Below are positions 1 through 64,000 of a DNA stretch of 64,000 nt, one piece after another. The notes under the pieces were generated by a model. That model worked only from the letters and a program-made list of their open reading frames with translations, made no database searches and had not been told where the DNA came from. The position numbers and the translations under genes are program-made. The stretch covers positions 18,249 to 82,248 of the forward strand of contig NW_026516367.1 in the NCBI RefSeq assembly GCF_025602895.1. The letters are read 5' to 3'. Source of the stretch: Polychytrium aggregatum. Its lineage: Eukaryota; Chytridiomycota; Chytridiomycetes; Polychytriales. The first letter of the stretch is position 1. The number at the start of each line of letters is the position of its first letter.

Positions 1-878
1 GGATATCGTCCACGCGAAGGACCTCGCCGATCGTTGGTTGTTTGGGAGCCCGCTTTTGCTCCTCCACCCGGATTCTCGCAAGGCCGGTGCCCGCACCAGA
101 GGCGACTCGAGGATGCGGCGACGGCGGGAGACCTGGCTGGACAAGCCGGACAAATTGGAGCGACCGCTGGACAGCTTTCATTGGCTGGGTGTGTCGGGGA
201 GACCGAGCGGCAGCAGCAGCGAGCCAACAGAGGCTCGTTTCCAGCGCATCTCCAGCAAGGGTCTGGTTTTCATGGAACTTGATGAATCAAGCATCCAGAT
301 CAAGCACTCCGATCGAGTATCCAGACCAAGGGCCCTGGATCCATCCGGATTGTTGTGTCGTTGGTCTCGCTCGATCCAGAGCCATGGGCAGCCAGGCACC
401 GCCCCCACCTTCATTGGCTGCTGCACAGCCCGGGCTTGTCGCAGTGTGGCTGTGCGGGTGTCTGGCTGTGTCGCTGGCGATGGTTTTCAAGAACGGACCG
501 CAACTCTGGCGTTGCACAATCACAGCAGCAGCACAACCACAGCAGCAGCAGCAACAGCGGCCCAGCGCGCTTCACCGCGCCCGTCGCACATGTGCGCCCG
601 ACGGTGTCATCGTCGATGCACTGTCCCCCAGCCCAGTCCCCGTCGCTTTTTCTGGTCGCTCCTGCGGTCGCTGTTGCCCTTCGTCTCGGATCAGAATCCT
701 GGCCCGTTCGCTTCTGCCCTCTCCGCACTTGCGCTTGTGGTGTCTTCTGGCCTGCAGCGGATTCCCTGGCTTGCTTTCTTGCTTGCTTTCTTGCTTGCTC
801 TGCTCCACCTCTTCATAGATTGCTCTCTTGATCCCCCGCTCGCTACCTGTTTCCTCCCGCCAACCCAAACTACCCACC
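1..878. other. Gene-free 5' stretch upstream of the peroxidase
   Basis: No supportable gene is visible. The open frames overlap in several phases, lack family resemblance and have no plausible splice partners. Two low-complexity patches occur: a CAG/CAA-rich run around 522-560 and a TTGC/CTTT run around 768-803. The last 100 bases are pyrimidine-rich and are the likely 5' untranslated region of the peroxidase gene. Confidence 0.5.
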
Positions 879-3663
879 ATGCGCATCTCTGCCTTGGCCC
901 TGCTGGCCCTGACCACCACTGCGTGGGCCGCCAACCCGCCCATCTTCGTCGACACCGAGAAGCTGCTGTACCAGATGACCAATGTCCAAGACGGCCTCTT
1001 CAACCTGGTCTCGTATGTGATCTCTGGCCGGGTTCTCTGCCTCATCGCCGCCTCCTCTTGCATCGGCCTCTGTCTGCTGCATATGTCCAACATGGTCCGC
1101 CACCCATCAGCTGCCGCACATGGACCATCGCTGCCGCTAGAGCCCAGGCACATCGCATGTGCTTCCTCCCTGGCCTATACTCGCTATCCTGGGCAATCGG
1201 CTTCGACTTTCCACTGATCCCGCCATGCTCGTTGCCGCCGACTTGCCCATCCCCCCCCCAACAGCACTTGCAGCAACAATCTTGGAGCGGGTCGCTCGAC
1301 CGCCGCTGAGTGGTTGAGAACCCTCTTCCATGGTATGTTTCTGGCCCGTTCAAAAGGGGAGAAGCTGGCCTCGGTTATGCTCTCGTCGACTTGTGCACTC
1401 GCCTGCCGACGCTGCATCCCCCTTGGCGTCTCCACAAGCGTTTCATCCCCCTCACCCATCCGTCCCGCTGTGCATACGCAGATGCCTCGGACTACAACAC
1501 TGCCACCAAGACTGGCGGTGTCGACGGCTCCATTCAGTTCCAAGAGGAGCTGAGCCGTCCCGAAAACGCCGGCGCTGCCATCCCCACCGCCATCAACCAG
1601 TTCAAGAACTTTGTCAGTCCAGGCGTGACCAGTATGTCCTCTGCTGTGCCTCGGCCGCACCACGAGCCAACACCCAGCTGCCCACAGACTAACTCGCACT
1701 CTTTCGACCCCGCGCTGTCTCCCTCTGCCAGTGGCTGATCTCATTGCCCTCGGCGCCATCCAGGCCATCCGAGTCTGCGGCGGCCCCAAGGTTCTGTTCC
1801 GCCCCGGCCGTCCAGATGCCCTGGGTCCCGGCACCCTCTCTCCGCCCAATCCCAACGACAACGTCACAACCCATGGCCAGCTCTTCAGCCGCATGGGCTT
1901 CTCCCAACAGGACATGATCGCTCTCATTGCATGTGGCCATACCATAGGGTAGGCGCCAATCGGTGCACATGTGTGTCTCGGCCCTGGCCAGAGTTCCCGA
2001 CCGTGTCCGCTCTGTTGTCGCATTGTGGCATGTGTTCTCGCCGCTGGACGGCACTTGCATCGGCCCCAACGACTTTGTGCTGATGGCCACGCTTCGATAT
2101 CCGCAGATTTGTCCATGGTATCGATCAGCCCGAGATCATCGCCAACGGCACAAATGTCTCGCTCGACAAGACTCCCTATGCTTTCGACAACGCCGTCGCC
2201 TATGAATACGTCAACAACATCCCCCAGAATCCTCTTACTACTGGACCCACACTCCCTCGCTCGTCCGATGCCAACATCTTCAACCTGGACAACAAGGTCA
2301 CTGTGACAAAGTACGTTCCACCAGAGCACCTCGGCGCATTGTTTCTGCAATGCGTATGGCACCGCGTGTTGTTGCGATATCTGATCCGGTCTGCCTCCTC
2401 ACCCATCTCGGGGCTGTAGCTTTGCCAACAACCCCAGTGCCTTCCAGAGCTCTTGTCTTGATGTCCTGCAGCGCTTGGCCGATCTCGTTAGCCCCGACGT
2501 CACGCTCCTGGATCCTCTGATTCCACCCGGAAGCGTTGGCATCACCTCTCGCCAGGTGGCCTATACCAATGGCAGCATCAACTTGATCACGAATGTTGTG
2601 GTGCGTCTCTCTCTCAGCATGAGCCTCGCTTGCGCTCCATCATAGGATAGCTTGATGGACGGCCCGCTGGCCAGATCCACCCATCATACCCTATATCAAA
2701 CACGCAGCCAGATGTGTCGCAGCGGTACTCACGCATCTCTTTCCATTCCATGTCGCTGTGGATTGCTCAGGCATACAACCTGGTCGACTACCCCAACAAG
2801 GTCGTCACGCTCCTCTACAACGATACCACCGGTACAACTCACTCCAGTGTTCTCAGCCTCCAGCCCAAGGTCCTGACCGCCACCTTCACCTCCACCGAAA
2901 CCTACTCTGTCACCCTGCCGATCGACCCTGCCTCTGGCATCGTGAGCATCGCTGCTCGCGTCGACATTGGCAACCAGACCTACATGGGCGACAACAACGG
3001 CACTTGGTATGCGGTGGACGCAAACAGCATGGTCAACACCGACCTCACCTGTAGCGTGCTTCTGCCTCCTATCAACGGAATGCAAGCCAACGGCGTGAAC
3101 GGCACTCTTCTGGTAGGTTTCTTTCGTCGTATCTACCCCGCGCGATCCTCCTTGCTGTGTCCGCCGCGGCTACCCCCATTGTCGACCGGCTACCATCACG
3201 GCCTCATTTCCATCCCAGATACTACCTCGAATCAACTCGGCTAAAACATTGCCTCTCTCGCTCCTTGCGCCCTCAGGCCAAGGTCTTGAGCCCCTCTCAG
3301 AGTGTCCAGATTCCGGTCTACATCAACAATGGCGTGCCCCACCCGCCCTTGAATGCTACCCCCATCACCCTGACGCCTGCCGCCCCGCAGGGCTATCAGT
3401 TCTACTCGTTCAACATCTCCGAGAACGGCCGCGGCTTCCCCATCTTCAACATCACCATCAACTCGAACACCGGAGCGCAGCTGGATCTCAACACCAACGC
3501 GGGCCCGGGCTTTGTCGGCCTCTCCTATTCTTACTGCATCATCGGTTCATCCAGCCCTGTGGCCACCCCCACGACCACAGCCAAGAGCTCGGCCGCCAGA
3601 AGCTGGGCCCTGACCGGCACCGTGATTGCCGTCCTGGCCTGGGCCGCTGCTGCTGCATTCTAG
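879..3663 (+). CDS. Secreted, probably GPI-anchored haem peroxidase (plant/fungal peroxidase superfamily)
   Basis: Eight exons join in frame: 879-1012, 1265-1332, 1482-1631, 1732-1948, 2107-2310, 2420-2600, 2723-3112 and 3277-3663, giving 576 residues. A signal peptide (residues 1-18, ending TAWAA) is followed by a peroxidase domain. The exon 2/3 junction recreates the distal haem motif WLRTLFHDA with catalytic Arg and His. GGVDGSIQF follows, and ACGHTIGFVHG supplies the proximal haem-ligand His. The half after about residue 290 resembles the extra C-terminal domain of the large ascomycete family of ascorbate-peroxidase-like extracellular peroxidases. A Ser/Thr-rich stretch and a hydrophobic tail suggest a GPI signal. 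It should oxidise substrates with H2O2 at the cell surface; the substrate is unknown. The start is the ATG that opens the signal peptide. Confidence 0.85.
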
Positions 3664-4178
3664 AAGCGCCCATCCCCCCTCCCAAGTTGTGGTATTCATG
3701 GGTGTCGCCGTTCCTGTCGTTGTTGCTCCATATCCGCCCGATCGCTGTTTGTCCTTGTCCTTTCACCGTCGCCCGCTCGGAGCCTTGCATCCTTTCGCGT
3801 GTCTGGCATGCCAGTGAGCACCCTGAGTTTAATACCTTGTCGCTCCTGGTGACTATGAATACACCCTGGCTTTATTTCTTTCCCTTGGGTCCTCATCTGT
3901 CCGTGTGTGTGTGTCTCGCTGGACTCTGTGGCGCAGGGCCAGTGGCGCTCACATGACCGCCGCGATTCCTTGGGCGGCTCGCTCAAGAACAGCGCCAAAC
4001 CTGATCCAACTGCGGTTCTTCCTGGATCCTGTTCGCAGACCGTCTGTGATTCCGTCTTGCTCGCCGGTTTGGTCGCCGGTTTGGTCGTCTGTGTGTCTGT
4101 CTGTGGCTTGGCAAAGACACCTGAGATTCCTTCCATCCTGAAGTCCTCCCCCTGAGAGCCATCGCTCCAGTCCTCACA
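3664..4178. other. Intergenic spacer between peroxidase and NDUFAF7 homologue
   Basis: This holds the peroxidase 3' untranslated region and the promoter of the next plus-strand gene. A short TGTGTGTG run lies near 3901. A 12-bp near-repeat (tcgccggtttgg) occurs near 4061-4085. No gene was seen. Confidence 0.5.
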
Positions 4179-6441
4179 ATGCGTCCCTCCAAGCCAATGA
4201 TAGCGCTTCGATCCAGCTCGGCGAGATCGGCATGGGGCCCTGCCGGCCTGCGGTTTCCCTGGCCGTCTTGCCGACTGCCCGCCACCTCAATCCCACAGCG
4301 GACTCTCCATATGTCACCGCCTTTGCGCGGCAACTACTGGGACATGATGCACGTCCGCAGCCAACAGGAAAAGCGCCGCAAGATGGACAAGATGCTGACC
4401 GATTCCGCTGGTCAAACCGAGCTGCCCGCCGCCGCGGATGCTGTTGATCCGAGTACCTTTACAAGGCTGACGAGTGCGGATACGGCCAAGCGAACGACGC
4501 CGCCGCAGTGTGCCAAGATGCTTGTTCGCGAATTCATCAACGATGCCCTGTACCATCCAAAATACGGATACTTTTCAAAGAAGGCGTAGGTGCCGCTTGT
4601 TGCGTCGATGAGATTGGATAGGGCGTGGTGGAATCGGATAGGATGTGGTGGGATTCTCTCTGGGCTCTCGAACAGTGAGATCGCTGGGGTGACTGGAGTG
4701 ACGATCTGGTCGCATTCATGGCCGGCATCGTCCCCTCCGATGACGCAGTGCTCGTGGTATTGGTTACTGTGGTTCTCACCCTCCGGCTTCCGTCGACTTT
4801 CCATACGAACAGATACATCTTTAGTCCTCCGGAGGACATCCCATTCACTCGGCTCAAAGACAACTATCAGGTCATGAACCATCTGGCCAATCTATACAAA
4901 GACATCGAGGGAGAGTACTCGGACGTCAACGACATTGCCCGGCAAGTTTGGCATACCCCCACAGAGCTGTTTCGGGTAGGTGCCGATCGGTTTCTCTTGA
5001 TTATGCGTTCGTCAGCGACTGTGGCTTTGCATGCGGGTGGCAGTTTACGATAGGATCGCACATGCAGGATCAGCAAAGTCGCATCTGTAGCGTTATGCTC
5101 ATCACACACATGCTCAATCACCGCTGCTTCTGTCATGGCCATATCGATCGATGAAAAACGACCACCTTTGCTTCTAGCCGTGGTATGGATACGCCGTTGC
5201 CCAGCACATCTTGACCCAATACAAGGCCGAACGAAGTGACTCGGAGTGGGACTCGAAGCCTCTGATCATCTACGAAGTCGGTGCCGGCAATGGCACCCTC
5301 ATGATGAACATCCTGGACTACGTTCAACAGAACGAGCCCGAGATCTACAGCCGCATGCAGTACAACATCATCGAGATCAGCGCCAAGCTCGCCGAGGGGC
5401 AGACTCGACGAAAGAACAGCCGCGGCCGCGGTGGGTCGCACGGCACTCATCGGGACCACATCAACGTCGTCAACAAGTCGATCTTGGAGTGGAACGAGAT
5501 GGTCACAGACGACTGCTTTGTTGTGGCTATGGAGGTCATTGTAAGTGGATCCGCCCGGCTGATGGTCGCACCGGAATTGGCTCTTGTGGATGCGGCGCCG
5601 CGGATCAGTTCTTTAGCCGTACCATGTGGTGCCAAGTGTCCAGAGGCGACATATCGGTGGCGGCAACAGGATGAGCTGCACTCGCCCTCGCAGCCGAATG
5701 CAGTCGCCACATTTCTCCCTTGCTCGCCCTTTCGCTTGTCGCTGCCAATCTTGTCTATAACCACTGCACTGCGACCTTGCCCTTTCAACCGCACAGGACA
5801 ACTTTGCCCACGATATGGTTCGGTACGACAACCAATCCGGCGCTGCCGTTCAGGGTCTCGTGCTCATCGACCAAGATGGCGACTATCAGGAAGTCTACGA
5901 GCACATCAACGATCCGCTTATCCAGCGATACCTCGAGATTCGCCAGCGGACCGGGTACAAGACACCAGCGCTCCAAGCCTCGTGGAGGCGTCAGCTGCGG
6001 CTGGCGCTGCCGTTTGCCCCCAATCTCAGCCAACCCGAGTTCATCCCGACGATGCTCATGGTGATGTTTGAGCGACTGCACGAGTATTTCCCAAACCACC
6101 ACGTTGTTCTGTCGGATTTTAGCCAGCTGCCGGATGCGATCCCTGGCATCGACGGGCCGGTTGTGCAAACCCGGTACCAGGGGCTGATGATTCCGTGCTC
6201 GACGTATCTCGTCCAGCCAGGCTGGTTCGACATCTTCTTCCCGACCAATTTTGAATTGGCACGGGACATGTACGAAGCCGTATGCGGCAGCCGGACGGCC
6301 AACGGGCGAGCCAGGGCCGCACAGGTGCTCACACAGGAGCGCTTCCTGCAGATCAACGGCAATTTGAAGGAGACCACGACCCGGTCGGGCGAGAACCCGA
6401 TGCTGACGTTCTACAAGAACATGAAATTCCTGGTGTCGTGA
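4179..6441 (+). CDS. NDUFAF7: NDUFAF7/MidA-family mitochondrial protein arginine methyltransferase (complex I assembly)
   Basis: Four exons (4179-4585, 4825-4975, 5178-5540, 5797-6441) encode 521 residues. The Arg/Ser-rich N-terminus (MRPSKPMIALRSSSARSAW) looks like a mitochondrial presequence. The MidA/DUF185 methyltransferase fold follows. ECs visible are PKYGYFSKKA at the exon 1 end, the SAM-binding motif I YEVGAGNGTLMMNIL in exon 3, and DNFAHD at the exon 3/4 junction. The C-terminal half keeps the family pattern of GGP-like turns and a closing MLTFYKNMKFLVS segment. In animals this enzyme symmetrically dimethylates an arginine of NDUFS2 early in complex I assembly. The gene therefore implies a conventional complex I. 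Introns of 202-256 bp are clean GT-AG. Confidence 0.88.
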
Positions 6442-7609
6442 GCGCGAGCAAGGAGGAGGGGGAAGGAAGGGATAGAGTGCTGTCGGGAAGTTCTATAATA
6501 CAATACCGGATGGCGTTCTCAAGAAACAACGGACAAGGGTCGCGTGCTGGCCAACCCCGGATCCCGCGCGGCCGCCGGCTTTGTTGGTCCAGGGTCCAAC
6601 TCCCATGCCGAATTGGCCCGGGCGCGCATGCTTCCAGTCGATGCAGTCGATGCAGTCGATGCAGCTGATGCAGTCGATGCAGTCGATGCAGCTGATGCAG
6701 TCGATGCAGTCGATGAGGCCTGTGCATCCCGGAGGCATCCACAAGGACAGCCAGCAGCCGGTTCTGCCACCACCACCGCCGTCGCCGCTGCGATCTTCTG
6801 TCCCCGGCTCAGACCAGCAAGACAGACTCGTTTTGGCATCCCCCCGTCTCGTCTGGGACTGCAACTTGTCCCCATCAGGCCCGACCGGCAGAGTGCCGCT
6901 GTTTGCATTCGCTATCCCACAGCTCATTGCCCTGGCCAACGGCAAGCAGCCCCAGCGACAAAGCCTGCAACATCCTCCCGATCGTGCGGCGAGCTTCACT
7001 CTATCCCTGGGTCGCCCAGACACCTGAGACCCAAGCGATCGCACGAGCCTGACTCGACTCGGTGAATATCACAGCCGATCGGGCTGGCCGCTGTCGTCCA
7101 GGCCCGAGCCTGGCCCTCGATTCTGGTTCTGATTCCAAGTCATGATCCCCTCCCCCACCACAGCTTCCCGATTCCGTCCACAGCACCCGGGATCCTGTTG
7201 GCCAGGGCAGCGTGCGAACCTTGTATTTACAGCGACGATGCTGCCGAAAGAGTCACAGCCGTCGCTTCCCAGGCCGTGTCAATGCCAGCAGCGTCTTGGA
7301 ACTGCGAAGATATCAACAACGTCCTGGACCCGTGGATGCAGCTGTCGGCAGAGCGGCACATCCGTCGGTCGGGCATTGTCGGTCGATGCCGCGAGGAACC
7401 AACCCGTGCGCACGCCAAATCCTGCTGTCGCCGAATACCGAGTTCATCTAGACCATCGCTGTGGTAGGTGGCTATCAGCTCGAGTCGAGCGATTCGGTGG
7501 ACTGTTTTCGCCCTTTGCCGCCGCGCATCGGCTGTGCTTTGCGGACGATCTTGACAACTCCCTGATCCAGCAAGTGCTTCGTTAGCGGCGAGATCTCTGC
7601 CAGATACCG
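6442..7609. other. Gene-free interval between convergent genes
   Basis: This lies between two convergent genes (NDUFAF7 plus, velvet minus). It contains the 9-bp tandem repeat listed separately. The rest has open frames in several phases with no recognisable domain. A further short 3' exon of the velvet gene here cannot be excluded. Confidence 0.45.
6635..6716. repeat. 9-bp tandem repeat (cagtcgatg), about nine copies
   Basis: Near-perfect copies of cagtcgatg, with an occasional cagctgatg variant, run head to tail. The unit length is a multiple of three, so open frames through it give a Gln-Ser-Met type repeat, but no gene contains it. It is probably a replication-slippage array. Confidence 0.85.
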
Positions 7610-9438
7610 TCAGATGGAGTTGCAGTCCGAATATTGAAGCACGGCATTGGCAGCCAAGGTATGAACGAGGCCCGTGGACGGGAAGGGAGGGTCGCTGTCA
7701 GCGACATTCGAGTTTGGCGGCACTCGAGTTTGGCAACATGGAACAGCCCTCACTCCGCCTTGGGCCATCTGCCGAGCCCATCCCTCGACTCTCCAGCTGG
7801 TGGACTTGTTCGACTTACTCGCCATCCCCGGAAAGTTCCTCCAGCTGAAGGACTCAAACACATCCGACATTACCGACGTCAGTACGACGGGATTCGGGTT
7901 TGCATCCGCACTGCGGAACAACAGAAGGCGTCAGTACATCCGTCAGCGCTCCATGAGCCGACCCTTGCGGGCCGTCACCGGCATGCGACGCTGCTGCCTG
8001 ATGGACAGCTCACTTGCGCAAACGAGCACCTGCAGCCGCTCGGCATGTCGACCCGGACCGCCTTGGCTTGTGGCAGGACGGCAAGTCGACTCCGAACGGA
8101 TCTGCGAGCTGGCAGCCCCGCTGCTTCGAGCTTGCCTCGCTCGCTTGAATCCGCCTCTCATGCTTGCACACTTGTTACTCTCCCTCTGCCTCTCATCGCC
8201 CTGTGCAGCCCATGTCGGTGCGAGCCACGTACACTTTTAGGTCAACCAAGGTGAACTTGAGCCGAAACGATCCTTCGATGCGGACACAGAGATTCCCAAA
8301 GATGAAGAACACGCCCATGATCTTGTCCAGCCCACGGGCAAGGTAGCTCGGCGAGACCAGGGTGCCGAAGAGTGGGCTCGCTTGGCCCTTGCTGGAGCCT
8401 GAGTCCGGTTCCTCCAGCTCGTCGATCAGAATCGAGCCTTGGCCAGGCGAAGCAATGAGGCCGTGGCCCGACGCTATCGGCTGCTCCCGTCGGTCATTCG
8501 AGCGCTCGGCAGACGGATCCGAGGACGATCGAACTCTTGAAGATGCTATCGGCGTCTCTGTGGAGAGGCCGCCATGGACGATAGACCGGGATATTGCTAT
8601 CCCGTCGACAAGTTGTCTGGCCCGGTTTTGGTCCAAGACGATCGAGGGCGACGATCGAGACGACGAAACAGGCTCCTCTGCACGGCGACGGTAAGGCACC
8701 GTCGATGGGGTAGATGCAGATGCAGATGCAGATGCGGATGTGGGTGTGGATGTGGATGTAGGTGTGGGTGTGGATGTGGATGTGGCCGAGGATATGAATG
8801 TCAGTGCGGATGGATGGGCCGATTCTCGGACGCTGTGGACCGTTTCCAGGGCCCGGGTACCATCTGCAGAGAAGAGCTTGGCGTAGACGACAAAGTTGGT
8901 GGAGGCAACCAGTCTTGGATGTTGACCGCTAGGACAGACAGCAGGCCGCAGATTGACACCTTGGTAAGTGTTGCTGTCACCGAACCCCCCCCCAGTTCCC
9001 TGACGCCTCATGTCCTTGAGCAATCGTATCACTGCAGAGTGGCTCTGCCCTTGACACCGGCGTCAATCGACCGGGCATTGACACCCAGCCCCGATTGACA
9101 AGGATATGGCCCCTGGCTGGCCTTGATCGGTCCATGGCTGGCCACCTCGAAGGACATTGTCATCACCGGCAACCGACAACCAGCAACCGGCAACCGACCG
9201 CCACAGCACCAAGAGTGCAGCGTCACAACACACTAGCGCAACAGCATGCCTTGCTCCGTTGCTCCGCTGCTCCGTTGCTCCGGCAGCAGATGCATCCTTA
9301 CTCCGTGATCAAATCCCCGTTGGCATCTTGGTATGAAAGCTGGAGCACCGGAACTGGATCGACAGATCGCCCCGAAATCGAGAGGGTGTATCCGGACGCC
9401 CTGACCTGCCGCGGCTGCTCCTTGATCGCAAGAGAATA
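7610..9438 (-). CDS. Velvet-domain transcription factor (5' end unresolved)
   Basis: Three exons are supported on the minus strand: 9438-9302, 8928-8233 and 7910-7610. They join with conserved GT-AG sites and matching phase. The first gives YSLAIKEQPRQVRASG and VDPVPVLQL, the N-terminal velvet strand that normally reads Y-L-QQP-AR-G then R-IDPPP-V-L. The second adds TNFVVYAKLFSADGTR and, after a long insert, LFGTLVSPSYL and GVFFIFGNLCVRIEG. The third has VVLTSVMSDVFESF and the family's FPGM motif. Velvet proteins dimerise, bind DNA and couple development to secondary metabolism in fungi. About 100 residues of Ser/Thr/Pro-rich sequence interrupt the domain. The initiator was not found: no ATG lies in frame upstream of 9438, so at least one 5' exon is missing. 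The stop at 7610 is also provisional, because a GTGAGG donor lies shortly before it. Confidence 0.75.
8711..8785. repeat. Imperfect hexanucleotide repeat inside the velvet gene
   Basis: GATGCA/GATGTG-type hexamers run in tandem. Read on the minus strand they encode alternating Thr/Ser/Pro/Ala (STSTPTSASASA-like) in the insert that splits the velvet domain. The unit keeps the frame, so copy-number change would alter only the linker length. Confidence 0.8.
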
Positions 9439-9661
9439 CTGGAGACGGCGAAGGGTTAGCTTGGAGCCTGGACAGTTCGTCAAGAGGGATGGAGCCGTTG
9501 AAGCCCGCAGAGATGCCAAGGTATGTCTCGACGCCAGCGGGACGGGCGTAAGAGCAAGACAGTTGCAAACCGATGGCCGATACAATGGGACCGAAGAGCA
9601 AAGCACAAACAGGGTGCAACGAGACAAAGGACAAGACGACGACAGCGCAAGCCGACAGCGA

Positions 9662-9700
<39 letters not shown>

Positions 9701-10544
9701 GATTACCATGGCAGTGCTGGTCGAAGCTGAAGGGACATACGGATGGAGGAACAACGACCAAGTGTAGGCTTTGGAGACGGCTGCGGATGGTCGTGGAAAG
9801 TCAATGGCGAGCCGGACCTGCCCTTATTTTCTGCTGTGTAGCCCGGCTGCAAAGGGGGAGAGGAAAGGGGAAGGAGAAGGAGGAGCAGAGGGGATTCTTT
9901 CACCCGAACCAACAGCGACAGGCAGCAGCGGCTCTAGGAGACAAGCGAGGCAGGAAAGGAGTGCTCCGCGCAGCCCTGGGTGTCGGACAAACCAACGACG
10001 CTGCCCGAGCTGGTCCCGGCTTTCGGAGTGGTTCGTGTTGGTGGATGGACATGAGGAGTCGAGCGGGTGTGCAACCGCAGAGGATGCAGCCAGGCGGACA
10101 GGAGAGGGGCAAGCACCACAACCCACAGCAACGCCGACGACAAGTGGACCCGCTTGCATTTGGTCAGAGATGCTGGGGTCCGCAGCACGGACTGCAGCCT
10201 GGACTGCAGCGACGATGCGGGGTGAGATGGACTCGCTGCTGGCGATGGATGCGCCAAAAGGGCAGCTGGCGCTGGATGTGCCGAAAGGGCAGCGAGCAGG
10301 CCGGCATGTCGGCAACATTGCGCCCAGGCCAGGGAACGGGAATGGGCGATTCCTTTGGCGGATGGACTGCAGCGCCACCGGTGAGTCATAGGCCTCCCGA
10401 AATTTACCCGGACACGGAATGACCCAGCAACGTGTCGAACAGCCAAGCACGGGCGGCATGGACAGGGACAGGGGGCGTGTGCGAATGAGAAGAGGAAGAA
10501 TGAAGTTGTGTGGAAGGGGGGGACCAAGCGAATCGTCAACGGGC
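9439..10544. other. Interval upstream of the velvet gene
   Basis: This should hold the velvet 5' exon(s) and promoter, but neither could be fixed. A CAG trinucleotide run sits at 9667-9699. On the minus strand an ATG just beyond it (9709) begins a poly-Ala and hydrophobic reading frame whose link to the velvet exons is not established. Nothing else is recognisable. Confidence 0.4.
9667..9699. repeat. CAG trinucleotide microsatellite, 11 units
   Basis: An uninterrupted CAG run. It reads as poly-Ala, poly-Cys or poly-Leu on the minus strand depending on frame. Confidence 0.85.
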
Positions 10545-11179
10545 CTACAGTCGGTCCAGAAAGAAACGAGACAGTTCCTTCCTGGCTTCAGATGTCTGAA
10601 ACCCGCTGACTGACTGTAGGCCCAGCGGGCAGGCCATGGCATTGCACTCCTGTCTTCGTTGGCAATCTCTTTGTTTTTGTTGGTTTGGGAAGCACAGTCT
10701 TGAATACACTCGGTCGATCTCCTGTGGCGATGATCGACTGGCATACCGAGATCATGTTCCGTGAGGCATTGATGTCTCAATGTGTGAGTGTGGTGGATGC
10801 ATTCGACCCTCTGCACAGCTTCATGGTGTATCGATATCAAGATACTCGGGTGACTCGAGTCGTTTGGCTTCCCGACAATGTGAGCACACCTGGGATGTGT
10901 TGAACTCGTTCACCGAGCACACATGGATCTTGGAGACAGATCGGTCTGGTGATGGTGGAACTACTCAAAGTATTTGGCGAACCTGAGTCTCCTGGGACTG
11001 GATGCATATCCCTTCCCTTGTTTCCACGAGGCATTTCCAAAGGCAATCACCACTTCGGTCTCCCTTGGACATACTTGCTTGGCCATGAATGCGATGAGTG
11101 GGTGGGTGTATTCAGGTCACAGTAAACACACTGTCCTGGTTAGAAACGGGGGGTGCTCCCATTTCATTTTGGAAACGCT
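10545..11179 (-). mobile_element. Degenerate Fanzor/TnpB-like fragment, copy 1
   Basis: This segment is a dispersed repeat, very similar in sequence and orientation to 51010-51650. On the minus strand it encodes the C-terminal part of a TnpB-like nuclease. Reading runs through EVVIAFGNASWKQGKG, then, after a stop and a frameshift, HVCSVNEFNTSQVCSHC with the first CxxC of a zinc ribbon. This pattern (afGdas...kG...vdEfrTSq-CshC) is that of OrfB/TnpB zinc-ribbon proteins and eukaryotic Fanzor proteins. RuvC-I and RuvC-II are absent, so the copy is 5'-truncated and dead. No terminal inverted repeats or target-site duplication were recognised. Confidence 0.6.
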
Positions 11180-11821
11180 GTATCCAAGCACTGGATCGCT
11201 GCGCCATGGGGTGGGGATTGACACGTTCAAGGACTGAAACACCACAGCATCGAGGCACCCGCACCACCGGCCAGTCAAAACAATTTGCAGACGGACGAGC
11301 GTTCTCCTGACAAGGCGGACGCCAGGCCTGGTTTTGAGCCGTAAGTTCTGACACGGCGCCGCCGGTGCTTGGTCGTCGCTTCATGAATATTCAGGCTCAT
11401 GCCAAGGCTGCCACGCTGCCTGGTGTCGGATCAAGGGAGGATGGTCGTGGTGTCGGGGAAGGCTGGTGACTTGCTGCCTGCTTTCTTCGGTACCATGTGG
11501 CGAGGGATGGTCTGGTTGTGCTGACTCTTTCGAGTATCGATTGTTGTGGTCGAGTTGTTGTTGTCGAGTCATTCGATGGCTCTCTCGATCGATCAACATC
11601 GGTGATTGTTATGGGACAGCACTATTGTATATTGGATGTATTGGATGTATTGGATGTCAAATACATCATCACTCGGCCATTGCCGCTTCATCGGAACCAC
11701 TTTGCAAGTCCACTATTTGGTATCATGGTGGGTGGGATGGGTGTTGGTGTGGTTTGCTTGGCTGCTTGCATTTACAGTGCTGTGATTTGGTGGTTTGGAG
11801 TGGAACTCGAGTGACTCGGGA
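11180..11821. other. Spacer 3' of the Sel1-repeat gene
   Basis: No gene is seen. A short tandem of tattggatg (about three copies) lies near 11625-11655. The part nearest 11821 is probably the 3' untranslated region of the minus-strand gene. Confidence 0.4.
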
Positions 11822-13399
11822 TCAGGGCCACTTGCCGAACCACTTGAGTCTGTCGATGGCCAAATCGCAACCTTGATTGGCGGACTTGCGGTACCAGAGA
11901 ACAGCGGTGTTGATGTCTGCATCAACACCATAGCCATCCCTGTAGCAGTTGCCGAGATGATATTGTCCGTATCGATTGTCCTGGTCGGCCGATCTTCTGA
12001 ACCATTCAAGTGCTTTGGTTTCGTCATGGGCGACACCTTGTCCAAAGTAGTAGCACGTACCGACCATCCAATGTCCATACGAGTTGCCTTGGCTCGCCGC
12101 CTTGTTGTACCACTCGAATGCCTTCTCGTGGTCCTCTGATACTCCCCCACCCCTACGGTAGCACTCTCCGATCCACAACTGGCTGTCGCTGTGACTATCG
12201 TTGGCGAGTTGTTCAAAGATGCCAGCTGCCTTCACCCGGTCCTCGGTGGTTCCGAATCCATTGACAAGACACACAGCCGTCAGATGCTTGCAGAGCCAGT
12301 CACGATCCGATCCCAGCTGGCACAATTCGAAGAAAGTGCGTGCTGTAGTTGAGCCAGACTTGGTTCCCCAGGTGTACGATGCCAGACACTCGTCCTCTCT
12401 GAGCTTGAACACATTCGATCGGTTCTTGCGGATGATCTTGACACCCTTCTGTTCGTCCCGCACGGTACCTCGGCCAAGGTAGTGCATCCAACCAAGCATG
12501 TGGGTGGCGATGGACTTGTGAATTGGATCGGTCGAGAGGTCGCTGACTTCCTGCCAGTGGTGGAAGGCGTCAGCGTCGCTTTGTTCGACTCCATCGCCCA
12601 GGAATGAGCGCCATCCACGGAGGAACACGATGTGAAGTCGGCCGTCCTCGCTGCCTTGATCTTCAGCCTTGGAGTACCACTCGATGGCTGCATTGATGTC
12701 TTGATCGACACCCTCGCCTAACTCATAGCATCGACCGAGAGCAACTTGGGCTTGTGCCATTCCCCGATCTGCAACATTGCAATACAGCTCGACAGCCTTG
12801 GTGTGGTCTCTATTGGTTACGATTCCATCGTGATAACATCCGGCCAGGTAGAACTTTGCCTTTGGATGGCCGGCATCAGCAGCCTTCCTAAGATAGCGCA
12901 TGATTCGCCTGGCGATTCCTCTCATCTTGGGCTTGTTTGTTGATGATGGGCCGAAAAGTTTGACTTGGAGGACCCTGGCCAGGATATAGGAGGCGGATGC
13001 GTTTCCTTGGTCCGCCAGAGCAGCGAGCCAGGACTGGCTGCCAGTGTATTGGTTCTCGCAGTGTAGCGAGAGCGCAATCGTCTCGCTGGGTGTGAGGCCA
13101 ATCCGCATCTGTCCATCTGGATGACACAGTCCTGCCATCTGACACCAGGTGTTGAAACAAGGCAGCTTGAAGCTCAGGAGTGGGCGGGCTCGTTTGCACA
13201 CTCGGAGGAGGGCCTTGATGGTGCTGTGGTCGAGGGCGAGTTGGAAGCTGTCATTGCAGCAGATGATGGTGAAGATGTCTGGGTTGTGTTCGAGTGAGAG
13301 TTCGGTGATATCGGGGATCGAGGTTGTTCTGGCTTCAGCTTGGGTTTGCTGAGTGGCTGATGATGCCGTGGCTGAAGCAGGCTCGTTGATGCTGGTCAT
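11822..13399 (-). CDS. Sel1-like repeat protein
   Basis: A single exon of 525 residues. The open frame extends further upstream, but the ATG at 13399 (MTSINEPASAT) is chosen because everything before it is low-complexity and non-conserved. Residues 1-150 form an N-terminal domain with paired Cys (TIICCNDS) and no known name. From about residue 150 onwards come Sel1 repeats: A...LG.CY..G.GV..D...A..WY.KAA.QG, for example ALGRCYELGEGVDQDINAA and GTCYYFGQGVAHDETKA. At least six repeats are clear. Sel1 repeats form alpha-alpha solenoids that act as scaffolds, for example in ERAD (Hrd3) or chitin synthase activation (Skt5/Chs4). No signal peptide or membrane segment is seen, so a cytosolic scaffold is most likely. 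The partner is unknown. Confidence 0.85.
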   Translation of the reverse strand: MTSINEPASATASSATQQTQAEARTTSIPDITELSLEHNPDIFTIICCNDSFQLALDHSTIKALLRVCKRARPLLSFKLPCFNTWCQMAGLCHPDGQMRIGLTPSETIALSLHCENQYTGSQSWLAALADQGNASASYILARVLQVKLFGPSSTNKPKMRGIARRIMRYLRKAADAGHPKAKFYLAGCYHDGIVTNRDHTKAVELYCNVADRGMAQAQVALGRCYELGEGVDQDINAAIEWYSKAEDQGSEDGRLHIVFLRGWRSFLGDGVEQSDADAFHHWQEVSDLSTDPIHKSIATHMLGWMHYLGRGTVRDEQKGVKIIRKNRSNVFKLREDECLASYTWGTKSGSTTARTFFELCQLGSDRDWLCKHLTAVCLVNGFGTTEDRVKAAGIFEQLANDSHSDSQLWIGECYRRGGGVSEDHEKAFEWYNKAASQGNSYGHWMVGTCYYFGQGVAHDETKALEWFRRSADQDNRYGQYHLGNCYRDGYGVDADINTAVLWYRKSANQGCDLAIDRLKWFGKWP

Positions 13400-14427
13400 G
13401 TTGACGGAGACTGAAGGGAGGCAAGTGGATGATGGCGATGGACAGGAGACAGAGAGGCAGGTTGTGGCGAAGCAAGCCAAACCCCTGGCAATTGGAGGCG
13501 AAGCAAGTCCAAGCCACACCATGCGCCACACACAGGCCTGGCTCGATCCGACGGTTTGATGGCTGGAGTTGCTGCTTCCTGCACTGCCACGCACACTGCC
13601 ACACGCGTTGGCGCTTTCGGCAATGTTCACACCGATTTCGCTCAACTGCAAGGACACCCTACTCAGGTCAAATGCGGCACTGCTTGAGCTCACCAACCAG
13701 ACGATCCGTCGAGCCCGTGCCGACGACTTGTTCTCTGCCCATCGACTCTGAGAACAGCGAACGAGCAATGGGACCGGCACACACGCCCACATCGAGGTGA
13801 GGACCAGGGGGCGATGCTCATGAATGGGTTGCCTGCCGGCTATCATCAAGCCCGTGCGTGCCAACAAGCAGCTCGTATCTTGCCTTCCCCGACATCTATA
13901 TCAACGACTGCCGTCGGTGGATTTGCGGGAGATCTGGATTTGGATTTGCCAGCCTGGGGCAACAAGCGGATCTGCCCGACCACGGGGCAGCGGCATATGA
14001 AAATGGCATGTGCCGGAAAGACATCCTGTGCCCAGGAAGGCCCTTTTTTTTCTCTTGGCCGATCCCGCGAGCGCCAAGGCCGGGCAACAACACCCGCTTG
14101 CACATGCCTTGGGCGAGCCAGGGCCGTTGCAATAGCGAATCTGCTGCATCCTGTCTCCGATTCTCGGCAGCGTTGTCACCGCGGAGGCTGGACAGCGGCT
14201 TGTTGTGGCTGTTCCGACGAGCCCGAGCACAGACACAGCCGACAGTGTGCGCAGCCCCACTGCCACGCTGTTTGGCCCGAAAAGGAAGCCGTGTCGGCGT
14301 TCCACAGGGCGGCGGTGGGCGGTGCTTTTGGTCCCCTGCGTTTGCCTGGGTTTTGAGGCGGCTGCCGCACGGAGCTCCTGCCTTCCGCCATCTACCTTCC
14401 ACCGTCGTTCTCAATCACACTCAAGCC
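13400..14427. other. Divergent intergenic region between Sel1-repeat and acyltransferase genes
   Basis: A shared upstream region of two divergently transcribed genes. Open frames on both strands carry no recognisable domain. No repeat array was seen. Confidence 0.45.
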
Positions 14428-16801
14428 ATGGCGTCTGTCTCCAAAGAGTATCTGGAGCCCTTTGACAACCTCTTCCTGGCGCTGGAGGATGACTATCATC
14501 TGGTGCGTTCGCCTGTGGATGCGGCAGCAACGAGGAGAGAAAGGCAGTCCGACGCAATGAGGGTCGAGCGACGAACTTGGCAGACCGACGATGGGCGAGC
14601 AACGAGCACCAGCGAACCCTGGACCGATCTATGGGATATCGCCTCGCCGATCCAGCAGCGGGTTGGTTGGTTGGTTGGTTGGTACCACCCGCTCGGTGCT
14701 GCCCGCCTGGCACTCACACAGCCGCACTCTCTGCGTACCATAGATGAGCGTTGCGGGGGTCTACACCCTCAGTCGGCTCGTCAGTATCAGCGAACTCAAG
14801 TCCAACATCGATGGATTTGCACGTATCACGGGCCGGTGTCTGAAGCGAGTTGTCTGGAACAAGAACGACATCTTTGACCGGCCCTACTTTGTTGCGGACG
14901 AGAACTATTCGATCGACAATCACTTTACCGTCGTCGATGTGGTAAGTGGGCAGGTTGTGTGCAGAACCATGACCGAGACGGACTGAACTGCGCCAAGGAA
15001 GGCCCATGCCCACCCTTTCGCCGCCGCTGTGGATAGTCCGGTGATCGTCACTCGGTCGCAGAGTGCTGATCCAATGCCGCTGTGTGCTGATCGATTGTCG
15101 CTGCTTCGTGCATGCTCATGTCGCATCCTAGCCTGCGCCTGGGACCCTCGAGCAGATCCAAGATCTCGCCTCGGAGCACTTTTCCAAAAAGTTTGACTTC
15201 AACAAGCCTCTGTGGGAGTGCATTTACTTCCGAGGTGCCCTCGACGGAGCCAAAACGGTGTATCTGTTCAAAGTCCATGTATGTATTCGTGGCTGGAGGA
15301 GCTGTTGCATCGGGCCCCAAGTCCGCGGTTGCAAGATGGATACGCGGACACCTGGACTGGGTGGCAGCTCTCAAGATGGCATGGGTGTTTTGCTGGTTTG
15401 CTATGTCGCCCGATCGGCCCATGTCCAGTGTCCCTGGTCCATGCCAGTCTGCCCATGTCTTGTCTTATCCAACAGCGCTTCGCCGTGCTCACTTCCCAAT
15501 CCGATTCAATCCGATTGCAACAGCACGCCATCGCCGATGGCCAGGGCTTTGTCCGGGCTCTGCTCAAGTACATCTCGGAGATCTCGCCCGAAACGGAGGT
15601 ATCGGAAATGATGTACAAGGGCAACCAACACAGCGGCTCGGCTGCGACAAACACCAGCAAGCCGGCTCCGAGCCACCTGGACTCCAAGGGCAAACCCAAG
15701 CAGCACGATGTGCGCAAGACCCTCGAGAAGCTCTCGCGGTCATCAATCTTGTTGGCCTACATGGTCTTTGGCATCCTCATGGCCATCTTTGTTGGCCTGC
15801 GTCTTGTAGCCTCATTCAAGCACTCCTTCAGCCGATCCCGCATGACAGCGAACAAACAAGTCGCCTGGTCGGCCGAGCCCATCTCCCTCACTGAAGTCAA
15901 GCTCATCAAGAACACGTTCCGGTGCACCGTCAACGACGTTCTGATGAGCTGCATGGGTGTGGCCATCCAACGTTATCTTGAGTCACAGAATGCCCTGAAG
16001 GACTCCAGCTTTTGGGTGCTTGTGCCGACATCGATGAGAAGGCATGACGACTGGAGTGTCAGCAACCGCACGTCTGGCTACATGCTCAACCTGCCCCTGG
16101 TTTCGAAGGGTGAACGGGTGCGACACCTGCAGAGTGTGTCCAAGAGAATGAAGGCCCAGAAAGGAACCATGGAGCCGCACATGTACTTTGGCTTCATCCC
16201 GATCCTCTGGCACTGGGTCAATTTGCTGCCCAAGTGGTAAGGCTGACTGGCGATGAGGCTGTCGATGAAGCTGCTGTGGTGATCGGATGGTCATTCGACT
16301 GTCGCTTCAGAGGCTGCCGCACTTGTGTGGCGTCATTCCGATGATGGAAGGTTGGATGTTGGTAGCGACGCATCCACTGGACAAAGGTGCCTCTGTCACT
16401 TGCTTGTGCTGACATGTCTGTGATCCCCTCTGACCGCTGTGGTTGTCTGTAGGACCCAGTTCACAGCCTACAAGGTCCATGCCGTGATTACCAACGTTCC
16501 TGGGCCGGCCAGCCAGCTGTACTGGGGCAGTAGCGCCGTCGAGAATGTCGTCGGGCTCATCCCGCAGCCCGCACCCAACGCCCTGGGCACCACCATCTAT
16601 TCATACGACGGCAAAATTGTGATTTCGGTCCTGATGGACCTCGACCAGGACGAAAGCGACGATCTCCTCTTCGCACCCGGCTCGGCTCGTGTGATTGTTC
16701 AGGAGTATGCCAAGGCATTTGAGGAGCTCCTGACCCTTGCCAAGGATGAGCTGGAGGCCCAGAAGAACCATGTACCTCTTGAAGACAAGAAGCAGCAGTG
16801 A
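14428..16801 (+). CDS. WS/DGAT-family acyltransferase (wax ester synthase/diacylglycerol acyltransferase)
   Basis: Five exons (14428-14502, 14744-14941, 15132-15278, 15524-16236, 16453-16801) give 493 residues. The key evidence is at the exon 3/4 junction, where KVH and HAIADGQG join to rebuild the catalytic HHxxxDG motif of this superfamily. The N-terminal half has SVSKEYLEPFDNLFLALE and FNKPLWECIYF, typical of the acyltransferase domain. A hydrophobic segment (ILLAYMVFGILMAIFVGLRL) follows. TVNDVLMSCMGVAIQRYL and ITNVPGPASQLYWG mark the DUF1298/WS_DGAT C-terminal domain. The enzyme transfers acyl-CoA to an alcohol or diacylglycerol to make storage lipid, probably at the ER or lipid-droplet membrane. 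Intron 1 contains a short GGTT run. Confidence 0.88.
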
Positions 16802-17910
16802 GGTCTCGTCTGGCTGACCTGAAGTATGCTACCGGCTGACAAGATGCTGCCGGGGCACATCGTGTTTGGCGATGGAGGAGGCGACCTTGGCGGATGTTGA
16901 GGTTCCTATCGTCCAGCACACCGCTTTGCACACCGCACCGTCACGACCCGACCTTTTTTTTTTCAGCTGGGTCACGCTTTGGATGGCTGTCTCGAGCACG
17001 ACCCATCCATGATCATCTACTACAGACACGTTTTAACAATCAGGCGCTTCATGTGCGAGCATGCCACCTTGCGAGGACGTGAGGTGGAGAGCATGAGGTC
17101 CACGGAGATCGAGTGCTGCACGGGATTGGTCATTCAAAATGTCACGTTTGGGGAGACCGACCAGCCAGGGAACCATGGTGTCCGATGGCCAATCCAGCGG
17201 AAACAGCGGCCGGGATGGGATGAGAGAGGCGTCGACATGGAGCGAGGCCGTGCGGGCACTGTGCGGCTGGCGAGGATTGCAGATCGCCGGGTCGGACCCC
17301 CCTCATTTGTCTCTCCCATCGGGTGGGGCATGTGGATGCGCCGAATGGTACAAAACAGGCATGCTCTCGCGCATTGCAAACGTGCAGCCAGCGGCAATCC
17401 CCGGGATGGTCTGTTGCCAACGAAGCGGAAGACGTTGCTGCTGGCTTGCTGTCGAAAGGCACGATGGATATCAAAACCACTCTCCACGGCAGCTCAACGG
17501 CACAAACGTGCGCTGCTGGGTTGGCAGGAGGGGGACCGCGAGCTACGGATCGGCGTGGAGTTAGAGTGCACATATGGGACAGGCAGACAAGGTCGCGAGG
17601 GGACAATCCACTTTGCCGATGGTACCCAGAGGGTTGTTTGCTGCTACGATTGCGAGTCCGCCCCTGTCCCAGAACCCGAGATTATGCGAGCCCCACTCAG
17701 CGAGACCAAAGAGATGCGAGTAAGTGGCTCGAACAGCACTAATGTAGCAAATTTATTTTCATTTCCAGACGCTTCTTTGCAAAGAGACAAAAATTTGAGC
17801 AGAGACAATATGGCACAGTGATTACAATACTGTATCAAACAAAGAGCGATTCAAAGTGGAAGTGGTAGGTGGATGTGGTGGGCAGGAAAGAATCTATCTA
17901 GGAGTACCAT
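16802..17910. other. Gene-free spacer between convergent genes
   Basis: Between the convergent acyltransferase and phosphoesterase genes. A 280-codon open frame on the plus strand has no domain and no coding character. A T-rich run lies at 16952. An A/T-rich patch at 17730-17860 could serve polyadenylation of either gene. Confidence 0.45.
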
Positions 17911-18957
17911 TTAGTACTTGGGGACACACTTGTAGGGAGTAGAGCAGTCCTTGAGGGGGAAGAGGGGCCAGGACTGGTAGGGGGTCATGGGAGAGAGACC
18001 CCAGTTGTCCTCGATGGTGGAGACGATGGAGTTGTGGTCAAAGAGGGTGTTGTCGGTGGAGTTGACCTGGCAGGAAACAGCAGAGCCGAGGAGGAGAGAG
18101 TAGACACGGTTGTTGTTGGCATCGCCGGGGCAGTTGTTGACAAGGTCAGTGCAGTTGGCGAGCTGGCCGGGGGGGTTGGTGCTGTAGTACAGGTTGTAGG
18201 CGGTCTCGTCCTCGTCGTAGACGATGTGGATGAGAGTGCGGACGGCGTTGAGGGCAGAGTTGTTGAGGACGGGCTCAATGAAGCCCTGGAGCCAGTTGGA
18301 GGCGTAAGCGATGGTGCTGTCGTGGGCATCGTTCATCTGGTTGGGAACGTAGTACGAGTAGTCGGGGAGGGTACCGGCGGTGAGATCGGCAGCCCACTCG
18401 GTCTCAGAGACCAGGTTCTTGCAGCGGGTGGCGTTGGTCTGGATCTGCATGTAGGAGATGAAGGGGTTGTGCTTGCGCTGGTAGAGGCGGTTGGGGGTCT
18501 TGACGGTGCCGTTGGGGAAGAGCTCGTCACCGGCGCCGTGGCCAGTGAAGCAGTTGCCGGGGTAGTTCTCGGAGTAGATCTTCCAGGTGTAGCCAGCGTT
18601 CTCGAGAGAATCGGCAATGTTGGTACGGCCGGTGATGTTGAAGGAGTCGTCACCGTTGTCACCGTTGATGATGGTGTTGGTGGCGGGGTCGATCAGATCA
18701 CGGTAGGTGGACTGGCCAACGGTGGACCAGTAGTTGGGCTGGGAGGGGTGGACGGTGCCGTGGTAGTTGGTCATGAGGAGACCGCGGGCAGCCAGGGAGG
18801 CGAAGTAGGGGTCCTTCATGACATCGGGGTAGTCGTTGTTCTCAAGGATGACAAAGATGAACTTGTCAAAGTACTTGCCCTTGGCGGGAGCAGCGACGGC
18901 CGAGACGGCGAGGGAAGCAGCAGCAAGAGCAGTGGCGGCGACGGTCTTGAAAAGCAT
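17911..18957 (-). CDS. Secreted phosphoesterase (acid phosphatase-like, PF04185 type)
   Basis: An intronless gene of 348 residues. An Ala-rich signal peptide (MLFKTVAATALAAASLAV) is followed by FDKFIFVILENNDY and GTVHPSQPNYWSTV. These are typical of the phosphoesterase family that includes fungal acid phosphatases and bacterial phospholipase C-like enzymes. DGDD-like (NGDNGDDSFN), SENYPGNCF and HIVYDEDE supply further metal-binding acidic and Asn positions. Several N-glycosylation sequons are present. It is expected to release phosphate from organic esters outside the cell. Codon choice is strikingly uniform (nearly all C- or G-ending favoured codons), suggesting high expression. The absence of introns also sets it apart from most neighbours. 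Confidence 0.82.
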   Translation of the reverse strand: MLFKTVAATALAAASLAVSAVAAPAKGKYFDKFIFVILENNDYPDVMKDPYFASLAARGLLMTNYHGTVHPSQPNYWSTVGQSTYRDLIDPATNTIINGDNGDDSFNITGRTNIADSLENAGYTWKIYSENYPGNCFTGHGAGDELFPNGTVKTPNRLYQRKHNPFISYMQIQTNATRCKNLVSETEWAADLTAGTLPDYSYYVPNQMNDAHDSTIAYASNWLQGFIEPVLNNSALNAVRTLIHIVYDEDETAYNLYYSTNPPGQLANCTDLVNNCPGDANNNRVYSLLLGSAVSCQVNSTDNTLFDHNSIVSTIEDNWGLSPMTPYQSWPLFPLKDCSTPYKCVPKY

Positions 18958-21049
18958 CTTTGCGGATCCTTGAGCAGTCGAGGAGAGGAGATTGCTGGTG
19001 GGTGAGGACGGAGAGGGAGAGGCGGCAACGCGGCGTATTTATGCCCCGACCGTGGTCGCTGCAGCCCGAACGCCTCCTGCTTGGACGCTCTGCATGTTCG
19101 GGCGCGAACATTCGGGACAACTGAAAGGACGAGAAGCGGGAAGGCGGGTGGTCTGCAGTTGCAGCGCGTGCGCTTGGATGATTCCCCAGCCGGAAGGCCA
19201 GGACTGGATGCATGCGCCGGGGGGGCCTCAAGACCAAGGGCCGCGTGGGAACGGGCGCGCGCGACGGTGATTGGGCAGGGGGTGATACAGAGGGGAAGTG
19301 CGGGTGCGAGTGCGGGTGCAAGTGCGACTACCAGCAGAACCGACTGGGCGAACAGAACTAACAGCGCCAGCTGAGCGAACAGAGCGAACAGAACCAACGG
19401 AGCGAACAGAGCCAACAGACACCAGCCCGGAGCGCACGCATACATCCCCAACAAGGGCAAGCATATGTCTCTGGCTCAGCGCCCTTGTCGCCCCCGCGAC
19501 GCAAGCGGGGGCTGGCAGACCAGTGGCCCGTGGGCTGGATGGCCGCGAACGTGCGCTCGCTGTCCACGAGCACGCAGCCCCACTCCAGCGCAGCCCGACC
19601 AGTCGCACATCCCCTCGCGGCACTGTTTGTGACACGGCGCGCGGGAAAAACTGCTCGGCAACAAAGTTCCCACCGGGCCGGTGCAGCGCCGCGCGTTTGG
19701 CGGCGGCATGCCGAGTCGGCCTGGCCTGCGCGTGTGCTCTGGAGCAAGGGGGAGGCGGCGTGTGCGAGACCAGAATGCGGCTGTTGCGCTGTGGAGCCTT
19801 GCAAGAAGTCTTGCGGGGAGCATGCACACCGCCAAGGAGCAATCTGTGTCGAATGTCCTTCAAGTCTGTGTCGAATGGCTTCTGGGCAGCCAGCTAAGGG
19901 GGCCGGCGGGCCTGTGGGGTCTGTCGTGCGGCGCGTGGAGAGTGTGTACAGGGGAAGTACTCCCATCGTGCTTTCTCGGATGCGTCTCGGCCAGCGAAGG
20001 ATTGCGTCTGGAATGGCCGATGGATTTGTCCAATAGCATGTGCTCGAGCTGGTCGCTTCCGAAAGCACGCAGCCGGACTGCCTTTGACAAACCCGAGGTC
20101 GTGCATCCAAAGTTCGCCAACGGAGAGCAGCACATCGGGCGATCGGGACGCACAAGCTGCTCAAGCTGCATTCGCATCCACATTGACCCTGCCTTTTGCA
20201 CTTGCACTTGCACTCGCACTCGCACTCGACCAATGCATCCCAACGACCAGCCCGCGCAATCCGCCCAGTCATGACCAGCCACGACCAGCCACAGATTTCT
20301 GTTTCGCGCAGCGGTGCATGCTCATCGAATCCACGCCGAAAGTTTTGGTTGTGTCCACCCGCGCTGGATCGAGCGCAGGCGCAGGAGAGAGGGGAGAGAG
20401 GGGAGGCACGCGTGGGAAGAACAGCGCTGGCGGGGCGGCCTGAGCCGACAGAATCGACGGGATCGGTGGATTGCAGCTGCGGAGGCAAGGGAGCGAAGGA
20501 AGAACCTTTCGGTGCTGTGCCGATCGATGCGATCGGGAATGCTCATGTTCGACGAGCCGAAGGTTGTCGCTGCCAATCATACCGCTCTGTGCCGGAGACT
20601 GCCCGCACACAATCAGCACCAGCCAAGGTTTCGGGGATGGTCGCGGCTCGGGCTGGCTTGCCAACTCCCATGCATCCATTCGCTACGGGCAGAGCCACAA
20701 CACCATCCCGAGTCCAGCCCGAGAAGCCTCGACCGGTGAGATCTCCCCTTCGTGCAAACCCGTCATGAATATGGCTACCATAAGCACCTCCATCAGCCAG
20801 GTTCGGACTTTTTGAAGCCCAATAGGATCAAGCGAGGTAGCAGAGTGTGGCAGTCGGCTTGCGGTAGATCCGGGTCAACAGAATCGAGGCTCTAAGCAAC
20901 ATCCAACGAAGCAAGCCGCAGGAAAAGTCTCCCAAATGGTGCTCGATCTCGCCCGAATCGTGTTTGCTTGGCCATTATGAGGACATACGCACTTTTCCCT
21001 GCTCTTCGAGCCTCCCCCCGCCCCACCGCAATTTGAAAGTCAACCCTTG
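18958..21049. other. Gene-free GC-rich region
   Basis: About 2 kb between two minus-strand genes. It holds imperfect short repeats: GTGCGGGTGCGA around 19297-19330, GAGCGAACAGA around 19370-19425 and CACTTGCACTCG around 20205-20235. Overlapping open frames on both strands look fortuitous. The first 100 bases at the low end are the phosphoesterase promoter, with a TATTTATG box-like sequence at 19035-19042. Confidence 0.45.
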
Positions 21050-22754
21050 TTAGAACATAGCAATAATCAGGCCAGCAAGGGCGCTGCCGACGGCAGTCAT
21101 AAAAAGTTGAGCGACGGATCCTCCTACTCGGACGGCACTGGATCTGTTCAAGTTGCCAGATCCAGCAGAGGGGCTGCTGCTGGCCGAAGCGCTGCTGCCA
21201 GGTGCACTGCCTGAGGGGCTGGTGTTGGGAGAGCCGCTTGGAGAGCCGCCTGGAGCGTTGGTGCCGCTGCGGTACCAGGGCTTGTTCACACATGTACCCA
21301 CAGGCTCGATGGTGAGATGAATATTGGCGCGGTTCTGGTCGACATACGTGAGGTAGTCGAGAACGACGTGGCTAGTGAATGGGGTGATGTCATGGCTGAG
21401 GGAGACAAAGCCAGGCTGGTTGGGGGCAAACCATTCGGTTGTCACGTTCTGAACGAGACCCTGCTCGATTGTGGATGAGGTTGAGGATTGATCGGCAGCA
21501 AAATCGTCTTTGCTCCAGACGGTGATCGTGTAGCCGAGGGCGTTGAGGACGGCGCGCACTCGATCGTCGATGTCGCCATAGGGAGGGCGGAAAAAGTTGG
21601 GAACCTGGCCGGTGGTGTTGTAGATCAGGGCTTCCGTGTACTTGATCTCGGCCACGATCTGCTCGTTGGTGCAGGCAGTCAGAGGGTGGTGTGTCCAGGT
21701 GTGCACGCCAATCTGGTGGCCGTCGTTGTACTCATCGAGGACGACATTGGGTCTCATGATGAGGTTGGTGCCGACGATGAAGAAGGTGGCCTTGATCTTC
21801 ATCTTGTCGAGTTGTTGGCGGATGGCAATGGAGTCGTAGTGATTGAGAGTATCATTGGTGGGCCCGTCATCAAAGGCAAGGCCCCAGGTACTCTGTTGGG
21901 GGCACTGGAAGACATCGGGTTGGTAGTACTGGGTGGCAGTAGTGCGCATGCACAGGTTGTAGGGCCAGTAGCAATTGGCAACGGCTGCGAGCGGACCAGA
22001 ATAGGGAGGAGATGAGTATCATTCCTCGGCAGGATTGCCCACAGGGTTCACCAACTCAAGACTGCTCCATTTGGGTGAGCCATTGACAGGTGTAGGATCG
22101 ATGATCCGGAGGAGCGTATGGAAAGCACTCACGATCAGAGTTGTAGGTTACCGTGGGCCCATTGATGTATGTGGACACGGCGATGTTGAGGACATTGGCC
22201 GGCACAACCGATTGCACATAGGCCCAGGCGCTGGAGATCCAAATCACAAGACACTGCACAGTCAGGCATGGGGAACTCGACACACACCAGGCCCATAGTC
22301 AATCATGCCATCACTATAGTCGGGATGTTTCAAGTCACGAGCACTATCTGCCTCAGCTATCCGACTTACTCTTGGACAAGTGGGTCCTGCAAGAACGAGT
22401 CCGGGATGAAGTGTTGTTGGTCGATGGGAGGCCAGGCTGTAAAGTCCCGTCGACCATATCGCACGAGGACGGGGTTCGGGTGGGTTAGTTATGCCGTGAT
22501 GTCGGTGACTGTGCATCCTTGGTAGCGATCAAGCAAGCCGAGTTTTCGAAACGAGTCGAGGGCAAACAACTACCTGCTGGCATGGGGGGAGGAATCTGCA
22601 GCGAAGGTGCCATTGCGGCAGCGAGGCTCAAGGCCATCGGACTGCCCGCTGAGACCTTGGCGTTCGCGATCGCATGTCCAGCGGGAGCTGCGTTCGAGCG
22701 CCAAGCAAAAGCCAGAGCGGCAAGGAAAAACGTCTTTGGCGAGCGAGGTTGCAT
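21050..22754 (-). CDS. Chitin deacetylase-type polysaccharide deacetylase (GPI-anchored)
   Basis: Four exons on the minus strand (22754-22574, 22436-22370, 22230-22133, 21984-21050) encode 426 residues. A signal peptide (MQPRSPKTFFLAALAFAW) leads to a short Pro-rich region and then the NodB catalytic domain. AFDDGP carries the catalytic base and metal Asp. HTWTHH supplies the metal-binding His pair. RPPYGD and LSHD complete the active site. A Ser/Gly-rich linker and hydrophobic tail indicate a GPI signal. The enzyme would convert wall chitin to chitosan. It is a close paralogue of the gene at 24217-25894: exons 2 and 3 are exactly the same lengths (67 and 98 nt) and intron phases are identical. 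Confidence 0.88.
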
Positions 22755-24216
22755 CGTGGCCGACACTGCGGTTGGATTACGAGTGGAATACGAAAGCAGA
22801 CGAATCCTGGGAGCTTGGGCCAGACTTTTTCTCGACCCGACCCAAGCGGGCATTTATGTGCAGAGCCGTCGGGTGTTGGAGTTCCCGAAGCCGCTCAGGG
22901 CGTCTGGCCGGGCCGACCCGTTCGAGGCTTTGTGGGAAAAACAAGGAGAACACGCCACATAGAACATTCCGCCTCCTGGACGGGACTCGGCGCACGAAGC
23001 AGGACGAGTCCGCAAGTGTCACAAGCTCGGACTGCGGCAATGTCGCCCGAGGCCCATTGTCGTCAACTGAGCCACAATCGAAGCGCCGCGTTGAGCCTCG
23101 GGGGTGGCGGAGGGGTCCAGGAGATGAACGAGAGATTGTCAGACAGCCGAACAGCCTTGGCGTTGGCTGATGGCCCCGGCGGACAAGGGTCGAGGCCATG
23201 GGCCAAAGCCATTATGCGATTGGCCGCAGGGATCAGCATCAACGAGACCCCAAACACAGAAGCCGAGGCCCAAGTGGAAGGTTCCGCAGCGACAGACCGC
23301 CCGCGGACATGATCCCGAGCAGCGAACGAGGGCAGGCGGCGGTGCTGCACGGCATCGGACACTTGTCGAGCCCTTGGTGCGGCGGAGACAAGGGTCGGCC
23401 CTGGTGTTGACCTCGGTCGAATGTTCGCCCACAGCCCCATCGACGCCGGCAAGCAAGGACTCGGGACCATCGCCCTCATCTTTGAGCGCGGCGTCCACAG
23501 CGACCAACCAGGGTGGGGTCTCTGGGCGGGTGAGTGGCCACAGCGCGATTCATTTTGTTGAGCTTTGTTTCCAAATGCTCAACAGATACTCTGCGATCAT
23601 CAACTGAAGTGACATCGCCTCTTCCTCGTTAGTCATCATCCTCGGCAAAGAGAAAGGATCAGCGGCGGCAGTGGAGGAGCACAGCGGCGGGCTCTTATGT
23701 TTGCTGCAACGCTGTTCAACTCCCCCAGCCCGACAGGCCTGCATCGCCGTCGAGCGAGTGCTGTCGAGGCCCTGGTCGGATCTGCCTGCGGATATCGCTG
23801 ATGCCAGAGCGCAAACATCGCTGGGAGACCAGCGAGGCAGCTCGTTTGGAACAGGTAGCTTCGGAGCGGATCCGGATATGTTTGGTGTTTTGCTTCCTGG
23901 GGCAGAGCCGCTGGGGAAAGCCCATGGCCGAAGCGCGCTTCGAACAATCCGATTCGGCAGTGCCCCACACACGGAACAGGCCCTTCACAAGGCAATCTGT
24001 GTGGCGTCGGGCTGACACAGCGCTTTGGCCGAGCAAGCGGCGGGCTGTGCTGACACGCGTCGTGAGACGATCGCTGGGCTCCATTGCTTGTCCGAGCGGA
24101 AGAGCCCAAGGTCATAAAAGACGCTCGATGTTCGCTCGTTCGTTCGTTTGTTCGTTTGTTCGCTCGATCGTTCGTTCTCACTCCTCGTCCGGCTGTCTCC
24201 CGTATCCAACACCAGC
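22755..24216. promoter_or_regulatory. Shared divergent promoter region of two chitin deacetylase genes
   Basis: The two deacetylase paralogues are transcribed away from this 1.46-kb region, so it must contain both promoters. No gene is recognised inside. Its plus-strand end contains a TCGT/TTGT-type tetranucleotide run (24131-24178), 39 bp before the start codon of the right-hand gene. Operators were not identified. Confidence 0.5.
24131..24178. repeat. TCGT/TTGT tetranucleotide run upstream of a chitin deacetylase
   Basis: Imperfect cgtt/gttt tetramers in the immediate 5' leader of the downstream gene. Confidence 0.75.
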
Positions 24217-25894
24217 ATGCGTTCGCTCCTGATCTTCAGTGTGCTCGGCGCCGTCCAAACTGCTTATGGCCTCGGTTTCGACCTGAGCCACATCAACTTG
24301 GGCGGCTTCAAAATTATGGCCGCCGACTCCTCGACTCCCTCGGCCACCTCAAGCGCCGCGGCCACGGTCTCGACTGGCCAACCTGTCCTTCAGATCCCTC
24401 CTCCGATGCCTGCAAGTAAGTTGTATCCAGCATATATGCTCTGTGCATTCTGCCGGCGGTGACTCTGGCACTCCTCTTGACACTTCCCGATGTAAACCAT
24501 CGTTGTTTGACATCGACAGCGTGGCCGTCGGTCGACCAGTCCAAGTTCATCACGGGCGATCTCCTTAAAGATCCCCTCGTGCAGGAGTAAGCAACTTTGG
24601 GTCTCCGGCTCCGCCGCCCACGATCTGTTTTGCAGCTGTCGTCATGTGTCGCACACCGCCACAGATTTTTTCTGATCCCCAGTCGATGCTCGTTGCTTCA
24701 GAGCCCTGGCATATGTCGAGTCTGTCGTCCCGGCCTCGTTGCTGAATCTGCCTGTGTCGACCTACATCAAGGACTCGACGGTTCAGTACAAGTCGGATCG
24801 TAAGTGTCCTGGCCTCTGCGTCCGCACAAGTTGGCTCGATTCTGCCCACGTTGTTGTGAAGGCCGGCTCTATCGTCGGCGTGTTCTCAGCATTGCCTGAC
24901 TGAATCTCTCCATCCTGTCCATTTCTATCATCTCCATTACTGCCCACGCAACTTTTACTTGATAGCCACGGCCTACTGCTATTGGCCCTACAACCTCTGT
25001 GTTCGCTCGGCCCCGGGGAACGGCTACGAGGCTGATGTCTACACTTGCCCTCAGCCGGGAACCTGGGGTCTCGCCTTTGACGACGGGCCCACGATCGATC
25101 CTGTCTCTCACAATGACTCGATTGCCATCCGCACCCAGCTCGATGCCATGCACGTCAAGGGAACCTTCTTCATTGTCGGATCGAACGCCATCCAGAACCC
25201 CCAGATCATTCTCGATGAATACAACGACGGCCAGCAGATCGGCGTGCACACCTGGACACACCACCCTCTGACTGCCTGCACCAACGAGCAGATCGTGGCC
25301 GAGATCAAGTACACGGAGGCCATCATCTACAACGCCACTGGCCAGGTTCCCAACTTTTTCCGCCCTCCCTATGGCGACATCGACGATCGAGTGCGCGCCG
25401 TCCTCAACGCCCTCGGCTACACGATCACGATCTGGATCGAGGACGACACGGCCGCCGACCAGTCCTCGACTAGCGCTGCGCTTGCGACCAAGCTGATCAA
25501 TCAGGCGACGTCGACTTGGTTCCCAAACTCGTCAGTCAGCTTCGTCTCACTCAGCCACGACATTGACCCCTTCACCAGTGGTGTGGTTCTTGGCATCCTC
25601 GAGTATGTTCAGCAGCATCGATCCGAGATCAAGCTCAACATCGAGCCCGTCGGTACCTGTGTGAACAAGCCCTGGTACCGATCGGGCATCAGCGGCCTGC
25701 AAAATGCCACCACCACGACCGCCTCGGTATCTGCATCCCGCACCGGCACCTCAACCTTGACCAGCACCAATGCGGCGTCCCCAACCACAGCCGGATCAAA
25801 CCTCATGTCCGGTGCCTTGGCCACATCGGTGTATGCCACTCTTCCTCTTCTTGCATCCGCCACTCTTATCCTTGCGCTTGGCTTGGCCATGTGA
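24217..25894 (+). CDS. Chitin deacetylase-type polysaccharide deacetylase (GPI-anchored), second paralogue
   Basis: Four exons (24217-24415, 24520-24586, 24702-24799, 24966-25894) encode 430 residues. A signal peptide (MRSLLIFSVLGAVQTAYG) precedes a Ser/Thr-rich spacer and LQIPPPMPA, which is shared with the paralogue. The NodB domain keeps AFDDGP, HTWTHH, RPPYGD and LSHD, so the catalytic Asp and the metal-binding His are intact. The C-terminus is Thr/Ser-rich and ends in a hydrophobic stretch, again a likely GPI signal. Compared with the left paralogue, the catalytic core is nearly identical over long runs while both ends have diverged. A change from VWSKDD to IWIEDD lies in the core. Chitin-to-chitosan conversion at the wall is the expected role. 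Confidence 0.88.
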
Positions 25895-26615
25895 GGAATC
25901 AAGGGCCCCAAGGCGCATCCAGTTTGAATACAATTCTATCGAAGTGAGCGGCCTCGTGATGATCACGGCGATACTCCCGATGCGACCAGTGAGATGGCGG
26001 AACCTTTGAGTATGCCCAAAGGCTCATTCCATCGCAAGCGCTTCAGAGCCGCAGCATATGCCTTTCGCACATAGCTCTCTTGGCGCACAAAAAGGCTCCG
26101 CTTCCTCAGCAGCCGCTGTCAAGGAGAGCGAAACGCCATCCCAATCCACGCGAATGCATATTGCATGGATCACACATCACCGACAGCCGCCCCCGCTGCA
26201 TCACCCGAATGCCAGACGTATTTCGGCAGGACACATCCTCCCCATATGTTCTAGCCCTTATCCTCGCGGCAATGGCATTGTTGCCAGAGATGTCTTGGCT
26301 TGGCCAGGCGGATCTGCCCAAGACATCGCTTCAGAATCGTACTGCTGGAAGTAACCCAGCGGCGGTCTGCACCCGTTCATCCCACCCATCCGTGGTGACT
26401 ATCTGCCCTTTGTCGGTGCTGCATTTCTCTCTCCAGACACCGATACTCTCGGATCTGTCCTGAAGAACCTCTGCCGACTCGCACCTGAATCGCGCAAGGA
26501 CACGCACATCCACAGCTTGGTCAAAGTCGATTCACAAAGCCCAACATCGCCAAACGTGGGATCAGCAACATCCATCCGCCATCCCCCCCACTGCTGCATT
26601 GATTCCGGTGCTCAA
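25895..26615. other. Spacer between chitin deacetylase and a membrane protein gene
   Basis: Contains the deacetylase 3' untranslated region and the promoter of the next plus-strand gene. No repeat or RNA gene was seen. Confidence 0.45.
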
Positions 26616-27917
26616 ATGGCTCACTGGATGATTCCAGGATGCATCTGGACCTTTGCTCTCCAGCTCTCCTTTCTGCGCGACGCCTTTGCGAGCCCAGCCT
26701 TTGCTGCTGTCTATCACTTTGGCCAGCCCACCAGCGACTGCTCGGTCGCAAGCATCGCAGACTCCTTTGTCCTCTATTCTGAGCCATTGCTGCGGACCAT
26801 CATCAACAGCAGCATCGATGCGCTCTGCGATCTCGACAACCAGACATGCCTCTACATCCCACAGCTTTCGCGGCTCCCCGTGCGGATCCAGTGTCTCTGG
26901 GCGCTCTCGCAGTTCGAGACGGGCTGGGATTACTCCTACGACACAAGCGTCTACTACGAGTCAACCAGCGCATCGGCCATCGACCCCTTGGACTTTTTCG
27001 CTGGCCGCATGGTCATCCAAGGCGAGCCAACCGGCCTCTGTCGGCACGGAAGCATATGCATGCTCAACAGCTCGGCCGTGCTGGCTCCGAGTCTCCAGTG
27101 CTTGGGAGGCTGCTCCCTTGCCAATTGCACCGGCTGTAGCATCGAGGCCACCTTTGACTTGGATCGTCCGCAGGTCTGCAGCGAATGCACTCCTCCGCAC
27201 GCATCGGTTCACACACATGTCGACACAACCACGCAGTCGTTTTACATTGCTGTGCTTCATGCTTTCGAGTCCTCGCCTGGCCAGCTTGAGAACTCAATCT
27301 CGACCTCGACCTCAACCTCAACCTCCCCCGCCAGTGGGACATTGGATTCGCCCCCCGGATTCCTTCCGTCCGCGCTGACACCTGATCTGACGGAGAACAT
27401 CGACACTCTCCCGGCATCCACTCCTGTGCTGTTCTCCAGCTTTGTGTCGTCTGCGCCAGAGGAGCTCCGACTGACCAACTCCACTGGCGACAGCGATATA
27501 GCAGGCGGCTCCTTCTCGAATGACTGGAACAGTCCCACAACGGCGCAGGGCCAAGGGAGCATTCGCATTCCTTCCGTCGCCGTGATGATAACGCTGCCGT
27601 CGACGGTGGTGGTGCTCTCGGTGATCATGTATCTGCTCTATCGCAGGCTGATCAAGCGGCCCATTGACGACGAGATGAACTCGGATAGCCAGCACGGCGC
27701 GCCCAGATCCGGCCCTTCGGAAAGTACTCTTTGCTCTCCATCTCAGCGAGCATCCCAGCACCAGCCTCAACACCAACAGCAACACAACCCGGGCCAACAC
27801 CGGGGATCTCGCTTCGAATCCCACCCGGAAGCTCGAGACCGGATGAGACAGTCATCCGTGCGGCCATCGACGGCAGAATCATTGACTGGGCGGACAACGC
27901 AAGTGGCGCCCATGTGA
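26616..27917 (+). CDS. Single-pass type I membrane protein with Cys-rich ectodomain, unknown function
   Basis: A single exon of 433 residues. Translation is placed at the ATG giving MAHWMIPGCIWTFALQLSF, which begins a good signal peptide; upstream in-frame codons are not ATG. Residues about 30-210 form an ectodomain rich in Cys with N-glycosylation sequons (NSS, NQT, NCT), including CSLANCTGC. A Ser/Thr-rich stalk includes an STSTST run. A transmembrane helix (VAVMITLPSTVVVLSVIMYLLY) is followed by basic residues. The cytosolic tail of about 80 residues is Ser/Gln/His-rich. The architecture suits a wall-stress sensor or surface receptor, but no named domain was recognised. Confidence 0.65.
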   Translation: MAHWMIPGCIWTFALQLSFLRDAFASPAFAAVYHFGQPTSDCSVASIADSFVLYSEPLLRTIINSSIDALCDLDNQTCLYIPQLSRLPVRIQCLWALSQFETGWDYSYDTSVYYESTSASAIDPLDFFAGRMVIQGEPTGLCRHGSICMLNSSAVLAPSLQCLGGCSLANCTGCSIEATFDLDRPQVCSECTPPHASVHTHVDTTTQSFYIAVLHAFESSPGQLENSISTSTSTSTSPASGTLDSPPGFLPSALTPDLTENIDTLPASTPVLFSSFVSSAPEELRLTNSTGDSDIAGGSFSNDWNSPTTAQGQGSIRIPSVAVMITLPSTVVVLSVIMYLLYRRLIKRPIDDEMNSDSQHGAPRSGPSESTLCSPSQRASQHQPQHQQQHNPGQHRGSRFESHPEARDRMRQSSVRPSTAESLTGRTTQVAPM

Positions 27918-28603
27918 ATGTGAATACGTAGAGCCACAGTCCGATCCTGGCTCCGTGCCCCCAAAGTATTGAGTCGAGTTTCCCAAACAGCCGAAGACAC
28001 CAAAATCAAATCGAGTGCGCGCTCCAAATTGGCATCGTCGTCGGACAGCCGAGTTTGCATGACTGTGGCGATGGTGGAAATTGTGGTGAATGCGACAATA
28101 CCCAAGCCGTTGTGGTCGTTGTCGGTGTCCTCACGGGATACGCCGCAGCTTGCATATCGAGGATCGCACCGTTGTTTCGCAAGAAATAAAGTTCTGGAAC
28201 CAATGGTGCTCAGTGGGATCTCCATCATCGCTGCGCATGTGTGCCTTCTAGTGCCAGTGAGAATGTGAGGGAGACAGCAATGACAAGAGCATCATCAAAT
28301 GGTGTAGACGGTTCGGTCTATTGAGAGCTCTCGGATGACTGCAATACAACCAGAGGATAAGCGGCCCGGTGGTGGCCGAATGCGAGCCGGCGTACTTCTG
28401 CCGAGACCGACCATGTTTGTATAGTCACAGGGTCGCGAGCGCGAGAGAGTGGGGGTGGAAGTAAGTACTCGATAAAGCCCACATCAATGACCAGCGACTG
28501 TGCTGCATCGAGGGCTGGACTGGACTGGGCTGGGCTGGACTGGGCTGGACTGGACTGGACGAGGCAGCAGTAATGTTATCGTGGCTGCCGGGTGTGGGGT
28601 TGC
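27918..28603. other. Gene-free spacer with CTGGA/CTGGG repeat
   Basis: Between convergent genes. A run of ctggactggg-type pentamers at 28513-28560 lies just 3' of the SH3 gene. No coding signal was found. Confidence 0.5.
28513..28560. repeat. CTGGA/CTGGG pentanucleotide tandem repeat
   Basis: About ten alternating CTGGA and CTGGG pentamers lie downstream of the SH3 gene stop codon. Confidence 0.8.
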
Positions 28604-30011
28604 TCAGCGACGATATGGGAGCTTGGGAGGACCCGAACTGCCGCGATGCTCCTTGCGGCAGTACGTCACCGGGAAGAGCCCCTCTTTGCCTCGGCAGCGT
28701 CCTTCACACCAGTTTTCGTCGACTACATTTCAAAGACAGCAGAATGGATGTGAATGTGAGGGCAAGAATAGCATTCCGTCGTCAGTCGAAGAAGACTCGC
28801 AATCGATGCAATCGATGCAATCGGCGCCATGCACAGGGAGAGCAAATCCTCATGTCGCATGTCGCATGTCGCATGTCGCATGTCGCATGTCGCATGTCGC
28901 TCGTTCGCAGACCAAGACCATAGAGCGCGGTGCAACGGAACGCATATGGCCGTGAGCGCCTACCTTCTTCGATCACTTCGATCACATCGCCCTCCCGGAA
29001 CGACAGATCGCCCGGCTCGTCCGAGATAAACTCACTGATGCCGACATAGTAAAAGTCAAACTTGGACGATTCGGGCTCGATGCTGGGCCGGCTGATGGTG
29101 GTTGGGCTGGTCAGGGTCGACGAGCGGCGAACGGGGCTGGGCTCGCTGTTCTTGCGGGTGATGCTGCTGGCAGCCCCGCTCGTCATTGTGCCCAGCTTTT
29201 TGAGGCCGCGAGTGGCTGCACCGCCGACCTGCGATCCAAAGGCACCCAGCTTGCCGCCGGACGAGGTTGAGGCCGACGAGCCCTGGCGCGACCGCTGCTG
29301 CTGCTGCTGCTGGTAGTCGTCGGCTTGGTCGTCCTCGTCGTTGGCGCTGTTCGGGGGCCGGTGGCCTCGGCCATAGTTGGTGCCCTTGAGCAGGCCGCGG
29401 ATACCGTTCTTGCGGGTTGGATCGTCGTAGTAGGTGTTGCCGATGCCGCGGGCGGCAGACTCGAGATTGGGCCCGAGGGCAGCTGACACCGGGTCGAACT
29501 TTTCGAGATTCAGGGCATTGCTGATGGTATCTGGTTGTGGGGAGGAAGAGAATGGGGCATTTGAGCAACAGGGGCATGGGGTGGACGATGCTGCGGTCGA
29601 TCGGTGGCAGCAGCGACGGCGACGCAGTATTTGATGCGGTATATGGCACAGAGACAAAAGGTATGCGAGGGGATAACGGGATGGGGACTCTGGGCGTCGT
29701 CGTGCACCGGCATCCTGCTCGCCACCCCAGGACAGACAAGATAATGGGCGGAATAGACCCAGGGGGAAGGCCGAACTCGGCCAGGAGCAGGCGACGGATA
29801 GACCCTTCGGGGACGATGGTCAGTGCAAGCAGACTCCTAGCGACCATCAGCAAAACAGTGCCCTACCAAAGTCGTCGTTGCCGATCCACGTCTGCTCTCG
29901 CAGCACGACCAGGTTGGTGATCAGCGTATCGAGCAGATAGCTGCGATAGGCCTTCTCGCTATCCGAGAGCGACTGCGCGATCTCTTCGGTCAGGAATCCA
30001 GGGTCAGACAT
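28604..30011 (-). CDS. SH3-domain protein, Lsb1/Pin3-like actin-associated
   Basis: Three exons on the minus strand (30011-29867, 29530-28964, 28722-28604) encode 276 residues. The N-terminus has RSYLLDTLITNLVVLREQ and GNDDFDTISNAL, which matches the N-terminal helical segment of yeast Lsb1/Pin3 in pattern. The middle is Gln/Ser-rich (YQQQQQQRSRQ) with many Ser and basic residues. The SH3 domain is split by the last intron: YYVGISEFISDEPGDLSF and GDVIEVIEE continue as VDENWCEGRCRGKEGLFP and VTYC, giving the ALYDY-like, W and P-Y surfaces. Such proteins bind the Las17/WASP Pro-rich region at cortical actin patches. The final intron carries a seven-copy TCGCATG repeat. Confidence 0.8.
28851..28899. 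repeat. 7-bp tandem repeat (catgtcg) x7 inside an intron
   Basis: Seven perfect catgtcg copies lie within the last intron (28723-28963) of the SH3 gene. Confidence 0.9.
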
Positions 30012-30457
30012 GGGGGGGGGGTCGAGGGCCGGAAGTGAGAGTATCGAATGCGAGGGGGTAGTGCAGGAGATGCCAGCAAGCACGGCGATGAAGGGAGGGA
30101 GTATGGGTTCCGTCGAGGGGCAGATGTATCGGTGGGAAGGATGGGAAGGCCAAGACCGAAAGGCGCGACCAAAGCGGCGGCGATGCCAAGGAACCGCCGC
30201 TGCTGTGCAAACCTGACCGCAGACAAGCAGGATCCCAAGCCAGGAGACTGCATTCGCGGCCTCGGGCTTTCGGCACGCAGGCGGGAATGCATGGTACCAA
30301 TGCACCCCTCAGCGAGCGCTGGATGACAGCAGCCACGACGTAGCTGCGACAAAGCCGCGATGGTGCACTAGAAAGAGATGCCCAGATGGTCTGCAACAAA
30401 AGCCTGTATTCCACATCGGGATGTGCGGGGTCTATCAGATACAGCCGATGCAGACGC
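30012..30457. other. Spacer between two minus-strand genes
   Basis: The promoter of the SH3 gene and the 3' region of the ZIP transporter gene. A G run lies at 30012-30020. No gene is seen. Confidence 0.45.
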
Positions 30458-31570
30458 TCAGAGCTCGCTGTGACCGTGGTGATGGTGGTGATCGTGGTGG
30501 TGGTCGTGGTGGTGGTCGCCGTGGAAGTGCAGGTGGCCGCCCTCCATCAGCACGCTGACGGATTCGAGGGCAACGAAGCAGACGAGCATGCCGACAAAGA
30601 GAGAGATGGTCGTCCGCTCCTTGCCAGCATAGCGGAGGGCCGTCGGGAGCAGCTCGTGCAGAGAGATGCAGGCCATGATGCCACCTACCGCCGCCAGGCA
30701 GCAGCTCAGCACCTCGGGCGAAAGCAAGTCCTTGAGGAGGTATCCCCCGACGACGACGCCCAGAGGCTCGGCCAGGCCGTTGAGCAGCGTCATGACCAGA
30801 ACCTTCCAGACGGAGCCCGTCGCAACATACAGCGGGATGGCGACGGCCATGCCCTCGGGAATGTTGTGCAGCATGATGGCGAGGGCCAGTTGGATGCCCA
30901 GGCGGATGTCAGAGAGGGTCGAGAGGTAGACGCCCAGGCCCTCGGGCAGGTTATGCAGGGCGAGGGCCGCAAAGGTGACAAACGAGGTTCGGAAGAGCTC
31001 CTTGCGGCCCTTGGCGGAACTGATGTCGACATGGCCCGGCTGGGATGGAGCAGCAGATGATTTCTTTGAGTCATCGGTGCGGGTCTTGGCATCGGTGTGG
31101 TCGGGTCCGTGGTCGGGTCCGTGGTCGTGGGCGTGGTCGTGGGCGTCTTCGGGGAAAAGATACATCTCCAAGAACAGGAACAGTCCAACGCCAACAAAGA
31201 ACCAGATCATCGTTGTGCGGGCACCCAGGGCCTCGACCGACTCGGGAACAAGATCGACAAAGGTCATGTAGAGCATCACGCCGGCCGAGAAGGACTGCAG
31301 AACGCCGAGCAGGGTCGAGGTCGACTTTGCTGTTCCGGAGACGCCGATGCAGGCGCCGAGGACGACGGCGACGATGCCACCGACAAAGGTGCCGAGACTG
31401 GCCAGGAAAGCGAGGGCAAAGGCTCTGTAGTGCGGGTCGGTGACGAAGATGCTGAGGAAGGAGGGCAGGCCGCTTGACCCGGAGGAGCACGAGCCGTGGT
31501 TGTGATCGTGGTCGTGGTCATGACCGGCGGGAGGATGCGAGCAGGTGCCGGGGGCGTTGAGGATGTCCAT
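30458..31570 (-). CDS. ZIP-family zinc/metal transporter
   Basis: An intronless gene of 370 residues with about eight hydrophobic segments. Helices 4 and 5 carry the ZIP signature in the forms ALHNLPEGLGVYL and MLHNIPEGMAVAI, whose His, Asn and Glu residues form the binuclear metal site. Helix 1-2 has SLGTFVGGIVAVVLGA. Helix 3 has SFSAGVMLYMTFVDLVPES. His/Asp-rich metal-sensing stretches occur at the N-terminus (HDHDHDHNH), in the variable loop between helices 3 and 4 and at the C-terminus. The pattern is closest to the ZRT3/ZupT-type branch. Yeast Zrt3 releases zinc from the vacuole, but localisation here is open. It diverges from nicotianamine synthase across 977 bp. Confidence 0.88.
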   Translation of the reverse strand: MDILNAPGTCSHPPAGHDHDHDHNHGSCSSGSSGLPSFLSIFVTDPHYRAFALAFLASLGTFVGGIVAVVLGACIGVSGTAKSTSTLLGVLQSFSAGVMLYMTFVDLVPESVEALGARTTMIWFFVGVGLFLFLEMYLFPEDAHDHAHDHGPDHGPDHTDAKTRTDDSKKSSAAPSQPGHVDISSAKGRKELFRTSFVTFAALALHNLPEGLGVYLSTLSDIRLGIQLALAIMLHNIPEGMAVAIPLYVATGSVWKVLVMTLLNGLAEPLGVVVGGYLLKDLLSPEVLSCCLAAVGGIMACISLHELLPTALRYAGKERTTISLFVGMLVCFVALESVSVLMEGGHLHFHGDHHHDHHHDHHHHHGHSEL

Positions 31571-32547
31571 CGCTGCTGATGGGCTTGAGCCTGGGCTTGA
31601 ACTTGGGCTTGGGCTTGGGCTTGTGCTTGTGCCTGGGCTTGGGCTGCACGATCAATTCCAGAAAGAACCGACGCGGTGAAGCGCAACGAAACGACCAAAA
31701 CGACCAAACGACGGGGGCGGAGGCGATTGGCTGGCGCGATTGGCTCGAGTGCGGGTCGATCCAGGCGGCTGCACTGCCACAGGGCAGCCAAAGCAACAAA
31801 GCCATCGGATCGATACTGGCCGAGCAATACCACCGACATCATCAGCCGGGCGACACCACCACCATCAGTCGGGCGCTGCTGCCGATATCGCTGTTCGGTC
31901 TCGAGACAAGCAACACCGTCGCCCCCGCCGTGTCCGGAGCGGCTCCCCTCGTTCTCCCGCCGGCCATTGGCTGCTGCTGCCGACATGCCTGGCGCGCGGT
32001 CGTGGCTGGGCCAATTCTCGGGCCTGCGATTGGCCAAGGGTCGCTCTTGCGTCCGCCAACAAGTCTGCCGTCGACAGATCCATTGATAGCGACTGGGGAC
32101 ATTTCCCTTTGCAGGCATAGGCCAGAGTGCACGGAGGTCAGACAGGCCCTGGTCCATCAGCCGGCAATGCGGGGGAAGACTGTTGCACGCCTGTATCGCA
32201 CTCGCCCATCAGCCCATCAGTCAAAATAACGGCATCGGACTCCATCGCATCATGGTCCCCCGGTGTTGGGCCGCGATCGTCCGCACAGTCGCTCGGCCGA
32301 CTTATCCGTCCGCAGCTCGTCTGGGCCGCTCTTGCTCCTCCTCTGCTCTTCTGCAACCGCCGGGGCCATTGGCCGTTCAAAGTCGCCGCGTCTCCCTGGC
32401 ACTCTATACCCGCTTGCTCGTGCTTGCGACATCTCGCACCGCCCGCGATCCAGCAACCTCCGGAGGCCTCGCCAATCACACCCGTCGCCTTGCTCTCTTC
32501 TTGCTCTGCAGCTGTCCAATCTCCCACCACTCGCCCGGCCTTGGAAC
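31571..32547. promoter_or_regulatory. Divergent intergenic region between ZIP transporter and nicotianamine synthase
   Basis: The two flanking genes are transcribed away from each other, so this stretch holds both promoters. A GGGCTT/GTGCTT hexamer run at 31581-31647 lies in the 5' leader of the ZIP gene. No zinc-responsive element could be assigned with confidence. Confidence 0.5.
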
Positions 32548-33738
32548 ATGTCGCCTATCGCGTCCAGACCAAGTCTCCGTCGACAAGGCCTCGGAACCAA
32601 CTGCCCAGATGCCGTCGAGCAAGACTCCCACCTGCGCCGTCGCCTGATCTTCCTCCACCAGCAGCTCGCAAAGTACCGCCCCGATGAGCTGCATCCGTCG
32701 CCCGAGATCAACGCCCTGTTCTCGGAGCTCGTCGGCCTCTGCATCCAGCCGCACCCCGCTGCCCTGACCAACGAGCTCCTGGAGTCGCCCGAGCTGCGCG
32801 ACGTCCTCCAGGCTCTCCGCAAGATCGCCTCGAACGGCGAATTCTGCATGGAGCAGTACTGGACAGCCCGCCTCGCCCGGCCCTCCGAGCCGACCTCCGA
32901 GCCCTCCGAGCCAACCTCCGAGGCCGTCCGCGCCTTTCCTTACTACCAGAACTATGTCGATCTAACCAGGATGGAGCTCCATGCCGTGGCCGCCTGCGCC
33001 GCCTCCGAGTGCGAGCCCATCTCCCGGATCGCCTTCCTGGGTTCGGGTCCGCTGCCGCTCTCCGCCATCGTTCTGGCCGGCATGGCCGGTCGCTTCCCCT
33101 TTCTGTTCAGCCCAGGTCTTGTCGTCGACTGCGTCGACATTAGTCCGGAGGCCACCGAGCTCGCCTCGCGCATCATCGACCAGACCTGTCCATGCTCGGA
33201 CGACGGCTCGGCGGACAGCCCCCTGGTCCAGGCCGTCAATGCGTGCGCCACCAAGGTTCCCCTCGATGGATACGACCTCATCCACGTCGCTGCTCTCGTC
33301 GGTAAGCAGGCTGGCGACGGTGATTTGGGGGGGGGAGGCGGGTGTCTGCTGGCGGCTGAATCTGTGCCGAGGGCTGTGACGGCACCAGTGCGATGCACGA
33401 ACCGGCTGCTGGTGCATCATACCACTATCGGTGGTGTGGTCTTTGTCGACTGTGTTTGTCGAATGGCTCTTGCCGCCTGCTGAACTCACTGCCCCCGATA
33501 TGCTGCTGCAGGCGATAACCGCAAGGCCAAAGTCCAGGTCCTGAACAGGATCGCCGTTGACGCCGGCCCAGACACCATCGTCGTCATCCGGAGTGCCGAT
33601 GGGCTGAGACGCATTCTCTATCCGACGGTCGATGCCGACATGGTCCGCGAGGCCGGGTTGGTGCTGCTCGGGACGTTCATTCCGCACGGCGATGTGGTCA
33701 ACAGCGTCATTGTCGCCAAGCGACCTGGCTTGGCCTGA
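32548..33738 (+). CDS. NAS: Nicotianamine synthase
   Basis: Two exons (32548-33301, 33512-33738) encode 326 residues, close to the usual plant and fungal length. Diagnostic segments are FPYYQNYVDLTRMELHAV, IAFLGSGPLPLSAIVLA (the Rossmann-like SAM loop), VVDCVDISPEATELA, YDLIHVAALVG at the intron, and after it TIVVIRSADGLRRILYP and GDVVNSVIVAKR. These match the NAS family in order and spacing. NAS condenses three aminopropyl units of S-adenosylmethionine into nicotianamine, a chelator of Fe, Zn, Cu and Ni. The in-frame ATG at 32548 is the nearest start before the conserved region. The open frame continues upstream, so a longer N-terminus is possible. It lies head to head with a ZIP transporter. 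Confidence 0.88.
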
Positions 33739-34532
33739 TGCAGACAGCCGCTCCGATTCCTCGCAACTCGGATATCGCTAAAACTAGATGCGGTGGCTAT
33801 TGCCTCCCCCATACACCATTGATGCTGCCAGACCATACCTGACGAATGGCGAGACTTGTTGTGCGGCTTGGGGTGGCGAAGGTTGCGCTCTGTGGCTGGT
33901 CAAGCCCAGCAGACCTTTGGGCGTTGGTTGTCGCTGCGGGTGTGGCTGCCGTTGTTGCTCGCCGCGGACTGTGGATGCATCTCCACGGCTGTTGTCGACG
34001 CCTGTTGCCATCTGCTGATGCCGGCTGTGATGCCGACGGTGGCTTGCAGGGTAAAGCCGCAGACCGTCATCGGCAAAGGGGTGCAGGCCAGGGTTGTCTC
34101 TGGGGCAGGCAACAGCGAGTCACCAGGGCCATCGACGATATGGACGGCATCCAAGAGGCATCGGTCGCTGCGACCTCCTCGCTTCGCTGTCGCCAACACA
34201 CAAATATGGGCTGGACCGGCAGCAAGAGGCAGCAGACCCCGGCGGCAACAAATACCCCGTGGGCGACGGACCGCATCCCAGAACTATAAATCTCGGCTGG
34301 GAATCGTAACCCCCCGGTCGGTTCCTCGGTCACTCCGCTTTCCTGTTCCCAGGCTTCCAAGCCCCTCCCGCCCTCTGATCTTCGTTCAGGGCCCGACTCG
34401 CTTCAGACCTGGTGCCTCGCTTCGCCTACGCTTCCATCCATCACTAATCGATCCGATCGTCTCCCGGTGATCGTCTCCCGATTCTCTTTCTCTGGAGTGA
34501 ACCTGCACCCTCGCCACCAGAACCCCTCCGCA
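33739..34532. other. Spacer upstream of the AN1 zinc-finger gene
   Basis: No gene is recognised. A pyrimidine-rich leader from about 34310 precedes the AN1 gene start. Confidence 0.45.
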
Positions 34533-35044
34533 ATGAACGCTTCTCACAGCTCGCTGAATGCTTCCCCTGCCGGCTCCGGTGCCAGTACCCCATCTGGCAC
34601 TCGCAAGGGCAACGCTCCCAAGTGTGGATGCGATGGTTGCACCGACCGAGCTGTCAAGATCGTTGGTAAGCGGCGCATTTGAGAGGGGAGGCGGGCTAGT
34701 CGGATGCCACTAGTCGGATGCCACTAGTCGGATGCCACTAGTCGGATGCCACTAGTCGGATGCCACTAGTCGGATGCCACTAGTCGGATGCCATTAGTCG
34801 GATGCCATTAGTCGGATGCCACTAGTCGGATGCACGACACATCCATGCTGATACACTGCCTTTCTCACCCGCTTGGCTTTGGTTCCCAGGCGACTGCCGC
34901 TACTGCAACTCCAAGTTTTGCTCGCGACACCGCCTGCCTGAAGCTCATGCCTGCCCCAACATTCAGCACTGTCGCGACGAGTCGTCGGCCAAGAATGCCA
35001 CCCGGCTGCTCGGCGACAAGTGCGTCGCTCCCAAGGTGCAATAA
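34533..35044 (+). CDS. Small AN1-type zinc-finger protein
   Basis: Two exons (34533-34665, 34890-35044) encode 95 residues. After a Ser/Ala-rich N-terminus comes CGCDGCTDRAVKIVG, joined across the intron to DCRYCNSKFCSRHRLPEAHA and C. This gives the AN1 pattern of paired Cys, a C-x4-C-x2-H loop and a terminal H-x-C. AN1 fingers bind two zinc ions and link ubiquitin or the proteasome to stress responses in many eukaryotes. No A20 or UBX partner domain is present, so this is a bare AN1 protein. The 224-bp intron is more than half filled by a 14-bp minisatellite. Confidence 0.82.
34697..34832. repeat. 14-bp minisatellite (tagtcggatgccac), about 9.7 copies, inside an intron
   Basis: Head-to-tail 14-bp units with one C-to-T variant shared by two neighbouring copies fill most of the AN1 gene intron. 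The high identity suggests recent expansion. Confidence 0.92.
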
Positions 35045-36213
35045 GCAGCCTCCCGTCGCTGGCTCATCCAGCCTCTGGATGAATCAAGGACGAGCGTAGA
35101 CATGCCTCTGTTGCCACCACCACCACCACTACCTCCTGCCACCACTACCTCTCCTCTTCCCACACACCCGATCACCGTTCTTGTGTCGGTTGCTAGCCTT
35201 CATTGTCATACGTTTGCAAGGTCTTTAGACTGTTGTTCTCGTTGTTGCAGCGGGTCAGAGTCACTTTGACACCACACCTTGTTTGGAGGTGAACGCTGCA
35301 CTCGGGAAACATGTAGTTGACGATTTGCCGCTTCTACTGTGTGAATAGTCTGTTTTATAGCTCGTCTAGTTTCGCCATCCCCTCAATCTCTCTGTCTCGC
35401 CCTTTTTTTTTTTGCCTTTTTGCTTGTTTCCGAATAGCTTGTTGCTGAAGTATAGGATCAAGTTCAGGAGCAGACAACGATACGATACGATACGATACCA
35501 TTCCAATAAAGCCGCATGAGACAACACAATGACGCTCTTGGTGGGCGGGGGGGGGAATGCAATGATGTTGGAGCGAGTGTATAATGCTTTGCTCCATGCA
35601 TCTCCCCACAGCAGAAAACGGGTTTCCCCCCACCGCCTCTCGCTCCATGCAGGACTGCACAATATCTAGGATTTCCCCTGTTTGCTTTTGGTTTTGGGTA
35701 TGATATCCCGAGCTTATCGGAGATGTATTTTTGCTTATGGTAGCAGCCAGGGATAGAGTACGGTAGCAATAGTGGTGCTCGGGCTAATTGTAAGCCACAT
35801 CGACCAACTGGAATTTCATAGGAGCAACAAGCGAGCGAGAGAGATAGAAAAGGACATAGATTGCGACGCATCGGTTCGCAGAGAGAGAGAGAGAAAGAGA
35901 GAGAGAGGAAGAGCGCAAGAGAGAGAGAGAGAGATGGAAACGATACAAGACTAAAGCATGGAGCTTCGAACCAGGTGCGGTGTGCGATGTGTGGTGGTGG
36001 TTGAGATGGCGGTGGTGGTGGCAATGTCGATAGCTGGATCGAAGCTCGGTAGAGCATGGAATGCGAAGCTGTTGGATCTGTGTGATCCACAGAACGTGAG
36101 GCAAAAAACAAACCAACAACGAAGCATGGTGTTCGCGGGATACACATAATATACACACATCCAAGTCGTGTGAACGGCGGCTGGCTTTGGCGGCGGAGTT
36201 GGCTATGAGGTTT
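35045..36213. other. Gene-free spacer between convergent genes
   Basis: Between the convergent AN1 and chitin synthase genes. It is less GC-rich than its surroundings. A GATAC run (35486-35502) and GA-rich microsatellites (35880-35935) are present. No coding signal is seen. Confidence 0.5.
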
Positions 36214-38620
36214 TCACTGCGCGTCCGATCTTGGTTCCGGAGTGAAGAAGGGAGACACGCTGGACGAGGGAGCCATCGTCGGCGCGGACGACTCGGGCTC
36301 CGAGGCAATGGAGTTGCGGCGGGTGGCATCTCCATTGAGGGTCGAGGCATCATCGTCGCGCTCGCGGATGACGACAATCTCGTCGAGGTCGGTCTTGGTG
36401 TCGGCCTTGGCAGACTCGGAGAAGGCGCCGTCGGCAGTGTCGTTCTTCTTCTGGACAACGACCTTCTTGCCCAGGGCAGGGTCCTCGACTTCGTAGTCGC
36501 GCAGGGTCTGGGTCTCCGGGTCAGGAACGAGGTCGGTGACGATGCAGACATCGACGACGGGGGAGGCGACATCGGTACGGGGTCCGCCCCACGAGCGCAG
36601 GTTCCAGGTTCGAATCGAGTAGATGTTGATGAAGAAGTTGACCCAGGGGTTGAGGATGAGCATGAGCGGGTACATCAGCGCGACCTTGGAGCGCTTGAGA
36701 ATGATGGCAAAGATCGAGACGAGGATCCAGAAGAACAGCAGCGGCACCCAGATCATGTACATGACCGTCGGGTCAAACTTGGATCCGGCCGCCATCTGGA
36801 AGAGAATGATGAAGAAGAAGAAGCCTGTCGAGCGGCACGAAAAGTTGGCGGTCACGTAGGTGAGCAGGAGCGGCGCACGGGCCCACAGCTTGGCACTCGA
36901 CAGGAAGTAGACTTCGTTGGCAAAGGCACCGAGCAGCCAGCGGCGGCGCTGCTTGAGGAACTGCTTCCAGGTGGCAGGGGCCTCGGTCTTGGCACGGGCC
37001 GTGGGGCAGAATCCGATGGCATAGCTCTTTTCCTGCTCCATCAGAAGATGGGTCAGGTAGCGGTCTTCGCCGAGGTAGTAGCGGTGGTAGTTGAAGATAT
37101 TCTTGGTGTCGAGCTCGGAGAAGTAGGTCTCGGCGGCGACGGTGAGCTGCTTGAGGCGGATCATGGTCTGGATGGCGGAAAGGCAGCAACGACGAGACGA
37201 GAGCGGTGAGTTTGGCTGCACAAGCAATGTGCCGATGGATGGTGCAGCAGGCAATGTGCCGATGGATGGTGCAGCAGGCAATGTGCCGATGGATGGTGCA
37301 GCAGGCAAGGCATTCGTTCGCTTACCAGAGCACCGGGAAGGCAGGTGACGCCACCCAGGCCAGACTCGAGGGCTCGGTTGAAGACCTGGCCGGTGACATA
37401 CTCAACGTCCTGGAACCACCACCAGAACTTGGGTTTCTTGGCGAGAACCGAGATGAAGCCGGTCATGCCGACGAGCTTGGGGTTCTTGTCGAGGGCGGTG
37501 GCAAACTCGACCATGGCGTCCTCGTACAGCACAATGTCCGAGTCGATAAAGAGGATCAGGGTCTCGTCCTTCTGGAAGTAAGGGTCGTAGCGGATCTGGT
37601 CAAAGGTGAGGGCCTGGACGTGGCGCTTGCCGCCGTGTGGGAAGCGGTTGACAATAAAGTAGACGCCGCGGTAGATGAGGCGGACCTGGGCACCATAGCC
37701 GCCCTCGGGCCGCTCGCCGCCGTGGGTCAGGACCTTCATGAGGGCCAGGAAGAGCTCCGACTCCTCGGAGCTGTCGAAGCTCAGGAAAACGGTAACTTGG
37801 GCACAGGGGTACTCGCAGGTGACGATCGAGTTGACGGCCGTGATGAGGGCATCGGGTTCCTCGTTGTAGATGGGCATGACGACGACCATCTTGGGAACTT
37901 GCTTGAGCTGGTCGACCTTTTGGCGGGCGTTTTCGAGGACACTGGGGTCGCCGCGCTTGGCGTTGGCCCAGCTGCGGTACTTGACGGCATAGATGATGCC
38001 GAAGGTGACTGGGGCGATCAGCAGGGTGATGTACATGAACACCAAGCCGACAAAGACCAGTTGGTTGACCCACATGGGGAACTTTGGCAGACCGGCGACG
38101 GGGATGAGGACATAGAGGAACGGGAAGTAGCAGAAGCGCAGGACCAGGAACAAGATCGAGGACAAGAAAGGCATGGTCTGCAGGGGACAGGGCGGCAGGG
38201 TATTCATGGTCAGCAGACGCGAAGTGTCATGTGCATGTGGCATCAAGTATGTCATGTGCATGTGGCATCAAGTATGTGCGTGAACTAAGTGCATGAACTA
38301 TGTGCATGAAGCAGATGGCAGATAGCATGGGGGTCGTGGATGCAGATACCGACCTTGTTGAAGAATCCCTTGGACGCAACCCCGGCGAGACACATGCCAT
38401 AGAGGAAGCAGCCGGTAAAGATGGCAAAGTCAAGGAAGGCCACGAGAGTGAGGGCGCCCTGGACGTAGCGGACCCACACGGGCAGGTCCCAGATGCCGGC
38501 GTTCACCGAGTCGCTAAAGGTATTGATGGTGGTGGAGACATTCTGGCCCTGGGCATTGGCCGAGACGGCGAGCAGGGCCAGGAGTGCCAGCGTGGGCACC
38601 AACTTGGAGGCAGAGGTCAT
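36214..38620 (-). CDS. Chitin synthase (GT2 family)
   Basis: Three exons on the minus strand (38620-38354, 38177-37326, 37167-36214) encode 690 residues. The first 24 residues resemble a signal peptide (MTSASKLVPTLALLALLAV), followed by membrane helices. The GT2 core shows VVVMPIYNEEPDALITAVNS, FIDSDIVLYED and WWWFQDVEYVTGQVFNRAL. GEDRYLTHLL and the catalytic QRRRW follow in exon 3. At least four transmembrane helices then surround TGFFFFIILFQMAAG and IWVPLLFFWILVSI. The C-terminal about 120 residues are a charged Ser/Thr-rich cytosolic tail. The enzyme polymerises UDP-GlcNAc into chitin at the plasma membrane. It is shorter than most class I-III enzymes and lacks a myosin domain; its class was not assigned. 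The donor after exon 1 (GTCGGT) is weak, so that junction is less certain. Confidence 0.85.
37224..37304. repeat. 27-bp direct repeat x3 inside a chitin synthase intron
   Basis: Three perfect 27-bp copies, beginning gcaatgtgccgatggatggt, lie in the 158-bp intron between the donor-domain exon and the EDR/QRRRW exon. The unit is a multiple of three, and neither flanking reading frame meets a stop within the array. Confidence 0.92.
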
Positions 38621-40906
38621 GCTGACAGGAGTATGCGGAAGGAAGGGAGCAGCGATGGAGGCAGGTGGAGCCAATGGCTGTGGGAAAGGGGAGAAGGAGG
38701 ATGGGGTGCGGGAGGGGAGCGGAGATGGGTGGTCACCAGAGACTGGGACGCTATGGGAGATGCACCAGCAGCAGGCGGGGATGAGGGGAATCGTCGGCGA
38801 CCTGGCGCGGGCTTTTATGCGATCGCCCTGGGCTGGAGGCGAGCTTGGCGAGGCTGGCGAAGCTGTTGGCCGCAAGGAGGCTGCGAATTTGCAGCGCAAG
38901 CTTGCGTAATGGTGGCGGAGGGACAAATCCACCCGCAGAGGCCGTGCTGCTGGGCCGGACGAGACTGGGGGGAGAGGGGGGACACTGCCGGTGTTGCCGA
39001 TACAGAGGGGCGCACATGTCGCCATCAAGGGCCGCGGCGGATGCACACGGCCGCTGTGGATGCCGGGCTATGGAAGTAACATGCGGGCTGCCGGGGGTCG
39101 GCGATGGCGCCTGTCCCCGTTACCGCCACACAGTTTACCAGCAACGCACGCCCCTCGTCCCCTCTCGGCCGTCAAGCCGCGAAGGCACACCGACATTCAC
39201 AGAGACAAGGCAAAAACGCAAGGGTCGAGCAAAGATTCTGGCGCAAGCAAAGGCGGCTGCTATGTGGTGAAGAAAAAATTTTTTTTCGGGCTGCGACGGG
39301 AGATAACGGGTCGGGTTGCACTGCTCCCCCCAGCAGCAGCCATCCACCGGCGCGATTGGTGTGCCTGCCTGGCTTGGTGGGCCTTGTGCTGGCGGGGCGA
39401 GAGCGGGCGACAAGAGTTGATCGGCCTGGCGATCGCCGATTGGCACTGGGCGGCCTTGGTGTCGCAGCCCGGCTTTCTTGATGCCGCCTGCGACTTGCGG
39501 GTGTTTGCGCCAACCCGGAAACGTGTGGGCGATCGCAATCGCCGGTCCATTGCCCCCTTCGAGTTGCGAGAGCGCCCCACCATCGGATACCAACGACCGA
39601 CAATCCAGCGACCGTCCTGGCGATTGGTGCAGCGGCTCGCCAGCACCCCAGGAGGCGGTCTTCGGTGCAACCGCGGCGACGGCCCAAGGCTCAAGGGGGA
39701 GCGGCAGGAACATGCAATCTTGTCAGCTCGCATGTGCAGCGGCGACTGCTGCTCATACTCCTGCTTCTGTATCCACCAGGATCCAGGCGCGCTGTGTCGG
39801 TTTCGAGTGCGATAGCGTATCGCTCAACGCCTCATTTTCGATCCGCTGGCAAGCGGGGCGGCGATGAGATCGTCGCTGTGCAGTTGCAACTGGGCGGCCA
39901 GTGTCGGCAAGGATGGCATTCTACAGGACCGGCTTATCACTCGACGCCTGCATGACGATGGGGACTCCATGCAAACTGGAGTTGGGTCTTCTTCTCTCCT
40001 TGCCCTCCGCCCTCCGCCCGGGTCGGCACGGGTTGTGTGGTGCTTGAGCTGTCCAATGCATCGCAGCAAAACCCTGCCATGTCTGAGAGATACACCCATT
40101 TCGCCCGAGAGACACAACCATGACGCCCGGGGAACACAACCCCATCATGCCGAAGGAACACAGCGCACGCCAAAAGGCCGGACATGTCGGCGAACCAGTG
40201 GGCGATCTGCGGCGTCATCGGTGCACCCAGGCCGTGCGATTGGCAGGCGATAGCACCAAGCAGACAGGCGACATGTGCTTGGACAAGCCGCCAGGGCACT
40301 TGCGCAAGTGGCCCTTGGCTGCGGCTGTGTCGCCGGGGCGGTTTGGGGTGGTGGGAGCAGCGATGCTGAGTGGCAGAGGGGGAGCAGCGGCTGGTGATGG
40401 GCAAATTTGAGCGGGCGGGCCTGGGCATGAGCTGGCGACAAAGAAAAAAATGGACCTGAAATCTAATGCTGCACCGATGCTGCAGCGGAGGCGAGACATG
40501 GACATGCACCAATCACCGCAGACAGAGATAGGGGCGGGCGGGATGGCCTGGCGAGACGGACGAGCGGTTGGATGGTTAGGTGGTTGAATGGTTAGGTGGT
40601 TAGGTGGTTGGGTAGTTGGATAGTTGGATTGTTGGATGCAGGTTGATGGCTTGACCAAGCAAGTCGATCTTTGCCTTTGCCGGCGAATGTTCGGAGGAAC
40701 CCATCCATCGACAGGCATAGCGATCGGCTGATGACCGAGCCCGCCAAAACCGACTGCTGGTCCTTAGTAGCCCGCCCTTTTGTCGACCCTGGGCCGATGC
40801 TGGTGCAAGCCCCCCGTTTGTCCAGGAGAGGCCCCCTTGGCTTACCACCACCCTCTGTCTTGGGCACCCGGCGCTCACGCACCCGTATTCTGAGAGAAAC
40901 TCCACC
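38621..40906. other. Divergent intergenic region, about 2.3 kb, no gene recognised
   Basis: It lies between chitin synthase (minus) and the arrestin-like gene (plus). Long overlapping open frames on both strands have no domain. An A/T homopolymer patch is at 39270-39290. A GGTTAGGTGGTTGGATGG-like repeat is at 40566-40637. Confidence 0.45.
40566..40637. repeat. GGTT(A/G)G(G/A)T-type imperfect tandem repeat
   Basis: Imperfect 8-9-bp units built on ggttaggt and ggttggat lie about 270 bp upstream of the arrestin-like gene. Confidence 0.7.
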
Positions 40907-43591
40907 ATGACTTGTCCTTCTGCAGCCACAACAGTCTCCGGCGAAGACGACGACGCAGCGCAGCCTCTGCTGCAGCCGCAGGCCTCGAACGAGTCCCTGG
41001 CCTCAAGCGCCGCCGACGGGACCGGCAAGGAGCAGCCCCGAGTCCATGCGACCCCGACCAGCGCAATCCAGCTCGGCCTCGACCAGCCCTATGTCTTCCT
41101 GGATCCACACGAGCCGTTCTCTGCATTCTCGGGGCATGTTCGGGTCCGGACCGACCGGTGCCCTGGAGTTCCGCGCAAGCTGCAGATCCGGTTTCTGGGG
41201 GCTTCTGTAACGCGTTATGAGGAGCCGCAGGTGGGTTGGAAGGGAGCTGCAAGGGCGAGCAGGGGACAGAAGTGTTCCCGACGCGAATGTTGGTGCATTG
41301 GCATGTCTGTGAGCGTTGTCATGTCTTTAAGCATTGACATGTCTCTGACTTGTCATTCGCTCGCTCGCGTATTCGCCATCGCCTCATGCGACCATCCGAC
41401 TCTCTCGTGCAGACACCCACCAATCTCAGGGGCACGCACTGTCTCTTTGACCGCTGCATCGTCCTCCATGACTCGTCATTCCAGTCCAACCAGCCAGCCA
41501 AAACTCTCTGGCAGACGACCCTCGATCTTTGGGACAGCGTGATGGCCCCCGGCAAGCTCATATCCCAGCCCGGCGTCAAGAACAGCGACGGCAACGCCAG
41601 CGGCAGCGCTGGTCGCACCTTCTCCGGCGCCAGCGACCCCAAGACATCTTCGGGCCCGGACGGCAAAGCCCCCAATGGCAATGACACTGACCACGACGAA
41701 AGCAGCAACGACAGCAACGAAATTCAGTTTGCGTTCGGCCTGCGGATTCCGTCGCACTGTCCTGCATCCTTCCTCTCGCGACACGGACAGATCCAATACC
41801 TGCTCATCGCAACGCTCTCGTACTCGTCGCGCTTTTGCGGGCTGCCGCTGCTGACGCCAACGTCGTCGGTACTGACCACCGAGATTGATGTCTACAAACT
41901 CGCGGCGCTCGAGTGGCCCCTGTCGGTCGAGGCCTGGAAGGTCACGGCCGACGGGCTGCACTCGGTGTGGCGGCCGCTGAGCGGGTTTGAGGTGTACTGC
42001 CCCCGAGTCACGGATCTGGAGGATGCCCGTCTGCAGATCCGCCTGGAGGTGGATCGCGAGTGGGTTCGCGGGTTCCGGGGCGTTGATGAGATTGGCATCT
42101 GTCTGGTGCAGAGATCGCGATATACATTCAGGTAGGCGATCCGTGAGTGAGTGAGTGTGTGTGAGTGAGTGTGTGAGCGGGTATGCTCCACACAACCCAT
42201 ATGCCGCTGTGTGTCAAGCTGTGACTGATCCTGCTCGCTTTTTAATGCCTTTGCTCACTCTGTACTGGTCGTCCTCTGTCGTGGACGACCCTGCCGTGGA
42301 CATGTCTCTGTGCCTTGGATGCAGCCACCGGGTTCCAATCATCTTTCCCACCAACCCTTCGACCGAGTCCATCGGCACCTGCCACCACGATGCCGAAGAG
42401 TGCATCGTGCCCTTCCGGTTCTTCAGCATCTCGGGCACCATGGATATCGACTTTTCGCTGCTGGATCCGCGCGAGAAGGGTGTCGAATACGTCCCGGACA
42501 CGAATGTAAGCCGTGTTGGTCGTGTGGGAACAAGTTGCATTCGAAAGTTGGGGTTCTCGGGGGGCCATCACTCAGTACTTGCATCTCATCTTCCCCTTAT
42601 ATCAATGTGCTGACCGTATTCTACCCTCTCGTTCTCTCCCTTTCGGGTTCTCTTCCCTGACCTCCCCACACAGGATGAAATCATGCAAGTAAGCCACTTC
42701 CTCGTCGTCAAGATCGCTCCGTACACCACCGAGGTCCAGATCCCAATCATCGTGACCCGCTTTCCAGACGGCATCGATGCCGGCTCGCTCGTCCGGTCGC
42801 ACTCGCTTGCCCGCCATCTGGGCCCGGACCAAGTGCCGATCCAAATCTCACACCTCGAGCCGGATACCGAGGTGCGGCTTCCGCCCAGCGCCGAGCAGCC
42901 GTCGCAGTCGGTAGCGGTGCCCATTCCAACGCCCATCATGCCCGTTGGCTCAGTCGATGGCCGGGCTTCGGCGGAGACCCTGGTGTTCCAAGACCCGCCA
43001 GTGTCTCACGACGAATCGGTAAAGCACAAGCACAGCCCGGACGAATCCGATCCGAAGCAAGAGGCAAGGCAAGGCAACCGGCAGCTCGAGCAGCCATCCG
43101 AGTCGCAGGACGCTCGCATGTCGCCTGGATCCATCCGTTCCAGCCTTCTCCAACAAGAGCGTGAGCGGGAGCTGGCCAAAGCAGAGCGGCTTGCCACCCG
43201 CAAGGCCGCCAAGAAGGTTCGCAAGTCCCTGTTCATACCCGCCGATGTCGGCCTTGACGATCATCGCGACCATCCCCGCGGGCCGTTCGGGATGGTTTCT
43301 GCGGACGCCCAGGAGAAGCTTGGACTTGCCAGCAGAATGGCTATCCCTCAGAAAGAAAGGCTCTCTCCCACCGCCGCACGGTCGGCACGCATCGCAGCCA
43401 TATCAACGGCCGTAGCAAGGGCCAGAGAGGGACCCGGACGCCAGCAGCAGCAAGCCTATGGGGCCAGTGCCATGCTGGGACAGGTCGGCGGCAGCGGCAG
43501 CAGCAGCAGGTTCATTATCGACTCTATCTTGAGCGAATACGAGGAAACGCCCTGCCGACGCCGGCGTCATATGACCGAAGACAGTGATTGA
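40907..43591 (+). CDS. Arrestin-like (alpha-arrestin) protein
   Basis: Four exons (40907-41230, 41413-42131, 42325-42505, 42674-43591) encode 713 residues. Residues about 50-250 resemble an arrestin N domain: IQLGLDQPYVFLDPHEPFSA, FSGHVRVR, RKLQIRFLGAS and later GQIQYLLIATLSY. The middle (VPIIFPTNPSTESIG, FRFFSISGTMDIDFSLLDP, SHFLVVKIAPY) resembles an arrestin C domain. An acidic low-complexity loop interrupts the N domain. The last exon encodes a long tail with charged helices (LLQQERERELAKAERLATR) and Ser-rich segments. Fungal alpha-arrestins recruit Rsp5-type ubiquitin ligases to membrane transporters. No clear PPxY motif was seen, so ligase recruitment is uncertain. The assignment rests on the strand pattern rather than strong motifs. 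Confidence 0.7.
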
Positions 43592-44024
43592 GAACGCAGC
43601 AGCCCAATCGCCAGTAGGCCCACGGAAGATGCCTGTTGGCTCGCAATGTGCGGCAAGCAGTGGACTCGGGAGGCATCGAAACGGATAGCTTGGATATGTG
43701 TCGGTGGCAGTTATTGCTATTATCGCCCTTTGCAGTCAAGGGGTATCGGAACAGGTCTGTGAGCGAGAGCTGCTCAATCAATGGCCCACAGCTGATGTTG
43801 CGATGTGGGAGAGTGGGTGCATGCATTCGACCATTTAGACAATGCCGTGATTTCTGAACGTCGAGAGACTCGTGCCGAACCGGCCGCTGGGCCTCCATGT
43901 GGGTCCTGAGGGAGTGCCGTTGTGTTCTGGGCCTTGGGTGTTGTTTCTGGCGATAGGATGGATGGATGGTTGTGTATTCGCATCCAGGAAAACATGGTGT
44001 GCCATTGGATTGCGTGCACTGAAC
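43592..44024. other. Spacer between convergent genes
   Basis: A short convergent intergenic region with no recognisable feature. Confidence 0.45.
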
Positions 44025-45125
44025 TCAGTCTTGCGCATCCACTCTGTTGCTGCCGGCTTTGGACCGAGTGTATCGGGTCCTCAGTCGCATGGCTCTTGTG
44101 ATGACTGAATCCGCCACTTCGTACTGGGCGAGAAACTCCTCAAACTTGGCAGTGGCTTCGTCGGCTGCGAGCTCATACTGCTCCAGGAGGACGCGGGGCT
44201 CGAGTAGAGAGCCGTCCGACGCCGTCTCGGGCTCGAGCACACTTGCTGCGAGCTGAAACGGCCAGGGCAGTCGAGTCGATATGGAGGCCCAGCATTGACG
44301 AGCGCCAGGAACTTCCTTGGCAAGGGTCCGCCAGATGTCCTGCATGATCGAAGCACCAGGCAGGAAACTCTGAAATGGCGACGACGATGATGATGATGGT
44401 GATGATGATAGGATCTGCACGAGCGACGACGTCTGGACGCTGATGCGGGTGATGCGGGACTTTGCTTGTGTCAGCGCATCCTGAATCTGGGGATGCAGCG
44501 TACTGGCGAGCTCGACCAGGCACTCTTCCCGCTGTGATGGTGGTTGCGATGGTTGCGATGCTTGGGATGCCTGCGATGCTTGGGATGCCTGCGATGCAGC
44601 AGCCGCGGCCGAGCACCGATCCTCCGAGAGGTCCGAGTTGCATGGGCTTTCGCGCAGAGGCGACGTGGATGCCGGCTGGCCTGCAGACGACCTGCGGCCG
44701 ACAGAGTCGTGGCAGCGGAGAGGAGCCCAGCAACGAGACAACTGGACCTCGAGGCGGATGGTGGCGGACTCGGAAAGCAGAACGGCGCAGCGCGAAAAGA
44801 GGTCGAGTAGACGGCCGAGATGGACAAAGTGCGAGCGCAGGAACTGGATGTCTCGCTCGGCTCCAGCGCAGAGCGAGAGGGTATTGTCCGAGTCGACGGC
44901 GTGCGATCGGATATGCTCCAGAGGAGACGACGCTGCTGGGGTCGAGGGTTCTGGGTCATGGGCAGGATGCGAGCCGGCGGCGGTGGGACTATTCCAGCGC
45001 GAAGAAAGAATGGCAAGCCGCTGGTCAATCTGGCGCAGATAGCGATGGTTGAGGCAGGTCTGGGTGTGGCAACGCTGGAGCATCCATAGCACGACCAACA
45101 GGAGCAGGACGAGGAGATAATCCAT
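44025..45125 (-). CDS. Signal-anchored protein of unknown function
   Basis: A single exon of 366 residues on the minus strand. The ATG at 45125 opens a strong hydrophobic anchor (MDYLLVLLLLVVLWMLQRC); in-frame sequence further upstream lacks conserved character. The rest is largely helical, with a Ser/Gln repeat (SQASQASQASQASQ), a poly-Ser run and Leu-rich helical stretches such as HFVHLGRLLDLFSRCAVLLS. No catalytic or binding motif was recognised. The topology suggests a type II or signal-anchor ER/Golgi protein with most of the chain on one side of the membrane. Confidence 0.6.
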   Translation of the reverse strand: MDYLLVLLLLVVLWMLQRCHTQTCLNHRYLRQIDQRLAILSSRWNSPTAAGSHPAHDPEPSTPAASSPLEHIRSHAVDSDNTLSLCAGAERDIQFLRSHFVHLGRLLDLFSRCAVLLSESATIRLEVQLSRCWAPLRCHDSVGRRSSAGQPASTSPLRESPCNSDLSEDRCSAAAAASQASQASQASQASQPSQPPSQREECLVELASTLHPQIQDALTQAKSRITRISVQTSSLVQILSSSPSSSSSSPFQSFLPGASIMQDIWRTLAKEVPGARQCWASISTRLPWPFQLAASVLEPETASDGSLLEPRVLLEQYELAADEATAKFEEFLAQYEVADSVITRAMRLRTRYTRSKAGSNRVDAQD

Positions 45126-45367
45126 GGTCGAGGCCAGCGGGAATGTAGATGCGAGGTGTGGGAGCGGAATCGATGTGGTGGGAGAATCAATGCGGGTGTG
45201 GGATCGGATTTGGGATCGGGAATATTCATCGCAGGGCAATGCGTCGAGACGGATGCATGATTCGGCCGGCACTGCATCGGTGACACATCCCCTTCCTCCA
45301 GACGACCGGGGCTCTCGGAGGGGCATCTCCTGCGAGGAATCGGTTATCGAGGACGGAGGACGAGCAG

Positions 45368-45445
45368 CATGGCTCGTCAACATGGTTCATCAACATGGTT
45401 CATCAACATGGTTCGTCAACATGGCTCGTCAACATGGTTCGTCAA
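45368..45445. repeat. 13-bp tandem repeat (catggttcgtcaa) x6
   Basis: Six 13-bp units alternate between catggctcgtcaa, catggttcatcaa and catggttcgtcaa, in the upstream region of the signal-anchored protein gene. Confidence 0.88.
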
Positions 45446-46143
45446 CATGCGCCTTGCCACGAAAGCGGCCAGCATGACCGCCTGGTGAGGCAGAGACAAG
45501 CGACAGGGCACCGACCGGCCGTCAAGAACAAGAGTGGCATTCCTGGGAGAGGCAAGGACAGACAGCGGCAGCGGCGAGAGCACCGACAAACAAATCGAAG
45601 GGCGGCGAGTGGTGCTGCTGGATGGTGTTGGATGGTGTTGGATGGATGGTGTTGGATGGATGGTGTTGGATGGTGTTGGCTTGGGCTGGGCAAGCGGACC
45701 CCACGCCGCCGAGATGGCGAGCGATGCAGACGACGGGATTCAACGGGGTCTGATGCATCTGGGGACGTGAAGAGGCTGAGGCGCTTCATTGCTGTGAAAG
45801 GATCAGAACCATGCATGTGCTGACCGAGCAGCAACATCGGGCAAGACATTCAACCGCATCGCTTGCGTTGGACCACACCGAATCACACCGAATCGCATCG
45901 GAGCACATCCGAACATCCACGGGCGAGGCCGTCGCCGTGACACGATGCCATGCAGCACATGCATGCCGGACGCAGCACTCCGGACCGGATCGGGAGAGAC
46001 ACGCAGCACACATGGCGAGCCAGGGCAAAACCCAATGGAAGAGCAGCACAAAATCACCGTGCTGGTTCAGCGGCACGGAAGCCGGCGAATATAACGGTGC
46101 ACGACGAGGGTGAAGATGCTGTGGCGAAAAGCGGCGCGACATT

Positions 46144-46182
46144 GGGTGGTGGTGGTGGTGGTGGTGGTGGTGGTGGTGGTGG
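46144..46182. repeat. GGT trinucleotide microsatellite
   Basis: About twelve GGT units in a gene-free region. Confidence 0.85.
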
Positions 46183-48342
46183 GGGCAACATGCAGGAATC
46201 GAGACGGAGGGGACATCTGGAGGGACATTTGCCGAAGAACACGACCAGGGTCGGGGCAGATCGAAGGAACAGACGGGGATGGACCGATGGACCCGATGGA
46301 AAAAGTGGCGTGGGGTCGGTGCTTGGCGCGTGACAGGATGCTGGATACAGAGGGCAGGGCTGCGCGTGGGTGCAACGCGTGGGGACAAGGCCGCGTAATG
46401 GGCACAGAGAGCTGTGTGTGCCGGATGCGGGGAGGCGGGCGGGCAACGAAGCGCGCGGCGACAAGGCGCAGCAGCGCACCACGCCCCCACACGGCTGGCA
46501 CTGCTCTGGGTGGCCACAGAGACTGTGGCGGAACAGAGCGCGCCGCCCGCGCCAGTGCGCGCAGTGCGGCGTCGGCGGCGGCGGTGGGCGTGACTGCCGC
46601 CAACGGTACTGACTGCTGAAGAGAGTTTGTTCTGGGATGCGGGAGTGGGTCGGGCCGGGGCCTGTCTTTGGAGCAGGCTTCGCCATCGGAGCGAGTGCGC
46701 TTGCAGGGACCGGTGGGCAAGTCGAGCCAAGCTCCAGATGAAATTGCGCTTGCGGGGAGCAACACAACAAGCACCTGGCGCTCTCCACGCCTTGCTGCAA
46801 GGGCGCGCAAATGGGCTGTGCTGTGCTTGTGCTGCGGCGTCCGAGAGGCGGGGGCACAGGCGGAGCTTGTGGCCATGCGCAACGGTGGCGCACGGGCTGG
46901 CGGAGAGCCATGGCCGACGCGCGCGGGGGAAACGCGCTCATGCGACGGAGTGACGCGGCCACAGGACGACCACCCACGCACAAGAGGCAAGCCGAGAGCT
47001 CTGAGTGGCCGGCTGGGTCCGCAGCTGGCCGGTGGGGACACCGCTGGCGATTGGCCGCGGCGGCAAGCCCGGCGGCACAGCGGCGGAGGCCTTGTTGGCG
47101 CCAGCGCAAGGGAAAAAAGGGATATTCCGGCCGACGCGTCTGTGTGCCCCTGCGAGTGGTTGTGTGGCACGCAGGTGCGCGCAGCGATAATGCATTCTGA
47201 GATGCGCAGTCGCAGACGAGCCGTCGACACACTGCACAACGGCGGGATCAAAGCAAAGGGACATGGTTGCTTGGCGACTTGGCGACTCGCACAGCACAGT
47301 GGATGACATTGCGCGACAGCAACAAACAGCACACAGCACAGCACAGCATAGCATAGCTTGTGCTCTGTGCCTGTACCTCTGTCCGCCCGGCTGCGCAGAC
47401 CGGCCGGGTCCGGCCTGATCCTCCGATGGGCTGCCGCCATCGGAGCCGGTTCTGCACATGGCTGCGGGCCTGTGCCTGGAGTCACCGCCAGCTCATGCCG
47501 ACGAGTCTGTCGTCCTGGCGGCTGTCTCGGCCGCCTTGGGCTGCTTGCCAAGCCGCTTACTGTTCCTTGCCCGTGGTGGCGAGGCCAAGCAACGCACAGG
47601 ACTTGCGACCCATGGCGACAGGCCACGATGGGCAAGACGAGAAAGGCGGATTCCTGTGACGCCATACACGGGCCCCCACTGCCCCTCCCAAGCGTGAGGC
47701 TGTGTCCAGGAAGACAAACGTTGGGGCAGACGAAACACAGGCGGGAGCGTGCCGGCAAGGCAGGCGTCCATGTTTGACGCGCCCAGAGGAGGGACAAGGA
47801 CCACAAACACGCAAGAAGAAAAGCACAGTGCCCGTCAAGGACCATGGACGGCGAGAGCGAGAGCGAGGGCCGGACAGCGAGAGAGGGGACGGAGAGAGGC
47901 GCGTGTGTGTGTGCAGACACAGTGATACCCTGACAGCTCACACGGACAGCTCACACGGACAGCTCACGGACAGCTCACCCCAGCGAGAACTTCCCGGCGA
48001 GAACTCCCCAGCGCTATATATTCCGCGCGGGCCCCGGGCGCCCTTGCAAGCCCTTTTCTGGCCTCCTCGGGCTTCTTCCAACTTTTGCCTTTGATCTGCA
48101 TCATCCAAGTCCGTCACCCAAGTCCATCATCAAGTCCATCATCCGCCGATCCATCCGCCGATCGATCATCCATCGCCAGTCCATCGGTCCATCCTCCCTC
48201 CCCTTCTTCCTCCCGCCCTCTGTCCTTTGCCTCCCCCCCCCCGTATATGTTGCTTACGCCTGCCGCGCCCCCGCCTCTGTCGGTCTCCCCCTGAGCTCTG
48301 TCGTCCTTCCTGCTGCCGCCCCCTCAACCGCCGAGCCGAGCC

Positions 48343-50151
48343 ATGCTGGACGACATAGCCTCGCTGCCGCCCAGCTCTGCCGCCATGTCCTTTGGCCGCC
48401 CTGCTGCCGACCCCGCCCCTTCGCCGTCGCTACGCTCGTGCCTGGTTCTGCTGCTCTCTCTGCTGCCTGCTCCCGCCGCCCTCGGCGCTGCCCTTCCCGA
48501 TCTCCCTCAATCCAGCACTGTCTCCCCGTTCCTGCCAACTGAAGCCTCGACCCTGCTCTTGCCTAATTCTGCTGCCTTCACCTCATCGCCTGTCCCTGAC
48601 CCTTCGGTGTCCACGACCATGTCCGCATCCATGTCTTCGATCATGTCTTCGGCCGTGTCGCCATCCAATCCCTCCCTGCTTCTTACAGACTCTGCTAATC
48701 TCCCTTCCCCAACCTCCCTCTCTGTCGCCTACACCTTGCTCGCCTCCCCGACTGATGCTCTGCCACCCACCTCTGTGCCGATCCTCCGTAGACTCATCAC
48801 GAGACACTCGTCCATCACCACTTCGGACGGCCCGCTCGTTCCCGCCCCCGCTCCCACCGCCACCACCACCACCACCGTCCTCGTCCGCGACCTTGCGCCG
48901 ACGACCTCCCCCTCGTCCGTGTCCCCCACCACAACCGTCGGCCTCGGCCTCGAGCACATCCAAGACAACAGCTCACCTGGCCCCGTGCCCACTACCACCA
49001 CCTCCTCTTCCCCCGTCCCCACCTTCTCTCAACGCTCGGCCCAGAGCCAAGCCATTCTTGCTCCGACAGCCAAACCACCGACCCCCGCCAGCACCTCACC
49101 CCTCAACGACTCGTCCTCCGCACCGGCACAGGTGCCCCACACGCAAAAGAACACGGCTCCCTCGGCCGAGAGCGAGGCTGACTCCTCGACAGTCTATATC
49201 AAGATTGCCCTCGGCGTCGTGGCTTCGTGCATCTTCCTGGGTGTGGCCCTGATCATGGGCAAGCGCTTCCAGTCCACCGAGCCCTTCTGGGTCCAGAGCT
49301 CAGCATCCCCATCCCCCTCAATCCACGACTCTTCTCGTCGACCCTCGAGTCGGTCTTCCCCTTCGGCTGCCTCCCTCACACCTCCCTCCAAGGCCTATCG
49401 AGCCAGCACCGACATCGAGATGGGCAAGCTCTCTGCGACAAAGCAGTCGATCCGGTCGCTGGACAACCAAAGGAGCGCCCCGACCGTGCGATCCATCATG
49501 ATTCAGCCCCCGGCCTCGTCGAGCGCCTCTCCCGTCGTCGTCGCCGCCTCCCACAACGACAAGACCCTCCAGCCACGACCACACAAGGCCAACATGGTGC
49601 GCTTCAGCCTGGAGGAGCCCGAGCGCCCCTCGCGGTCCTCTGGCAACTACTCGTACGGTCACAGCAGCGCCGGCCGCAGCGACAACGACAACGGCATCCC
49701 CACCCTGGCCTTCACCAAAATGAGCTGGTCTCTTCCCAGATCGCCGTCTGCTCCGCCTGTCTCGGCCATTGGTCGCAGCATCAGTCCCGCACCATCGGAC
49801 CTCACGATGGCCTCCATCGACACCTCTGGCTCGCGCGACAGCCTGTTGCGCCCGCTGCCCCGCCACTCTTTGGACCAGGCCAACCGCTTGCCTGCCTCGC
49901 CCAAGTTGCCGCCCCTGAATCATCCTGCCACGACTCCCTTCCTCCCCGTCGACTCGATCGCCTCGCGCGACGCATCCGTCCGTGCGAGACCCAAGGGCAG
50001 AGGACACTCGCGCAACTCGAGCGTCCGCCTGGCCGGGATGGACCATCCCTCCAACATGCCTGTGCTCGTGGTTTCGGATCACTCCAACGCCCTCAACCCC
50101 AGCGTCCTCAGCTTGAAGCTCGAGGAGGTTGCCCAGCATATGGATCGGTAG
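48343..50151 (+). CDS. Mucin-like single-pass surface protein (possible wall-stress sensor)
   Basis: A single exon of 602 residues. A hydrophobic segment near residues 30-48 (CLVLLLSLLPAPAALGAALP) is the probable signal peptide; a second ATG 14 codons in (MSFGRP) could be the real start. A very Ser/Thr/Pro-rich ectodomain of about 230 residues follows, with NSS and NDS sequons, as in heavily O-mannosylated fungal sensors such as Mid2 or Wsc types. One transmembrane helix (IKIALGVVASCIFLGVALIM) precedes a long Ser-rich, basic cytosolic tail of about 300 residues. No WSC Cys-rich domain is present. Function is inferred from architecture only. Confidence 0.65.
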   Translation: MLDDIASLPPSSAAMSFGRPAADPAPSPSLRSCLVLLLSLLPAPAALGAALPDLPQSSTVSPFLPTEASTLLLPNSAAFTSSPVPDPSVSTTMSASMSSIMSSAVSPSNPSLLLTDSANLPSPTSLSVAYTLLASPTDALPPTSVPILRRLITRHSSITTSDGPLVPAPAPTATTTTTVLVRDLAPTTSPSSVSPTTTVGLGLEHIQDNSSPGPVPTTTTSSSPVPTFSQRSAQSQAILAPTAKPPTPASTSPLNDSSSAPAQVPHTQKNTAPSAESEADSSTVYIKIALGVVASCIFLGVALIMGKRFQSTEPFWVQSSASPSPSIHDSSRRPSSRSSPSAASLTPPSKAYRASTDIEMGKLSATKQSIRSLDNQRSAPTVRSIMIQPPASSSASPVVVAASHNDKTLQPRPHKANMVRFSLEEPERPSRSSGNYSYGHSSAGRSDNDNGIPTLAFTKMSWSLPRSPSAPPVSAIGRSISPAPSDLTMASIDTSGSRDSLLRPLPRHSLDQANRLPASPKLPPLNHPATTPFLPVDSIASRDASVRARPKGRGHSRNSSVRLAGMDHPSNMPVLVVSDHSNALNPSVLSLKLEEVAQHMDR

Positions 50152-51009
50152 CCGTGTGTCTCCCGGCAACGATGAAAACACCGGCGCATAGATGGTGCCT
50201 GCACCACGGCACATCCATTCTCCGACCTTCCCTTTCGTGAGCTCCGACTCCCTGAGCTCGGCTCGCACCCCGACTCTCTCGGGTCCGAGTCCTCCCTGTC
50301 CCTATCCCTCGCTCCTCTCCCGCCTGAATCCCTGGGTATCACTCTCGATAGTGCACTGCTCTTTCCAATCATTCATCCGCACCTCTGTTGTCTGGCTTAT
50401 TTTATTTTGTGGATCATTCATTCCTCCCCGCTGCTGACCCTATTATTATTATTATTTTATTCTTATGTGATATTTGAAAGCATTGCACGCACTTGTTTTC
50501 TCATCCGAAAGGAAAGCTGCACTGTCGCTCTCTCTTCCTCGCTCTCTCTCTCGCTCTCTCGCTGCCTCCTCCTGCTCTTGGATCGTAAAAATTGAAATTG
50601 AAAAAAAATGCCTCACAGCCAAGCAGGAATTGCGCACTCCCATTCGGTGTCTTCCCTACCCCCCTCTCCTTGCTCGACTCTTCCTTCCCATGGAAGGAGA
50701 GAGTCAATAAAGAAAAAAAAATTCATTGACGCTCGATCTGCATCTCCCTTGTTCCCCATGTCTCCCTTGTGTTGGTCTTCAGAGCTTGCTGCGCGGCGTT
50801 GCGTATCTCGAGATGCAATCAGGTCGTCACTGAGCCAGACAGAGGCATTGATAGGTAATCCGACAACGGCCAAACTCAGGATCGATCAGATCTCACAGGG
50901 CGGGAGTCGATGGTCATTTACGAGCGATGGATAGATAGACTTTATTCCGGTACAAATAATCGGCAACAAATCAAATAGTAAAACAAAGAGCAGGATGGGG
51001 TTCTTCCCG
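50152..51009. other. 3' region of the mucin-like gene, no further gene
   Basis: AT-richer DNA with a (TTA)n patch at 50440-50460 and CTCT runs at 50520-50565. An AATAAA at 50706 could be a polyadenylation signal. No gene is seen. Confidence 0.45.
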
Positions 51010-51650
51010 CTTACAGTCTATCCAGAAAGTAACGTGACAGTTCCTTCCTGGCTTCAGAAGTCTGAACCCCGCTGACTGACTGTAGGCCCAGCGGGCAAGC
51101 CGTGAGATTTTTTCTCGTCCTGGTTGGCAATCGAGTGGTTTTGGTTGGTTCGGGAGCACAGTCTTGAATACACTCGGTCGATCTCCTGTGGCGATGATCG
51201 ACTGGCATACCGAGATCATGTTCCGTGAGGCATTGATGTCTCAATGTGTGAGTGTGGTGCATTCACTCGACCCTCTGCACAGCTTCATGGTGTATCGATA
51301 TCAAGATGCTCGACCTTCTCGAGTCGCTTGGCTTCCCGGCAATGTGAGCACACCTGTGATGTGTTGAACTCGTTCACCGAGCACACATGGATCTTGGAGA
51401 CGGATGGGTGTGGTGGTCGTCTCTGGTGGGTGAACTGCTCAAAGTACTTGGCGAACCTGAGTCTCCCGGGACTGGATGCATATCCCTTCCCCTGTTTCCA
51501 GGATGCATTCCCAAAGGCAATCACCACTTCGGTCTCCTTGGACATACTGAATAGCTATGAATGCGATGAGTGGGTGGGTGTATTCAGGTTCCAGAAAAAA
51601 CACTGTCATGGCCCAAAAACGGGGGTGTCCCATTTCATTCTGGAAACGCT
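51010..51650 (-). mobile_element. Degenerate Fanzor/TnpB-like fragment, copy 2
   Basis: This is the second copy of the dispersed repeat at 10545-11179, in the same orientation and similar along its whole length. Minus-strand reading gives an uninterrupted run from ETEVVIAFGNASWKQGKG through RLRFAKYFEQF to HVCSVNEFNTSQVCSHC, the TnpB/Fanzor zinc-ribbon region. A later segment in another frame (VECIHHTHTLRHQCLTEHDL) would be the second Cys pair and the RuvC-III-like Asp. Homology starts and stops abruptly at both ends. The N-terminal half with the other RuvC residues is absent. A 315-bp AAGG microsatellite begins 43 bp to its right. Confidence 0.6.
51285..51545 (-). pseudogene. Remnant of Fanzor/TnpB-like nuclease, zinc-ribbon part
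   Basis: An 86-residue open remnant. It holds the segment between RuvC-II and RuvC-III of TnpB-type nucleases and the first zinc-ribbon CxxC (TSQVCSHC). It stops shortly after the zinc-ribbon half and lacks the catalytic residues, so no active nuclease can be made from it. Confidence 0.55.
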
Positions 51651-51692
51651 TAAAGACTGGCGCGCTCGTACCTGTTAGTGAATTGGAAAGGG

Positions 51693-52007
51693 GAGGAAGG
51701 AAGGAAGGAAGGAAGGAAGGAAGGAAGGAAGGAAGGAAGGAAGGAAGGAAGGAAGGAAGGAAGGAAGGGAAGGAAGGAAGGAAGGAAGGAAGGAAGGAAG
51801 GAAGGAAGGAAGGAAGGAAGGAAGGAAGGAAGGAAGGAAGGAAGGAAGGAGGAAGGAAGGAAGGAAGGAAGGAAGGAAGGAAGGAAGGAAGGAAGGAAGG
51901 AAGGAAGGAAGGAAGGAAGGAAGGAAGGAAGGAAGGAAGGAAGGAAGGAAGGAAGGAAGGAAGGAAGGAAGGAAGGAAGGAAGGAAGGAAGGAAGGAAGG
52001 AAGGAAG
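51693..52007. repeat. (AAGG)n microsatellite, about 315 bp
   Basis: A nearly pure AAGG/GGAA tetranucleotide tract broken only by a GGG variant near 51770 and a GAGG variant near 51850. It produces long artificial open frames on both strands (GRKE or FLPS repeats). Confidence 0.97.
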
Positions 52008-52160
52008 CGAGATCAGTGGATCGTGCGGTGTACGCAAGTTGCGGGCTTGTTGGTCCCGTTGCATCAGACAACTGGAGAGCAAGTGAACCAGACCCATGAC
52101 CCCAGCACACTCGATACTCGATTACTCCCCACCGCTCGATTACTCCGACAGGAGCACCAC

Positions 52161-53969
<1,809 letters not shown>

Positions 53970-54913
53970 CTAATCGCGGACGGAGACGGTGAGGCCCGGA
54001 ATGGCCGGAATGGCGTCAACGAGGCTGGTAGAAAGGGCGGTCTCGGCTGCAGCAGCGGCATGGGTGGATGGGCGGGGCGGATGTTTCCTGGGAATGGGGC
54101 TGATGCACGAGCGATCCGCTGGGCGACACACTGGCAGATTGACGGGGTGATAGAGCATCGGCGAGAAATCGCAGAGACCCATGTGTTTGATTCCAGTTTC
54201 TCGGTGAGTGCAATGCTGCCCTTGGCCATGCTCACAGCGATCTGCAACCGTGTGCACATCTGAGTTCTGGGAGTCGCCCACCAAAGTGTGGCTTCACCCG
54301 AGCATGCCGATATTCAAGCCGATATTCAAGTCGATTGCGCAGCGCTCGTGACAAATACAAGCGAGGCGTTTGATATATCGTATTGTCCAGGGCGCGAGGT
54401 ATTTGATATGCCGCATTGTTGTGGGTGTGCCGTTCGGCAGGAGTCGCACTCACTCGAGCCGATGACAAATGCACCGACAGCCGTCACTGAGATGCGGGGA
54501 GGCAGGATTCTCTCCGGCGAAGGGCATCCAGCACGGAGGAAATACGCCATCTGGCAAGGCAAGCCAGACGATGCGAGGCCCAGCGGGTTGTCAACGTGGC
54601 CGAATCGGTGCCATCTGCATTTGAAATCGCGTTTGCGACAGCGCAAAGGCTGAAGCTGAAGCGAAGAAAGGCTGAAGCGAGGCCAACGGATGCCGAGCCA
54701 GCGCAACAGAGTTGCAGCAGAGCAGCGCCGTGGATCTGAGCAGGAGAGAGGGACGGTGCCGATCCACACTCTGGACTGGCGTATTGTTGGATGATTGTTG
54801 GCGCTGCTGCGAAGGGATCCGTCGGCGAGAAAAGCGATGCCGAGGCCGAAACAATCAAGTGCCGAGGCATTGACACAGGCTGTCAAGAGCCGGCATGGGC
54901 TGCCGAGAGACCA

Positions 54914-54976
54914 TCCTTTCAACGACACGAATTATCCTTTCAACGACACGAATTATCCTTTCAACGACACGAATTA
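54914..54976. repeat. 21-bp tandem repeat x3
   Basis: Three copies of a 21-bp unit beginning tcctttcaacgacacgaatt. They are identical except for the final base. Confidence 0.92.
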
Positions 54977-56094
54977 GCCACCCAACGCCTTCACGATCTA
55001 CGCGGCGGTATCGTTATCGCTGTCGTTGTCATGACCCATGCTGGCTGCCGAACCCGCTGACCTTGGCAAGTCGATCAGCGCTGCCTGCGGCGGGATTGAT
55101 GATCGTTCGGCTGCCACTGTTTTGCGATCGGCGCTCTCGGTCGTGGCTGATCCTGCGGGCGCTGCAGCAGCCTTGGGTCTGCCCCGAGACCTTGCCCCGA
55201 GACCTTGCCCAGAGACAATGTCGTGGGTTCTGCGCGGCTGCCTGTCCCTCCTCAGGAGCACTTCCGCAGCCGCTTTGTTCGCCCCACGCACGACATGGAT
55301 ATTTCTCAGCGCTCCCGCGCTCTCGACTCTTGCGGTGGGCAGCAGTCTCCATCTGCATTCTCCCAAGTCGACATCGTCTCTTCAGATCCGTTCATCGCTC
55401 TTCAAGTCTGTCGACTCTCCAGTTTCATCCCTCGCTCCAAGACACCTCTCCCGGCACCTTCTCTCCGGCAAGATCCCCGTCCCGTCCCTCGCGCCCAACG
55501 TCCGCGCCCTTTCCTCAAATTTTCCGCCGTTTTCTCCGTCGTGCAGACCTTTGTTTCTGCCACCGTCGCCGTCGTCGTCGCTTTCGCCATCGCCTCGCCA
55601 TCGCTCCAACCGCCGTGCGTCGGAACAATCTGCCTCTGCTTCCGAACGGCTTCCGAACGGCTTCCCAACAGTCTCGGAGCCACCTCCATCGCCCTCACCA
55701 TCCTCCATCGCCCTCACCATCCTCCAACGGCCTGCGTTGACTGCTGTGCGGCTCCGATCGCTTGTGCATCGCGTGCCCCCCCTGCATCACTCGCAGTTCC
55801 CGCCCGCTGTCCGAATCGCTCGACGGTCTTCGGCTCTCTGGGACGCCTTTGGCGAGGCTTTGCTGCCCCAGACCATAATCTGACATCACGCCTCGTCGAC
55901 ACCGTCCCTCGCGAAGCAAGGAACCTCACCATTGTATCTCTCGAGCCTTGCACACGCCCATTGCAATCCAATTGCAATCCCACTGCAATCCCGCTGCAAT
56001 CCCACTACAATCCTGCCAACTTCGCGCACGGCATCGCATCCCTCGGCTATCACCATCTCAGCCTCGCTTCCTGGCGTCGTCGCTTTGTCCAATT

Positions 56095-56142
56095 CCGCAA
56101 TCCCGCAATCCCGCAATCCCGCAATCCCGCAATCCCGCAATC
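56095..56142. repeat. 8-bp tandem repeat (ccgcaatc) x6
   Basis: Six perfect copies just upstream of the start codon of the F-box/ankyrin gene, preceded by a looser array of TGCAATCC units. Confidence 0.9.
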
Positions 56143-56165
56143 CTCACCCGTCCTCGGCTACTCCA

Positions 56166-57302
56166 ATGAGCGGCTCAATTCTGTCCCCAGATGGCTTGCC
56201 CATCATGGCCAGCCAAGCGACCCTGGCTCCGCTGCAGCTCGGCTCGCTACCTTACGATATCCAACTCCACCTCATTGGGTGCATGTCCGACATCCCGTCG
56301 CTGGTGGCTCTGTGTTCATCCTGCAGGCACTTTTTCTCCGACCCGCTCTACCGGGCATACTTTGATCGCCGCCTCATCTTCCTGATCCGCCACGGCCGCT
56401 GGAACACCAAGGGGCTGCTGCCGTTCGTCTATGCCTCGCGCATCGGCCATATGCCCATCCTGCGGCTCCTGCTGTGGTCCGACTCGGCCCAGTACCGGGA
56501 GGCCTTTGCTGGCCCCTTCGACTCCAACTTTGGCTCAGCCCTGGCCTGGGCCGCCCGCATGAACCGCTTCAAGACCGTCGAGTTTCTGATCCGCAACTGG
56601 ATCCACAACCCGCCCACGTCGCTCGATCCCTACATCACCGAGACGGCCTCCCTCGGCCACCTCGAGACCCTGCAGGTCCTCCTGGCCTTTGACCAGGCAG
56701 TGACTCCAAAAGCCGTCGACAGCCCGCCGCCGGCACCGCTCCTGGGTCTCTTCTGCTTCCACATCGAAAGCAAGGGCGAGGACTTTGAGTATCGCGATGC
56801 CTTTTTCGAGTCCTACAAGATGGGCCACCTGCACATTATCCGCTATCTTCTCTCGCACTGCCGCCAGAGCGGCCTGTCACTGAATCTGCCAAAGTACAGT
56901 CTCCTCTTCCTGGCCTGCGAGCAAGGCCGCGCCGACATTGTCCAGTTCCTCATCAAGGATGGCATCGACCTCAACTTTGGCCTGGGCCGGGCCCTGCGTC
57001 TGGCCCACATCCACCACCGCGACGAAGTCTATACCCTGCTCGTCCAAAACGGCGCCTCCAGCTGGATCCAGATCATCGGCATGTCCCTTCAGACCGTGCG
57101 GTCCCTCCTGCAGTACCTCACTGACTACCGCATCTGGGAACTCTACCGGGTCTTTTTCCTATACATGTTCCTGTACTGCGCCTCTACAGCCATTCATCAC
57201 TTTGTGCTGTTTTGGAGAGGCTCGCTCTCGGCGGTGGTCTACTTCAACTGGGTCGTGGTCGGCATCGTGGGCTTCCTGCTGGTCTCGACGATCTGCTCGT
57301 GA
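56166..57302 (+). CDS. F-box/ankyrin-repeat protein with two C-terminal membrane segments
   Basis: A single exon of 378 residues. The ATG at 56166 is preferred because upstream in-frame sequence is tandem-repeat DNA; a second ATG follows 14 codons later (MASQAT). Residues about 28-70 (LPYDIQLHLIGCMSDIPSLV, then CSSCRHFFSDPLYRAYF) resemble an F-box. Ankyrin-type helices follow, for example YASRIGHMPILRLLL, AARMNRFKTVEFLI, YKMGHLHIIRYLLSH and ACEQGRADIVQFLIKDG. The last 60 residues contain two hydrophobic segments (YRVFFLYMFLYCAST and VVYFNWVVVGIVGFLLV). An F-box protein would recruit Skp1/Cullin ubiquitin ligase. Membrane anchoring of such a protein is unusual. The F-box call is moderate, the ankyrin call good. 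Confidence 0.72.
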   Translation: MSGSILSPDGLPIMASQATLAPLQLGSLPYDIQLHLIGCMSDIPSLVALCSSCRHFFSDPLYRAYFDRRLIFLIRHGRWNTKGLLPFVYASRIGHMPILRLLLWSDSAQYREAFAGPFDSNFGSALAWAARMNRFKTVEFLIRNWIHNPPTSLDPYITETASLGHLETLQVLLAFDQAVTPKAVDSPPPAPLLGLFCFHIESKGEDFEYRDAFFESYKMGHLHIIRYLLSHCRQSGLSLNLPKYSLLFLACEQGRADIVQFLIKDGIDLNFGLGRALRLAHIHHRDEVYTLLVQNGASSWIQIIGMSLQTVRSLLQYLTDYRIWELYRVFFLYMFLYCASTAIHHFVLFWRGSLSAVVYFNWVVVGIVGFLLVSTICS

Positions 57303-59115
57303 GGGCACCTGCGTCGCCTCGAACGAGCACGCCACGGAACTGCCGATCACCTCGAAACGCCCCCCAACATCAAGCTCGTTCAAGACTCACTGCTGCATGT
57401 CCACCCCGGCGTCCATCCCTCAGGGAATGTCTATCAACAAGTATCCATCAGGAAGTATCCACCATCAGGAAATGCCCCCCAGGTCTCTCAAACTGCTCAA
57501 GGCTCCTCTGCTTCTCTCTGATTTGTCTGCCGAGGCAAGCCACGGCGGCTGTCGCTGTGGACCGCATTCACTTCTCCCTATCGTCATTGCTTCTCCCCAT
57601 CGCCATTGACTATTCACTTGACTATTCACTTGACTATTCACTTGACTATTCACTTGACTATTCACTTGACTATTCACTTGACTATTCACTTGACTCTCGC
57701 GCCCACCACACCGCTGGCTCTTTCGCTTCTGCTTCTGACTCGCGTGATCCTGGCAGCGGTCCTGTCATCTCCAGCAATACCCATGCGTCTTTCGTGGGAC
57801 CCTTCGTTTCTGGTCTTGCTTGCTTTTGTGCCATTATGCAATGTCCTCCTATACTCGATGCGACTTTTGAACTTATCGGAGTGCCAATCCAAATTTTGTC
57901 ACTTTCATGGATCTGGTTTCCTATTTCTTCTCTCTCTCTTTCACTCGCTCACTCACTCTCACATACATTTCTTCTTGCGCGCTCTTGCCGTTCGTCATGA
58001 TCGTCTCGACTCATTCCGAAATCAGCGGCGTCGTCTTGCAGGGAAGGACCGCACCCCTTTCGCCTCCTTCCCCTCCTCTGCTCTCCAGCCCATTTTGTAG
58101 TTCTGTGCGCCTTAGCTTAGTTCTTTGCTTGCTCTGTCAACAGACAATATGGTTTTCCAATTCCCCTTTGCCCTTACTCTTTCCCTTGGGCGCTGTTGAT
58201 ATCCTCGTATTTTTCACATGTATCTATTTATTCGCCAAGTTCTACTGCTCCATGAATCGGCTGACTGCCCTGTCTCTCTCCCCCGGCCTTCCCGTCCCGT
58301 TAGCCCTCCGGTGTGGTGCTGGGTCACCAGCATTCACATGTCAAAGCCCCAGCCCACATGCCCAAGTCGGCCTCATGATCAAGCTGGCTGTCCCGCCAGG
58401 CGCTGGCATGACCTCACGGTCCTTCGTGCCATTCGATCCTCCCAGTATCATGTGGCATCTGTTTGGATGGATGGGTCCACACGCCGTGGATCCACTCGCC
58501 TTGGCCATTCGGTCCGCCCAGATCCTCAGCTACTGCGCCCTGACTGACGAGGTCTTCGTGTGTCGCCACCGTCGCCGACGATGATGAGCCCCCCCCTGCC
58601 GCCGCCCTCGGCGTTTGGAGCCACTACTTTTCCTTGATCCACAGGGTGCTCACCACTTTGATTGATCCACATGTTTTCTTCTTCGTGTGATTCTCGTTCT
58701 CTCATTCCCAACCACCACCACATGCCCAACCGCCACCGCCATGCCCAAACCCACCACCACCAACAAAAAACGATCATTGCTCCTTGTATACTCGAGCGCA
58801 CTCGTCCCAAGAATACAGTTCTTCCCAGAAACGACGCTCCATTCCCTCTTCATCCCAAACGATGCGACCGTGTCTGCGGGTGGTCGCTGGACAGTGTCGA
58901 GATAAAGAGAAGGCAGTGCTCGCAGCCACCATCTTGTCTGCTGGATGATGGAAACCGTAGATTGTGATGGCCGTGGCACTGGAACCCACTGGATGGACAT
59001 GCCTGTATATTCCAGATCGAGGAGTGTGGACAATGTCGTTGGAGACAGAACACTCTTCACCGATTGCAATATGTGAACATCGCAAGGGCAACAGCCCATT
59101 CGTGGTCGATGCTGT
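57303..59115. other. Gene-free region between convergent genes
   Basis: 1.8 kb between convergent genes (ankyrin plus, ferredoxin minus). It holds the 12-bp array at 57606-57693, CTCT-rich runs near 57930-57960 and CACCACCACC runs near 58715-58765. Open frames on both strands have no recognisable domain. Confidence 0.45.
57606..57693. repeat. 12-bp tandem repeat (ttgactattcac), about 7.3 copies
   Basis: Perfect head-to-tail 12-bp units about 300 bp downstream of the F-box/ankyrin stop codon, possibly in its 3' untranslated region. Confidence 0.92.
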
Positions 59116-59766
59116 TTACATAGATGGGACATGGAAGACGATCCCGTCAATGTCCTTGTTCGCCTTGATCTGGCACGAAAGACGCGAGCTGTCGAAAGGA
59201 CGATCATCAAACACAGATGCGTGGGTGAGTAAAGCTGACGAGTGATGTATGCTGAAACAGATCTAGGCCATCGACGCCCTGGAAATGGCTGCCGATTGTG
59301 GGAAACACACCCATCACGCTCATGTAAATCCTCAAATCCAACGCCATCCTGCTTCGGCATTCTCTGCGACGGCGACTCACTTCTCGGCCCTTCCCACGGC
59401 GTATTCGAGCATATCTTCTTCGCTGTCGGACGGCGGTGGGATCTTGCTGACAAACGACGGATCGACTGTTTCACACACACACCCAAAAGACACACCATCT
59501 CATTAGCCCTCGAGGTGTCCAAATCGATCGCGTGGAGCACCCCCTGGATGTGATCGGAGGCGAGCCCTTCAGCTTGCACCGTCGTGGCTGCATCGGTCGG
59601 TCAAGAGTGCCTACCAATGACATGACAGGTAGCGCATTCGAGGTTGCCACCACAGGCACCTTCGATCGACGGGATCTCCTTGGACTTTGCAAATTCCATG
59701 AGGGACATGCCCAGAGGCACGCTGAACACCTTGTCTTTGCCTCCGGTAGCAAAAGTCACTTGGATG
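59116..59766 (-). CDS. Adrenodoxin/Yah1-type [2Fe-2S] ferredoxin (probably the C-terminal part of a fused gene)
   Basis: Three exons on the minus strand (59766-59615, 59465-59381, 59188-59116) encode the whole ferredoxin fold. They give IQVTFATGGKDKVFSVPLG, GACGGNLECATCHV with the C-x5-C-x2-C cluster ligands, VDPSFVSKIPPPSDSEEDML (the acidic redox-partner helix of adrenodoxins), and SRLSCQIKANKDIDGIVFHV with the fourth Cys. Mitochondrial ferredoxins of this type pass electrons to Fe-S cluster and haem A synthesis. An independent start is hard to find. Only about 155 bp separate the first supported exon from the stop codon of the AIM32-like gene, and no mitochondrial presequence fits there. 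A possible tiny exon (MDQSDTLHRSW...) lacks presequence character. A fused reading is described under findings. Confidence 0.82.
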
Positions 59767-59921
59767 CTGCCACGGACAATACGTGCATGTCAGAATCCGC
59801 GTATCCCGAGTTCTCAATCGCCAACGCCGGCCAGCTACCTCCTCTCGGCCATACGATCTCGGATTCCAAGATCGATGGAGCGTATCCGACTGATCCATCA
59901 GTCAGAGGCCGGCGGGGAGAG

Positions 59922-60916
59922 TCATCCGCAGCTGCGTCTCCGTGCCGGGGACTTGGGGGCCGGGTTTGTCACTTGTGCATGGGCAATCTGTACTGCACCC
60001 CACCTATCTGTCGAGCCAGCGTCTTGGGCTTCCTGCGATGAGCTGGGGGCACTTGAGGAGTCCGAGCTTTGACGGAGCAGTTCAATCTGTTGTTCTTTCG
60101 AAAGCCCCAAGCGGCCTCTCCAGTGACTCCAGAGCTCGCGGCCAGAATCGAGCGATGCTAGCAGCTCGTCGGCCTTTTCGCTGGTGAGATTACCGTACCA
60201 GTCACCGGATGGGAAGGCTCTGGCCGTTTTGGGGGATGGCGACGATGGGAGTGAGTCGATACGCCTCGTCCCTGCAGAGCGCTTCCAGTCAGCATCGCCC
60301 ACTCGACTTACATGACATTGCCGGCATACTTGTGGCCGCCGATGTGCGAGATCTGGAAGACCCGGATATCCGCGCGGGTCGCTGTAGCCTGCTTGAGCTT
60401 GGTGAAGAGTGGACGGCCAAGGTCGCCACAGCGACAGTCTCGCTCGCCGTGGGTGCAGACATAGAGATCGATCGATTTGCCACGCTGGCTGACTTCGTCG
60501 AGACCCTGGACAGGGTTGCCAGACTCCAGCCGCTGCAGGAGCAGCGGGATCTGCGACTGGGCGACCGAGGGAAAATAGATCTGGTCCGGATAGAGCGTCA
60601 GTGCATAGGCGGGCTCGGCAGGCGGCGCTGTCGAGGTGGGCGAGGCGGCAGGCCGAGCATCGGAGCAGCTGAACTTGATCTTGAGGAGGTTGAGCTGCGA
60701 CGAGAGCGATCCGATGTAGGCGTTGGTGTCCTCGACCTTGGAGGGCCAGCGATCGATCCCCGATGACAAGATCAGATGCTTGCTGTTGGACGAGGCCGAT
60801 CCGACAAAGCCTTCGGGCTGGCTGTGGGTGCTGAGGCGAGCACGCTGGCTCCAGAGCGCACCCAGCGAAGAGGGCCAGCGGGGGCCAGCGACGACGGATC
60901 GGAGGAGCGAACGCAT
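59922..60916 (-). CDS. AIM32: AIM32/Apd1-like thioredoxin-fold bis-histidinyl [2Fe-2S] ferredoxin
   Basis: Two exons on the minus strand (60916-60312, 60219-59922) encode 300 residues if read to the first stop. MRSLLRSVVAGPRWPSSLGA is a clear mitochondrial presequence. The Suc_Fer-like thioredoxin fold follows, with VCTHGERDCRCGDLG giving the C-x8-C pair and HIGGHKYAGN giving H-x-G-G-H. In Apd1 and Aim32 these four residues hold a [2Fe-2S] cluster with two Cys and two His. The exon junction restores NVIAFPSGDWYGN. The domain ends near LWSHWRGRLGLSKEQQIELL and a Ser-rich linker begins. Yeast Aim32 is a mitochondrial redox protein. A GT donor inside the linker could splice to the ferredoxin exons immediately downstream. 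Confidence 0.85.
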
Positions 60917-62019
60917 CAGACAGCGAACGGATGCCGGTGGGACGGACGAGTCGACCGAGGGAGCGGGGAGCGGGTGCTGGTGCTGGTGGAGATGCTGGTG
61001 CTGGTGCTGGTGCTGGTGGAGATGCCAGAGTCCCAGCTTGCACTATTTCTGCATTTTCCGCGGAGCGAATCCGGGATATGGGCCGGGACGCGGGACGAAT
61101 CGGCGGGCTGCCTGCGGGGAGGCAGAGATCGCATGGCCGAGATCGCATGGCCGAGATCGCACAGCGCTGCGCCGTGGGCTGGGAGGCGGGTGCGCTGACC
61201 CAGGGCATCCGGCGGTACCAGATGATACCAGCCAGCATGGCATCCGAGCGAGGAGTGCTTGGAGGTTGTCCTGGGCAAGATGGTCGAGAGGCAATATCGC
61301 CGATGCAAGTCTGCGGCATTGGCCAGCGGCTGCTTGTCCAGGCTGAGTCTTTGCTGCCGTCCGACGCCTGCTCCTGGCCCAGACATCCTTTGCCCAGGCG
61401 CCGTCTGCAAGTCTGCTTGGATCCACTGGCGAGCGCCTTTGCTGCCATGGCGTCGGGCCAGATCTCATGCAGCTGCATGATGCTGGAACGTCTGCACCGC
61501 CCTGGTTGGTGGGAGCAGCCACCGGTGGCCAACCGGTGCTGACTGGCGGTCCTGGCGCAACCAATCAGCGCGCGCCTTCGGAGCCACGGTTGCTGTCGCA
61601 CAGACCCCCACCAGGTGGGCGCGGGACGAGCGCAGTGCAAGCCGAGCACGTGTGCACACACAGACAGCGGGCGACCCACCAGCCGCAAGCAACGCGCCGG
61701 CACAAGCAAATCATCGGTGTTTGTGTCACGCGTCGATGCCACATCCCTGTGACCCTGTGCGCGACGCCGTGTAACCACGACCCCTTCTTCGGCTGCGGTG
61801 TCCCAAACGCCTTGGGACGCAAAATTCGCGTTGGGTTCGGTGCTTCTCTTTCGTGGTTTCTCGTTCGTGGCGCTGGATCGCCTTCGCCGCTGGCTCTCGC
61901 CCTCCGCTGCTTATATCACCCGCCTTGGTTGCCTCCCTCCAGCGCCACCGGAATCCCATCCGCCTGCTCTTCGTCTCCTTCCCTGCTCTCCTTCTGCTGC
62001 TCCCGTCGGGTGTCGCATC
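60917..62019. other. Divergent spacer upstream of AIM32-like and transporter genes
   Basis: Contains imperfect GCTGGTGCTGGTGGA repeats (60966-61026) and GAGATCGCATGGCC repeats (61127-61162). Overlapping open frames lack domains. The promoter of the AIM32-like gene and the 5' part of the transporter should lie here. Confidence 0.45.
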
Positions 62020-63957
62020 ATGAAGGTCCCCTGGCGTCGTCAGTGGAGCCAGGCACTATCCTGTTCCTGCTCAACGTCTCCTGCAACCTCATCTGGCTGG
62101 CCATGCTCCCGTCGCACGATGCCTCCGCCGCCTACTTCAACGGCTCGCTCTCCGTCGTCAACTGGCTCAACAACGTCTACGTGCTCCATGTTCCTCCCCG
62201 GCTCCGTGGTTTCGGCCCTGGTCCATGGACCGCTCGGGTGTCCGCCGCGCCATTCAGCTCGGCAGCATCCTGCAGTGCGTCGGCGTGGCCTTCTGCTTCG
62301 GAGCCGCCTTCGTCCAGAACTCGACCGCTCGCATCGGTCTCACCGTCGTGGGCCAGGCCATCACCGGGTTCGCCCAGCCCTTCTTCCTCGATGCCTGTCC
62401 GAAGCAAGCCTACGACTGGTTCCCTGTTGACCAGCGGGCAGTCCCCACCGCCTGCTCCACCATTGGCAGTCCAGTCGGCAGTGCCGTGGCCTTCCTCATC
62501 GTCCCGGCCGTGGTTCAGTCACAGGGCGATATCCAGACGCTGGTAGGTATCGCGACCGTGTTCGCATTGGCCAGTGCTTGCTCGGACCACGGAGCCACAT
62601 TGTCTGGAAGCTTGAGAAGGGATCGCTTGCTGCGTGCTTTTATCCAGCCAGGGGCACCGTTTTTCCAGTCCGGCAAAATATCACCCACTAAAACCGTGTC
62701 GCCGTGATCTTCCCAACCAGCTCCTCTACTACACCTGCCTTCTCGCCGGCCTGATGATCATCACCTTGGTCGTCGCCCGAGAGCCTCCCCCTCAAGCAGA
62801 GTCGGCTCTGAAGGAAGAAGTCCGCATCGAGACATCGCTCAGAAAGTCGTACAGCAAGTGTCTGGGCACCAAGCTCTTTTGGCTGCTCAGCGTCACCGCT
62901 GCCGGCGGTATCTCTCTCTTCAGCGACTTTACCTCGTACCTCAACCAGATCATGAGCCCTTACGGATACACTTCGGTGGGTCTTTTTCTCTGAGCTGGCG
63001 ATCGGCGCATGTACGATCGGCGCATGTACGATCGGCGTGCTTCTGCCGAGACTGTCGCAAGTCGCCAGCCACCTTACCCTGTCGAGGTGCAATCCTTGGC
63101 GTCTGGCAACTTGCGCACAGCTCCGAGCATCTCGCTCGCTCTCTGTCCACACAGCCTCGTACCTGCTGGAGCGCTGTCTAACCGTTGCATCCTGCGTCTG
63201 CATCCAGGACGACACCGGCACGATGGGCGCTGTCCTGGTCTTCAGCGGCGTCATAGCCACCTTTGTTTTTGGCTACCTCGCCGATCGCACCCGCCGACAT
63301 GCCGTGATCCTCAAGGTCAACGTCCTGATGGTCTTTGTGGGCTACGTGTTCTTTTCGATCATTTTCAACAAGCCCGGCAACTTTGTTCTGGCCGTCGTTG
63401 CCTGTGCCATCATCGGTATCTTCTCGGTGGGCAGCTTACCAGGTAGGCTTGGCTCTGAAGCCCATGCCCATTGACAGTACACTGTGCAGCCGTGGGTCCT
63501 GTGTGGTCCCATTAATTGGCAGTGACCGTCGCAGATCTGGTCTCTGTCCATCTCGTTGTGTTTCTGACTCGGCTCAGGTCATAGCACCTTGGGCCCTGTG
63601 TCGAAGCCATCTAGACGCCTGTGATTCCGCTAACCTTGTTCCCGTTCTGCTCTTCTTTATTCATCCAGTCTTCCTCGACATCATCGTTGCCGTCACCCGC
63701 CAACACACGGCATCGGCGAAGGTGTCTCCATGTCGCTGTTGTGGGGCTCCTCCCAGGTTTTGATCGTGATCATGAACGTCATCTGGGATCGCACGCGCAA
63801 CCCAGATCAATCCTATCCTGCCGTGCCCTGGATCGTCCTTGGAACCTGGGCTGCCTGCCTGATCCCGCTTCAGTTCTATCCCCTGAGCCAAGACATGATC
63901 CATCTTGATGCTCGTCTGAAGGAGCTGTCCGGCGACCACGAGGGCGCCAAACACTGA
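62020..63957 (+). pseudogene. SLC49/FLVCR-like major facilitator transporter with several frame breaks
   Basis: A recognisable MFS gene whose exons 62721-62975 and 63208-63442 are intact, while the first (to 62542) and last (63669-63957) are not. Conserved pieces are LLNVSCNLIWLAML, YFNGSLSVVNWLNNVY, MDRSGVRRAIQLGSIL (MFS motif A), GLTVVGQAITGFAQPFFLD, SLFSDFTSYLNQIM, GYLADRTRRHA and SLLWGSSQVLIVIMNVIW. Apparent insertions of C at about 62187 and 62224 and of AC at about 63708 shift the frame within well-conserved helices, and another shift probably lies near 62060. Splice sites remain good. SLC49 members export haem or move choline and other small solutes. Either the gene is a recent pseudogene or the assembly carries indel errors here. 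The start at 62020 (MKVPWRRQW) is provisional. Confidence 0.6.
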
Positions 63958-64000
63958 GCCAGCCCACTCCGTCCTCGAGGAGGCAAGCACACCTTCGCAG

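Follow-up and report, generated by a model that had tools for sequence, protein, structure and literature searches.

We propose that, in Polychytrium aggregatum, an AIM32-type gene and the adrenodoxin-type ferredoxin exons behind it are one gene, whose predicted spliced product is a single mitochondrial AIM32-ferredoxin protein of 376 residues; judged from the sequence, this is the probable reading. The locus lies on the minus strand (60916..59116) of the window, the whole 64,000-nucleotide stretch of DNA that was analysed, which belongs to contig C74; the genome assembly amounts to 64.7 Mb. The fusion had been put forward in a preliminary description and is now partly supported: the joined frame is open in all three genome copies, the donor score and intron length fall within the range of reference introns, the codons after the donor resemble non-coding DNA, no presequence-like leader lies between the two parts, and a phase-2 intron of the separate YAH1 aligns with the junction. 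On the other side, the original assertion that no credible start fits between the parts went too far.

Gene model and genome copies

As the preliminary description had it, an AIM32 domain and a ferredoxin domain lie on one strand, and both profile matches are above their cut-offs. The spliced AIM32-type protein matches Pfam Suc_Fer-like (PF06999) with 124 bits (cut-off 34.9). The downstream module, an adrenodoxin-type ferredoxin, matches Fer2 (PF00111) with 33.6 bits (cut-off 21), and its best matches among PDB sequences are yeast Yah1 (93 bits) and, second, S. pombe Etp1 (80 bits). Against the ISC ferredoxin equivalog TIGR02007 it reaches 56.8 bits, below the cut-off of 132.1, and the separate YAH1 of this genome is likewise below it (90.6 bits). 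AIM32 gave no match to PDB chains up to E = 1, a scan of viral contigs returned no AIM32 relative, and one prokaryote scan yielded one bacterial ferredoxin, at 46% identity. The gene model is as follows, in window positions.

60312..60916, minus strand: AIM32 exon 1, with the leader MRSLLRSVVAGPRWPSSLGALWSQRARLSTHS and most of the Suc_Fer-like domain, including the bis-His motif
60220..60311, minus strand: AIM32 intron 1, 92 nt, phase 2, CAT/GTAAGT
60004..60219, minus strand: AIM32 exon 2, with the domain end and a Ser-rich linker, 216 nt, both ends phase 2
59767..60003, minus strand: proposed fusion intron, 237 nt, phase 2, TAG/GTGGGG ... TGGCAG/C
59615..59766, minus strand: ferredoxin exon 1, Fer2, with the first three Cys ligands (C-x5-C-x2-C)
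59381..59465, minus strand: ferredoxin exon 2, with introns of 149 and 192 nt on either side
59116..59188, minus strand: ferredoxin exon 3, with the fourth Cys ligand and the TAA end

Joining donor 60003 to acceptor 59767 removes a 237-nt phase-2 intron and leaves an open frame of 376 residues, which bears out the claimed junction; the two claimed ligand sets are also present in the joined protein. The bis-His motif C-x8-C-x27-H-x-G-G-H occupies residues 154-195, and the ferredoxin motif C-x5-C-x2-C-x36-C starts at residue 312, its last spacing agreeing with the family pattern x(35-37). The sequence CTGAC stands about 23 nt before the ferredoxin exon. Within its first 33 residues the AIM32 leader has five R/K and no D/E, with a helical moment of 0.60.

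The locus is assembled three times, on contigs C74, C301 and C364, in almost identical copies that differ over 60916-59116 at two places, with a single substitution within AIM32 intron 1 and a one-C difference in the length of a C-run of the proposed fusion intron; they are too alike for measuring selection. The fused 376-residue frame is intact in all three. In the window copy unspliced AIM32 comes to 300 residues, retention of the proposed fusion intron bringing a stop at 59919, at the stated distance of 155 bp from the ferredoxin exon; in C301 and C364 it comes to 355 residues, with a stop 11 nt inside that exon. This copy-dependent ending fits an intron, and a homopolymer read error would look alike; we give the 1-nt difference little weight, because it falls in a C-run and may be such an error. 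YAH1, COX15 and an APD1-like gene are present in two copies each against three of this locus, which reflects either haplotypes assembled separately or a recently gained copy.

Proposed splicing into the ferredoxin exons

The ferredoxin frame opens at 59789 and contains no in-frame ATG ahead of the domain; therefore an upstream exon ending in phase 2 is needed. A listing of GTs from 60400 to 59811 with matching phase and a single-exon leader open back to an ATG gave 13 candidate donors. The donor of AIM32 exon 2 (60003, TAG/GTGGGG) scores 2.2 bits, and that of AIM32 exon 1 (60311), also in phase with the ferredoxin, scores 6.8 bits, its use skipping exon 2. Seven others cut the AIM32 domain or use the AIM32 tail or other frames (2.9 bits at 60329, inside AIM32 exon 1, 1.9 at 60198, the remainder -3.1 or lower). 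Four start exons lie between the two parts:

59839..59852, minus strand: stand-alone start exon MAERS-, ATG 59852, donor GAG/GTAGCT, 1.1 bits, 72-nt intron
59855..59898, minus strand: stand-alone start exon MDQSDTLHRSWNPRS- (MDQS), ATG 59898, donor ATC/GTATGG, -0.7 bits, 88-nt intron
ATG 59980, minus strand: start stub MHN-, donor -0.5 bits, 206-nt intron
ATG 59898, minus strand: start stub MDH-, donor -6.1 bits, 124-nt intron

The splice signals were compared with 11 reference introns of this genome: AIM32 intron 1, two of the ferredoxin, five of YAH1, two of COX15 and one of the APD1-like gene, whose provisional name comes from an HFGGHKFAGN motif and weak matches (E 0.03 and 0.4). The set excludes two further COX15 introns, IFT46 and other intron-bearing genes. 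Nine were placed by continuity of a conserved domain, those of COX15 and APD1 partly via the sequence of their families, and two, in the YAH1 leader, by frame and the plausibility of the resulting presequence. Their lengths are 92, 149, 192, 253, 175, 186, 199, 134, 93, 218 and 297 nt, and their donors score 6.8, 2.2, 4.0, 1.5, 5.2, -0.1, 3.9, 2.7, 0.1, 4.4 and 5.6 bits.

A weak donor had been named as the main doubt about the fusion, and this doubt has mostly been removed. Donor 60003 lies at the 97th percentile of the GTs of the window (204 of 6,799 on both strands reach its score); it equals the ferredoxin's own next donor (2.2), exceeds three of the 11 reference donors, and has the G at +5 found in 10 of them, while its 237-nt intron is inside the reference range of 92-297 nt. 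The fit of phase is not rare, since the 2.9-bit GT in exon 1 and the strong donor of AIM32's own intron are in phase as well, and the in-frame join alone is modest evidence, because chance would supply 0.084 in-phase donors with such a score in the 159-nt AIM32 tail, assuming an even spread. Donor 60003 also has a second acceptor 72 nt away, which would give an AIM32 ending after SCG (read from the sequence, unscored).

Coding character was assessed with codon scores trained on nine window ORFs, out of 16 outside the locus scoring above 40. The 27 AIM32-frame codons past the donor have a mean of -0.525; a mean this low is reached by 13 of 2,890 coding windows in a leave-one-out count and by 5 of 268 windows at this locus, and against random stop-free windows the tail ranks at the 25th percentile, ordinary for non-coding DNA too. 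The 25-codon linker before the donor has a mean of 0.001, which ranks at the 12th percentile among coding windows and at the 84th among random stop-free ones. For comparison, the accepted exons average 0.225 (AIM32 exon 1), -0.105 (domain part of exon 2) and -0.124 (ferredoxin), and the mean over stop-free intron windows is -0.367. The AIM32-frame tail after the donor thus looks non-coding and the linker is ambiguous, at a locus where the codon signal is weak; codon usage and the chance expectation together back the fusion modestly.

The alternative that survives best, though we consider it rather unlikely, is that of two tandem genes, in which AIM32 ends without a further splice or after one small final intron, and a short exon close ahead of the acceptor opens a ferredoxin that has no presequence. 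All four start exons match the frame and the acceptor, which is where the earlier denial of a credible start fails. Among GTs the MAERS- donor (1.1 bits) ranks at the 95th percentile, and it lies within the reference scores, two of the 11 being lower, but it has C at +5, where 10 of the 11 have G, and every one of the four donors (1.1, -0.7, -0.5 and -6.1) is below the 2.2 bits of the fusion donor. At 72 and 88 nt, the introns that follow MAERS- and MDQS also fall short of the reference minimum of 92 nt, whereas those of MHN- and MDH- (206 and 124 nt) are not. The denial of a presequence holds, as none of the leaders resembles one: the MAERS stretch has three R/K against two D/E and a moment of 0.36, the MDQS stretch two against two and 0.51. 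Two genes would have 66 bp from the AIM32 stop to the MAERS ATG in the window copy and an overlap in the other two.

That one gene gives several products, with the fusion intron spliced or kept (AIM32 alone) or with exon 2 skipped, is improbable as the main account. Exon 2, at 216 nt with phase-2 borders, can be skipped so that the 6.8-bit donor joins exon 1 to the ferredoxin in frame, but the end of the AIM32 domain is then lost; retention of the fusion intron leaves a complete AIM32, but with tails that differ among the copies. A ferredoxin presequence exon upstream of AIM32, with AIM32 nested in the ferredoxin's first intron, is very improbable: among the four single-exon leaders found from 63000 to 60918 with donors of at least 1 bit (two with a common donor), the basic candidate MWHRRVTQTPMICLCRRVACG (61744-61680, donor 2.8 bits) would need an intron of 1,913 nt with a gene of the same strand inside it, over six times as long as any reference intron (maximum 297 nt).

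A separate YAH1, known systems and proposed working

A second, stand-alone YAH1 homologue, which the preliminary description had left to be looked for, was found on contigs C168 and C160, and rules out that the window ferredoxin is the only one of the genome. Translated from the C168 copy, it has 171 residues, a basic leader and the C-terminal tail ATRNMRVDGSKPTPH, which the window ferredoxin lacks; it matches yeast Yah1 with 145.6 bits and is 45% identical to the window ferredoxin. The ferredoxins of the genome were sought by protein query, which very distant ones may escape; a Pfam Fer2 search of the genome, run exon by exon, gave no match despite their presence.

The inferred intron between the leader and the domain of this YAH1 is in phase 2 and splits a Ser codon AG/C, and this Ser aligns with the Ser split AG/C at the proposed fusion point. 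In their last introns the two genes agree in phase, with positions one codon apart; the middle introns do not coincide. The shared AG/C phase-2 position suggests that AIM32's last exon may have replaced the presequence exon of a YAH1-like gene, a reading that depends on the inferred YAH1 leader. A copy of such a gene would have lost its presequence exon, and the last exon of AIM32 would have captured its phase-2 acceptor.

The ferredoxin of S. pombe Etp1 is partnered with the heme a synthase Cox15, whereas the proposed partner in the window is AIM32; the Cox15 of this genome is on contigs C268 and C171, where the ferredoxin protein query had no match. Etp1 is the nearest precedent for an AIM32-ferredoxin fusion, in that its adrenodoxin-type ferredoxin is the C-terminal portion of a larger mitochondrial protein (residues 516-618 according to an extract of PMC6123783), the window case being a predicted splice; an extract of PMC7140478 words Etp1 as a Yah1-Arh1 fusion. 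With Yah1, FDX2 and adrenodoxin the window ferredoxin has in common the Fer2 fold family and four Cys ligands, and it differs from them in that no presequence of its own was found.

The AIM32 part resembles yeast Aim32 and Apd1 in its Suc_Fer-like domain, basic leader and C-x8-C-x(24-75)-H-x-G-G-H, the motif given for bis-histidinyl thioredoxin-like ferredoxins in a passage of PMC11138216; it differs in that the same chain appears to continue into a ferredoxin domain. Excerpts of PMC8482512 and PMC11138216 call the function of Aim32-type proteins not well understood or elusive. The former places yeast Aim32 in the matrix and the intermembrane space with a proposed role in redox quality control, and the latter links the His ligands to proton-coupled electron transfer. 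Yeast Apd1 with a 25-residue C-terminal tail bound iron and gave no complementation (excerpt of PMC11126956), which counts against the fusion; the parallel is loose, because Apd1 is a cytosolic protein whose targeting depends on its C-terminal Trp (PMC11126956).

Provided that the 237-nt intron is truly spliced, as we infer, the AIM32 leader would import the whole chain into the mitochondrion, two Cys and two His of the AIM32 domain would hold one [2Fe-2S] cluster, and the ferredoxin domain, connected to the AIM32 domain by a Ser-rich linker of about 24 residues, would bind a second via four Cys. Ferredoxins of the adrenodoxin type receive their electrons from a ferredoxin reductase. The fused domain would be supplied by the mitochondrial enzyme and, tethered as it would be, would act as the donor for the redox role of Aim32 by passing electrons directly along the chain to the bis-His cluster. 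A stand-alone YAH1 is present, and therefore the fused ferredoxin domain need not serve cluster assembly. Cleavage of the chain after import is possible. We put forward tentatively, at somewhat less than an even chance, the full picture of a proton-coupled bis-His centre and an all-Cys centre in one chain, created by exon capture at a phase-2 intron, with the ferredoxin as Aim32's dedicated tethered donor and intron retention still giving AIM32 alone.

If spliced, AIM32 plus ferredoxin would unite known domains in a new combination, a case comparable with Etp1; among the papers listed by searches of the open full-text literature, no title or abstract opening describes a fusion of AIM32/Suc_Fer-like and ferredoxin, a scope that does not establish absence. 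A real fusion would make the mitochondrial ferredoxin reductase and ferredoxin the likely source of electrons for Aim32-type proteins, and would offer a single protein for direct measurement of transfer between differently ligated [2Fe-2S] centres.

Other genes of the window and genome

Two ORFs about 3 kb apart match polysaccharide deacetylase (21053-22018, minus strand, 112 bits; 24860-25891, plus strand, 109 bits), and the ORF 37164-38267 (minus) has a partial Chitin_synth_2 match of 44.7 bits. An FMN oxidoreductase of the old-yellow-enzyme type (Oxidored_FMN) is spread in consecutive stretches over two overlapping ORFs at 52164-53271 (minus), with an intron probably dividing them; beside it, at 51653-52121 (minus), a simple tandem repeat shows as long runs of SFLP-type codons in two overlapping ORFs. 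Further matches are to a phosphoesterase family (17914-19038, minus), a ZIP zinc transporter (30461-31651, minus) and ankyrin repeats (55884-57299, plus). Elsewhere in the genome, in keeping with a zoosporic fungus, there are matches to the Fungal_trans family, and the intraflagellar IFT46 is matched in two sets, on contigs C27/C113 and C113/C405, as if duplicated.
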